A stretch of 64,000 nucleotides of DNA, taken from the NCBI GenBank assembly GCA_910589415.1, contig OU342634.1:20333144-20397143 (forward strand), read 5' to 3'. This document shows positions 1 through 64,000 of this stretch, in pieces (within the stretch, counting starts at the first letter, position 1; each line of letters starts with the position of its first letter). A model generated the notes under the pieces. The model was not told the origin of the DNA. It saw only the letters and a program-made list of their open reading frames with translations, and ran no database searches. The position numbers and the translations under genes are program-made. This stretch comes from Malachius bipustulatus (Eukaryota > Arthropoda > Insecta > Coleoptera > Melyridae).

Positions 1-2590
1 TCCGCCACACCCACATCTCAAAAGCATCTATTCGCCGCCGGTCGGCTGCGCGAATGGTCCAAGTCTCCGAGGCGTAAGAAAAAATCGGAAAAATGAGCGT
101 ATTAACCAATTTGATTTTCGTGGCTTTCGTTATGTTACGATCCTTCCATACTCTGGACAATTGCATCATAGCATTCCGAGCAATTTCTATGCGTCGTCTA
201 ATTTCATATTCGCATGAGCCGTATTTATGCAACATCGATCCTAGATAAATGAATTTATCCACTACTTCGAAGCGCCCTATACTTCTCGGTTGATTATGAT
301 GTTCATTATCGCGGTCAACGATCATAATTTTGGTCTTATTAATGTTTATTTTTAGCCCAAAGTCAAAACTCACGACTTCAAGTCTTTGGATCAGTTCTAA
401 GAGCTCTCTTACACTGCTCGCAATCAAGGTTGTATCATCTGCGAATCGGAGGTTTGAAAATCTCTTTCCGGCAATTTTAATTCCACCATTCCACTGTTCC
501 AAAACTTGTCTCATTATAATCTCACTATATACTTTATACAGTAATGGTGAGAGCACGCAACCCTGTCGTACGCCTCTCCGAATATTGCATCTATCAGATA
601 AAGTATTTTCGATCTTCACCACTGCTTCCGAGGCTTCGTATAGATTTTTAATGAGGGTTGTCAGATGGATTGGTACGCCGATTTCAATTAAAGTACTCCA
701 AAGTTTCGGCCACCTGACATTATCGAAGGCCTTCTCATAGTCAACGAAGCAAATATACATTGGAACGCCATACTCCCGAGCTTTTTCTGTCAGCTGTCTT
801 GCATTAAAAATGTGTTCACGGGTTTCCCGCCCCTTGACAAATCCAGCCTGTTCCTCAGAAATCTGACGATCGATAAAAGCACTTAGACGCGCTTGCAACA
901 CGTACAGCATGATTTTACTAGCGTGAGATATAAGCGCTATTAGGCGGTAGTTATCACAGTTGGTCTTTGGTCCTTTTTTGTGGAGCGGCAATAAGACAGA
1001 CGTGGACCAATCTTTTGGCCAGAGTCCCGCTTTCCATATTCTTTGGCAAAGGAAATGCAGGATTCTCAGGCCTCTGTCGTCCAAAGTTTTTAAAACATCT
1101 GCTGATATTTGATCGATTCCAGTCGCCTTACCATCTCTCAGCTTCCTGATTGCTGCCTTAACTTCGTCCAGGAGTATATCCGGCTCCTCTTCATAATCGC
1201 CGAGTTCGTCGACAACAGAGTCTGGATCGGTATACAGGGTCCCACAGTAGTTCTTCCAGATGGAGGCTATCTTATTCAACTCCGTAGCCGGCACATTCTG
1301 CTCATCGTGTATTATCCAGTGTCGTGTCTTGAATTTACGAGTAATGATTCTAATTTTCTGAAATAGATCTTTTGTGCTATTCGTTGCTGCATGGTTTTGA
1401 ACCTCTTCGCACATAGTCGCTAGATACGCATTTTTGTCTCTACGGGTTGCACTCTGTATGGCTCGGTTCAGCAAATTATAACGCTCGAGGTCCACAGTGT
1501 TATCCAACCCTAGAGATTTGATCTCCCTTCGTTCACGTATCAACTCCCTTGTTTCTGTTGTTATCCAAGGTTTCCATTTGTTATCTAGGTGTTCGTTTGG
1601 CATTTCCTTGAGTGACGATATAACAGCCGTTTTCATAGTCTGCCATATCTTCTCGGGGCTCTCATTCTCAATATCTTGAACCAAAGGTGCAACTTTGTCC
1701 ATGACAGAATCGTTAAAGCGTTGAACATGAACAGCATTCAATGGGGGGAGCTTTCTTATTTGTCTTCTTTGACAGTTTTTGAATCTGGCGAAATATTCGC
1801 ACATCAGAAGCTGATGATCACTTCCGCAGTCTGCCGATGGCAGCGTCTTCGCCGCTCGAACAGAAGCTCTCCAACGCTGCCTAACTAAGATGTAATCAAT
1901 TTGGTTTTTGTACTTGCCATCCGGTGATCTCCAAGTAAATAAACGTCTTTTGTGATGTTCAAACATAGAGTTTACAATCGCAAAGTTGTTGTCAATGCAA
2001 AACTGAATAAGTCGTTCACCTCTATTATTACGGTCTCCTAGGCCAAATTTCCCGACCACTTGGCGGAGATGGTTTTCGTTCACAGTGCCACCAATTTTTG
2101 CATTCAAATCCCCTACCAAGATAAGGATTTCCTTATTTGGTATCCTATTTATTGCAACTTCAACCGCTCCATAAAACTCCTCAATCTCCTCATCTTCTGC
2201 ATCTGAAGTGGGTGCATACAGCGATAGGATGTTTAAGATGCATGGCTTCGCATTTATTTTTAGCGAGCAAATTCTCTCGTTAATAGGTTCGTACCCAAGA
2301 ACATAGGGGTTGAGTCTATTTGATATCAGGATGCCCACACCATGAATGTTCCTGTCTTCAGTACCGGAGAAATAAACTGTATACTCAGATGATCTGAAAT
2401 GTCCCCTATCATGCCAATGTGTTTCAGAGATGGCCGCCACATCAATCTTGCACCGTTGAAGTTCCTCCTGGAGCAGCTGAAGTTTACCCTGTTGGTTAAG
2501 CCCACGTACATTCCATCCTGCTATACGTATTCTTTGCTGCTTTTTCCTGGTCGCTAATTTTGCATGGGAAGCCCAGCTGTCCACATTCCC
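1..2590 (-). CDS. RTE-type non-LTR retrotransposon polyprotein (endonuclease + reverse transcriptase), runs off left edge
   Basis: Reading the minus strand from about 2590 to base 1 gives one open frame of about 860 codons in which I met no stop. It codes for an apurinic-like endonuclease followed by a reverse transcriptase, the enzymes of target-primed retrotransposition. Endonuclease marks are GWNVRGLN (about 2520-2495), SETHW, GDLNAKIG (2116-2094), QIDYILV (about 1900) and GSDHQLL (about 1820). Reverse transcriptase marks are DYEKAFD (741-721), GVRQGCVLSP (about 570), the catalytic FADD (447-436) and a YASETWT tail motif (about 77-57). The layout and motifs match the RTE clade, whose endonuclease is often annotated as craniofacial-development-protein-2-like. 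No ATG lies at the head of the frame: the first in-frame Met is at about 1966, inside the endonuclease, so the copy is probably 5'-truncated. Its 5' end abuts a T-run at 2591-2605 and a fold-back repeat. The 3' end lies outside the window. Confidence 0.9.
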
Positions 2591-2605
2591 ATTTTTTTTT
2601 TTTTG

Positions 2606-3063
2606 TATACAAAGTGATGAAAAATAAGCGATTTTCAAAAAAAATTAATAAAAAATATTTTTTTTTTGTAGGTACTCTAGCGTAGTATATAAAAAGTTAG
2701 GATAGGGACATGTAAGCCGTTTTCCGATATCTTGACCCGTTTTCAAGCTGAGCTGCTTTGAAAATGGAAAATTGCAATTTTCATTTGTTTATAACTCATT
2801 AATTGGTCGTTCCAATTTTGAACTACAAACACCATGTTTATTACCTTTTTTCAGGCAATCTGAAAATGTAATAATATACAGGGTGTCCCATTTAAAATAA
2901 GAAAGTTGATTGCAACTTCCGGTATAACCGGAAATGGTGAGGGGTTGTAAATATTTTAGCTTAGCTCGTCGAAATGGAAATCATACATGTACAAATTTTT
3001 AGACTTCTACTCCCAACACTTCTCCATATAAAAATGCCCTAAGGTTCTCGCGCCTCACCCTGT
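2606..3063. repeat. right half of a composite fold-back element cut by the RTE insertion
   Basis: This segment matches the right half of the complete element at 15176-16033. It begins with the central sequence gtatacaaagtgatgaaaaa, continues through the AGGGACATGTAAGCCG core and ends with the terminal module closed by CTCACCCTG followed by TA at 3064-3065. The left half is absent and is replaced by the RTE LINE. The match was made by eye. Confidence 0.8.
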
Positions 3064-3065
3064 AT

Positions 3066-6000
3066 AGGTGCCCAATATCATTAGATGGGCTGACCGATTT
3101 TATTGAAAATGGACTGAAGCACCGTCGTCAATATAGGTATAGGTATACAGCGTGAGCTGAAATTTAGCTGAAAATAGCAACGACCAATATCTGAAGAATT
3201 CATCTTACTCATAACAATGAAGAGTAAAATATTAATAATGTTTGAAAATCTAAATAATGCACGCTTCATGATATGCATTCTTCAATCCTAGCTTAACAAA
3301 CTAGAACTAGATAAGGTAATGGAAGTCTAATAAAAATTCCCAACATAACTACTTGATATAAACATAGAACATAGATCCAAGTCTATGTGGTTGGTGTCTG
3401 GTAACAGCTAAGCAAATGGATGTAAATAAGTACTTGAAGGGTAGTTCAGAAGACGTCAATGTAATGGTATAGCCAAGGCAAGGCAATTAGATATTACGCG
3501 GTGAGAAAATCATGCAGCAAAGTCGGCGAGGCGTCAAAGTCTGGTTATGAAAGCGGAAATGCGTAATTGAAACCTGCATTCTACCATATCAGATGCATCT
3601 CCGTGTTTTTAAAGTCTCTAAATGACGGAAGTGCCGTTAGTTATTCCATTGAGTAAATTTTTATAAGACAGTAGTAGGAGTAAGCAAAATAGCTGTTCAA
3701 TTGTGATTTGTATTAAACTGTAAAATTTAAACTGTTCCCATTTCAACAAGATACATTTCTTCAGCTTATTGTCAGAATATGTAAAAAATACTTAGTTAAA
3801 CTATACTTACTCTTAATTGTATTTTTTGTCTGGTCTCAATATTGTTTCTGTTAAATATTTTTCGTCATCGATTTATCAAAATAATATGATTCTATTTACT
3901 ATTATGAGAAGTGCCATGTGAACAAAAAAGTCAAGTTTGTATAAGCCTTCGTTAATACAAATTAATATATATATATATTCGTTTGAAATTACAAATTGCA
4001 GTCTTACGATTAACATGTTGTTTAGTTTATTAAATTACATATGATTGGTTTCGTCGATCATGGGGAAAAGAACGATCTGTAGGATATTCTGATGCGATGT
4101 TGACATCATGGTGAAGCATTTGCTTTGAGAGATATAGTCTAGGGAAAACCCCATTAAAAAAACCTAGACACACCATCCTGTTGAGATTGGTTTGAAGTAT
4201 TCCAATCATTTTGCCCTTCTGAGGTTATCTGGCTGTTAATGTAGATTTTGTTTACAAGAGCTATATATTATATTATATACAAATTAATATAATTACGAAT
4301 CGGAGAGAAATTATAGGAACTGAAAGCAAGAATAACAGCACTGATCCTAAGAAAGCCAATTTGGAACAAAAATTTGAAGTGTTAATAAAAACAATGTTGA
4401 CAAACACATAGTGAACATTCAAAATAATCATAACAATAACACGAATTCAAAAATAATAAAATTAATTAAGGGGCCCAGGATGAGAAAAGTAAAAAGTTCG
4501 ATGTTTCATTCTCAAGTGGTAGAGCGATTTGAGAATTACTTGGAGTCCTTGTTGAAAAAGTGTGCTAATCATGTCTTAAAATGGCTAGCTTTATTGAGTT
4601 TAGCGTAAAAAAATAAATAAAAGAAAATAAAAAAATGAAAACTTTTTTTTTTTTGTAATTTGTTGACAACTATTATACTAAAGACAACTTCAAAAATTAA
4701 TCTGTAACATAACTACCCCCTCTATCTAAGAGAGAAATCGAAAAGAGTTCGCAATTTCGTGTAAATATTGCACAGTGCGCGCCGACGATAAAGGAGTTTG
4801 GGTGGTCAACCAAAGTAACCTGGAATAAAAATATTGGAATTTAGCCTTCAGTTTGATTCTCGACAATGGTTATTAAAAGCTTTCGTCCTGTTCTACAATT
4901 TACTTTTATTTATACATTATTTATACACATAAAACTTTGAACTTTTTCTAACAACTCAACGACTTACTCTTCTACAGATAGGTCTTCGTAACTATAATGT
5001 TGACAAGAAAAATTAAAATGATCGCTTTTCACAACGCTTTTGTTATGAAACATCTAATAATACTTAATATAGAAGTAGGTGTATTATAATAATAGGTACC
5101 CTAATATTTCAAAATTCAATTTAAAACGACGTACCTATAGCTAATCTCCATTATCTACATTCTAACATTCTTGTTCTTGTCCATGCTATAACAACTGTGG
5201 TTTCAATTTCGTAAAAAAAATTAAAAGTAATTCGACCATATCAGATGCTTTTTGATCTATCAACGAACGGTAATATCTATTCAAATACATAACCGTTTCC
5301 ATCTAATAATGGAGATATTCAGCACAGATCCATTATAGAGTGAGTGCATCATTGTTAACAACAGTAATGAACGTGACGAGTGAGTAAGCGATATTTGCAG
5401 TGCAGAGTGCAGACTGACGCTGGCGACACGTGGTTGACCTGGAACGTGAACAAACTATGCGCTAGTAATTTCACCCATCTCATCATCTCACTGTTTTAAT
5501 AAAGCCTATTTAGCATTCGCATCAACGCACTACGCGTGTGTGCAATAGATGGTGATGGGTGATTGCCATAATTATTATTAACCGTTACAAAAATTCTATT
5601 TCGATTTCAAACCCAACAGCTGCATTCACAAAGATCGATTGATATGCTCGTATTTTACTCTAACCCGACCTAAAAACGTTTATCAGATAACCGGGATAAC
5701 CCCGTTAGAAATAATGGATTCAAACGATTCTCGATCATCTAGGACGTAGAAAAAAGATTCTGGGCTATGGATCCTTTGCCAAAATTTGGTAACTGCAGGC
5801 TCATTGTATTAAGTATTGTAGTAAGTATTGTGAGGAGTTACGTTGGTGTATGGTATCGGTATGGTGTGAAGGGGTCGTTCAATGTTCACCACAAGCGACT
5901 AGGCCACCAAGTGCCCTTTTCCTACTCAAACGTCCCCAACCTTTTTATAAACACCAGAAGTTCTTTCAATGGGAGGAGTCCTATTCCTCTTTTAGTGCCT

Positions 6001-7140
6001 CTGACCTTAAACTTATTGAGTCTAAGGGTGACGAGAACCTCCCATGCACTTAGTACTAGAAGTCCTTGTCGTTTGTTCCAAATGTTGTAGCCTGTTGGGC
6101 TGGCTCCACCTCCCATAAAGAGTACCTAAGTCCCTGTTTAGACTCTTGTGACGGATGAGTACTCCATCTTCTCCCGGCGTCAGCTTTAAAATATCTTAAT
6201 CAATTAAGTTTTTAGCGAGTCGACAATGTAGCTGAATGTTTCATTAGATGTTTCTAAAAAATGACTTCTGAATTTTTCCTTATTTTAATTTAAAATTTAT
6301 GGCTGGCTGTATATGGGCTATAGTTCTGAAAGCCAAAATATTACAATTGAACGACTACGTTGTATCTCTATCTCTACCGTTGAGACATTACTTCTCTCTT
6401 AAAAAAGAACTGTGTTTAAATTCCATGAAATACTTCTATAATAATTGCTTCACGCAATATAACTTCAGAAGTTTAATTTCGTTACTGTTACTAATCAACA
6501 ATAATTGTTCATCACTAGTGTGCAATGGGCATTAGCATTGGAGTAGCGTTGCGAAACGTCACCGTTCCGCTAGTATAGTTACAACCAAGTCCTACTTTCG
6601 GTTCACGCATTTGCTTTTTTATTATGTAATCATTTACAATCAACAATCAACCGCTAACTTTTGACATGGTGCAACGAACGCAGTTTTTAGGCAATATTGC
6701 ACTTAAAAAGGAGAAACCTGAGGAACAGTTATCCGCTGCAGATTGCAGGTTTTATAAAGAGGAAGTAAAAATTAGAGATTGAAGAGGTTTGTAATTTTTG
6801 TCAGACTTTCAGTCGTTAATAATAGATATGCGGCACTACAGATGACCCAGTTTTTTTTCCAGCGAAAATTAAAGAATCGACAGAACAGGTTATTAAAGAA
6901 ATCATAGTTTTATTAAAGTAGTCCACGAACGTTTCGTTTTAAAATAGAAATTATGACGTCTGATATTTTTCCTTTTATCGGATTTTTTAACGAAATTATT
7001 TTAAAAATTTTCTTCTGAAGGAAATAGGTATGTTGATGACAATGATGATATACCTAGCTGTCATGATAAAAGTCCCCTCGCCTCCTCGATTCTGATTACA
7101 ATTAGTAATTTTAGAGGCAGATTAATCTGATATACATATA
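3066..7140. other. A+T-rich intergenic DNA, no gene seen
   Basis: I see no coding exon or RNA gene here. There are low-complexity A/T runs (for example 4640-4656), short AT dinucleotide stretches near 3965 and 4265, and a patch of higher GC at about 5860-6180. That patch has overlapping short frames on both strands but no recognisable protein. It may be an old repeat. Confidence 0.6.
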
Positions 7141-8336
7141 CAGGGTGTCCCATAATATGTGGGCAATCTCCCGGATTTGGGTAAATTTCGTAAAAATAAA
7201 TGAAAAAATAGCTATAAAATTAATTCCTCAGAGACACCCCTACAAAGATATTAGCTGTTGAAGTTGAGGGTTGAAAATCAATTTTTTGCCATAACTTTTT
7301 TATTTCTGGACCGATTTTGATAATTTTTGGTGTTATTTTGTATTATTTTGAACTGTTTAGAATAGTGCTTCATAATCTTTGGTAGCACATGCATAGACCT
7401 GGGGATGGCATAACCCCCTCGTTCACTTGAAAGAAAACAATAAAAATAATAATTTTACAGTTTTTTAAGGTTAATTTTCTTTTTATTTGATATTTTTTAC
7501 ATAAAAAATGTATCCTTATCTATTTCGATAGAGCGAACCGTTATCGAGATAAACGTCCTTCTAATAGGTGATGCGTCGCAGGAACTTTCTAAATTTCAAG
7601 TAAATTTTAACAAGATGGCTGACCTATGACAGTAAATTGAGCAGGAAACAAAACAATAACTTAATTACATACACGTCAAATAGTGTCAAAGATTTCATTT
7701 CATGCAGATTCAATTCTAACTGATTTTCAGCGTTTTTGTAACTCATTTTAAAATCAGTTAGAATTGAATCTGCATGAAATAAAATCTTTGACACTATTTG
7801 ACGTGTATTTAATTAAGTTATTGTTTTGTTTCCTGCTCAATTTACTGTCAAAGGTCAGCCATCCGGTTAAAATTTACTTGAAATTTAGAAAGTTCCTGCG
7901 ACGCATCACCTATTAGAAGGACGTTTATCTCGATAACGGTTCGCTCTATCGAAATAAATAAAGGTACATTTTTTATGTAAAAAATGTCAAATAAAAAGAA
8001 AATTAACCTTAAAAAACTGTAAAATTATTATTTTTATTGTTTTCTTTCAAGTGAACGAGGGGGTTATGCCATCCCCAGGTCTATGCATGTGCTACCAAAG
8101 ATTATGAAACACTATTCTAAACAGTCCCAAATAATACAAAATAAAACCAAAAATTATCAAAATCGGTCAAGAAATAAAAAAGTTATTGCAATAAATTGAT
8201 TTTCAACCCTCAACTTCAACAGCTAATATCTTTGTAGGGGTGTCTCTGAGGAATTAATTTTATGGCTATTTTTTCATTTATTTTTACGAAATTTACCCAA
8301 ATCCGGGAGATTGCCCACATATTATGGGACACCCTG
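7141..8336. repeat. 1.2-kb near-perfect inverted-repeat (fold-back) element, TA-flanked
   Basis: The left end reads TA then CAGGGTGTCCCATAATATG. The right end is its reverse complement, ending ATTATGGGACACCCTG then TA. The two arms of about 580 bp pair along their full length with few mismatches around an apex near 7727-7750 (agcgtttttgtaactc). No coding frame is present. A transcript would form a very long hairpin. The TA flanks and CAGGGTG ends suggest a non-autonomous Tc1/mariner-type MITE (inference). Confidence 0.9.
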
Positions 8337-8364
8337 TATCTAAACTTGAATAGGATTTAAAAAA

Positions 8365-8406
8365 AAAGGTAGAGTTGAAAGAAAATGTTAAGTCTGCTTT
8401 GATACG
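8365..8406. repeat. left arm of an inverted repeat that encloses the LINE at 8437-10995
   Basis: The sequence from the A-run through gagttgaaagaaaatgttaa and on to TGATACGA is the reverse complement of 11208-11253, with only a few differences. A direct repeat TTGAATAGGATTT (8346-8358 and 11280-11292) lies outside both arms. The pair may be the ends of a DNA element into which the LINE jumped. Confidence 0.65.
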
Positions 8407-8436
8407 ATTATTTTTGATACCTCACAAAAACTGTTG

Positions 8437-10995
8437 AATTCATACAGATAAACTACCCCAAAGCTGAGATATCCATCTTGGGTGATTTTAATGTACCATA
8501 ACATCAACTGTCTTAAATACTCAAACTTCACTGATGAAGAAGGTCGTGAAGCGGAATCGTTTGCGATCAGCTGTGGTTTTACCTTTTACCCAGCTCGTTG
8601 ATGAACCAACACGCATTCCCGAGAATTCGCTAGCCTGTTGGATCTGTTTTTGACCACGAACCCTCAATTATATACTATCACGGTGAAAGCCCCACTAGGT
8701 TCCTCAGACCATAAACTCGTCTCAACATCTTGTGTCCTACCAATTACTAGTGTTAAAGAAGCAAGTAAACCTCGTGTAGTCTGGCACTACAGATCTGCTA
8801 AATGGGAAGAACTCAGGGAATATTATCGAGATTTTCCATGGAGGAGTGTTTGTTTCGGCTCTAATGATCCATCTGTTTGTGCTAGGGAAGTTGCTCAAGT
8901 CATCCTAACAGGCATGGAAGCCTACATTCCCTTTTCTAAAGAACAGCCCTCAAACAGCAAACCTTGGTTCAACAAAAAATGCAAGGAAGCTGTCGCCTCC
9001 AAACAACTGGTTTTTCGCAAATAGCGAGAGAGCCCCGACGGCATAAATTATCCCAATTTCATCCTTGCTCGAAACAGATGCAAAGAAATAATAGATCAAA
9101 CCAAGGAAACTCACAACCAAAGAATTAGGAACAAACTTCTCTCCTGTCCTAACGGTTCGAAATCTTTTTGGTCTATAACTAAGGCAGTCAGCCAGAACTT
9201 CACCAGATCCACGATTCCACCACTTACACGGACAGATGGGACTATCGCATCCACGGCTACTGAGAAGGCAAACTTGTTGGCGGGAGTCTTTTCTTCATAC
9301 TCTTCCGTCGACTTTCATGGAAGAACTCCGCCAATGATCCCTTCCGTGGAGACCAAAATGTCAGACATTGTTTTCCGACAGCGTGTCATAAAGAGCATTA
9401 TGTTAGCCTTAGACTCAAACAAAGCTTCTGGGCCCGATGACGTACCTGTTATCGTACTAAAAAAATGCGCCACTGAGCTGTCATCTGTTTTCTGCCGACT
9501 TTTCAACTTGTCGTATAAAAAGGGAATATTTCCTTCTTGCTGGAAATGTGCACGGATTCAACCTATTCCCAAGAAAGGCAAAAATACTATACCAAATAAC
9601 TATCGACCAGTGGCACTTCTTTCAGTAATATCCAAGATTATGGAGAAAGCTATTAACCAACATCTTTTAAAATACTTGGAAGCAGCTAATATAATCAGCG
9701 ACCGCCAATACGGATTCCGTAAACAGAGGTCAACTGCGTGACCTCCTCACTTACGTCACCGAGCTGTGGAACGGCGCAATCGAACACCATGGGGAGTCTC
9801 GAGGGGTTGTGCTTGATATTTCTAGAGCTTTCGACCGTGTTTGGCATGGCGGACTGTTGGCAAAACTGCAGGCCTATGGCATGCCCGAGAAATTCTGCTT
9901 GTGGCTTGCGAGTTATCTCGGAGATCGTTCATTACAGGTGGCAGTCGATGGAGTTCTTTCTGAGACCTTTTCCATCAATGCCGGTGTGCCTCAGGGATCC
10001 ATTTTATCTCCGACTCTTTTTCTAATATTCATAAACGACTTGCTTGAAACTACAAAAAATCCAATATACAGTTTTGCCGACGACAGTACCCTCATATCTT
10101 CTTATACGTCAGATGCGCGAACATCTGCCATTGACGCACAGACTCGCAGGGAGCAAGAAGTTGCCATACTTAACAATGACTTGCAAGACATTCTAACTTG
10201 GGGCGATAGAAACCAAGTCCAATTCAATGCTGGAAAAACCCAAGCAGTCTTCTTCTCCAAAAAGACCAACGTTTTGGAGCCAGATATGATGATGGCGGGA
10301 CACTCTCTTACCCCAGCGTCATCTCTTCGTTTACTTGGAGTGAGCCTCGGAGCGAACATGTCTTGGCATGATCATGTTGCTGGTCTGGCGAAGAGTGCTT
10401 CTCAAAAACTTGGAACACTCTTCCGCACGAAGAAATTTTATACACCACAACAGCTTCTCCTCTTATACAAGGCTCAAATCCGACCATCCTTGGAATACTG
10501 CTCACATGTTTGGAGCTCAGCTCCCAAACATACGCTGAGACTACTCGACTCTATTCAGAAAAGAGCCATCCGCTTGATTGGGGACCCAGATTTGACAAAA
10601 AATTTAGACACTCTCGAACATCGAAGAAGAGTAGCTGACCTGAGTCTGTTTTACAGATATTTTAATGGAAAGTGTTCAAAAGACGTGGCCCGCTTGATCC
10701 CACCAAGAACAAAACCGGGCAGAAATACACGTCGAGCCGCAGACGCTCATCCGTATCAGGTTCAGCTCGTTACACCTCGTACCACCCTATTTCAGACTTC
10801 TTTTATGTATAGAACCGCATCACTTTGGAATAGCATTCCAAAGGGCGTGTTTCCCGAAGTATACAACCTACAGAGATCCAAGGCCAACGTGAATCGATAT
10901 CTCCGCTCATGCACCGCTCCCAGAGCGTCATAGGGATTTCCCTGCGGTGCATGTGCATTTTAAATAATAATAAAGAAATAATAATAATAAAATTA
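8437..10995 (+). mobile_element. decayed Jockey/CR1-group LINE (5'-truncated, one in-frame stop, at least two frameshifts)
   Basis: Translation gives the end of the endonuclease (ILGDFNV near 8480, then SSDHKLVS at about 8704) and a full reverse transcriptase. RT marks are the NNYRPVAL and YGFRKQRSTA region (9595-9741), the LDISRAFDRVWHG block (from 9812), GVPQGSILSP (about 9984-10013), the catalytic FADD (about 10073-10084) and a C-terminal region ending SCTAPRAS at 10933. Damage: frameshifts in the endonuclease near 8490-8520, a TAG at 9022-9024 inside an otherwise continuous frame (8638-9741), and a one-base shift at about 9738. From 9743 to 10933 the frame is clean, with its first Met at 9809. 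The 3' end is a short UTR with an A/T tail (AATAATAATAAAGAAATAAT). A second 3' fragment of the family lies at 62985-63270. This copy cannot be active. Confidence 0.9.
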
Positions 10996-11054
10996 ATGCT
11001 GTAAAACTTTGAGTGCAGGTTCCCATGCCCCCGAAGTCGTCAGCACCCCTAGAA

Positions 11055-11064
<10 letters not shown>

Positions 11065-11100
<36 letters not shown>

Positions 11101-11101
11101 A
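11065..11101. repeat. (CT)n(CA)n compound microsatellite
   Basis: A run of CT dinucleotides (about 11065-11086) passes directly into CA dinucleotides (about 11087-11101). Confidence 0.98.
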
Positions 11102-11207
11102 AGACCTCCAGTTTAACTTTGATTAGTCCCTATAAGCCCCTGAAGATGACATTCCACCCAAAACCGGTAGGGCATCACTTAAGAGTTTTATAGCATAAAT
11201 AAAGTAG

Positions 11208-11253
11208 TCGTATAACAAAGCAGACTTAACATTTTCTTTCAACTCTGCCTTTT
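11208..11253. repeat. right arm of the inverted repeat enclosing the LINE
   Basis: TCGTATAACAAAGCAGACTT followed by AACATTTTCTTTCAACTCTG is the inverted partner of 8365-8406. See that entry. Confidence 0.65.
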
Positions 11254-14200
11254 GATCAATATGGTTGACTTTCGCCTATTTGAATAGGATTTGCCTTTCT
11301 CAGTTCTTACGAAGTGGCACGTCAAAAAATCAAGAAAAACGAAGAAAAATCGGACAGAAATTTTTTTTTTAATTCGAAAATTTCGCTCCTGGTAGGTATT
11401 ATAATTTTAATTTTTCCTGTAATAAATGTTTCTAATTATTATTGTAAATAATATAATTATATTGCAGTAAAACATTTAAAATTCCTACGAGCGTTGTCCA
11501 CATTTCCCGCAAAAGACTTAATTTTCGAAATAGGTATCATGTTTTTTGTAATTTAGTAAGATTCACACCATGGCTCTAGTGTGTGCTAAAATTTAATTTT
11601 TTGAAAAGCACAAACTTATGCTTTTGCACTTTTGGTGTACCTTCAATGCACTAATGCACTAATTATGTATGTAAGTACATACATAATTTAAAAAAAAATA
11701 GACAAATAAAAAGAGAAACAATCTTGCGGGATAGAGAATGCTGGTTGTGTTGTATCTATTAGTAAAAAATAATTATTTGAAAGCTCAATAAATTGAAAAT
11801 ATAAAAATATAAATTATACCATTCCCAAAAAGTATACATTAAGCAATAAATAAATAAAACCAAACGCATACATACAGTGATATATCATATTACAATGACA
11901 ATAAATAACAAAGCAGGCAGCAGATTATAAGAGACCCAAAACGTTTAGCAGAAATTCCAAGTTATAACGGAATGGCAGCAATTTAAGCATAAAATATACA
12001 CTTCATCGGTAACTATGTGTTTGTTGTGGATGATTAATGAACATAAAGAGAAAAAAGGGATGGCAGAGTGGCACTTTGCACAGTCGACCTGTCTAGCCGT
12101 GAGGTTGCAGATGATTTTAATCTCGGCATGGGTCAACACAAGTGTTCCCTTCTCTCAGCAGGCCCTGCAGGGAATGCGATACCGTTACATCAGACACTCG
12201 CTGCTTTTGGGCTGGGTGCGGACTGCGGATTCGCAAGGTTGAATAGAAAGACATAATATTATATCCCCTTTTGATTAGACGTTCTTATGAGAAAGGTTCC
12301 ATTCTTTGACAAGAAAATAATAACGGTCGAATCTTATCTCTTAGAAGATATGTTAATATGGATCACATATGGATTGGATTATAGATGAACACATCAAATT
12401 CAAACCCAGGAAAAATTTAGCATGCCTTATTATTTATTATGGTTAAGGTAAAATAAGATTTATTGAAAAGCTCTCAGTTTCAGTAAGGCAGATTGAGAGA
12501 TTTAATTAAATTTCTATTTACTGACTAAGACACCGCAACTCAGTATCACAAAGACGAATCTAAACAGTTTGCTCAGCTGGATATTCAAGATTCGGGGAAA
12601 AGCACGGTATTTGGTTTATGTATTAGGAAGTAGATTCATTTTCCTAGCAGCTATTTATACCAAACTGAAAAAATTATTCTATGCTTATAATCTCTACGTC
12701 TTTTTTATACCTGCCGAACTCTTATTTAAATAGCTATTTTTTTCTAAATTTCTTCTGAATCTTCTCATAATATCGAGGAGAAAATCAAGAAGTAATGTTG
12801 ATTATGTAAATGTTTGTGGATTTCTAAAGATTCAATAAAAATTAGTAAAAAAAAAAATCAAATTGAGTAATAAAAATATTACAACAGTCTTATTTTCATT
12901 TTAAATTTTTATTTCCTTACCTACCTACCTGTCTTGTCTGTGGGAACTGAGAACCAGAATGCGGCGACTGCTAACTGTGCTAACCCCCCTTGATAAAATA
13001 ATAATGCCATTCCATCGAGTCCTATCGCAACCCCTGAACCTGTTGATCGTCTCAGAATTTTATCCGCATCCTTTATTATACCGAATGTCCCTTTGTTGTT
13101 ACGTGTTTGCCTATCCTTATAAATCTTCTTAAACAGGTGCTTGTTTGGGTATCTTGATTCACAGATTATAAAGCGAATAAATTTTATATCAAAAGCGCGG
13201 TCGAATCGTCCGCCAGTCAAAATTTTACAAACGATTGGTATTAATCCTATTTTGTCATGGAATAACTTGAGCAGATTTACAGAAATTCTCAGATGTTTTG
13301 TATTTTTTCTACAAAGAAGATTTAAACTTTTAATGCTAATACTAATGTTTTCTTGTAATATTTTGTATTGCTGATTTTTTCAGTGTATTGTTAATAAAAA
13401 ATACAGTATCGAGGACGACATCACTTTACGAAAATCATCAAACTCATCAAATGTCCACGGATCCTGCAAATGTGAATCGTCAGATAAGAAAACCGATAGC
13501 GCAAAAATAAAGCTAGTCAATAACTGAAATAAAAATGTGGTTTCAGTTTTTCCAAATCTTCAATAATAACGTCAATAAATAATAAGAAACACTAAAAATT
13601 GGAAATTTTGTTTATTTCAAAATAATTCGAACATTAAAAATAATTTTTGAAATCTCTTTCGGCCATTGCGTTGTCCTTCTGGTTGCCTAACTTTTTCCCC
13701 ATTTAAACGACCTGTATCTCCCACGGTTTTATTTATTTCACCCAAAACTCGAATTTTTGATTTTCAAAACGCTACTATGACTTCATCTTTCAAGATTAGA
13801 GAACAAAACTTTGCACTCTCGTAGAACTTTTGGAGGACTTTCGATTTTTGTTAACAAAAAGTTGTATGTGGTTTCACAGGGCTTTCCTTCAAAATTCGAA
13901 AATAGCCGTTTATGTGTCATGTGTAGAAATTTTTGTGGGAGTAAGATATCCCTACGAAGTGATGTGGTATTGCATTTTAGCAAAATCGGTTAATAAGCCG
14001 TTTCAAGACGGCGGGGACATTTGAATATTAGGAAAAATTGCTAATTTTTGGACCCCTGTATCAGCAAGATTATAAAAGCTTTAAAACCAAATTAATACGA
14101 TTAAAAGGATATTTTTTGAACTTCATGTAAAAAAATTGCAATTTTTCCATTAATAAACCAGTGGCGTGGGTAGGAAAAGGGTAAAAAAGGCAAAATTTCT

Positions 14201-14500
14201 ATAAATATTTATGAGCCACATTTTTAAAGCAATTGAACTAAATTTTTTACAGTAGACAGCAAGCTATCCTAATAACCTTTACCAAGGGCGGATTTAGAGG
14301 GGGCTTTAAGTTTTTTTTTTAAATAATACTTATGACTTTATGAACATTAATTGTTTCTTACACCGTGCTTTTCATGTTCTATTCCATAGAGCAGAAACAT
14401 GTGTACTATCTTCTTTGTTTTTTCTTTTTATTTAGCGACGGGTTGAGAAATCTTAGGTTTTTTCGTATTTTTATCACCCTTTATAAACATTTCATTTACT
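11254..14500. other. A+T-rich intergenic DNA, no gene seen
   Basis: No exon can be supported. A frame of about 100 codons on the minus strand (13220-12921) and overlapping frames near 12015-12256 have no recognisable motif. A short imperfect palindrome of TATGTA units is at about 11665-11690. Confidence 0.5.
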
Positions 14501-14509
14501 TCATAGGAT

Positions 14510-15170
14510 ATTACCTACATAAAAAGTTAAAATAGGGACATGTAAGCCGTTTTTATGTATCTTAAGTCGTTTTCATTGTACGGTGCCTTGAACTTCGAAA
14601 ATTTCGATTTTCACTTGTTTATAACTCAAAAACTACTCAATCTAATCTCCAACTATAAAAACCATTCTTTTTTTTCTTAGAGAATCTAAAAATGCAATAA
14701 CATAAAAGCATTCCTTTAAAAAAAAACATAACTTAAATATGCCACTCTCATATGGGAGACTCTGCTATGGTCCAAAATAATTTAAAATTATGGGCTGTGA
14801 TCTTGTACTTTTTTTTTTTTTTTTTTTTTAAGGAGGGAGCATCGGTCTTAACTATGTAGGTAAGACAAAGTCGCTCCACTCCGGTAACACGGGATTTCGA
14901 GCATCTACTCATTCACCCAGCCTCAAGTATGCCATTTATAAATTTAAACGTTCGGTCGCTTGTTTTATTTTTCACATACATTCGAAAATGCATCCGAAAA
15001 ATAACACGAGCCGGTGAGTTCCGAACTCGCGACCTTAGGCTCGGTAGGCAGCGGACTGAACCACTAGGCTACGCGAGTCTCCTGATCTTGTACTTGAATT
15101 TGCAAATTATATTTTTAATCCATAGTTTGGCACCCAGAGACCGACTCGAATGAGCTGCGGGACACCCTGT
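14510..15170. repeat. diverged copy of the fold-back core, interrupted by a SINE
   Basis: Bases about 14515-14720 (containing AGGGACATGTAAGCCG and TTTATAACTCA) match the central core of the elements at 15176-16033 and 50335-50940. The sequence resumes after the SINE at 15096 and ends GGGACACCCTG then TA (15161-15172), a typical terminal sequence of this family. The left end is not clear. Confidence 0.6.
14811..15082 (-). mobile_element. tRNA-headed SINE with 13-bp target-site duplication
   Basis: Read on the minus strand, the element starts at 15082 with a tRNA-like head: an A-box-like GTAGCCTAGTGGTTCAGTCC and a B-box-like GCGAGTTCGGAACTC. A body follows, then a tail domain (about 14935-14836) and an A-run (the T-run at 14811-14834 on plus). 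It is bounded by the direct repeat TGATCTTGTACTT at 14798-14810 and 15083-15095. The tail domain is shared with the SINE at 39273-39503, although the heads differ. The internal pol III promoter boxes imply RNA polymerase III transcription. Confidence 0.88.
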
Positions 15171-15175
15171 ATATA

Positions 15176-16033
15176 CAGGGTGAGGCGCGAGAACCTTAGG
15201 GCATTTTTATATGGAGACGTTCTGGGAGTAGAAGTCTAAGAATTTGTACGTGTAAAATTTCGATTTTGACGAGTTTAACTAAAATATTTACAACCCCTCG
15301 CCATTTCCGGTTATACCGGAAGTTGCCATCAACTTTCTTATTTTAAATGGGATACCCTGTATATTATTACATTTTCAGATTGCCTGAAAAAATGTAATAA
15401 AAAATGGTGTTTATAGTTCAAAATTCGAACGAGTGGTTTATGAGTTATAAACGAATGAAAATCGCAATTTTCCATTTTCAAAGCAGCTTAGGTCGAAAAC
15501 GGGTCAAGATAGATGAAAACGGCTTACATGTCCCTATCTTAACTTTTCACGTAGTATCCTATGATGCTGATGAAATTTGTATACAAAGTGATGAAAAATC
15601 AGCGATTTTCAAAAAAAAAAATAATAAAATTTTTTTTTTGTAGGTATTCCAGCGTAGTATACAAAAAGTTAGGATAGGGATATGTAAGCCGTTTTCCGAT
15701 ATCTTGACCCGTTTTCAAGCTAAGCTACTTTGAAAATGGAAAATTGCAATTTTCATTTGTTTATAACTCATTAATTGGTCGTTAGGAATTTGAACTGTAA
15801 ACATCATTTTTCTTTCTGTTTTTCAGGCAATCTGAAAATGTAATAATATACAGGGTGTACCATTTAAAAAAAGTAAAATATGGCAACTTCCGGTATAACC
15901 GGAAGTGGTGTGGGGTTGTAAATATTTTAGTTCAGCTCGTCAAAATCGAAATTATACATTTACAAATTTTTAGACTTCTACTCCCAACACTTCTCCATAT
16001 AAAAATGCCCTAAGGTTCTCGCGCCTCACCCTG
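15176..16033. repeat. composite fold-back element: terminal module, core hairpin, inverted terminal module
   Basis: TA precedes CAGGGTGAGGCGCGAG at the left end and follows CTCGCGCCTCACCCTG at the right. The outer modules (15176-15359 and about 15852-16033) are inverted copies of about 184 bp, and each is itself bounded by CAGGG-type ends next to TA. Between them is a core of about 490 bp whose halves also pair (ACATTTTCAGATTGCCTG against CAGGCAATCTGAAAATGT). The right half recurs at 2606-3063. No protein of known type is encoded. Confidence 0.88.
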
Positions 16034-16422
16034 TATATATACTTATTTTTAAAAACTATTTTCATATTAAATTACGAGTACCTACATTTCTAGTTACCTA
16101 TATGAATTATTGTTAGGTATATTTGTTTGTTAATCCCAAAATGAGAACAGTTTTTGTCCATCTGGGTCTCTCGATACTTATGCCCCTCCCAGGAAAATAT
16201 CTTGGATCTGCGCCTGACCTTTTTCATTCAAAAATTTCAAAAAATAGAAATGGCGGAGATGTAAGATTTTTTACATGAATGTTCAGAAATGAAGAAAACT
16301 AGAAATTTTTCTCTAAAAATTCAAATTTTCGATTTTCAAAACTCCCATGTAACTTTTTCGAATTTCAAGGTAAAATAGTGCAAAAAAGTGCATTTTTTTA
16401 AATCAGTTAGCCTGTGGCGAAC

Positions 16423-16443
16423 ATAGATAATATGGACAAAATA
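16423..16443. repeat. left target-site-like duplication of the hammerhead array
   Basis: Twenty-one bases starting ATAGATAATATGG recur at 18064-18084 with a single A/C difference, immediately outside the tandem array. Confidence 0.8.
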
Positions 16444-16487
16444 TTTTTATTTCATTGCATTCTGCTCACGGGATCCGTGATCTAAAC

Positions 16488-16576
16488 TGTGCTGTGTGTT
16501 GGTAGATACATTGTACTGAAGAGTCCCAAACAGGACGAAACACGTGTCTACAATTTCCGCCTCTGCTCACAGCACA
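16488..16576 (+). ncRNA. hammerhead ribozyme, unit 1 (core intact)
   Basis: The order is that of a type I hammerhead. Stem I 5' strand is ATTGTA (16510-16515), then the CTGAAGA core (16516-16522), stem II GTCC/GGAC (16523-16526 with 16533-16536) around loop CAAACA, the GAA core (16537-16539), a very short stem III in ACACGTGT (16540-16547) and C17 at 16548. The stem I 3' strand TACAAT (16549-16554) then pairs fully with the 5' strand. Cleavage is predicted after 16548. Stem I is extended by TGTGCTGTG/CACAGCACA (16488-16496 with 16568-16576) beyond an internal loop. Stem III is a palindrome with almost no loop, so efficient cutting may need a dimeric fold, as known for hammerheads with minimal stem III. 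Confidence 0.9.
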
Positions 16577-16833
16577 ACATAAATGGATGGCATGTTGTCT
16601 GACAACATGTCATTCATCTTTTGTCTAGCAACGCCTATAGTAGGGGCTTAACCTAATTCATGCACACCGGGGGGCACTGCACTCATTTTTGGCATGCATT
16701 ATGGCTGTCTGGGGTGTATCCTATGGCGCAAGCCTAACCCACCGTGCCTTTTTATTTTATTTTTATTTTTATTTCATTGCATTCTGCTCACGGGATCCGT
16801 GATCTAAACTGTGCTGTGTGTTGGTAGATATAC

Positions 16834-16878
16834 ATTGTACGGAAGAGTCCCAAACAGGACGAAACACGTGTCTACAAT
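16834..16878 (+). ncRNA. hammerhead ribozyme, unit 2 (core mutated, predicted inactive)
   Basis: Same fold as unit 1, but the first core strand reads CGGAAGA (16840-16846). The conserved U4 is replaced by G, a change expected to abolish or greatly lower cleavage. Stem II, the GAA strand, GTGTC and both stem I strands are intact. An extra AT precedes stem I (GATATACATT). Confidence 0.85.
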
Positions 16879-17157
16879 TTCCGCCTCTGCTCACAGCACA
16901 ACATAAATGGATGGCATGTTGTCTGACAACATGTCATTCATCTTTTGTCTAGCAACGCCTATAGTAGGGGCTTAACCTACTTCATGCACACCGGGGGGCA
17001 CTGCACTCATTTTTGGCATGCATTATGGCTGTCTGGGGTGTATCCTATGGCGCAAGCCTAACCCACCGTGCCTTTTTATTTTATTTTTATTTTTATTTCA
17101 TTGCATTCTGCTCACGGGATCCGTGATCTAAACTGTGCTGTGTGTTGGTAGATATAC

Positions 17158-17202
17158 ATTGTACGGAAGAGTCCCAAACAGGACGAAACACGTGTCTACA
17201 AT
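17158..17202 (+). ncRNA. hammerhead ribozyme, unit 3 (core mutated, predicted inactive)
   Basis: Identical to unit 2 in the core, with the same CGGAAGA at 17164-17170 and the same extra AT. The predicted cut position is after 17196. The shared mutation indicates that units 2 and 3 are sister copies. Confidence 0.85.
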
Positions 17203-17479
17203 TTCCGCCTCTGCTCACAGCACAACATAAATGGATGGCATGTTGTCTGACAACATGTCATTCATCTTTTGTCTAGCAACGCCTATAGTAGGGGCTTAAC
17301 CTAATTCATGCACACCGGGGGGCACTGCACTCATTTTTGGCATGCATTATGGCTGTCTGGGGTGTATCCTATGGCGCAAGCCTAACCCACCGTGCCTTTT
17401 TATTTTATTTTTATTTTTATTTCATTGCATTCTGCTCACGGGATCCGTGATCTAAACTGTGCTGTGTGTTGGTAGATAC

Positions 17480-17524
17480 ATTGTACTGAAGAGTCCCAAA
17501 CAGGACGAAACACGTGTCTACAAT
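17480..17524 (+). ncRNA. hammerhead ribozyme, unit 4 (core intact)
   Basis: CTGAAGA at 17486-17492, stem II GTCC/GGAC, GAA, ACACGTGT and C17 at 17518, followed by TACAAT pairing with ATTGTA. All conserved core positions are kept. Unit 4 shares small differences with unit 5 (CATAACATAA, and a 2-bp deletion in GCCTAGTAGG). Confidence 0.9.
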
Positions 17525-17799
17525 TTCCGCCTCTGCTCACAGCATAACATAAATGGATGGCATGTTGTCTGACAACATGTCATTCATCTTTTGTCTAGCA
17601 ACGCCTAGTAGGGGCTTAACCTACTTCATGCACACCGGGGGGCACTGCACTCATTTTTGGCATGCATTATGGCTGTCTGGGGTGTATCCTATGGCGCAAG
17701 CCTAACCCACCGTGCCTTTTTATTTTATTTTTATTTTTATTTCATTGCATTCTGCTCACGGGATCCGTGATCTAAACTGTGCTGTGTGTTGGTAGATAC

Positions 17800-17844
17800 A
17801 TTGTACTGAAGAGTCCCAAACAGGACGAAACACGTGTCTACAAT
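17800..17844 (+). ncRNA. hammerhead ribozyme, unit 5 (core intact)
   Basis: Same intact fold as unit 4, with CTGAAGA at 17806-17812 and cleavage predicted after 17838. Confidence 0.9.
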
Positions 17845-18063
17845 TTCCGCCTCTGCTCACAGCATAACATAAATGGATGGCATGTTGTCTGACAACATGT
17901 CATTCATCTTTTGTCTAGCAACGCCTAGTAGGGGCTTAACCTACTTCATGCACACCGGGGGGCACTGCACTCATTTTTGGCATGCATTATGGCTGTCTGG
18001 GGTGTATCCTATGGCGCAAGCCTAACCCACCGTGCCTTTTTATTTTATTTTTATTTTTATTTC

Positions 18064-18084
18064 ATAGATAATATGGCCAAAATA
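18064..18084. repeat. right target-site-like duplication of the hammerhead array
   Basis: Direct repeat partner of 16423-16443, with one mismatch. Confidence 0.8.
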
Positions 18085-20054
18085 GGCAAATTTCGCTATC
18101 CATTTTATAGCCCGGTTTTTTTTTGTTGTTTTCTACGTTTTTTTTTAAAGTAAGTATGCTGTATTGTAAATTTAAAAAAGGCCAGGTTAATTAGATGTTT
18201 TGAAAAATACAAAAATTATAGGTATACTCATTTCTTTAAACCGATCTCTCAATTACTTACTATGAGAGTATTGAGAGTTGGAATTAAAAAAAGATAAATA
18301 AAATAAAATCAAATCAAATAAAATAAAAATCTAAAAAACTACTTTTGTTTTAAGATATCTTATAACATAAACCTAATGGTTTCTTATTATTAAGTGGGTA
18401 GGTAAATAGCATTATTAATTTTTTTGGGTAAAAATGATGTAATTCAATATTCCTATTTTTAAAATAAATGTGTTATTGTGAAAGACAGAGACATTTTCTT
18501 AACACACCAATTCAAAAAATCAAAATAAAATTGTGTTTTTCTTAAGTGCAGAATAATAGACCAATAATGAATTATTATTTTCAAAGACCACACTTTTCTC
18601 TTCAAACGTACTGTCTCGGTTAAAATAACGCTAATGACGCCATTTATATGCATTGCATTATTTTTTACAGGTAGGTAATAACTTTAATAACTGCCAACTT
18701 AAAACCTTCTAAGTGACTTCATTTAATGCCATCATTATTAAAATGTCTTGAAAAATTATAAATTAGCTAGCTGAATATCATTACTTTTCCTACGGTTCCA
18801 TTGTACCCATATCATAATATGTTAAATATGATGTATATTTTAAAATTACATAATAGATTCTCCATTATTCGGTGGAGGAAACGTTGCACGAAGATCGTGA
18901 CCAGAAAAGACGATTTTTCTATTTTGTCTATTTTGATTTCTTAGTCGACCGCAGCGGTGTTTTTTATCTTCTTGCACTTGCCAGGTTAACTTTACCACAA
19001 CAATGCACTAATAACACGACAGGAATAAAGTACATAAGAACAAGCTATTAGATAAAAAAAGCTAACCAATGTTGGGCCAATGTCCTCTTCAAGGTAATTT
19101 TTCTCGTTTTATTGCCATTGCTTTTTGAAAAATGAATTTAACGTTATAATTTTAAAATTTGATTTACAGAGTTAAAAAAATCTACAAGTAGATATTTATT
19201 ACGTGGTAATAACAATAAAACTTTCGTTTTTCTTGAGGTATCGGTGAAGTGCAGGAAGTAGTAGCGTTTCAGATAATTTATTTCAAATTTTGAAATACGA
19301 AATTTCTACTAAATCCAAAATTATTCTTAAAAAACGAAAATAAAAATTATGTATTTAAGAATTTTTTTCGGGGACAATGAACTTACAATTTGCATTTTTT
19401 TAAATAAGAGTTTGCGCGGGCTTGCACCATTATTGCACTTAATACTTTATACAGGGTCGGACCATACATTTTTGAGACGCCCTGCGAATTAAATTTTGGG
19501 ACTTACTTTTTTTAAAATTAACTGAAAATTATTAATTTCTATTTTTGTACCTACTTATTTATTTCAGACCTAAACTTTAATTGAATGGAGCTCTGTAGTA
19601 GGTACCTACTGCAGTCTCTGTACACCATACCTTAGATCCCCCCCCCCCCTGAACTCTTCTATTCTAACGAATGCAAATATTACATGACTATAAGCATATA
19701 GCCTATAATTTAACATTTTCGTATGTTTCGTCCAGTTTTTATAAAAGCGGTTCAAAAGAAGCTTTCTTCTACAAAGAAACAAAAGTCTGCAATCAACACC
19801 TGCAATAAAAAACAAAAAAAAATCCAGGAAATATGAAACCAACCGAATAATCTCCGCCTGCTGAACACTTGTCGTGATAACGTATATTCATACATACGTA
19901 ATTATATCCAGTATCCACGGATAAAAACTTTTTTTTATAAATCCCCGAATATTCTCGCTAGTAATCTGTCGCTGTCGGATTCCTCATAGGCGTGTCTGGT
20001 GGCGGTTTTATCAGCATAAAAACCACGTATCGTGTTCATATCTCGGAAGGGTTA
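18085..20054. other. A+T-rich intergenic DNA, no gene seen
   Basis: No exon or RNA gene recognised. A poly-C run is at about 19638-19649. A short sequence near 19450-19490 (ACAGGGTCGG ... GACGCCCTG) resembles the ends of the fold-back elements. Confidence 0.55.
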
Positions 20055-20335
20055 GAATAGTTCAAGATGCGGCAGGTGCGGCGGAGACGAGGGAGAGCCT
20101 GGGAAACGGCGAGGCGAAACTGTGCAACCCCCGCCTCGCGGGCCAGACAAGGCAAACACAGCCCAGACGGTTTCACATGCGAGATGAAGTGAAGGGGGCG
20201 AGGGCGATCGTCTACCCCTTGCCTTGCCTGCCTCCTGCCACGCAATGCACTTGTCTCTTCTCTCAGATCTTATAGACGCACCGCACCACACAAGGACAGC
20301 TTCCAGCAGAGCAGATCTGCTGCTGCCGTTGCCGG
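20055..20335. promoter_or_regulatory. isolated GC-rich, CpG-containing island, possible promoter or leader exon
   Basis: This patch is much richer in G+C than its surroundings (for example GCGGCAGGTGCGGCGGAGAC) and contains many CpG dinucleotides. Overlapping short frames exist on the minus strand, but none shows a known motif. In A+T-rich insect genomes such patches often mark a promoter or a non-coding first exon. No neighbouring gene can be tied to it. Confidence 0.3.
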
Positions 20336-21009
20336 TTTTAACTATGCAGACCTGGATCTAAATTAAACGAATAAAAAGTACTTTGAAAGGAAATTAATTC
20401 AGCCATGAGAATAGCACTTATCTAACCGCAACAACATATCATTTTTTGTCATTTTGTAATTTATTTTCTTGAACCTCCCTGAACAGACTTACCCTAATAA
20501 AATCTGAGAATCTTAATTCGATTGCAAAATGAAAGAAGGGGTTAAACCATCATGTAATTTTTGATGACTTTTTCAGACCATAGGACGTCTTCAGAATTCG
20601 GAATATTGGTATTGATGAAATCATAGAATTAATATCGTTTTTCATGTGTAATTTTTATACACTCCCAAAATTTGTACGCTTTTTTGGAATGCAAGACGTA
20701 AAATACTTTTTGTGAACAAAAATTGGAAACGCAAGAAGTAAGTATGCATAGACGACAAAATGCACAACAACCCATCTAATTCTGGCATACAATTTCGTAT
20801 ATAAAAGCGTCTTTTTCACAATCTCCACGAAAAAATTTTGTTCATTTAATTCTAGATATTTTGGAAGATAATTTCTGAGTAAGAAAAAATGTTTATTTCC
20901 CGATCGTAACTGCGGACCATTGTCAATTCTTTCAGCCCATCAGGAACTGACAGAATTTTACCATCTATTATGTGCCATCTCCCCCCATTTCCCCTCGCGC
21001 CCCTATTAG

Positions 21010-21640
21010 GCTAGGCAGATTAGAATTCTCAGAAGAAAGTTTTGCTATAGTTATGATTTTCTCATCCTCTACATGTTTTTTTGAACATCGAACATAAATT
21101 TGAAGTTGGCTATAGCAAAAATTTGGCCCGGAACTTTTTTGCACTTTTTGCTCAAATTTTTGTCACTTTTTTCAGTTTTTTGTCTAAATCTCAGAAAGGA
21201 AGCTTTTTTTCGAACTCCATTCTATACAGAATTAAAGTAGACAACATTTCCTACATTTTTAATCCAAAACGGTTTTTTGGAAGACTAATAATAGTTCCGC
21301 CGGTAGAAGTTTCGCGGGTGAACGGTCTAGTGAAGTTCACCGTTTTTCTTTTTGGCGCGATGTACCGGCGGAACGGTTAGTCTTCCAAAAAAAAGTTGTT
21401 TGTGAGAAATGCACTTTAATTTTGTATAGAATAGACTTTTGTCGAAAAACGCTTCATTTCTAAAATTTATAAAAATTGAAAAAGTGCAAAAATTTGGGCA
21501 AAAAGTGAAAAAAAAGTCAGAAAACTTAAAATTCGTGTACAGAGGTCCAAAAAAGGTAGAGGATGAGAAAGTCAAAAGTGTTGCAAAATTTTCCTCTGAA
21601 CCCCCTCCCCCCTCTCCTTTTATTCCTAATATGTCTAGCC
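21010..21640. repeat. 630-bp fold-back element
   Basis: Inverted pairs run outward from an apex near 21330: GGAAGACTAATAATAGTTCC with GGAACGGTTAGTCTTCC, CTCATCCTCTAC (21061-21072) with GTAGAGGATGAG (about 21557-21568), and GGCTAGGCAGATTAG with CTAATATGTCTAGCC (about 21625-21640). Pairing is less exact than in the other hairpins, so this copy looks older. Confidence 0.7.
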
Positions 21641-21649
21641 TATTTTGTA

Positions 21650-23995
21650 TTTTGCTTGGGAATGAGATTATTATTAGATTACCTATGAATGCAGGAGAAT
21701 GTGGGAAGCGTGGGCGCTATCTTCCTCTTTTTATCACCTCCTCTCGCCTATTTGTAAGAGAAAGAAAATCGTTTCCCCATACTGTTTCTTTGTGAGTGAA
21801 GTTTGCTCCTCACAAAGCGGTCACCAAAAAGAAGAATCCCGAAAATATGATCCTCCTTGATCCTAAGGTGAAGTGCAGTAGCCCTGCATGGAGGTAAGAA
21901 TCAGAGCAGAACCTTTACCTTAACCTCGATGGATGAAGCATGAAATACCTAACAATTATTATTAACCCTCTTATCTGACTTTAACAAGGGCATACTGCAA
22001 AAGAGGGTTATAAAGTCAAGATAATTTTGAATATAGCCATACAGAAACTTGTTAACGGCTACATAAGTGGCATGACATCAGACAAATTTTGATAAAACTA
22101 CGTATGTACCTGGGTTATAAGATTGTAGCCCAATGAGACGTATACCTGAACTGACCCAATAACAGAACGTAGAAGCGAGGAGCTATGAATCACAGCCCTA
22201 GCACGCCGAAAATATAGACTGGATCTTTTGATTTGGGACTTTTTTTCTCAATGTTAAAAAAATCACAAAAAACTTGTTATTTCAAATCTTCATCAAACTT
22301 GCGTAGTTAGGTATATATTAAAACAGTGTCACTGATATATTTCATTATAGGTACTCTTTGATTTTTTAAATTAATTAACAGTAAAAATAAAAATACTTGG
22401 AATTTGCGATATTTTGCGAATTAAGTACATAACTTCAACAAGGCGATAAAATGAAACACTTCCAACCAACCCATTAAAAAATGCTTTCATGCCTTGACGA
22501 GAGTATCATTTTTCAATTGATATGTTAGTAAAAATAAATAAATAAAGACTGTTCCATAACTTGCAACGCCAGTGCGAGTGCGTATGTAAATTGGTTCGAA
22601 CAACACGTATTTCATTAGCTATTCTAGAACCGAGATAAGGTTTCTTGGAATAAATGCACTCAAGATTTAACATTGCTGTCAATTGTGGGTAGGCTAACTA
22701 AAGTTAAGTTTGGGGAGGCCAATAACCTTGTGGCTCTGTAAATTGATCAAGAGGCCAATGAAGTGTCTGTTTCAGCCCAAGTCTCTTGTCTTTGAGATGT
22801 GAAAGCTAGACACTATCGTAGGTGATTACATATACCTACCATGATACATCGTAGTATCATAGTTTCATTAGGATACTCTTTCTCTAATTCCCTGCCCATA
22901 ACGGTATTGACGTTAATTTACAAGGAAAAGTTTGCCTGTCTATCACTGATCGACGAAGGAAAAGTAAACTGAAATGGTGTAACTAACAATCCATCACAAG
23001 TAGTAGTATACCTAATAATATTACAACCTAGCTATAGACTACTATTACCATGCAGGTTCAGGTGTATCAATAAAAATAACACCCCCTTATTTTATCTTAA
23101 CTTCAAAACACCGCCCCAATCAAATTTTTCTTTAGTTTACTTGAGTTCCTTGTAGGCTGCCGATAACTAAATTTGGAAATCTGCGTTTTGTTGGAAAAAT
23201 GTACCTAAAATTTTATCTCTACAAATACCTTCGAAATGTTCCCCTTAATTTATTACATATCTGTCCCTCTGTCTCTTAAATCTAACAAGCCATTATCACA
23301 AAATTGCATCCTATAACGGTATCTGAAGCTGTAAAAAAGGTTCGCATTTTTTAGACCGTTTATGTGGCTTAAGAGAGAAAATCGTGGGAACCTGGACTGA
23401 TTTAAAACCCTTTCATTCTACCTTCCATGTGGTCGGTTCCAATTTTAAGATTTATCTGCGGATGTTGATGATATGGTGAAATTTAGCATCTACCTGCTGT
23501 TTTAAAGTTCCGTTATTTTATCCCTTTGTTCCTACCTGATGTGAAAGCAGGTCTCTGGTTAGATTTAATAATTGTTACCGTTAAGCAAACAAAAGAACGC
23601 TTAATGAAATTATAATCGATTTAATTATTCCCCTTAATTGTCCTTGAAGTTTGAAGCTTTCACTCCTTTATGTTGCAAACTCTTTCAAACAGGCAACAAG
23701 GTAGGTGCTAGTAAATCTTAAATCTCATTACTGTCACGATTGAAATATAAGATAAAAGCAATTTAAATTGGGACGCGTGCATCTACCTTAACCATTGTGG
23801 CCTGTGAGTAATTTTATTTTATAATAAGACTACAATTTAAGATTATCCGTGATCGGCAGCACTGAGAGGAAACGGGGGGAACCCATGAACCAACATACCT
23901 TATATTGTGTCCGAGAATCTTAAAACAGTATGCCATTCATTGATGGCATATATGTCGTGCATTTTATTTGATTTCGCTAGTTTAATCCACTTTCG
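21650..23995. other. intergenic DNA, no gene seen
   Basis: No exon, RNA gene or clear repeat was recognised by eye. Confidence 0.5.
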
Positions 23996-23999
23996 GACA

Positions 24000-24284
24000 T
24001 TATGCGTGATCAAAACTGTGTTGTGTGTTGGCAGATATATTGTACTGATGAGTCCCAAGTAGGAAGAAACACGTGCCTACAATTTCCACTTCTATACTCA
24101 CAACACAACATCAATGAATGGCATGGAGTTTTATAATATACTTATCATTCATGTCTTTTCGAACAATAGTCAGTATGTCTCAACTACATACTATGCACAC
24201 GGGGGGGGGGGGGGGGGGAGGAGCACTACTTTCAGTTGTTGACATGCATTTTGGCTGTTTGGGGTGTATCCTATGGCGCAAGCA
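24000..24284 (+). mobile_element. decayed single copy of the hammerhead (retrozyme) unit
   Basis: From GTGATCAAAACTGTGTTGTG to GTATCCTATGGCGCAAGC this segment follows the 322-bp unit at 16453-18062 in order, with many substitutions and an expanded G-run (about 24199-24218). The hammerhead is at 24039-24083. It has the classical CTGATGA core, but stem II has a G-A mismatch at 10.1/11.1 (GTCC against GGAA) and the cleavage triplet reads GCC instead of GTC. It is predicted inactive. Only one unit is present. Confidence 0.8.
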
Positions 24285-24824
24285 TGGTAAGACTAGGAGA
24301 AACAACAAAATCTAATTCGCATAATTCTTCGAGAAATGAAGAGTTGAATGGAAGTTTTTAAAATGCATAATTTTGAAATTGGTCATAAATTTTTCCCTCC
24401 AAGAAGGATCAATTTGACAATAGTCCTGTCTACAGGAGTCTGTAAAAGATCTCCACATAAACCAACCACCTATCATTAGATCAACATAAACCGAATTAAG
24501 GGCATTGGTCACTTAAAATACAACACTTTTCCAATTAATTCCACTGAGTTTCTTGATGACAGTGGTAAAAACGGCACTTCGATATCTGCTTCCTATATTT
24601 ATAATATAAGAAAGAGTCCAAAAGTAACAGTTAGCAAGGTTTTCATTTCTTACAGTTGTGTCATTCTATCCTATACATCTTCCTGTCATCGTTAGGTTAG
24701 AATTGGATTAAGCTGGGGTTCTTTTTGGACCTGGTTTTCTTCTTGAAATTTTTCGGGAATATATAGCAACATTGACGTTAAAATTGAATATATCCTTGCA
24801 ATTTTATTGCGCACCCTTGATGAT

Positions 24825-27013
24825 ATCGCCAGTTGCGCATTCTTTGATATAGAGGGTGCATTCGACAATACAAAGCGCGATGCTGTCAAGAAAGACTTGG
24901 CTAAAAGAGGAGTAGACAACACAATTTCCACGAAAAACAAGAATAGTTGAAACCAAAGAGGCAAGGAGAGAACAGAATTATCTGCATTAGGTATCCTGAT
25001 GACATCGTCATAATGGCCAAGGGCAAATTTGAAAAAATACTCTGTGACAATTAAAACAGGGCTAAAAATTACCCTGAAATGGGGCCAGGAAGTAGGACTA
25101 AAGATCGACCCTACAAATAAGCAACACTTGGAGAATTCACAAGAAGGATTAAGCTTCCAGAAATCAAGACCATCCGCTTAGGCGAAGTTGATTTAGAATG
25201 GAAGCAAGTTAAATTTCTAGAAGTAACATGCACTAGACAAGAAACTACTGTGTGGTGTGCAGAAAAAATGGTAGGTTAAATGGCGAAGTTAAGTCTCCAG
25301 GAGTAATACACTAGACAAAAAACTATACTATGGAACCAGCATTTAAATAAACGTTAAGTAAAAGCCACAACTGTACTCATGGTGTGCAGAAGAATGGCGG
25401 GCAGAACATGGGCTTGTAACTTGTAACCCATCTGTTCTGTGATGGATGCTCACCATCCTAGTGAGACTTATATCATCACATACGGAGCGGTTGCCTGGTA
25501 CAAGTGGAGAAAGCTAGTAACAGCAAGGAAATCATTCGAGAAGATCCAGAGGCTAGCATGTTTTGCATCACAGGAGCATTGAGAACTTGTCCAACTGCGA
25601 CGTTGGAAATAGCCTGCTTGGACCTTCACCACTAAATTTGCTGATAGAGAGAAGAGCCGGAAACGCTCTCCTCAGAATATCAAGTACAGGAATCAGAAAT
25701 GGTCAGCGGAGCAACCCTCAAGTGGCTGCGAGCAGCTCTTGACACTGCCACAAGACAGAACCATTAAGAAATTCAGTTTCGAGAGGACCTTTATCACGGA
25801 ACTGTCTACGAAAGAGGAATGGTCAACACTTCGAGATGCACTCTCAAAGAAGGTACGTTTAAACGGTACATAGACGGCTCCAAAACTATCGAGGGAACCG
25901 GAACAGAAGTCTATAGGCCGGCCGCGCAAAAAGCACTCCAAACCCATGGGAACATCCCCAACTATTCTTCAAGAGGAATCTGTATATCTGTCCAAACAAA
26001 CGTCGAGAGAAACTATACGAAAACGGAGAACTTGAAATTATTGACCGATAGTCCATGCAGCTGAGTTCTTCGGTCATTAGCTCCAAAATGGCTTCAAAGT
26101 GCCTAGAAAAACGCAGAAATCTAGTCAAGAAAAAAAAAATTCACCTAAATGGATACCAGGTCCTACTGGAATTGAGACAAATGAACGTGTCCACTCATTG
26201 GCAAGAAAAAACGCATCAGCATCCTTTATAGGGCCTGTATAGGTCACAATAGCCAAGCTGCTAGAGTTTCGGTCAAACGATCTCTAAAGTGCAGCATGAC
26301 TTTTCTTGGTCAGTACTTAGATGGGTGACCAATTATAGTGGTAAATAAAAAGGTTCCGTGACCGATCGTGCTCCGGGAGGTACGTTAAAAAGGGGGTCCC
26401 GGCTGCTTCACAGCAGTCGTTAAGTGACGTCAGAGGCCCTTGAGGCTACTTGAAAACTTCTGACACTTGGGCTTTACCACAGCCATAAGATATTTATTTA
26501 TTTTTATAGGGCCAAAACCATTTTGTTGCTTCGGAGACACATTCTTCAAGGCATAACTCCGAAAAGAAGAACAAAAACGGAGAGAAATCCATTGGAGGAA
26601 TCTTTCAGGATTGAGACAAGCCTAAGAGAGCTCCTCTGGAACTCCAACCGAGAGACGTTGAAGATACTCTTCAACTCCTCCGTACAACCTTCTCCTAACA
26701 ACCTCAGTAAGGAATGTATCAAGAACATTGGCGGGATTCCTGATGGCCTGACGGGACATTGTATAAATCTCTGAGAACACCTGAGGAAGTTATTAGGCAT
26801 AGGAAAGAACGGCGTCTGCTGATTTGGCAGAAAGGGCCTTCCAAACTGCGATGCATTAAAACTCAAAAGAAGAAACGCCCTATGGATCAACACCTGGTGG
26901 CAGGGGATCTACCCGAACTTGATCCTTTCAAAATTCTCAGGCTTCTCAAGAAAACGGACTTGGAGAGGGTGCTTCATTATTGGGATTCCATACCAGGGGG
27001 AAGCATAGCGTAG
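24825..27013 (+). pseudogene. decayed LINE with reverse transcriptase and RNase H domains
   Basis: Fragments in changing frames spell a reverse transcriptase: FDIEGAFDNTKRDAV (about 24841-24885), then YPDDIVIMAKG (near 24995, in place of YADD). Next come a region with FEKIQRLACFAITGALRT (about 25528-25580), an RNase H start YIDGSKTIEGTG (about 25867) and a later RNase H block WIPGPTGIETNERV (from about 26152), then TGHC (about 26752). The order RT, thumb, RNase H is that of RNase-H-bearing LINEs such as the R1/I groups. Stops and frameshifts are frequent, so it is dead. It is interrupted by a SINE at 26236-26502. Confidence 0.8.
26236..26502 (+). mobile_element. 5S-rRNA-like SINE inserted in the LINE, 11-bp duplication
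   Basis: The direct repeat TTTATAGGGCC at 26225-26235 and 26503-26513 brackets a 267-bp insert that ends in an A/T-rich tail. Near its front, GGTCAGTACTTAGATGGGTG followed by ACC closely matches the internal-promoter region of eukaryotic 5S rRNA (GGTTAGTACTTGGATGGG). The preceding CGATCTCTAAAGTGCAGC resembles the 5S segment CGATCTCCGAAGTTAAGC. The body includes GTCCCGGCTGCTTCACAGCA and GACGTCAGAGGCCC. A 5S-derived head makes this a SINE3-like element (inference from the head). The rest is not recognised. Confidence 0.78.
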
Positions 27014-29375
27014 AGGGGACATAATAGATATCTATCTTAAGTCGCAGTGGCTCAATCACCCTCAATAATTACAATACAATAATAATTATTGTGCTGCGCA
27101 ACTCAAATATGCGTATATTTTTAATAGGCCTTTCCTCGACTTTTTTCCAACAGATTAGAGTAGGTTACTATAATAGTATACATAAAACATCGTGAAAACC
27201 CCTGATGTGCCAGCTTTTCTTCACTTCTTCAATTTTTCAAGTGTTCTTCGATGATGACACTACAATCATTTCCGAATCATTCTCAATATAACTTTCTGAA
27301 CTTGAATCAGCATTCCTTCTATTACATCTTCTTATTTTCCATACACTTCCACTTCAGATAGCTAAGCTTCGAGTAGGATAACATTTTTTTTAACTCCAGG
27401 ATCCAGGTAAAGATGCTCTATGTAGTTGTGAAATAATTAAGTAATAGTTATTTTGACTTCACAAATGCATCTGTGTCTGTCTACTTTTATAATAATTTAC
27501 GTACGAAAAGCTTCTGCTGGTGTTAGTGTATAAGCACCTCGTAATTTTTAGAGAGGAAGTGACTATTTTAGTTCTTCTTCGAAGGGAGGAAAAAATAGTT
27601 CGCGAAAAGTTCAATGCACGCATTTGCCTGAGAATTGGAGTCGGAGTTCACTCCTTATGTCGGGCGGTGGATCATGCTAAACCAAGATGTCTAATTATAG
27701 CAGACGTAGCATTAGCATTTGGTTTATGTATGTATGTATAGTGGGTATGTATATATTTTCGTACATTAGCCCTGTTTCTGGATGCACAAGTATTTCGGGT
27801 GACTTCAAATCAACCGTGTTGCTACTTGCTACCCTCTATCCCCGATTCTTTGACGATTTTCAAATCAATAGTATTAGCTTCACTGTCTGTATTTTTCCTT
27901 AGTATTTTTATTTCCAGCCTTATACCTACCTGTGTAGTTTTTCCATAGTTGATTGAAAATTCTTAAGTTCGTTTGAGTATCTGGTGATGTTGATGGCGGC
28001 ATTGATTATAGAACGACGCATATGTTTTTTAAAGTTGTTAAACTGTTAATGTTAAACCAGCAATGATTTTGTGAAAGCCTCTCAGAATTTGGTCGTCTAA
28101 TTTATTTACGTCACCTCATGCATCTTTATACCTATTTTTTTTAACTTCAAAAGTCTATTAATAATTGAATGTTAAAAAAGGCTAATTTTTCTAGTTTGCA
28201 ATTTACTTTTGCAAAATATAAAAAGGACCCCAATTTTTGATATCAGGCAATAATAGGAAAATGAGCAAACTTACCAACAAAAAAATAAATAAATAAATCA
28301 TGCCCTGTTTTCAAAAAATGTAATATTTCAACAAGGTTGTTCCTTTCAGATATCAAAATTTCGATTATTGAATTGTTTTCACCGAGAAAACTCCATTAAG
28401 GAATCCAGCTGCAGAGTGCAGACATGATAACAGCAGAGGAGGGAGGAGGAGTTGTATACCGAGTCTCTTTTATTGCCTTGCATTCGGGCGCAACAATGCA
28501 GCAGCCAGTGCAATGGCCTCGAGAGCCACGCCAAGCCCGACGCCTTATTATTATTACACGTATACACATACGCATAAAATTCCGTACCCTCTGCACTCTG
28601 CTCTTCATCTATCCTGCATGTCCTATCATCTTCTCTCGATAATTCGATGTTCCGTATAGTGGCAGACCCAGACAAAGACGATATAACATTACAGATACAT
28701 CCAATGTCTTCAGGAAGAAGAAATGCAATGGTTTGCGTTAGTATTCCGAACAGCTTTAATTAAATCGTGCCAAATTTTTTTCTCTGTATTCCTATGGCAC
28801 CGCTTTGTCTTTTGCTATATACTTCTTTCAAAAAATGTCCAATCGTTTAATGGCTAACGATTATTAACGGCTTCTTGTCAATAGCTTTTAAGGCTTAAGG
28901 TAGGTGTGTTAGAAATTTAGGACCAACGCGACAGAGCTCTACCACATACCAAAAGAACAAATTTTTCAATGATCGGGCTTGAAAGAGACAACATAATACG
29001 CAGTGCAGGGTATAATTAAATTTGCTTCACTTTTGTAGTAAAACACTAAAAAAACAACTCAAGCAAAGAGGCATCCGTATAAATGCAAGAAGTACAGAAC
29101 GGTAACCCTAAGTTTACAGTAGAGCTGATAATAAGAATAGAGGAAAACCAATCCGGATTGAAGCGCAATAAAAAAACGCGAGATCTGGCAAAGTAATCGA
29201 AAGGGAAATAAGGAAAGATAAGGCGATGCCTAAAGGCAAAAAATGTAGAATCCGGCAATTCAGCTGAAAAATATTTTGGCGGAGTACCTACTGCAGCATG
29301 AGAAAATTAATGTGTTAGAGTGAAGAGGAAAGGAAAGGAAAGACCAACGCAAAATTCCAAAAAATTGCAGAAGAG
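27014..29375. other. intergenic DNA; moderately GC-rich patch at 28385-28640
   Basis: No gene can be supported. The patch at 28385-28640 is richer in G+C and has short frames on both strands, but no known motif. Its nature is unknown. Confidence 0.5.
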
Positions 29376-29379
29376 ATAG

Positions 29380-29730
29380 AAAAGGTAAAGCAATTTAGCT
29401 ATTTGGGCAGTCAAATATCAACAGATGCGGAGTCACACGGATAAAAGACGGAAAACGGAGACTGTGCAGGGTGGAAACGCCGTTACTCAATAGAAGAAGG
29501 AAGCTGCTTTGCGTGTTGCGCCAACAACAAGGAAATTAATTTAGACACCTAGAAGGGAGTCCTGGAAATGTACCTTTGGAGTATGCTGTATTACGATTTG
29601 CTGAATCGAAGCGCAACATGCGGACCATTGAAGACAAGAAAAATGTGGATGTGATTTATAAATATGCAAAGTTCTTTAGGAGAATGTTGAAGATAAGGTA
29701 CACGGACGGGAAAAAACAGAAATAAAGAGG
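29380..29730 (+). pseudogene. fragment of an RTE-type LINE 3' coding end
   Basis: Read in shifting frames, the segment gives FSYLGSQIST (about 29393-29425) and FRRMLKIRYTDG (about 29670-29710). These are blocks found at the C-terminal end of RTE-type reverse transcriptase proteins. Several stops and shifts separate them. It is a short dead relic and too diverged to assign to the copy at 1-2590. Confidence 0.6.
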
Positions 29731-30119
29731 TACCTACTAACGGAGATTGCAGAAAAGAGAAGTTATAATGGAAGACGATAAAACAAAGGGGGGATAGTAT
29801 TTTACTAGGGCATACTGCATACTTATGTATTTTGGCACTATGGCACTATTGTCTAATTAGTAATAAGAAAGAATTCTAGAAGCACAAATATGAAAAGAGA
29901 ATGGAATTAAAAATTTTGTTCGCAGATGTTTAAGTTTAGGTAATCGTCCAACGCAGTGAACAGACCAAGATTCTCATGATGATGCAAAAATACTTTGTCG
30001 CAGAAATGTTTCTCGTTAATTTTTTCCCTCCTCGGCTCTTGGTCTGCTGCTGGCAGCAGTAACGAAGAAAAACATTCAATCCTGTACAAGAAGAGATTCT
30101 AATAAAATAGCTCTATTAA

Positions 30120-30525
30120 AATTTGACAACAGCGCGACTGTCGCATCATAGTTGGCAGTGCATAGTATCGCGATCCATGATGGCGACTATGATCGGTGGA
30201 TTCGGTCGCCGCGCCGCGAGTCTGCTGAAGGACAAGGGTCTAACCGGATTCAATGACCTAGCTTTAGAGGACCTTTAGAGGACACGCAATGCGTATGCAA
30301 CGCCATATCTCTGTCCGCGCCCAGGCAGTGCCGACTAGACCGCCAAACCTCCTTTCCCCGCCAACCCCGCGAATGCACGCACGCTGCAGCCAGCGACGCA
30401 TCCCATCGCGGTGGTAATTACTTGCTATCAAGCAAGCCGTGCCATGGTTGCATGACGGCGAGTTGGCCGTGAAATGAATCCGCCACGATTTCTCTCTACA
30501 CTGCACTGCATCTTAACCGGACTTT
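30120..30525. promoter_or_regulatory. GC- and CpG-rich island, possible promoter or leader exon
   Basis: The stretch (for example GGTCGCCGCGCCGCGAGTCT) stands out from A+T-rich surroundings. A 33-codon frame starting MMATMIGGFGRRAASLLKDK is present on plus at about 30178-30279, but I know no matching protein and it may be chance. Promoter or first-exon function is a guess based on composition. Confidence 0.3.
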
Positions 30526-30529
30526 TTTA

Positions 30530-33445
30530 GGAACGTTTTCTATTTGCATTTTCTCACCATAAAGAGAGTTTCGATTTTGGTGGTAATGGCATCTAATGGT
30601 TAAACATCTAAATAGGAGCAATACCCAATACCTACTTTGTGATTGCGTTTAGCGTTTAGCTAACCAAGCGTTTGCCAACATTTTCTCTAGCTGATTTTTT
30701 TTCATAAAGTAGGTTCGTAGGAGGTACCTTATTTACCAATAGGTTTTAGAAAGCGCTCAATTAGGTGTAAGTATTGAAATCTTATACTTACGTGAATAGA
30801 TGATTTTACAGTATGAAAAAACGTATAATTTTGAATCTTATAAAACAATCAAATCGATTCTGATTCTATTGGTATATCAATAGAATATGCTTACCTTATT
30901 CTGTATCTATCTGGATTCCTTTGCTATTTGCCATTTTTAAATTACCTATACTGCTTGGTAATAGCAAATGCTAAGTTGCCTCCTTTCTTGACTTCATCGG
31001 CTCATCTCATTATTGCATGCATGGAACTTCTAATAGTTATATTTTCCTCATTTTGTCTTCTAGATGTTCCTTTTCTTCTGTTTCTCAGGAGTAATGGAGG
31101 AGTAAAGGATTCAAGTCCAAAATAGCTTGATTCGATTCTCAATCGATCTACCTGCTTCAAAATTCAGGTCTCAGATTATCTTAAATTGTCAAGGTACGCC
31201 GTTTCTCCGCCGCAACTACATATAAGGTACTTAATTTTGCCGTTATTTCGGATATTTTTCGTCTGCGGCATTGGTACCGTATAGGTTTATAGTTTCCTTC
31301 TTCTGTTGGAATTGGACCCTCCCATTCTTTAAGCGCCAGTTCTTTTGGATAATGCATTTCTTCTTCTGGGTTTGAAGCTTGTTCCCATGCACAAAACGAA
31401 ATTTTTCTGAATTAAACATCATCGTTCGAATGGAGAAGAAAAGTTGTGGTATAATAATGCGAGCTGTCTCGGGTAGGAAAAATCACAGGAACGTTATTAA
31501 ATATTTCCAGGAGATAAATTCCCGTTTTTTTTTTTAATTTACAGAAGTTTTCAACCTCCGAAAAATTACGTGACATTAAACAAGTGGAAAAAATTATTAC
31601 AAACTGAACAAAAAGTTACAGAATCTGTTACAGTTAAGGGGAATGCTCAAAATATTACCATAATGCATTTTTTAAACACATCAGCACCCTTCTCAAAAGG
31701 CTGGATTAGTGAGACAACCCTGGTTTGGGAAACTCTGGGGAGAAACCGTCGCAAAAGAACCTTATATTTGGTTCCTGACCTGTTCCTTTGTCTCAACGAC
31801 TCAATAACAGACACAATACAAATATAATTGTTAACGTTATCGGCTAAAATGTGGTGGTGTCCCATTCTACTGGAACCAGAGGTGTTGATGCGAAAAGTTA
31901 TAGTGGCACGTCATCTAATAAATTTAGCCGATGAAATACGAAATGTTCGACCTATTATAGGAGGTAACGATCAAGTTTGGCACATATAAGTTTTAAAACC
32001 CCTTTCAAAAAAAGTTGCCCGCGAATTGTAATTTGCCCATATGTATATTACTTTAATAATTAACGGTAATTAATCATTCTTGCTTGAGAAAAAAATATAC
32101 CTTTTCAAAGATACCTATATGTATTATTTTTTATTTTTGAGACGAAAATGACATTTTATTGACATACTGCGAAGGGAATCGTAATAGTAATCGCTATTGC
32201 GTAAAACCAGAACAACACAAAAATACTCTAACAAGGCATTAGCTTAATGAGACACGCCAATTTATCCTGAAATTGATTGAAGACGACACATACGGGCTAT
32301 AGTGTACAGTTCCAATTCCAGGGGCCTTTTATATCAATTATGTGTATTTGAAGCCATCAAGCTGAGGGTAGATAGATATATACGTGCGGTAAATAATGTT
32401 CAGTCCAGAAATTACCTCCAGGGCACGCACTGTCTTTTACGTCAGACCATTAGAGATAATGGCCATTTCTTCTTTTTTATTCATCGATTGGGCAAATCTA
32501 ATGCAATTTCATGTGTTATCTAAAGTAGGTTGATTGAAGTACAATATGCCCTTATTCAACCCCTATCGAAGCATATGTAGCGTTCTATTGCTTATCAATC
32601 TATCAAAGTGTACGTACCTACCTACATGTTGGATATTATTAGAGACTGCCCAGACTACTTATATTATTAGTTATTACAATAATGTAATTAAAAAAATGAT
32701 TGGATATTGGCCTCTATTATTATCAAAAAAGATCATCATTGATCAGATTAGAATGTTTTGTGTCGAAATTTTGATTACTATGCGTAATAAATAAGACATG
32801 TAAAACTGAAATAACTTGCTATTAGAGTAGTTTTTTTCTTTTCTATAGGTAGGTAGGTATAGTCCTGTTACTATAGGAAGGCGAGTAAATTCTTACTGCG
32901 CAAAAAGGGTGGGTACCGTCTCCGACTCCATAAATATTTGTTGTCCAATATCAACAATGTTAGTCGGTGTCCACCTTAAAAAAACAACCAACCAGATAAG
33001 GCTGATAAGAGTATCTCCGCCGTTCATCGAACGTGTAAATTATTAGTGGCGGTGAGCAAAGCTCGCAAGATGCGTAGTTCACGCCCAGCCTTCGCCTTCA
33101 TATAAAAATCAAGCAGTACCTACCTATTTATGTCTCATTTGAGATTTTTGTGAGTGCTAATAATTCAATAATAACTAAACTTGAGAATAATGAAATAAAC
33201 ACAATCTATCTAAATCAGAGTTTATAATTAAAATACTTGCGTTATACAGGGTGTTGATAAAAATATAGTACACTAACTGGACGGTCACAATAGATTATTA
33301 GGAACACCTGGTTCAAAAACTTCCCAGTAGGTACCTGCGCTTATAGTTTTTCTTTTAGATAATGAAGGGAAAAAGGTATTCGTGGTCCCTGATTATACAT
33401 AATTTCATTTTCTGTGATAATGTAAAAAACTTAGGTATAGCTACC
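30530..33445. other. A+T-rich intergenic DNA, no gene seen
   Basis: No exon or RNA gene recognised. An isolated CAGGGTGTTGATAA sequence after TA at about 33247 resembles a single end of the fold-back/mariner-type elements. Confidence 0.5.
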
Positions 33446-33450
33446 TAATT

Positions 33451-33676
33451 TATACCCTGTGTTGCATATAAGGAAAGGTAGGTATCATAGGGAAAACACC
33501 ACAGTGAATATTATTAAGGATCCAAGTCACTCTGGTTTAAAAGTTGATAGTTTCCTAGGAAGCTTGATAGTTTCCGAGGGAACTGTATATTTGAAAGGAT
33601 TTCATTTATTTTCAAAGTATTGTTGAAATATTCTTTACACTCCCTATGTTACCTTTCCTATGCAACACGGTGTATA
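33451..33676. repeat. short MITE with about 25-bp terminal inverted repeats
   Basis: The left end TATACCCTGTGTTGCATATA then AGGAAAGGTA is mirrored by TTACCTTTCCTATGCAACAC then GGTGTATA at the right. The interior has no coding capacity. Confidence 0.75.
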
Positions 33677-34102
33677 ATTATTATTTAAATTACTATTTCC
33701 TCAAATTTTCATTCTGTAATTTTACGAAGTTGTTATAATTATTGTAATTTTATTGAAAAAAAACCTTCAAACATTATTAACTTGGCATTATTTTCCACTT
33801 GTTATTTTTTTTAAATTAAGGGGTGTTCCTTTAAATAGTGTACCATTAAGTCAGAATTTTATTTTTTCAGCTCTGATTAATAACAAAAATTTATTCTATT
33901 CTATCAAGCAAGATAATATTGTTACCACTCTGCTAGAAAAAAACTCCAGCGCCATCTATGAGGGATCCTCTACAAGCAGACCTGCGAGTTCGGCTCGGTA
34001 AATAAAAGAATACGCAATACCTGCAATAACACTGACAACATTGTTGAAGTAGTTTGGATACTTCTCTTCGAGATGGCTCTGCGCTCTGCTGACTAAACTG
34101 AA

Positions 34103-34249
34103 TAGGGTACTTGTATTACCGACACTAAGTAAGCGTCGGTAAGGGTAATGCAGGCTCCTTTAAACTCAAGTGCTTGCGCTTGCGACCGGAGGCGATTTTG
34201 TATTTACCTAGTACGAAACCGCCTTGGAGCTCCAGTAGAATATTTAAAA
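34103..34249 (+). repeat. direct repeat, left copy, beside the interrupted MITE
   Basis: Shares ATTACCGACACTAAGTAAGC, the GATTTTGTATTTACCTAGTA block and CTCCAGTAGAATATTTAAAA with 36880-37017. Its first part looks like the two ends of the 34250-36874 MITE fused with the interior deleted. Confidence 0.75.
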
Positions 34250-35060
34250 GGGAACCTGTATTACCGATTTACCGCTTACTAGGGTAGCGCATTCTCATTC
34301 TCACAAAAAGTTGGGAAAAAAATTGGGAATGTCAAATTTAACTTCATAAACGTCAGATTTTCCATGAACGTACAACTGTCTAAAAATTCACATAATTTGA
34401 TATTAAGTCCGCCTATTAAAAAAAAGGTAAACTTTTGCTGCGTTAGAGGATGTTTTAACAATAAAAAGAGAGCTTTCTACTTGTTCGCGTTGCTTAAAGG
34501 TAACTTTCTTAATATTTTAAACTCATTATAGTCCTCTACTATACTTGCATGTTACTGGGATTTTCTGGACAAAAAATGCACCCAGCCCCATTAGCAGACA
34601 GTTATGATTGCAGAAAATAGGTATATGGAGCTCAGAATTTTCGTATACCTGAAAGTTTGTCAGGTAGGTTTTATTACATCTTGATCTTGATGAATCTTAT
34701 TTTCAAGGATCAGTATGGGAGGGTCTTATAGAGGTACTATATAAGATCATACTCCCGTTCGTGTGTACACCAAGACGTTTTTTCTCAGTAACTATTAGAT
34801 ATCGAGTTAATATACCATATACCCAATACTAAAGTCTACAGCTTCGTAGATCCAATAAACCCGTAATAATGTTTTTAATATCCACTGAAAGAGGATTCCT
34901 CGATTCCTATTCGTGTTAATATTTTGTTTCATTTTTCAAACTTCGCATTTTTCCACTTGATACCTACGCCTGTGATCAAAAATGTGCCAAAAATATGACA
35001 TCCAGCTGTTCAAACATAGCCGTGTTAAGTAAACGTCAACGAGTGAATGCGCTCCCTATA

Positions 35061-36834
35061 CAGGGTGTTAAGAAAATGACGGATAAACTCTTCAGTACAT
35101 TGTAGGGGACACTCAATAAAGTACGGGAAAAATAATTTTAAAAAATCCAGAGCTACATTTTAAAAGATATAAGCAAAATATTGAACAATAAATTCGGCAA
35201 CGTTGAACACAATAACTGCTGGTATATTTTTGGTATTGTACTTTTTAATTTTATATGATTTGTGTTGCCCCTCGTAAAAAATAACATGTCGGATGGCTGT
35301 GTTTAAAAATAACATGTTTAAGCTGTGGAGTCCGTAAAAACTTCTACAATGTATGTCTTCATAGTAAATAAACAAATAACAAAATGTACTAAAATAGGTT
35401 ACAAAAACTGCTCAAAATTTTGTCCTTGCACATTTAAACAAAGTTCAGTTCGCCGCACAATGTTGTTCTGTACTTGTTCAAGCATTGGGGGCGTCACGGT
35501 TGCAAAAGCATCTCGAATTTTGTTTATAAGATCTTGTTCATTTTGAACTGGAGTCCTATAAACAAGGGATTTGATGTGACCCCACAGAAAAAAATATCGA
35601 GCGGGGTAAGATCTGGGGATCTTGGTGGCCATGGTATTGGACCATTTCGACCTATCCACTGTCCGGGAAATTCGTCATTTAGCCAATTTCTTACTAGAAT
35701 AGCAAAATGAGCTGGGGCTCCGTCTAACTCTAATTGGATCCACATGTTCTGTATTGCCGCCAGGGGAAGATCGTTCAGCCGTTCCTGCAGTTCATTTGTT
35801 AAAAATTCAAAAAAATTATTTCCATTTAACCTGTCCGGCAATATGACTGGTCCTATTAGCTGCCTACCCAGAATTCCTGCCCACACATTTACCCCAAATC
35901 GTTGTTGATGGTAATGCTCAACAGCTATATACGGATTTTCTGAAGAATAATAGTGGTTATTATGCTGATTGAAAAATCCATCCCTTGAAAAATTCGCCTC
36001 ATCGGTCCACAAAATATGGGACGTAAATGTCGGGTTCCTAGCCACTTGTTGCAACAACCAATTGCAGTAATTTACCCGCAGTTGGAAATCATTTTCTAAC
36101 AGAGCTTGCACCTTAGTGTAATGATAAGGGTGATAGCCTTCACCAACAAGAAATGTATTAACAGTTACATGTGAACAATTTAGTTCAGCTGCAATACTTC
36201 TGGTACTTCGTGTGGGATCTTCTTCTAAAAGTTCCAAAACTTGATTTTCCATTTGGGGCGTTAGAATAAGACGAGGACGACCGCGATCTTGACCTGTAGC
36301 TGGCACAAGATTTCCTGTAGAAAACATTCGGTCCTCTAGTCTTCTAAACGCAAAGCTTGTAACGCGTTTTGGCGGCATTCGCCCAAAATAAACGCCATAA
36401 TATCAGCATATTCTCGATTTGAAAACATTTTTTGTAATTAAAGTCAAATAGTTTGATTTGATTATTAAATTTTATTCAAAATTTTACGTCTAATTTCTAA
36501 CAATGTAGGTAGTCAATGTATCAAAACCGTTGTTGCCAAATGCTTTTTTCAGCATCTTGGAAAAGAAAAAAAAATCTTATTAAATTTTCCAACAAGCCAG
36601 TAATACATCTTAAGCAATTTTTTAAATTGATAATGATTAAAGTACCCTTTTTATATCTGTAAAATAATCTAGTTTTTGGAAATACCTAAAAACAAAGATA
36701 GTAAAATGTTAACTTTGGCATTTTTTATCTCACCAAATTGAAGACCAGAATTTTTTAAGTTATTTTTCCCGTACTCTACTGAGTGTCCCCTACAATGTAC
36801 TGAAGAGTTTATCCGTCATTTTCTTAACACCCTG
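35061..36834 (-). mobile_element. full-length mariner-like transposon, about 75-bp terminal inverted repeats, TA duplication
   Basis: The ends are CAGGGTGTTAAGAAAATGAC and its complement, and the repeat pairs for about 75 bp, through GTAGGGGACACTCAATAAAG on the left. TA lies at 35059-35060 and 36835-36836, the standard mariner target duplication. The transposase gene is on the minus strand (36378 to 35399) and carries a frameshift. At 1774 bp the element has the length of an autonomous copy. Confidence 0.92.
35399..36378 (-). pseudogene. mariner/Tc1-type transposase, one frameshift
   Basis: Translation starts at MPPKRVTSFAF (36378). A helix-turn-helix region follows (STRSIAAELNCSHVTVN, about residues 58-75). 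The catalytic residues lie in LWTDEANF, LDGAPAHF and SPDLTPLD. By my count 41 residues lie between the second and third aspartates, so the triad reads DD41D rather than the DD34D of classical mariner. The frame breaks at about 35560-35600. The first frame ends at 35524 in unrelated residues, while FFLWGHIKSLVYRTPV and the C-terminal 60 or so residues continue in the other frame to 35399. One small indel explains this. The enzyme would cut and paste its host element at TA sites. This copy is probably inactive. Confidence 0.9.
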
Positions 36835-36879
36835 TATATATATAGTAGGCGTTAGTGTCGGTAATGCAGGTTCCTTAAA

Positions 36880-37017
36880 ACTGAATATGTGTATTACCGA
36901 CACAAAGTAAGCGTCGGTAATGCAGGCTGCCTAAAAGTCAATACAGTGAGGAGATTTTGTATTTACCTAGTACGAAACTTACCCCTTTGCGCTCCAGTAG
37001 AATATTTAAAACTTAAC
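36880..37017 (+). repeat. direct repeat, right copy
   Basis: Partner of 34103-34249, with several indels. Contains TGTATTACCGACACAAAGTA and the shared TATTTACCTAGTACGAAAC. Confidence 0.75.
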
Positions 37018-37189
37018 TCCCACATTAGTTGCTATGCTATCACTAATAAGACAGTATTTTGCTGGATATTATGAATGGCATGCGGATATGAATTTTCTTA
37101 TAAGTATATGATTAGCTTTATTCAATGTTTAGTACCTACAGAGATCTGGTAAGATCCTGCAGTTATTAATGATCCAAATTAGCAAGTTA

Positions 37190-38460
37190 TTTTTTTTTCA
37201 AACCTTCATTGATTTCTAGACATTTGAAATAAACTAAATTTCGTGATTTTCTTTAACTCAGATAGAACTCTCATTATTGGGATTAGAGAAAAATCGTAAG
37301 GGCGTTTTAGAGGATTTTATAACCAATAAAACGGAGTTTTAATTTTTTTTTGCATTCCTTTTCTATTCATTTTCGAGTTGTGTGATAAACTTGTGTTTTT
37401 TTTATTGTAAGTCCATAGTGTTGGTTATGACATTATTAAATAAAATAGGTCTTTTTTCTAAATGACGTTTTTACATTAAAAAAAAAAAAAAATAAAATAC
37501 AAATTTGCCATAACTCAAAAATGACATGACAAATAAAAAAAATTATAACGTCGTTTTATTGGTTATACAGAGTGTATCTAAATAACACCGAAAAAATTTA
37601 AGAGCTGATTCTTTGGTCAAAAATAAACAAAAAATTTCGTATAAACGTGTGTCTAGAAATGCACCCTTTTTGAGATATAGGGGTGTCAAAAAAAGATTAT
37701 TTTACTAGTTTTTTGAAGATATTTGGGGAACTGTTTGAGATATGAAACTCACCTTTTGTAAATGTCATATCATTGATATTTATAGCTACTTTTTTAATAC
37801 TGAGTTTTTTTCATGTGTCATTATAGCGGAGATCTCAGAAATGAGCGAAGTTTTTTTGCCCTTAATTTTTCGACACTTGTCTTGAAACATTCAAAGCGAG
37901 TTTTTCATCGTAAATGCCCGTTTTTCTCGAAAATGGCTCACGTTAGCAGTTATAACCAAGAGTATCTTTTTGTGTAGAAAACATTGACGGTTAAAAGTGT
38001 GCTTTTAAAATATCAATTTGCCCAGTGTCGTAGATATTAGGGGCAAAAAAACCCCCAACCCTAAAAATCTCCGGCACTGGTATACTTAAAAAAGGTAGTT
38101 AGCATTAAAATAGTTGCTAATATCAATGATAAGATCTGTACAAAAGCTGAATTCTGTGTCTTATACGGTTCCCGAGACATCTTCAAAAAACTCGAAAAAC
38201 AATGTTTTTTGACACCCTGTATTTCAAAAAGGGTGCATATCCAGACACACGTTAATAGGAAATTTTTTGTTTATTTTTTATCAAAGAATCCTTCCCTAAA
38301 TTTTTTCGGTGTTATTTAGATACACCCTGTATAATCGTCTAACTATATCCATTGCGATTTTTTTCTAATCCCAAAACGAGTGTGCTATGTCCCTATAAAA
38401 AATTCGCAAAATTTAGTTTATTTCAAATATCTAGAAACCCAGGTTTCAAAAAAAAAAATA
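37190..38460. repeat. nested fold-back: outer arms around an inner TA-flanked palindrome
   Basis: The outer left arm (about 37190-37330, with TTTCTAGACATTTGAAATAA and ATTGGGATTAGAGAAAAATC) pairs with the outer right arm (about 38335-38455). Inside, 37568-38329 is a 762-bp element. It begins TA then CAGAGTGTATCTAAATAACA and ends TGTTATTTAGATACACCCTG then TA, and its arms pair towards the middle. No protein is encoded. Confidence 0.8.
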
Positions 38461-39272
38461 AAAACAAAAGTTGCTTGGAATTTAGCTCAATATAAACTGT
38501 ACCAAAGATTGAAAAAAACTCACCCTGTATAATTATGAAAATTGAACAATTAACAATAACAAGCCAAATTTATCAAACTAATAAGTTAATTATGTAATAG
38601 TTATAACAATTGAATGATATTCTTATAACAATTTACAATAATGAAAATGGCCTCCTAAGTTGAAAGCTGGGTCTCGATTTTATCGGAAATGGCTTAACCA
38701 GTTTAAAAATAAATGTAATTACATCAGCTTTTCAATATTTTAAGAAATTACCAATTTTAACATTTCTTAGTAGTAGTTGCTAATTGCTATAGTAATAATT
38801 TGATTCAACATGGATTGTTTGCAACAATACAGATGTGCCCTATTTCAGAGCCCACTACGGGTATCTTGTAAATGCTAAGAGATACAGGTCGGTTAAATTA
38901 GAGAAAAGTTGCCCTAATTTGTGGCCATCTCAAACACGTCATGAAGACATAAAAGATATCTGGGACCGTTTCTGAAATATCCTGAAAAATCCAGATGTTT
39001 TTCATTATTGGAGATTAATAATTTTTTCTAGGCTTACATAAGCCATTTAGAGCTATCCATCTGACATTTAAAAAATTTTCAAAGCCGATTAGATCCAAGA
39101 GTTTGCAGCCAACAATTGATTTTTTATGGCGATCCAATTGGGTTTTTCATGTCACTCAGTATAAAAAAGTCGTGGAAGCAAACAAAAAATTCCTCAAACT
39201 TTCAGTTTTATTAAGGCAATTTTTTAATTTTTTCTAATTTTATTTTAATAGTGATTTTTTCTAAAATAAATA

Positions 39273-39503
39273 TTTAAAAGGGGGAGCATCGGTCTTCCCT
39301 ATGTAGGTAAGACAAAGTCGCTCCACACCGGTAATATGGGTTTGGAGCCTCTTGCTCATACACCCAGCCTCAAGTATGCCAAATAAATAGTAGAAACACA
39401 AACAACACAGACACCCAGAGCCTTCACTGAGAATCGAACTCAGTCCGACGGATCCAACGATCAAGCAGTTCTCGCTACTGAACCGCGAGGCCACGCCAGG
39501 CTC
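39273..39503 (-). mobile_element. tRNA-headed SINE, second head type, 13-bp duplication
   Basis: On the minus strand it starts at 39503 with GAGCCTGGCGTGGCCTCGCG. The B-box-like GAGTTCGATTCTC follows, and it ends in the same tail domain as the SINE at 14811-15082 (GGAGCGACTTTGTCTTACCT). The direct repeat TCTAAAATAAATA lies at 39260-39272 and 39504-39516. It has only a short A/T end and no long poly-A. Confidence 0.88.
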
Positions 39504-40063
39504 TCTAAAATAAATAATTATTAGACTCAACTATTAAAGCGTTATTATGAACAGTATGAAGTTGCATCATAAATGATTTGTTAGTTTTAATACTATTTGT
39601 GGGTTTTAATACTAATCCTACAACTTGAAAGAAACAATTCAAAGGTTCTGCTTTCTGTGCTCTTGTGTTTCAAATTAAAATAAAACATTCTAGGTCTAGG
39701 TTGTAGAGGGCAGTCTGAGTGCCCTGACTTAAAATATATTCTTGAATATTGTAGCACATAGCTGAATTCTAGCACTATTTCAATTTTGATCGACATAACC
39801 TACTGCATACTAGCTGGCTTCGTTAAAAATAGTACACACATTCAAATTCTTACTACTCTTTTAATTGTTCATCGGACTTTTTGTCTTAGGGGGCAGATAA
39901 CCAAAATTATTAGTTACCAAGGACCAATATTATAAAGGCAATTTATAAACTAATTTACGCAAGCTACTCTTCACCTTAATCTGCACTTCAACATCATTGG
40001 TATTGGTACCTAACTAAATAATCCACACAAAACTATAAAGAACTTATTTATTTTATTTCAATA

Positions 40064-41380
40064 TTATTCCTGACTAACGTCTACATTTTCAGTTTGTAAG
40101 CCCTTGAAAGTAGCAATAGGGACGTAGGTCACTAAGGTGTATAATTTATTAACGGAATCTTCGTCGTCATTTCTTCTGCGTGACAATCGGACACGTACTC
40201 TGAATGGAACATTCCTGCAAAATAAAAAATCATCCACTATTATAATCCCCCAATATTCTTTAAATTTATCTTTTAAATTAAATTTTTATGTTTTTATTGC
40301 TATTAACCGATTTTTTGAGTAGGTTGGTACAAAGTTAATACAACTAAGTACTAACACAGTCTTTATCCTAGCTTAGAAAATAATAAAACAAACACCATCA
40401 TACTATGTATGTCAAATCATGCGTGCTAGTGGAGCTTGTTTAAATTTGACTGCCACTTTGATTTAAATTTTAGAAAAGGGACACCTATATCTCGGTAACG
40501 AAGTCAAGCGAACAATTTTTGTTTTAAATTTAGTCTTTCTGAACATCCTCTATAACACACATTCAGGTAAACCGTGTCTGCCATTTTGGGATTATCCTGT
40601 ATAATATACTTATAGAGTTGAAACAAATAAAGCCAGAAAATAAGATAGACTTTCAGCAAAGAATATGCTAACAACTAAAATGCTTCAACTCAGCACATGC
40701 ATTACAGAAAACATCTTGTGATAGTTTGCAACAACTGTTTCTAAAAAGCAAGTTTAAAAGATTCTTAAGTTTGAGCATTCTATCTTACGGTGGTTACACT
40801 CTAAAGCTGTGTAAACGGGCTCAAGTATATCGAATTCAGTTCAATCGAAGATGAAGATAACAGAACTTGATCAGCGTGAGGTGTAGGCTTCTATTATGTG
40901 CACTGGTGGCCATGAGGCATGACAAAAAAAGTTATTTCTTACGACAGTTACAACACAAACTCAATTTCACTTGAGATTTTGATCAAAATATAAAAAAATT
41001 AACAGTTTTCACCGAAACTTGAATGCAGCTGCAAGTGAAAAAAAGTATTATCCTGCCTGAGGCGAGTCATTATTTTGAACATTTTTACAGGCAAACAACA
41101 ATCAGTGATGTTTAATGCATTCATTCAAATAAGGAGAAGAGCTGAATTACCTGATCCCTTTTGACCACAGCTGTTTGTTTAAACGGGTGTCGATTCGAAC
41201 ATCAGGTGTACCCATTTGCTTCAGTGCAAATTTCCTAATTTCCTTAATGGCTCGGGGGGCCCTCTTCTTGAAACTGATTCCATGTAGCCTCTTGTGTAAA
41301 TTAACTGTGTACTCACGAGTCACAACTTCATTTATAGCCGATTTTTGTCCGTACTTCTTTTCGCCTTTTTCTTTTGCCAT
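40064..41380 (-). CDS. RpL31: ribosomal protein L31 (60S subunit), two coding exons
   Basis: A structural protein of the large cytoplasmic ribosomal subunit. The first coding exon runs 41380 to 41151 (start [20 protein letters not shown]) and ends LWSKGI plus two bases of an Arg codon before GTAATT. The second runs 40214 to 40064 after TTTTGCAG, from [20 protein letters not shown] to ENVDVSQE and TAA. Joined length is 381 nt, or 126 residues, normal for eL31. The intron is 936 bp. An upstream non-coding exon is inferred at 41590-41560, spliced to the acceptor at 41390-41389, eight bases before the ATG. AATAAA signals on the minus strand lie 12-17 nt past the stop. No damage is seen, so it should be functional. 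Confidence 0.97.
40430..40603. repeat. end fragment of a dispersed element (tentative)
   Basis: The segment closing TGCCATTTTGGGATTATCCT then GTATAAT resembles a single right end of the CAGG...TA family. No matching left end was found. It lies inside the RpL31 intron. Confidence 0.3.
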
Positions 41381-41559
41381 TTTTACAACTGTAAAATAAC
41401 CTTACTTCAATAAACTGTGAAATAATCAATAAAAACCAAAACTATGCCACTTTTTAAAAAATACAACCTATTTGTATAAAAATTTGCCTCAACTTTTAAA
41501 CAAATACGTGATTTTTACATAGATTAAATTAGATTAAAAATGCAGTATCACAAATTTAC

Positions 41560-41590
41560 CTTTCCTTTATTTTCGTTTTTCTCTAAAAAG
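41560..41590 (-). promoter_or_regulatory. RpL31: RpL31 leader exon with 5' TOP start
   Basis: On the minus strand, CTTTTTAGAG begins at 41590, a pyrimidine tract of the kind that starts ribosomal-protein mRNAs. GGAAAG followed by a GTAAAT donor ends the exon at 41560. The transcription start is inferred from this motif. Confidence 0.6.
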
Positions 41591-42819
41591 ATCCGCCATC
41601 CGACAATTCGCATCAGTGACGAGTAGAGTTACAACGTTCAATCATTTATCATATGTCATTATGTCAATAGCTACACTTGACGGATATGACACTTTCTGTT
41701 TTTCTACAGTTTTTATTTACGAAGTGTAACTAAACACAGCTATCTTCACACAACCCTAGGCTGCGCACATAATTATAGGAAATAGGAATGGTTCAATTGG
41801 TGTATTTGTACAAATTTACAGGATAAAAACCGAGAAAATAAATATGAACGACTACTAGTGCGTTTACGAATATGTCATTGATATTCGTATCGATGTCAGC
41901 TGTTGGCAGAGCGAGACCATTTTTTAAGTTAAAATCGAAAGTTCATGAAATTCTGAAGATTGTAATAAATAATAAGATATTCATAAGCATCCATATTTCT
42001 CCTATTAACTTTCACCCTCTGACAATTATTATTTGAATTACGGCGCTCTGAGCTCTGACTTATCTTTATCGCTTGGAATGTTCGATTCTTTACGGTCAAC
42101 AATGATACTGATGAATGAATTCTGTGGCATTGTTGACAGAAATTATTATGTGCGTGCACCATTTCAAAGTAAAAGTTTACTTGTTTTACACCAGTTGACC
42201 ACTGTAGCGGATAAATAAGTCGATGAGATAATCCACCGACAAATCTGAACGCACCCTTAAATTAAAAAAAATACAACATTAATTCACCCTCTGGTTACTC
42301 GTGGTCTTGTATAGTGGTACATGGTGGAAGATATCATTACACCAAGCTCGTATATGAGACCAAGTCAGAGACACAATCATCACACAATACACCTATAATA
42401 ATAGACCTATACTTACAGTGTTTGTCAATCGACGCCGTCGGTATGACGTCACGGGACTAAGTAGTGTAGATGGTTCCAAATAAACAAACCGTTCTCGTGG
42501 CCATTGTTGTCAGTTGTCGTGATTTAGTTGAAGTTTATTTAAGTTTACGTGGTGAATTTATGGTCTTACAGTTTGACTTATTGAGATTGTTTTTTAGGCA
42601 TTGACATGCGATCGCTATCAATTAATTGAATCGAACTAAATCATATTTTTGATTTCCGTCGAGCTCGAGCCGTCTGTCGGTAGTTTTATTTTTATCACTG
42701 AAATTCCGTTTTTACTGTAAGCAAAAGTTTACAGTGAAATTGGCAGCCCTGTAACTGTCAAATGCTTGTTTATCTGGAACCCTAGCCGTTTGCCTCACCC
42801 ACTGACGTCGTCACTGACG

Positions 42820-43144
42820 GCGTCCTACGGCGCCCAAATGACTGTGAGCGCGCAGGCTGATGCGTTCTGGGCTTGTTGTTCTTGCAAAGAGTAGTTTTTA
42901 TTGTTTTACTTGAAAAGTAATTAATAAACAAAAAAATATTGGGAGGCGAAAAAGTTTTATTTTTACCGATCTGAAAAAAACTGCGTCCTACGGCGCCCAA
43001 ATGACTGTGAGCGCGCAGGCTGATGCGTTCTGGGCTTGTTGTTCTTGCAAAAAGTAGTTTTTATTGTTTTACTTGAAAAGTAATTAATAAACAAAAAAAT
43101 ATTGGGAGGCGAAAAAGTTGTATTTTTACCGATCTGAAAAAAAA
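42820..43144 (+). repeat. 163-bp tandem duplication
   Basis: GCGTCCTACGGCGCCCAAAT begins at 42820 and again at 42983. Both copies run on through TTACTTGAAAAGTAATTAAT and the GATCTGAAAAAAA end with only a few differences. The near-identity indicates a recent duplication. Confidence 0.9.
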
Positions 43145-43245
43145 CTCAGTAACCTACATTTTTTTTTGTCAATATTATTCGTGAGACTACCCCCCGAGAC
43201 GCCACTGGAACTTATCTTTTAGTAAGTGTCAACTTAGCGTCTTAT
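43145..43245. repeat. dispersed repeat shared with 49262-49350
   Basis: TTATTCGTGAGACTACCCCC then CGAGACGCCACTGG here corresponds to TTATTCTTGAGACTGCCCCC then CTGGACGCCACTGG at 49286-49323. It is probably part of an interspersed element. Confidence 0.65.
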
Positions 43246-43707
43246 TAAAATGAATAACTGCTAGATTTCAACAAAATGAGCAAAATGATCATTTAAATAT
43301 CAATAAAAAATAATAAAGTTTTTTTTTTAAGTTTGACACCAGCATGTATCTTGAAAACCACACACTTCAGAGGACACATGTTTGTTTATATAAACTTTTC
43401 TACTTGAATTTGATTCAACAACTTGAAATTACGGCCTATCGTTAAGTAACACCCTGTATACAAAATTAAAAAAAAAAAAACAGAATAAAATTTAGAAGAA
43501 TTGGATTGGAAAGTGATACTTTTGTGCATGCGAGCATTAGTTAGTCAGTTCCAGTTTCCAGTATCCATTTACAATGTTAGCTGGCACGTTCTTGCAACAT
43601 TATAACAATGCGCATGTGATCTTAACCGTTAATTCGTTGGCAGCTCCGACTTCTCCGAGTTGCGACTGTTGTTAGTTGCGCTTGCGAGTGTTGCTGATTA
43701 GTGATTA

Positions 43708-44188
43708 GGGAACCTGTATTACCGACACTAACGCTTACGAGCGTAGCGCATTAACTCGTTGACGTTTACTTAACACGGTTATGTTTGAACAGCTGGATGT
43801 CATATTTTTGGCACATTTGGTCACAGGCGTAGGTATCAAGTGGAAAAATGAAACAAAATAATAACACGAATAGAAATCGAGGAATCCTCTTCGAGTGGGT
43901 ATTGAAAACATATTACGGGTTTATAGGATCTACGCCTACGCGCACAAGTAGATAGCTTTCTTTTTATTGTTGAAACATCAACATCCTCTAACGCAGCAAA
44001 AGTTTACCATTTTCAAAAAATACGCAGACTTAATAACAAATTATGTGAATTTTTAGACAGTTGTACGTTCATGGAAAATCTGACGTTTTTGAAGTTAAAT
44101 TTGACATTCCCAACTTTTTTCCCAACTTAATGTGAGAATGAGAATGCGCTACCCTAGTAAAGCGTCAGTGTCGGTAATACAACTTCCC
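43708..44188. repeat. 481-bp MITE, TA-flanked, about 45-bp terminal inverted repeats
   Basis: Begins TA (43706-43707) then GGGAACCTGTATTACCGACA and ends TGTCGGTAATACAACTTCCC then TA (44189-44190). Each end continues with a version of the GCGCATT block. Interior blocks such as CATATTTTTGGCACATTTGG and GACAGTTGTACGTTCATGGA are also found, inverted, in the interrupted copy at 34250-36874. Confidence 0.85.
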
Positions 44189-45432
44189 TATTGCTGTTGC
44201 GTTACGATTTACGACGACTGCGAGTTGCATTGCAATTGCAAATTGCAACCCGTGACCATGATGCAAATAAACAAGGTATGTACACGCTGTCCATTGAGAG
44301 TTGTCCGTTGTCATGCCACACTGATTCTGACTAAACAATTTCATTTAATTCGATTTGAATCGTACACTTATTTCTAAGTCGAACCAGATGTGGTATCGCA
44401 GTTCGTGTCAGTGGCGTGTGTTGAGGAATAATGAATATCCTACAAATATATTATTTCGACAAGTTATTGACGAAGTAGAGCCTTGCAACTTTTTGATAAC
44501 AAAAATGTATAATGCAAGTAAGTAAGAATGATAATAATTATTGTTATCATCATGATAGAAATATCATGTCACCTACCTGCTGGTTGCCGTTTAAAAGAAA
44601 GAATAACACCTCCGTTTTCTTATTTGAAAGTAAAATATTCCAGCAATTTTACCACAAGACCACGTACTAGGGAGTTCAATCGTTTCCTAGGCAAAACAAG
44701 GAAATAGATTTTTAGGCATTCGCGAAATTAAGTTACTCATAGTTTATCACACCGTACAATAAACACAGGTAATTCTGCTAATTTCGTATTAAAAACGTTT
44801 CAAATCACAACACAAACCTTATTAGTATATTTAACGCTGACACTGACACTACTGACAGTAGCGACGACAATCTTATCGTAATATCGTATCAATCTAAGCG
44901 TATCAAGACGCGAGTCGATACTTCCGTCTCACTCTCGCTCATCTTTCTAGAATTGCTGACGATTCAAACGTATTTCTGACAATACGTCCCATTTTAACTC
45001 GATTGACTATGCAATGCAATTGAAGGAGTAAGAAACATAACGAGATGATGTATCCTTAGTTATCACAACAGACAACTGTCAGTGTACAGAGTATATGTCA
45101 GCGCGCAGCTTGTGATGTCAGTATCACCACACTGACGTCACAGGCTACAAACGACATGCGACTTGTCAGTAATAATGACGTAAAGTCGCGATTTAGTAGC
45201 TTATTTCGAGGTTTGTAGATGTTCTAGTAATTTTAATAAGTCTGACTTCAGTACCTGACTGTATGATAGCAAAAATGGTTTATTGTGCGGTAAGTGAGGG
45301 TGTGAGAATCACGCAAAAAAAAACGAAAGGCAAAGAGATATTTTTTTTAGTTTGCAAGCATAGGCAAAGGCAATTATGTATCAATAATCTGTATCGTATC
45401 AATGTTAGCACTAGCACTTTTCGTTACACTTC

Positions 45433-45699
45433 ACAATTGAACCCTATGCTGCAACAACGTTGTAAGTGCCAAAAGTAAATTTTGCGGGAAGTCGGAATAA
45501 ACATTTTTTTGTGAACCAATACAATATATCAGCTTACAAACATTAATACATTAATGTTAATTAATGAATATAAGTAATTAATATATTAATGTTTGTAAGC
45601 TGATATATTATATTGCTTCACAAAAAAATGTTTATTTCGACTTCCCGCAAAATTTACTTTTGGCACTTACAACGTTGTTGCAGCATAGGGTTCAATTGT
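45433..45699. repeat. 267-bp fold-back element just upstream of RpL9
   Basis: The left arm (CAATTGAACCCTATGCTGCA ... AAATTTTGCGGGAAGTCG) is repeated inverted with few mismatches to TAGGGTTCAATTG ending at about 45698. The apex is an AT-rich ATTAATGTTAATTAATG region. It lies about 190 bp before the proposed RpL9 transcription start. Confidence 0.85.
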
Positions 45700-45892
45700 T
45701 GACTTTCACCTTAAAATATTTTCAATTCTTCCGTTAGATCATGGATTACAATCACCAAGTGACGTCATGCGCAGCGCGGACGAGTTTTCAGTCAAACGCT
45801 GACATACCATATGCCCGTGAAAAGAGGAGGACAGAATTACAGAAACAGAATATTTTTTTTATATTTTCTGCATTTCTCTTCTTATTTTTATT

Positions 45893-45926
45893 CTTTCCGC
45901 CTTCGGAGTTGGTGAAGTCTGTGTAG
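45893..45926 (+). promoter_or_regulatory. RpL9: RpL9 leader exon with 5' TOP start
   Basis: CTTTCCGCCTTCGGAGTTGG begins at the pyrimidine run at 45893. The exon ends GTGTAG before the donor GTTAGT at 45927. It would be joined to the acceptor TTTTTCAG, four bases before the RpL9 ATG. The start site is inferred from the TOP-like motif. Confidence 0.6.
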
Positions 45927-46231
45927 GTTAGTATCTAAACTTTCGAAATTTCTGAAATTGTAATTTAGATCCATCGTAACTAAATGAAACTGTTTTATTA
46001 AAAAATAAACAGTTTTACGGAGGTCCCGGTAATTGCAGTTTATTCTCACCTGTATATTTTGGACTAGATCAGTTAGTGATCAGTAGTCTTAATTTCCCTC
46101 AAAAACAGGTTATGTTTAGAAAGTCTCAGTTTTTAGATTCACAAGTTTTTTTTCTCTAATTATTGTTATTAACAGTGTTATTCACCGCAATATTGAACAA
46201 AAATTAAGAACTTTCCATCTTTTTCAGCAAA

Positions 46232-49200
46232 ATGAAGCAAATAGTAACGAATCAAACTGTCAAAATCCCGAAAGGGATCACAGTCACAGCGAAGTCTCGA
46301 CTGATTACTGTTAAAGGACCCCGTGGAGTCCTGAAGAGGTCGTTCAAACATCTAGCCTTGGATATCCGTATGGTGAACCCAAGGATCTTGAAAGTAGAAA
46401 AATGGTTTGGAACCAAGAAGGAACTTGCATCCGTTCGCACAGTTTGTTCTCACGTCGAAAACATGTTGAAAGGTGTAACCAAGGGTTATCAATATAAAAT
46501 GCGAGCAGTGTACGCCCATTTCCCTATTAACTGTGTAACAACTGAGAACGATAGCGTTATTGAAATTAGGAACTTCCTGGGAGAAAAATACATCAGGCGG
46601 TAAGAATGGCTTCTGGTTTCTTTTAGTACTTAGATAATATTAGTATGTGAGGAAACATTTGCTCTGTGCTATTTAATTTAGAACTAGCTTCCTATCTGTT
46701 GGAGCTAATGTATGAGACAATAATTCAGTAAGTCTGTTTTTTTTTTCTTGTGTGAATAGGTATACTTTATTTTTTATTTAGATGGATTCCACCAAGTCAA
46801 AATTCTAGGGGAACGATTGGCAACAAGACTGATTAGGTTGGTTATGGTGATAGTTGTTACTAAAATAATCACTGGAATAGTTACTAAATTAATTTAGGTT
46901 ATGTCCATTAGTTGAAATGTCATTTTATTTCAAAATTTCAATTAAAAAAAAAACTATAAACTCAATTTTTAGAAGTAAATTGGAAAATTTTAGAGGCTTG
47001 TAGGTGTAAGTACCTTAGCTATTTACTCTTATAAATCTTATGTATGTAGGATTAGACCGATTCCTTCTTAGTTTTATGTAAAAATGTTGAAAATAGAAGA
47101 AAATCTATTATTGATAAATAGAAGAGGTACTTACATTATTTAATCATTTTTTAAGAATTTTTCAAGGAATCTGATTAAACAGTATTTTTGCTTAATCTGG
47201 AGAAACATGTTTCAATCGCTATCGTTACATTTGATGATTCCTTCTTTTCTTTCTTTTGAAATAAATTTACCTGCCTGAGCATTTTAATAATTTTGAATTT
47301 GATAATTTGGTTTGTTAATTTGACAACTTCAACTTTTCAGTTCCTTCGCGTTTCGCTGTGACTAGAGTGCCGACTCAGGGAGTAGACCTAGTTTTCGCAA
47401 AACGTCATTGGATATAGTTCAATCCAAGCAACAGTTAAATTTGTCCTCAAAAAACGAATAACTACTAAAAAAGGACTATTTTCAGAGAAAATAAAGTAAT
47501 TTGAAGTTTTTAATTTGCGTTTTATAACAGTGGAACTTACAACAAGGAAACATGTTTTGCAGGTGACGTCATAGCCTACACCCGAATTGGGGAATGTTGC
47601 CGTTACTTTAGTCACAACGTAAATTTTTTGCCAAGGTCGAGAAAACAGGCTACCATCCGACAATATGAAAATTACTGTTTAAAGATTGCACAGGGTACCA
47701 ACTTGACAGCTGTTTGACAAGTCCATCTAAATAAAAAATAGACTTTAAGTAGGGGAGAAATGGATAAATTCTGTTCTGACAGGGGGCACATTCGGATATT
47801 TAAAATTTGGTAATGTTGCTGATTGACACCCTGAGTTCCCCTCCACTAGCCCCAATCCGCTTTCTGTTCTCCGGTTGCACTGAAATCCTCTCAGCGTTGC
47901 CACATGTAATCCGTTCTACTATGTTCTCCACACAATAATGTCAGTTATGTGTTTCTCTCTCATGAGTTCGCTTCGCTCCCCAACCGGTTTCACCAGCCAA
48001 TTATCATAGACACCTAAGTCTGGTCAACCTTATTACGAAAATCGTATTTTTATTATGTTGGTTAGTACTTTGTGTAGAAAAGAAATTTTCAAAAACTTGT
48101 TTTAATTGAAAAAATGTCTGTTTAAACACATACGTAAACTTACTATTTTTCAAGAACCTAAGTCTAGAAACAAACCTTACCCTGATTTTGTTGCACAATT
48201 TTTACTGTTTGGTTATAATAAGTTGGGGCAGATTCGGGTTCAGACTAATAAAATACTTATGCTTGTATATATATCACACTGAAATTTTATGAATCCTCTG
48301 TATACAGGGGTGATTCACACCTTATGACTTTCCTTCTAAGAGGATAGAGGATGGGGTCCCTAAAAGTAGACTTCTTGTGCCTAAAAGTAATTCAAAGAGC
48401 TGTATGTTTTTTTACTAGAAGAAAATTTCCAATTTTTAGTGATTTGGTGAACATATTCGAACTGCTGGTTTTATTTTTTTACACACCTGTTGATGAAACA
48501 AAGGAATTAATAATTAAAGGGCCCAGTAGAAAAACAATGAGCTTTACATTTTGTTTTTCTCAATTTTTATAAAAATGAAACCTCGAACTTTTTGGTCTTT
48601 TCAATTGTTAACAATAAGCTTAAGATTAACAAGACAACAATAGTCATTTTTTCATTATTGACAACAATAATACCTTGTCAATCATTTTGTCATTTCATCT
48701 ACCAATTTCCAAATTATTATGTGTCCCTAGTCCTAGTACCAAATCAAAAATATTCACGTTGGTGGGGCATTGCAACAGCATGTCCAAAATTTTCTTTCAT
48801 TCCGGATTTGGAGTTTAAATAAGTCAATGCATTCAATTTCATCCCTGTAGTTTTTTTTTTTTTTTTTTTTTTCTGTAGAAATGCCTTTTCTGGCACATTC
48901 TGAGCTTACCTACCCCTGAAATGAAAGTCACAAGTTCATGAATAATGAATATAAAAATAGGCTGTCCCAAATCCCTGAATAACTATTCATAGTTTTCCCG
49001 CGTGATAGGGGATATAAAAAAAAAAGAATTTTCTATTAAAAATATGCCTGAAAATGCTTAGTTTTCTAGATAAAGGATGTAAAGTAAAAAAAGTTTTTTT
49101 TATTAATATCTCAAAGATCCTTTTGCCAATTTTGGTGAAATTTGGCAGTGCTGTTCGTTGTGATAAAGACGCAAAGTTAGCACTAACTATACTTATAAGA

Positions 49201-49677
49201 TTACAATGTTAGATACAAATAATGCACATAAATATCAGGACATAAAAAAAACTTCGTAAATAAGTCAGAGACGTACATTTTTTGTTAATATTATTCTTGA
49301 GACTGCCCCCCTGGACGCCACTGGCACTCATAATTATCCGCTAGTCGTAACAACACGCCAAATTTCGCCAAAATAGGCAAAAGGATCTTTGAATTATGAA
49401 AAATTATTCTGAGACAGCCTATACAATAATTTAGATATCCAGTGCTATAAATATTGACTAAATATATTTTTTCAGGGTTAAAATGGCTCCCGGTGTAACA
49501 GTGAAAAACTCCCAGAAACAAAAGGACGAGTTGATCATCGAAGGAAATTCCCTAGAAGATGTTTCCAGATCGGCTGCTCTGATCCAACAATCCACGACAG
49601 TTAAAAATAAGGACATAAGGAAATTTTTAGATGGATTGTATGTTTCTGAAAAAACAACAGTGTTGGAAGAAGATTAA
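46232..49677 (+). CDS. RpL9: ribosomal protein L9 (60S subunit), two coding exons
   Basis: A large-subunit protein of the cytoplasmic ribosome (uL6 family). Coding exon 1 is 46232-46599, from [20 protein letters not shown] to NFLGEKYIR plus two bases of Arg before GTAAGA. Exon 2 is 49476-49677 after TTTTTTCAG. It completes the Arg, continues [11 protein letters not shown] and [20 protein letters not shown], and ends VLEED and TAA. Joined length is 570 nt, or 189 residues, as expected for the family. The 2876-bp intron holds a MITE (48960-49419) and a dispersed repeat. An AATAAA signal is at 49698-49703. The leader exon is upstream at 45893-45926. No defect is seen. Confidence 0.97.
48960..49419. 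repeat. MITE inside the RpL9 intron
   Basis: TA then GGCTGTCCCA at the left is mirrored by TGAGACAGCC then TA at the right. Inner inverted pairs include AAAGATCCTTTTGCCAATTT with TAGGCAAAAGGATCTTTG. It contains the dispersed repeat at 49262-49350. Confidence 0.7.
49262..49350. repeat. dispersed repeat shared with 43145-43245
   Basis: See 43145-43245. Located within the intronic MITE. Confidence 0.6.
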
Positions 49678-50213
49678 ACTTGTACACGTATTTATATAAT
49701 AAAAGTATAAGTTTTTCATCTTGAATTTTAGTTTAAACTATTCCGGATATTCGTTTTCTCCATTTTGTAACTCTTTTTTATTTATAACTTATTTTGATAA
49801 AGTGAGGCATTGAAAAGTAAGGCCCCAAGTGGGAAATTGAATATCGCATTATAAAAATCGTCAAGCTTGAATATTTCAATAACGCGTTCAAGACCTGTAT
49901 AATTTTTGATATAGGTATTATGATATCAATTTTTTTAAAATCAACTTATTAAAATTATACTTGTCAAATTCATGTTTTTGTATAGTCTTTTTTTCTTACC
50001 TGATTGAGAGGATCACCTCCATGAAAAAAGTGCCCATTAACTTGAGAATTTATCTGCTATTTGCACATTATCATTTGCCAATGTTTTTCTTGCAGTCTTC
50101 AAAATTAATTGTTCTGTGTTCCAGTTTGGTTCCAAAAGTTTCCACAATAAAATTTTGATTTTGTTGCCAAATTGTTAACTTTATCCTTCCAAAAGTTTTT
50201 TAATGTTTTTATA

Positions 50214-51064
50214 CAGGGTTGCTCATTAGTGCGGCAAAGTAGCTTTACTATTAGAATTTCAAATAACAATAAAAAGCATATTCCGTTCAACCGTGTACGA
50301 CTCGCCCTATTTCCTAAAAATATTTTTGTATATACAGGGTGTTTCGTAACACGAGGATGAACCTGACATACATTTTTTTAAATGGGACACCCCATATATT
50401 ATTGCATTTTTAGATTGTCTGGGAAAATGTAATAACAATGGTATTTATAGTTGCCAGTATAAATTGAGTAGGCTATGAGTTATAAACAAGTGAAAATCAC
50501 AATTTTTCAACTTTAAAGTCATTTACCAAGAAAACAGCTCAAGATATCAGAAATCGGCTTACATGTTCCTATTTTAACTTTTCATGTACTATCTGTACTA
50601 TGTACTATGATGTAGATGAAATCTTTATACAGGGTGGTGAAAATTATCAGATTTTTCATCACTCTGTATAAACATTTCAACTGCATAATGAGATACCTCA
50701 TAAAAAGTTAAAATAGGGACATGTAAGCCGTTTTTCTCTATCTTGATCCGTTTTCGTTGAACTTCAAAAATTGCGATTTTCACTTGTTTATAACTCATAG
50801 CCTACTCACTTTATACTGCAACTATACACATGCCATTGTTATTACATTTTCCCAGACAATCTGAAAATGCAATAATATATGGGGTGTCCCATTTAAAAAA
50901 AACGTATGTCAGGTTCATCCTCGTGTTACGAAACACCCTGTATATACAAAAATATTTTTAGAAAATAGGGCGAGTCGTACATGGTCTAACGGAATTTGCT
51001 TTTTATTATTATTATTTGAAATTCTAGTAGTAAAGCTACTTTGATGCACTAATGAGCAACCCTG
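50214..51064. repeat. palindromic MITE carrying a second fold-back element at its apex
   Basis: The outer element has TA then CAGGGTTGCTCATTAGTGCG at the left and CACTAATGAGCAACCCTG then TA at the right, with arms of about 120 bp. The inner element (50335-50940, 606 bp) starts CAGGGTGTTTCGTAACACGA and ends TCGTGTTACGAAACACCCTG, also next to TA. It sits where the outer arms meet, in AAATATTTTTGTATA/TATACAAAAATATTT. The inner core is related to that of 15176-16033. Confidence 0.88.
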
Positions 51065-51069
51065 TATAA

Positions 51070-52020
51070 AAAATGTATTAGAAATTGTCATTTAATCCCA
51101 ACACCATTTCAATTCCAACAATGGTAAGGGTTTCGTAATTCTCAGAAAATAAAAACTCGATCTACTAACAATTCGGCAAGTTCCCAGAGTTCAGAGTTTT
51201 TTATGCACAATTTTGGTTGTTTTCAAAAAGACTGAAATAGTAGGTTTTGTAGGGTATTTTGATGTACATACTCCCTCATACCCTTTTTACTACTGCTCTT
51301 ACCGTCTCAGACTTTTTAGTTAACCTGCTTCAGTAATAATGGATTAAAATATCACTCTGAGCAATTTTCTGACAATTTTTCCCAAACCCCCCTCTTACCT
51401 GCAGGATCCCCCCTAGACGGGGACTCCCAACATGAACCGCTATTTATATTCTCCTTGTATGTAATAATTTTTTACCTTAGGCCAAAACTTGAAGCTACAG
51501 TGGTAATCTTATGTAATTACTGAGTCACCTATGGAAAATGGAAACCCACAAGGATTTTGAAAAAACCATCTCATTAACTACTTAATACTATGTGCAAGCC
51601 CACATATAAAACAGTAAATCTCTCCCTCTCCTTAATAATTTTGATATTAATTCTTTCATACATTGACCTGACTTCCATTTCCATTCTTATACAGATTTCA
51701 AACCTCCTCCAAGAAAATAAATCCCACATTTTCACTTCTTCCACCGATTTTCCTACCATCAATTTTGACCCCCTAAAATCAAATTTCACAGGTGAATGTT
51801 CAAATAAAATATCAAGACAAAAATTTTGACCTTCAATGTGAAAAAATTTTCCCTAAGAAACAAATTGAATAATAAATTATTATATCAATTACAGCAATCC
51901 GATTGTTAAAAAAAGTTGTATACTTTTCAGTCGTCAGATGGCATTTGCCTTGCAAGTCACTATGTTTCCGACAAATCATTTTGCTTAAAGCTTTTGATTT
52001 TCTTTCTGATCGGCACACTT
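51070..52020. other. A+T-rich intergenic DNA, no gene seen
   Basis: No exon or known repeat was recognised. Short frames on both strands near 51574-51829 lack motifs. Confidence 0.5.
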
Positions 52021-52027
52021 CTCTAGT

Positions 52028-52096
52028 GGTGGTGATGTGACAGACTGATGAGATGGAAATGACCATTGAAACATCGATGTCTCTGTCTTCACCATC
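52028..52096 (+). ncRNA. single type I hammerhead ribozyme, all core bases intact
   Basis: Stem I is formed by GACAGA (52039-52044) with TCTGTC (52082-52087), extended past a small internal loop by GGTGGTGA (52028-52035) with TCACCATC (52089-52096, one G-U). CTGATGA is at 52045-52051. Stem II is GATGG (52052-52056) with CCATT (52063-52067, closing G-U pair) around loop AAATGA. GAA is at 52068-52070. Stem III is ACAU/AUGU (52071-52074 with 52077-52080). C17 at 52081 gives a GTC cut site. Every catalytic core position matches the hammerhead consensus. The sequence is unrelated to the array at 16445-18063 outside the core. No tandem copy or flanking duplication was noticed. Cleavage and host transcript are inferred. 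Confidence 0.85.
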
Positions 52097-52099
52097 CCA

Positions 52100-53150
52100 T
52101 CCTTATGATTTTTTTTTATACCACAAAAAGAAAGTCACATGGAAACTATTCTTTAATTTTAAAGTACAATTTTTATTATTATTTTATCCAATTAACTGTA
52201 ATTTTCTTTAATTTGGACCTAATTTTCTAAAAAATTACTAAAGGGACCTGCTATTCGCTACTAGAGACCCTACTAGAGTTCGCGGGTTACTGATAACTGT
52301 ATAAATAGGAAATTTTGTTGACAATTTTTACCAGAAATATGATTGGCTATGCGGTATAGTGAAACTTAAAACATTTTTAAATACTTCTGCAGGTCTATCT
52401 TTTAAGTTTTTTAGATACGAAATTTTGAAAAGAACTTACGAAGGACTTTGGATATTTGTTTAAATATCTCTGAAATGGCACGTGCTTTGTAACAGGGTGT
52501 TTTTTCAGAGTTCGCAAAAACCCATTCTCACCACGATTCAGTCCGCAGTTTTCAAATTGAAGAGCTGAGTTTTTTCGGCATTTAGACATCTGCAGGGGGT
52601 GTTAATTAACTCTGCAATTTTGCTTGATTTGGATCTAATTATACTGTTCATAGCAATTAACTGTGAATTATTCTTTATTTTCTTTTGAAACAAGTTTACC
52701 TAAGTAGCAGGTACGTTTAATTTTTGATTACAACAAAGTGGATAAGATATGACATGCCGATGAGCTCTAATAAGAGCGAAATGGCCATCCATGTCTTCAA
52801 CAGTGTTTTTGTCTGCTTTTGTATTGAGATCAGTATTATCTATGAGCCCTAGAACCCAAACAAACATCTTCTTTCTATTTAATTTTTAATATACATATTT
52901 ATTTTGTTTTCCTAATGTGACAACTTTAGGTCACGTTTGTTTTCAAAGCGCTATAGCCAGTTAGGTGTATTGCGGTTATTTCTGGTTGCTAAAAAATTCT
53001 GCCTCAAATCGCGACACAAGAAAAAAGGTTATTACTGTTCCCTAATCTATTAATAAATGTTTTGTAACTTTTGACTTTCCATTGTTGAACTGAAATAACG
53101 TTTCCAGTGTTATAAAAGGTAAAAAATTAAACAAAAATATTTAGTCACTA
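52100..53150. other. A+T-rich intergenic DNA, no gene seen
   Basis: No exon or RNA gene recognised. Confidence 0.5.
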
Positions 53151-53368
53151 CAGTTTATTTGTACAAAAATAAATAAGGATAAGGTAAAACAGTTTAAAAG
53201 TTAAGAACAAAGTAGTTATTCGCTCGAACAATGAGGTGATGTAATAAATAAGATGAGAGATAAAGAAAGATGAGATGCTGTGGACTCTTTGGCAAGGAAC
53301 GAAATATCAAAAATAAGAAATAATTTTCAGTCTGTATTTGAGGAGCTCCTAATGTCTAATTGAAATGT

Positions 53369-53950
53369 TCATTTCCTCTTTACCTCACGATAAGGTTGCA
53401 TTCGTTCCTGGTTATCGTTAACATCAAATACTTCGGCATCGGGATTAATTGGAATGTTTCTTGTCACCTGGTTAACTCTGATATCATTACTCAAGTCGAT
53501 AGGTCTGAATCTGTCCTCAGTTCTGATAGGTTGGAACAACTGAGCTGGTCTTTCGGTTCTGAAGCGGTTGAAAAACTGGGGAGGTCTCTCGTTTCTCATG
53601 GGTTGGAAAACCTGTGGGAATTGATTGTTTCTAGTTGGTTGGAAGAATCGAGAGGGCAGGGGTCTGAATACAGTTTCTTCCAGGGGTGGTAGAGCGTTGT
53701 TCAGGTTATTAACATCGAATACTTCTGCATCGGGGTTCACCGGAGCTCCTTTTTGAGTTAGCAAGTCGTTGACGTAAGTATCTCTGCTTAAATCATAGGG
53801 CTTGTATTGGCTTGGCTCTTCGAGGAAATTATTATCGAACTGGTAAAGAGGTTCGGTGTTATACCAGTAGTAGGGCTCTTGGATGTATCTCTTCTGGATA
53901 GAGTCCACTTCATCAAAAGCTTCAATGGCATTGGCATGTGATGGCTGCGC
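53369..53950 (-). CDS. last coding exon of an unrecognised, probably secreted protein with NPDAEVFDVN repeats
   Basis: The frame on the minus strand opens after an acceptor-like TCGTCAG at 53951 and gives 193 residues from AQPSHANAIEAFDEVDSIQK to REVKRK and a stop at 53369. The frame extends upstream to an ATG at 54019, but the acceptor and lack of a signal peptide there argue for a spliced start. The protein is rich in Asn, Pro, Phe, Arg and Glu. The motif NPDAEVFDVN occurs twice (about residues 72 and 178), and an FQPxRxE-like unit recurs between them. A dibasic KR follows SIQ near the start. AATAAA on the minus strand (53159-53154) lies about 210 nt past the stop. It is in phase 0, like the last intron of the icarapin-like gene 1.2 kb upstream, so it could be an alternative end of that gene or a separate neighbour. 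No function can be assigned. Confidence 0.65.
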   Translation of the reverse strand, partial: AQPSHANAIEAFDEVDSIQKRYIQEPYYWYNTEPLYQFDNNFLEEPSQYKPYDLSRDTYVNDLLTQKGAPVNPDAEVFDVNNLNNALPPLEETVFRPLPSRFFQPTRNNQFPQVFQPMRNERPPQFFNRFRTERPAQLFQPIRTEDRFRPIDLSNDIRVNQVTRNIPINPDAEVFDVNDNQERMQPYREVKRK

Positions 53951-54019
53951 CTGACGATCAAGAGAAAAGTGCATAGAAATGAAATGTGCAGGTACAATTT
54001 GTGAAGATAAATGAAACAA

Positions 54020-55184
54020 GTAAAAGTTTTCAGAATGTTAAAAGTGTTATTCTACTAATGTATGAGAACTAAATTTACCTATATCTGTTTTCTAGAGGAA
54101 ATATTTTTTAGAAAGATATGCAAAAAGTTGGAAGAATTTGTAGATAGGTACCTACTTAATTTTTTGATTGATGATGCATGGTTTGATAAAATGAATCTTT
54201 ACAGATGCGATGAAGATTGCTTATCCTGAGATTTTTATACAGTATCATTATTATAAATCAAGGGATCAATATGAAAGGGTATCAGTTGTAATTTGGATAT
54301 AATGATGTATGTATTTTTGTTACATGGTAAATTTTTATGACATCACTAAAATGAAGGTCTCTTGAAAGTGTCTATTTCCATTGTATGTATATGCTGCTGC
54401 TGCATTCTTATAATATCCAGAAGAGTACCTAGAATCTTTTATTTTCATGATCTGGATACTTGGTCATGATTCCCATGAGAATTAATTACCGAGACCTTCA
54501 AAATTATTATTCTATTGTCTGATTGATTAAGATGATTTTTATGATTCTATTTACTATCAATTTATCAACTATGTAATTGGTGCATTTGTTAATAATAAAA
54601 AAGCATGTTAAGACTAGCGAATGAAACTACAAACAAGTGTTATTTAAACAAGTAAAAAACTTAGTAATTTTTAATATTTTATTCAAAATAAAATTACACT
54701 ATAAAATAAAATAATATTAAATTAAATAATGATATCAGTTGTTCAGTAAATTATGTATGTACTATGACTGTTAATGCTAAAAGTAAGTAGATAATATTAA
54801 TATTGCAGAAAGTATCCTAACTATTAGCTGGAATTTAAATATAAGTAGTAAGGTAAAGATAGTCCAAAAAGTCTTATAATTTAGATCAAAAAATAAAGCA
54901 ATAGTAAATATTACTTATATTGATAATAATAATTACTAGTTCTGCATTTTATACAAAACTCTTTGAACAATCATTGGGATATTATAAAATTAATAGGTTT
55001 TTCTAAGTCTCTAGATACTTGGTCGGATTAAATTTTAGAAGTCCAAGTCCAGTAAAAGCGGTCATATTATTTCCGGAAGTAATTCTTATTAGACACACAT
55101 TAATATATAGATATCAGAAAAATATGACCCGTTTCAGTTCTAATATTTAATCCGGCGTTATTAATAAATCATGCATCGGATGGC
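54020..55184. other. A+T-rich DNA between two minus-strand exons
   Basis: No further exon recognised. It may be an intron of the 53369-53950 transcript or intergenic. Confidence 0.45.
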
Positions 55185-57809
55185 TTAAGCGGTTTGCAAT
55201 TTTTCGGGCAACTGTCTTTTACCAACCTCGTTCTCCTTGTTTTTGGGGATCTCGTTCTCTTTGCTCTCTAAAGATTCGGTGTCTCTGGGAGCACTGGTGA
55301 AGCTTTCTGACTCTCTCTCAGTGGTTAATTCCCCGCTGTCTGGTTTCACGTCAATGACTCGGACTTTGAAGTAGGAAGCTCCGTTTTCACCCTCCTTCTT
55401 ATATTCTGTTTCGTTTATTACAACTTTGTGCCCATCAATAATCTGAAAATAATACAATAATTATTCCATTTATGAGGAGAAAATTATTATGTCTTAGTAG
55501 GGAAAATTGTGACTGATACTTACCAGTTTTAAAAATTGTTACTCTTGAAAATATGGCCACTAACATTCAGTTGAAAAAAGTGGTAATTTCAAAAATAACA
55601 AATTTTGAATTTTGCAATAATTCTGTTTTTGAAAGTTCAGTGTAAGACAAAATAAATAAAGTAGAACTAGTTATTACAATATCAAGATATGAATTTAATA
55701 ATATAATATCAGAATCATAACCATATATGCTATTTAGAGACCTTTTATGTCATATGCATTCATACAACCATGGTTGGTTGCATTGTGACTGAAGAAATTA
55801 CAAAAAATAAATAAATATTAACAACAACTAACAGAGAAATTGTGTAATTTTCGGAAGACTTTTGCTGCTTTTACTTTTTAATAAATGATCAAATTTATTT
55901 ATTATTATAGTGTTTTTTTTTTTTAATATTGTGTATACACTACTACTTGAAGTCTGATAAAAATCCAAGGACTGATTTAATTTTTTTTAATATATTCAGT
56001 ATATATTCAAATTAACCGCTAAAATATTTTTTAATATAATTTTTGGGAAATAATTACCTTGGTGACAGAAGTGGTGTTTCCTTTCCCTAGATCAACATCA
56101 CTTCCGAAATCGAAAACTGGGAACGATCCGCCGCTGAAGTCCGGTTCTGTGCCATTTACACCAAATGCTGGTACGCTATTCAAGATAGCAGTCATTTGCT
56201 GCCTCATTCTCGTCAACATACCTGGAAAATTGAACATAACTGTATTAGAAACTTACACTAACTGTAGAATGAGAATAATTATATCCTTTGAGATGCACCT
56301 GATGAGCTACCTGAGCAGTAATCGCATCTTGAACTACTTGAAGACATCTCTTCCTCGTCGACCAACTGTTCAAACTGCATAAATCTTAATTATTGTTAGG
56401 AAGTTTATATGAAAAACTTAACGCCCACGTTATACTCTTACGTGGAAAATACCTCCTACAAATATCTCAATTGTGAATGCTAATTTGCTTGAACAACTCA
56501 AACACAATTATTATTGTTACTTTATAGGTAGAATTGGAAGTGACATTATACCTGATTAGATTTTCCATTTGCAATTTAGCGATTATTATTAATTAATTAA
56601 CTATCTAAAAAAGAGTCTTTTGTTTTAACCGCGGCCTTTTTAAGAGAGTGTAGGTTTTGGAATATTATGCTTATTATTATTTTCAGTGTAATTGTGGGAT
56701 AATTAATGTTTTATTACGCAATAATCGTTCAGCGAAAATGTAACTATACTCTAGGTGAAACTATAAATTTTAATGCCAAAAGTTTTTCAGTTCTTCAAAA
56801 GAAAAATGACGATTTTTTCTAGAAGTATTTGTAACCTTTTATTTAAAAATAATTGAAACATTAAATCATAGCCATAGCTGCTGCAAGTCTCCGAGTAAAA
56901 CTTTGTTGTAATAATTTTATTATACATAGTCTACCTAATTGTTTGCAATACGTTCGCTCTCAAAGTCGCTCGATTCTAGCTCATAATATCTTAAATAAAT
57001 ATTCTTGATATTTCATAAGTACTTTTGCAGCATAAATTTGAATAATATATCGTTAAACAAACTAATTTGAAGACTTTTTAATTTCGCATTTGCATCATTA
57101 AACTTTGAGTAGCCTTTCTTTGCTGATTTTGAATTTGTTATTAACGAACTTTTTAAAAGTTAGAGATTATGATAATTTTCAGCTCTAAATATTTCTAATG
57201 TGATTTGCTTGTCACAGTTTTTTTTTACTAATTAGGTACGTTTACGAGCATCTAAATTTCCGTTCTGTTTCGGTAACACTAGCGGTCGAGACAAGGCCAA
57301 GAAACGACATTCAATTAGAATTTGAACACCGCAAGTAGTATCGAATATTATGGAAAATAAATAGGTGTAAATATTCAATTTATTGTAATTGTTCTTATGT
57401 GATTTAATATTAAAAGTCTGCGCCAAAGAGCAAATAAATAATAACAATATAATAGAATAATGACAGTTCACTGATTCAGATAATATCCTTGTTGTGTACC
57501 TACTCACAGCACAGCCACAGTCAGGATGTTTAAGTGAATTGTGGCAGTAATTGCAACAGGCAATTTTCGCAATCAAAAATTAAGCTAAATTAAACACAAA
57601 AATCATAGAACTTTCTAGTGGCTTACTTTCAAAACCTTGCAGGAATCCATCGAAGGGATTTGAGAAGGAAAAATCGAAAGCTGCCGTGTCAACAATCGGT
57701 TGTTCACCAAAAGTGTCTTTTTCTAAATCCTCCAACGTCACCGGATGATGTTTTTGTACGGGAACCTCCTGCACGACTTCATCTGATATCGCTTTCTCAT
57801 TTGATTTAG
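55185..57809 (-). CDS. icarapin-like secreted protein, three of its coding exons (first exon not found)
   Basis: Exon A (57809-57627) follows TTTTTTCAG and encodes KSNEKAISDEVVQEV to PFDGFLQGFE. Exon B (56221-56058) encodes MLTRMRQQMTAILNSVPAFG to GNTTSVTK. Exon C (55442-55185) encodes IIDGHKVVINETEYKKEG, SYFKVRVIDVKPDSGE, NEIPKNKENE and ends KLQTA stop. Phases agree: A ends with one base that makes AGT with the first two of B, and B to C is phase 0. NTTSxTKIIDGHxVxINET, the RVRVIDV-like block and the NEIPKN tail are the hallmarks of icarapin, a secreted insect protein first known as a bee venom allergen and widespread in insects that make no venom. Exon A begins in mid-codon, so a signal-peptide exon must lie upstream (beyond 57810). 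I could not place it. Molecular role is unknown for the family. Confidence 0.88.
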
Positions 57810-59714
57810 CTGAAAAAATATCAAAGTTGTATTAAGTGAGTAGGTATGTAGGTTTTAGTTATTGTGTAATTTGCAGTAATACATGAATAACACATCAAAA
57901 AAACGCGAACAAGAATTTTTGGAATTTCAAATTAAAGGTTTCTACTTATTATTATAGGTAGGTATTGCACGCCAGTTTAATTTGCAGAAAGGGCAGTAGC
58001 GCTTCGAACGGCGCTAACTGTAGAATATCTACATATTGATTGATCGATCAATAAAAATATTTGGCATCTAAATTCGGACCGATCGTAGCATGTTTGTCTC
58101 TAGTTGAAACTAAAATTTAATTAGGTTTAGGTAGGTAAATACAAAAACTTTACAAATTTTAATTGAAAAGCAATTTTAATGTCAGTGTCGATTCTTTTGG
58201 CCTTTCGCACAGTTTCCCCGACCTCGCAGCATTCATCAAAATTGACCTGCCTTTCCTGGCAGCTTTAGAGATCAACGAACTTCTTTCTATAGTACATTGA
58301 TTAAAACTAACATGATCACTCAACCGATAACATCATATATGCAATCAATTAGGCTGCTATTTGAAAATCTACACGAGCCAATATTAAATTTCAAAAGAAT
58401 GATCGGTCACTTTGTGAAAAAGCGAGTGCCAAATGGAACGTTGCAGGATTCTCGTTCAAACCAGTTTTCGCAAAAGCACTGGTCATCAATAAGAGCTTGA
58501 TTCTCCACGCTTGGAAACCGTGTTCATTATCAAAGGTGGGCACCTATCCCATCATCATGAGATGTAGGATTCTTATACTACCTATACGAAAGATGAGATT
58601 AAGAATTAAATATGAAAGATATCAGATTAAAAATTAGCGATGAACGATTAAAAATTACACTGCCAGAATAACATTTTTCTGTTATTGATTACTATTATTA
58701 GGGAGAATATTTTTCAGGCGTTTGTTTAATTATTATTTCTTATTTGGTGGTCTTAGGTATATTATAGGTAGGTAACAAATTTTATCTATATTTTGAAGAT
58801 TTGATGACTGTAAATTTTATAAAATTTGAGAAGCCAAGAACATGTAAATGCATGAGGATTTATGAGAGTATGGAAATCGTAAAGGATCTAAGAAACCGAG
58901 GTGATGGGTGAAAATGTTCAACTTCATATTTTGGATTTTCAAATATTTTTGAATTTTCCTAGTTTAGAGAATCTTGTTGTTTCGTCTTATTTGGCTGGGC
59001 TACGCCTTCCGGGCGTTCGACCATTTGCACATTTTTCTGTTTTGGGTCTTTCTAAGATACTGACGCAAGAGAATGTTTTATATTCGGTTATTGGTTAGTT
59101 AATACTAAATTGATATACACAGTTTACAGAAAAAATGATCCCTCAATCTGTCTGACTCTTATTGAGAGTTGTAAACGATAAGAGATTATTATTTAAGGTC
59201 ATATTTTGTCTAGGAGTATTTTATATTGAGAAAAATTAGGTCATGGAAAGCTAAAAGCTGGTACGTGCTATGAAAGTTAATGTGAGGCAATTACTAGTTG
59301 TGCTGTAGCATTTTCCAAGAATTTCCTGCCTGTTGCTTGAATCAGACATCATTACATGATTCCGCCATTATTTGCAAACAGAGTTTTGGCATACCATCAT
59401 ACACACATACAGTGTTTGTACCTACCTATATGTGGATATATGATCTTAAAATAAAATTATACAAACATGCATTACTTTGTATATTATCAAAACCCAAAAA
59501 TTGCTCGAATATTTACAAAAATTTAACAAATTCTCTGAACAGTAAGTAGTGCACATACTTGCCAATAAAATCAATACAAACGCTATGAAACAGATGGTTC
59601 TCTTATTTTAATTATAAAATAACATGGAAACTTGGGATATTAGAAATAAATAATTATATACATTATTATATATTATACCTACCAATTCCGTTTATTTATT
59701 CTTCTAATTCTAAT
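57810..59714. other. upstream flank or first intron of the icarapin-like gene
   Basis: The missing first coding exon on the minus strand should be here or further right, but no ATG followed by a hydrophobic stretch and a donor could be identified with confidence. Confidence 0.4.
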
Positions 59715-59861
59715 GCCCGTATTCACAAACGATAATTTCCTAAATAATTACGTAATTATTTAAATGAGTGAGATGGAGATATGCAGTTTTTTTGCAATAG
59801 AATGAGATGGGGATAATTGATTACGTAATTATTTAGGAAATTATCGTTTGTGAATACGGGC
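59715..59861. repeat. 147-bp MITE with about 42-bp inverted repeats
   Basis: GCCCGTATTCACAAACGATA then ATTTCCTAAATAATTACG at the left is exactly complementary to the right end, finishing TCGTTTGTGAATACGGGC. The loop is about 55 bp. Confidence 0.92.
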
Positions 59862-62800
59862 GTAAATGTTATTATTATTAATGTTTGACATTTACCGTCT
59901 GCGGTTTCGGTTTTCCGAAATGCTTTTCCGTTCCAGATTCCGGATTAATTTTAGCTCGGAGATTGGCAAATGATTTCTTGACTACTTGTATTTATTTTAT
60001 ATGGATGAATATCGCTGCCTACAAAGTAACCTTGCAAGGTATCTCGCTTCCTAAGAAACTCAAATCCTTGAAAATCTCTATGTAACATAAATACTTCGAT
60101 GAATCAGAGACACAATCATAACTAATATTATACGAACAAATGCGGCAGGTAACCATCGGTTGAACGTGTCATTTAATTATTAGTTTGCTTGCGTTTTGAT
60201 CGAAAAAGGTAAAAAAAAAATAATAAGCTTCGGAACATGTTCACGCATCAATTTTAATTAGTTTATTAATCAACGTGTCACACAAATAATTGATGAAAAC
60301 ACAACAATAAAATACCAGGGTCGTGGGTATTCCTTTCACTTATTTAGGTATAGGTAGTATTATAATAGGTATAGGTACCCGTTCACAGAAAAGCGAACAG
60401 TTTTCAATTTTTTAAAGGTTTTCTTTATCAAATAATTTTTTAGACTTTCAAAAAGAAGAATGTCTTAAGAATTCCTTAATACTTTCTGCTGAATTAAAAA
60501 AAAATAAATAAAATGTAACGTAAAAAAAATATTTTTAAGAAAAATCAAATGAAAATTGCATTTAATTGGGGAGGGAAGGTAGTGAAGAAGTATTTGAAAA
60601 GCTCCCCAATTTGTGTAGTCTGAACTTTATCAAATTTTAATTTGAAGCTATGATATAATTAGTATCCGTTATAGCATTGTAGATACCTATAGTTTTATTG
60701 AATTTATTTATTAAGAGACCTGTTAGTCAAGGGGGTAAATCATTTAAATGGAGGAACATTGATTTATGAGTTTTTTTGAGGTTTATTTCTTAATTTTAAT
60801 TTTTCACTCTTTACCAGTTTGAGAGATATTAAACCAGAATCTTCTTCGTGTGTGCATAATAATTAATGATTGGTGTTGGAAGCCTTTAGATACAGGATGT
60901 ATTCGACAGGACAGAACATAAGTCAAGTCCAGTTGTGTTGTTAACTCAATACATAATAGATTCAAAAGAATGATAAAATTACCTTTGCATTCATCCTCGT
61001 TAGCTGTTTTGCTTAGAGAAACTTATCTAACAGCAGAATTCGAATAAAAATTAGAATATCTCAACATAATAAAATTGCAAGGATGTATCCTGTAGATACA
61101 ATGTCAGATTTAGAGATACAGAGATGTATGAAATATTGTTCTAAGAAAGATATAATGAAACTTTTCCACGTGAGATTCTGGAAATGGCATATATAAATTT
61201 ACTAGACTGATGTAAAATTGGATTGCTAATGTAAAACTGATAAGAAACTTCATTAACCCACAACATGATCAAGAAACACTATTCCAGCTATAGCAATAAA
61301 TTTTAGGATTTTTTTTATGTAGCAATTTGCATAGTAGTTTACGAACCGGGTCTGTCGTGTAATTGTAATTTAACAATAATTACAATGTCGTGATTTATAA
61401 AACGGCAAAGGTTAAATGGGAAAAGTTTTAGGGGAAACTTAGTGCGTTTGATAACACTGATGGTTTCAGATTTACGATCGGTCAATTAGTTTTGGAAATA
61501 TCGGCCAAAGACCGAAAATAGCGGATTTCGTTTTTCGCACATAAATCCGAAACGGTTAATTTGACAGCTTTCCAAATGTGACATTATTCAGACACTTTTT
61601 TAAAACAAATAAGATAGCATGCATGACAGCAGGCTCAATCGTCTTTTGTTATTCCGCAACCCGCCTCAACTTTCATTTTTTTATGACCGTCATGTTGGAT
61701 TTTCATTGTCATTCTGTATTAAAAGAATTAAGGGAACCAAAAATCTACCATATTAAAAAAATTCTTCAAAAGTTTCTTCTTCTATTTTCATTTCACATTT
61801 CATAATATGAAAAAATAAAGATCTCAGGATAATGCAAAACATGATGTGAGACGTGATTCGAAAATATTCAGTATCTACCGCTCTAATTTCTCAGCATTCC
61901 CAAAGCTTTAGACCCCGGCTATAGCTCGAAAATAATTAAATAAATAGGATGGGGATGCATTTTATAATTAATTATAAATTGGGATGATAATATGTAGATT
62001 GTAATGTAAGGCATCAAATGGATAATTTTAATAAAACAACTTCTCATTAAAAACGAGAAATACTCTTGGTCATTATTATCTTGTTTATCAGACATCTCAT
62101 CTTGAAAGACCTATCTAGAGTGACAATTAATGGAGCACAAGGCTGCCAAATCTCTGACTGAATTTTTTTGCTACACAGACTAACCGACTGTGCCAATTAA
62201 AAATTCCCCAGTAAATATTTGGGTCGGCCGAATCAGATATCAAAAGGAAATGAGTGGTAAAACTCAAGTTCTGGAAAAATATATGCGTTCTATACTTATA
62301 AAAACAAAAATATTAATCGACTTCGGTGGTAAGCGTTTGCAGGAATTTTTTATTGAGTAGCAAAGGAAAAAGTATAATTTTTTATACCCTCCAAGATACA
62401 TACATACGATAAATAAGATACATACAGAATTCGACATCATACCTAAATTATAGAAATTTATGAAATTTATGATTCGTTAAATTCGTTATTTCTATATTTT
62501 AAGTATACGTATTAACAGACCTTGATTAAGATAAAAAATCAGGCAATACAGAAACAATACTGTTACATGCTATACCGTGAACGGCCAAAAGATATAGTAA
62601 TAAAGCTGCGCGGAAATTTAATGATAACACCCATTTTCCAACACAATCCCTGTTATTGGGTATTTGAATGTAAGTGGGCGGAAGTAATGAGGATAGCCGA
62701 CGTCAGATGCACACAGCCCAAATTGAATCCTGGACAGGTCGACACATCAGATAAGGTGGCCTTATCGATACACTACACGATAACATGCCTGTGGTCGATG

Positions 62801-62980
62801 CACTGAGTATCAAAGTTCTTGACTAAAAATGAATGTTCTGTAATTAATGTTAAAATACGGAATTTTATTACTTTAGTGAGTCACTGGTGCTGGTAACACC
62901 AGCTTGTGAATTTATTTTCATATTTTTCAAAATTTTCAAAAGACTTCTCAAGTAAAAAATGATTAATTTAGTATAGCAAT
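59862..62980. other. A+T-rich intergenic DNA, no gene seen
   Basis: No supportable exon. A 94-codon frame at 62522-62806 (plus) has no recognisable motif. Confidence 0.5.
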
Positions 62981-62984
62981 TCAG

Positions 62985-63270
62985 ATGCTTGATTCCACCA
63001 AGAATAAGACCGGGCAGAAATACACGTCGAGCCGCAGACGCTCATCCGTATCAGGTTTAGCTCGTTACACCTCGTACCACCCTATTTCAGACTTCTTTTA
63101 TGTATAGAACCGCATCACTTTGGAATAGCATTCCAAAGGGCGTGTTTCCCAAAGTATACAACCTAGAGAGATTCAAGGCTAACGTGAATCGATATCTCCG
63201 TTCATGCAAGGCTCCCAGAGCGTCATAGGGATTTCCCTGCAGTGCATGTGCATTTTCAATAAAAAAAAAG
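62985..63270 (+). mobile_element. 3'-end fragment of the Jockey/CR1-group LINE
   Basis: Bases 62985-63270 match 10694-10975 almost base for base: RNTRRAADAHPYQ-like coding, SIPKGVF, then APRAS and TAG, GGATTTCCCTGC and an A-rich tail (AATAAAAAAAAAG). The 5' end is cut inside the last coding part, the usual result of incomplete reverse transcription. The close match suggests that the family was active fairly recently. Confidence 0.9.
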
Positions 63271-63296
63271 ATTATAGCTCAATCGACTTAGGAGAA

Positions 63297-64000
63297 TCAA
63301 CGATTACTCAATACAAAAATTATTATTTGTAATTCAAATTCACCTACGTATTTTCTAGCCCGTCTCCGATATGCAATTATCTGCATCTGATAGCGGTTCA
63401 TTATCACTACTGTCGTCACTTTCGGTATTTCGTCATCGTCGACGCCTCCCATTTGAATAACTAAATTCTCCACCACAATGTCCATGGCACCTTCTTTGTC
63501 CATAAGCTCTTCTTCAAATTTCTTGGCATGACGGCACTTATTTGACCACTTTTCAGCTGTGTAGGCTGCGACAAATTCGTCACCTAAGTCCTGAACATGT
63601 AGATAATCGTGTGTAACATTTTTTTCTGCAACATAATGTTTCATATCCGCCCACACTAGCTCGATTGGGTTTATAGGTCTGAATGGTACGGCGGAAGACG
63701 TAAGACATTGTGGCCATGCAGCTGTAAAATTTGGTCAATCTGGAACATTTTGTGGATGGGCTTATTTAACTTAATTAATCTATTATGGAGCTCTGGCTTA
63801 AATAGACCTTTGTCAAAAGGTATTTGCTTATCCCACAACCATTGCTGCTTATCTGCCTTTTTACTAACCGAGGTGGGTGCCTTATTAACTTGCACGTTAT
63901 GATATGGTGCGTTATCGATGACGAGTACACTTCGGGCTGGTAAATTTGGGATAAGTTGTGTCTCTAGCCACTTCTTGTAATTTGTAAAATTCATGTCATC
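63297..64000 (-). pseudogene. DDE transposase of the IS630/Tc1-mariner group, long D-E spacing, frameshifted, runs off right edge
   Basis: The minus strand from the window edge gives MNFTNYKKWLETQLIPNLPA (63994), the second catalytic Asp in LVIDNAPYHNVQVNKAPT, a long insert, then LRLPPYHSDL and a stop at 63671. Two extra bases (TA) restore the frame: NPIELVWADMKHYV continues in the frame ending at 63297, with the catalytic Glu in NPIE. By my count 83 residues separate Asp and Glu, far more than the 34 of Tc1-type enzymes and close to the reported long-spaced DD82E lineage. The first Asp should lie outside the window. The enzyme would act as a cut-and-paste transposase, but this copy is broken. 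Confidence 0.85.

Follow-up and report, generated by a model that had tools for sequence, protein, structure and literature searches.

Retrozymes and Penelope-like elements

Non-LTR retrozymes have been reported from many invertebrates, insects included, as ~170-400-bp tandem repeats with a canonical type I hammerhead ribozyme, a GC content below 50% and no open reading frame (ORF), dispersed in short arrays bordered by duplications of more than 4 bp (PMC7229834). Penelope-like elements are considered a strong candidate partner in that account, without direct evidence (Cervera and de la Pena 2020; PMC7229834), and according to a 2020 review, no conserved motif in the repeats allows the partner to be deduced (PMC7761336). 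Plant LTR retrozymes are likewise non-autonomous, carry hammerheads and are thought to spread via circular RNA, but their ribozymes are of type III and reside in LTRs, they possess a PBS and a PPT, and their target duplications are 4 bp long (PMC4918200; PMC7761336); the family analyzed here does not belong to this class, with ribozymes of type I according to Rfam and duplications of 11-17 bp. The pDo500 repeat of Dolichopoda cave crickets is also an insect tandem repeat with a hammerhead but has been described as a satellite (PMC2837043), whereas the present family consists of short dispersed insertions with target duplications.

The purified Penelope-like protein of Anolis cuts and extends both DNA strands, prefers AT-rich DNA and has been modelled as a dimer; it initiates reverse transcription at two neighboring positions within the RNA, which explains the genomic "tail". 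The main start is located at 111-118 nt of the ORF, and the hammerhead cut is at 26 (PMC11167929). In the rotifer A. vaga, Penelope copies show inverted pLTRs, one of which bears a 31-bp tail, and duplications of 8-10 bp (PMC3846280).

The observations presented below, on a hammerhead-bearing repeat from the beetle Malachius bipustulatus, are best explained, with a probability that we put at about two in three, by a non-LTR retrozyme that is copied from an RNA circle, with both nicked strands of the target serving as primers for a Penelope-type enzyme supplied in trans.

The array in the window

The analyzed window is a stretch of 64,000 nucleotides (contig OU342634.1, positions 20,333,144 to 20,397,143 of the forward strand). 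Tandem Repeats Finder (TRF) identifies a single array of the retrozyme kind in it, at 16442-18065, with a period of 324, 5.0 copies and 99% matches, and a covariance-model search, as proposed in the initial annotation, detects Rfam RF00163 (Hammerhead_1, type I) in each of the five units on the plus strand, with scores of 52.4-58.7 bits. At the Rfam gathering threshold, cmscan finds no other family in the 64-kb window. The elements of the array are as follows.

16442..18065, plus strand: retrozyme array, 5.04 units of 320-324 bp, the main (229-type, see below) arm of the insertion
16510..16554, plus strand: type I hammerhead of unit 1, canonical core CTGAAGA; RF00163 58.7 bits, E 7.5e-13; predicted cut after 16548
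16834..16878, plus strand: type I hammerhead of unit 2, changed core CGGAAGA; RF00163 52.4 bits, E 9.1e-11; predicted cut after 16872
17158..17202, plus strand: type I hammerhead of unit 3, changed core CGGAAGA; RF00163 52.4 bits, E 9.1e-11; predicted cut after 17196
17480..17524, plus strand: type I hammerhead of unit 4, canonical core CTGAAGA; RF00163 58.7 bits, E 7.5e-13; predicted cut after 17518
17800..17844, plus strand: type I hammerhead of unit 5, canonical core CTGAAGA; RF00163 58.7 bits, E 7.5e-13; predicted cut after 17838

These results bear out the five-unit, same-strand hammerhead array of the initial annotation, and the strands of stem I (ATTGTA/TACAAT) and stem II (GTCC/GGAC) given there are found in the sequence. 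The hammerheads were further described as complete in every unit, which fits only units 1, 4 and 5 because units 2 and 3 carry a T-to-G change inside the catalytic core (CGGAAGA instead of CTGAAGA), at a position that we take to be U4 in hammerhead numbering. The cuts proposed after 16548, 17518 and 17838 agree with the sequence, and two more are expected, after 16872 and 17196, so that the uniform monomer of about 322 nt is replaced by predicted lengths of 324, 324, 322 and 320 nt. The window array is a mixture of two unit types.

The majority unit of the family is 320 nt long with a GC content of 0.45, and stop codons occur in each of its three forward frames, none of which contains a long ORF. 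The type I hammerhead in five of five window units (two of the five with changed cores), the unit length of 320-324 bp and the GC content place the family with the metazoan non-LTR retrozymes. With regard to whether the family had been described, the class is known (PMC7229834), and no account of this particular family was found in the openly licensed PMC literature.

Dispersed copies in the genome

In a search of the M. bipustulatus genome (544 Mb, 52 contigs) with a 656-bp query, of the kind that had been proposed to find other arrays, 40 of the 1123 candidates were scored and 173 matches obtained; those listed cluster into 40 loci, the window included, a sample biased to close and long copies. 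The family is dispersed in the host genome. In the 39 loci outside the window, there are 230 hammerhead matches (143 + 87), and most units score 58.7 bits. Every locus was mapped by local alignment to a reference unit of 324 nt, with position 1 set at the first base past the ribozyme cut, a procedure that misses arms of a few bases, three of which were spotted by eye. Three loci (L031, L032 and L033) are more divergent copies with shorter units, in which the hammerheads are spaced by 312, 314 and 316-317 nt, respectively; the first two have both of the edge types described below and the third has one. In another locus (L017:2111-2482), the mapped plus-strand arm contains a gap with array on either side, which may be a later insertion.

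Inverted arms and fixed edges

At 26 of the 40 loci, the alignment reveals two arms arranged as a head-to-head inverted pair, and the other 14 are called one-armed. The outer edges, which correspond to the 3' end of the RNA, fall within two narrow intervals of the unit in all 66 arms, namely, positions 77-84 (29 arms) and 220-234 (37 arms). The equivalent positions in the first full unit of the window are as follows.

16625..16632, plus strand: counterpart of the "79" edge, the outer end of 29 of the 66 arms (unit positions 77-84)
16768..16782, plus strand: counterpart of the "229" edge, the outer end of 37 of the 66 arms (unit positions 220-234)

Every one of the 26 two-armed loci has one edge of each type, ~79 nt and ~229 nt downstream of the ribozyme cut. 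By our own arithmetic, the chance of 26 mixed pairs out of 26 is about 1e-8 if each arm chose its edge independently, because independent arms at the observed frequencies would give mixed pairs about half the time. Among the 14 one-armed loci, 11 have a 229-type edge and 3 a 79-type edge, and at three of these loci (the window, L045 and L046), inspection by eye of the stretch from the array to the duplication reveals a short arm of the type that appeared to be absent. The inverted twin arrays and the two fixed edges, along with the core change in two of the five ribozymes, had been overlooked in the initial annotation.

The inner ends of the arms show a different pattern: they are scattered across the unit, and two of the 66 lie no more than 8 nt from the cut, where 3.3 would be expected. 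A template that ends at the hammerhead cut was considered and rejected, given that no outer edge lies there and the inner ends do not pile up at that position. Sixty-one of the 66 arms are longer than one unit, with a maximum of 13.6 units. The two start sites show no sequence similarity beyond chance (38% of random pairs score as high), a point against the explanation favored here. The circular majority unit is predicted to fold at -90.6 kcal/mol (mononucleotide shuffles: -74.1, sd 4.9); in this structure, neither start site is paired, and between them lies a stretch of ~150 nt that folds on its own.

The centre junctions of the inverted pairs are overlaps or short fillers, and at two loci (L010 and L020) they lie on a palindromic stretch of the unit. 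Such centres would fit an inverted arm that arose by self-priming, through fold-back or use of an antisense template, rather than by priming from the second target strand, and the head-to-head inverted repeats of A. vaga have been interpreted in this way by the authors who described them (PMC3846280). Self-priming nevertheless leaves unexplained why the far end of the second arm coincides with the other fixed start, beside an exact target duplication, in all 26 pairs, and why the centres are spread over the unit and joined through short fillers, so we consider it very unlikely as the source of the second arm. The paired edges speak for priming of both arms by the target, as proposed above.

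Target sites and duplications

Exact target duplications of 11-17 bp are present at 34 of the 40 loci, compared to one among 386 mispaired flanks (that one of 11 bp, and none longer). A wider search raises the number to 35 of 40, with 29 of those at 12-13 bp; even in this search, no duplication appears at L015, L021, L027 or L029, and the one at L040 is only 10 bp long, exceptions that count against the preferred explanation. Taken with the dispersal of the loci, the duplications uphold the proposal that the window array was inserted as a mobile unit rather than being a drifting satellite. The relevant features of the window are listed below.

16422..16435: left copy of the target duplication CATAGATAATATGG, 14 bp, an exact match to the right copy
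16436..16441, minus strand: putative remnant of an inverted 79-type arm, ACAAAA (GACAAAA with the preceding G), proposed by comparison with loci such as L031, L036 and L037
18063..18076: right copy of the target duplication, the first 3 bp of which (CAT) overlap the end of the array

The near-identical 21-bp repeat that had been noted around the array is better interpreted as this exact 14-bp duplication, with the left copy followed by 6-7 nt of an inverted arm. If the window locus is considered alone, a 22-bp duplication with one mismatch is a lesser reading; the 14-bp version is preferred because the other duplicated loci have 10-17 bp and because the extra letters match the start of a 79-type arm. 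Judging from the sequence, the window copy may be read as an insertion of the same kind with a second arm of merely ~7 nt.

The joined host sites, aligned for 25 two-arm loci (L042, with its 17-bp duplication, was dropped), define a palindromic motif that consists of A-R-C, about 12 AT-rich bases and G-Y-T. At least five of the six motif positions are matched at 11 of 35 sites, compared to 1.2% of other host positions; the corresponding p value of 3e-13 is partly circular in that the 35 scored loci include the 25 from which the motif was derived, and the mirror symmetry of its two halves is not imposed by the derivation. Across the 35 loci, the core of the target is 82% AT, compared to 63% in the flanks. 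The symmetry of the target suggests a dimeric enzyme that cuts both strands with a stagger of 12-13 bp.

The nature of the enzyme

A LINE-type machinery could, in principle, move the retrozyme, and the inverted arms would then result from twin priming, which has been described for L1, or from template jumps. The 11-17-bp duplications are within the LINE range, a LINE-like reverse transcriptase is present in the window, and the 15-bp duplications of Nematostella retrozyme repeats have been likened to those of LINEs (PMC4918200). We consider this explanation unlikely, given that twin priming predicts an internal, variable start of the inverted arm whereas the edges are fixed and opposite in 26 of 26 pairs, that the target is symmetric, and that the ability to cut and extend both strands has been reported for the Penelope protein but for neither R2Bm nor human LINE-1 (PMC11167929).

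The LINE-like element in the window (8605-10933, plus strand) contains two overlapping frames, 9025-9741 and 9695-10933, that match Pfam RVT_1 and apparently represent one reverse transcriptase broken by a frameshift.

The architecture of the insertions points instead to a putative Penelope-type partner acting in trans. The family shares with Penelope-like elements the head-to-head inversion, the short duplications in AT-rich DNA and, past a hammerhead, two internal starts separated by a tail (PMC11167929; PMC3846280); inverted pairs with duplications are present, and the two start sites, with the tail being optional, account for 66 of 66 arms. Our arithmetic on the published Anolis coordinates places the start of that element ~85-92 nt past the cut, compared to 77-84 nt in the retrozyme (PMC11167929). 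Several differences count against this explanation: the spacing between the starts is ~150 nt in the retrozyme and, as judged from tail length, 30-40 nt in Anolis (PMC11167929), the duplications are 11-17 bp compared to 8-10 bp in A. vaga (PMC3846280), each retrozyme start is tied to one side whereas the Anolis starts are alike on both strands, and the Anolis element inserts without need of a hammerhead, with uncut RNA as the main substrate (PMC11167929).

Penelope-like elements also differ in encoding an ORF and in having a minimal hammerhead, whereas the retrozyme has no ORF and its hammerhead is canonical (PMC11167929; PMC3846280). No ORF with the reverse transcriptase and GIY-YIG domains of an autonomous Penelope-like element is found in the three forward frames of the retrozyme unit, so the family is classified, at most, as moved by a Penelope-like element and not as one. 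A regular-expression scan of 254,046 bases for Penelope-type reverse-transcriptase motifs gave no match, which is weak evidence given that the scan missed the LINE of the window as well.

Unit similarity and the template

Comparison of 170 full units from 39 of the 40 loci (L027 contributed none) gives mean distances of 1.24 for units of one arm, 1.15 for units of opposite arms at the same locus and 6.72 for units of different loci; 48%, 51% and 2.7% of these pairs, respectively, are identical. Each arm contains at least one full unit at 17 of the 26 two-arm loci; for these 17 (the other nine are excluded), the cross-arm distance is 1.52, compared to 6.61 when arms are shuffled between loci, and none of 5000 permutations is as low. 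The nearest arm is the partner arm in 21 of 34 cases, with 15 ties, which counts against the preferred explanation. Among the 68 variable columns at the 17 loci that have at least four units, 55 carry variants private to a single unit. In general, then, the two arms at a locus derive from repeated copying of one monomer sequence, and these data fit equally a single circle, sister circles from the same donor or a homogeneous multimer.

The last of these options implies the same retrozyme and the same priming from both strands, but the template would be a linear multimer, transcribed from a homogeneous donor array and left uncut. Such arrays are homogeneous, so a multimer would yield identical units too, and the finding noted above that uncut RNA is the main substrate in Anolis is compatible with it (PMC11167929). 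The mixed units of the window and the variants common to non-adjacent units in three other loci (L011, L013 and L030) also fit a copied heterogeneous array better than one circle and count against the latter because a single circle does not predict them. The linear template appears unlikely all the same, given that arms of up to 13.6 units would require many canonical hammerheads, at 58.7 bits in most units, to remain uncut, and that abundant circular RNAs were detected for this class of animal retrozymes (PMC7229834).

The shared non-adjacent variants in these three loci suggest, in addition, some duplication or conversion of unit blocks, and hammerhead-bearing satellites are known from cave crickets (PMC2837043), so a satellite spread and homogenized at the DNA level by recombination or conversion has to be weighed. 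The exact target duplications at 34 of 40 loci, the two fixed edges and the predominance of private variants make such an origin extremely improbable, and a simple satellite is rejected in view of the dispersed loci, exact duplications and fixed edges. No long satellite array, which would have spoken against a mobile unit, is present among the 40 loci, where the longest arm is the one of 13.6 units.

The ribozyme region carries fewer locus-level changes than the rest of the unit (6 over 47 sites compared to 104 over 273), and private changes are not rarer there. The counts of variants present in at least two loci (1 in the ribozyme, 21 elsewhere) and of single-unit variants (9 and 50) give a Fisher p of 0.27, so that purifying selection on the ribozyme is suggestive only, and its lack of significance is a further point against the preferred explanation.

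A model of retrozyme insertion

Under the favored explanation, copying from an RNA circle by a Penelope-type enzyme, tandem transcripts of this non-coding ~320-nt retroelement would be cut into monomers by the type I hammerhead, and the monomers would close into circles. A Penelope-type endonuclease/reverse transcriptase, acting in trans, would nick both strands of an AT-rich palindrome with a stagger of ~12-13 bp, and each free 3' end would prime synthesis within the circle from a position of its own, ~79 nt beyond the hammerhead cut in one case and ~229 nt in the other. Several rounds of the circle would be copied before the two cDNAs join head to head, and the product would consist of inverted arrays of near-identical units bounded by short target duplications.

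A more speculative extension, to which we give somewhat less than even odds, is that the insertions are fossils of a two-sided rolling-circle reverse transcription, in which a dimeric enzyme of Penelope type would work on one circle, with one subunit for each nicked strand and its start site. The retrozyme would then be parasitic on Penelope, and the start sites would be a recognized signal.

The edges of the insertions provide a signature, two fixed starts, one per side, a symmetric AT-rich target and one-monomer arrays, that makes both the partner enzyme and the role of RNA circles as the template testable. The metazoan non-LTR retrozymes described previously are direct tandem copies, and the word "inverted" does not occur in the main text of that report (PMC7229834), whereas the present family has inverted pairs, two fixed edges and a palindromic target. 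We found none of these three features described for animal retrozymes in the openly licensed PMC literature; within that literature, the class is already known and the inverted twin arrays with paired fixed edges appear to be new.

Other features of the window

Among the 120 matches listed out of 5008, the RpL9 protein encoded in the window is closest to insect proteins, with identities of 93% to Tenebrio molitor and to one further record, 91% to Dendroctonus and Coccinella, 94% to Popillia (over 85% of the length) and 90% to the wasp Prorops nasuta. The window also contains a frame of 292 amino acids (35524-36402, minus strand) that resembles Tc/mariner transposases, with DDE_3 and HTH matches below the Pfam curated cut-offs. 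A 163-bp tandem duplication with two copies that are 98% identical (TRF) is located at 42820-43143. An exon of the host ribosomal protein L9 gene (RpL9) is located at 46208-46603 on the plus strand and matches Pfam Ribosomal_L6.
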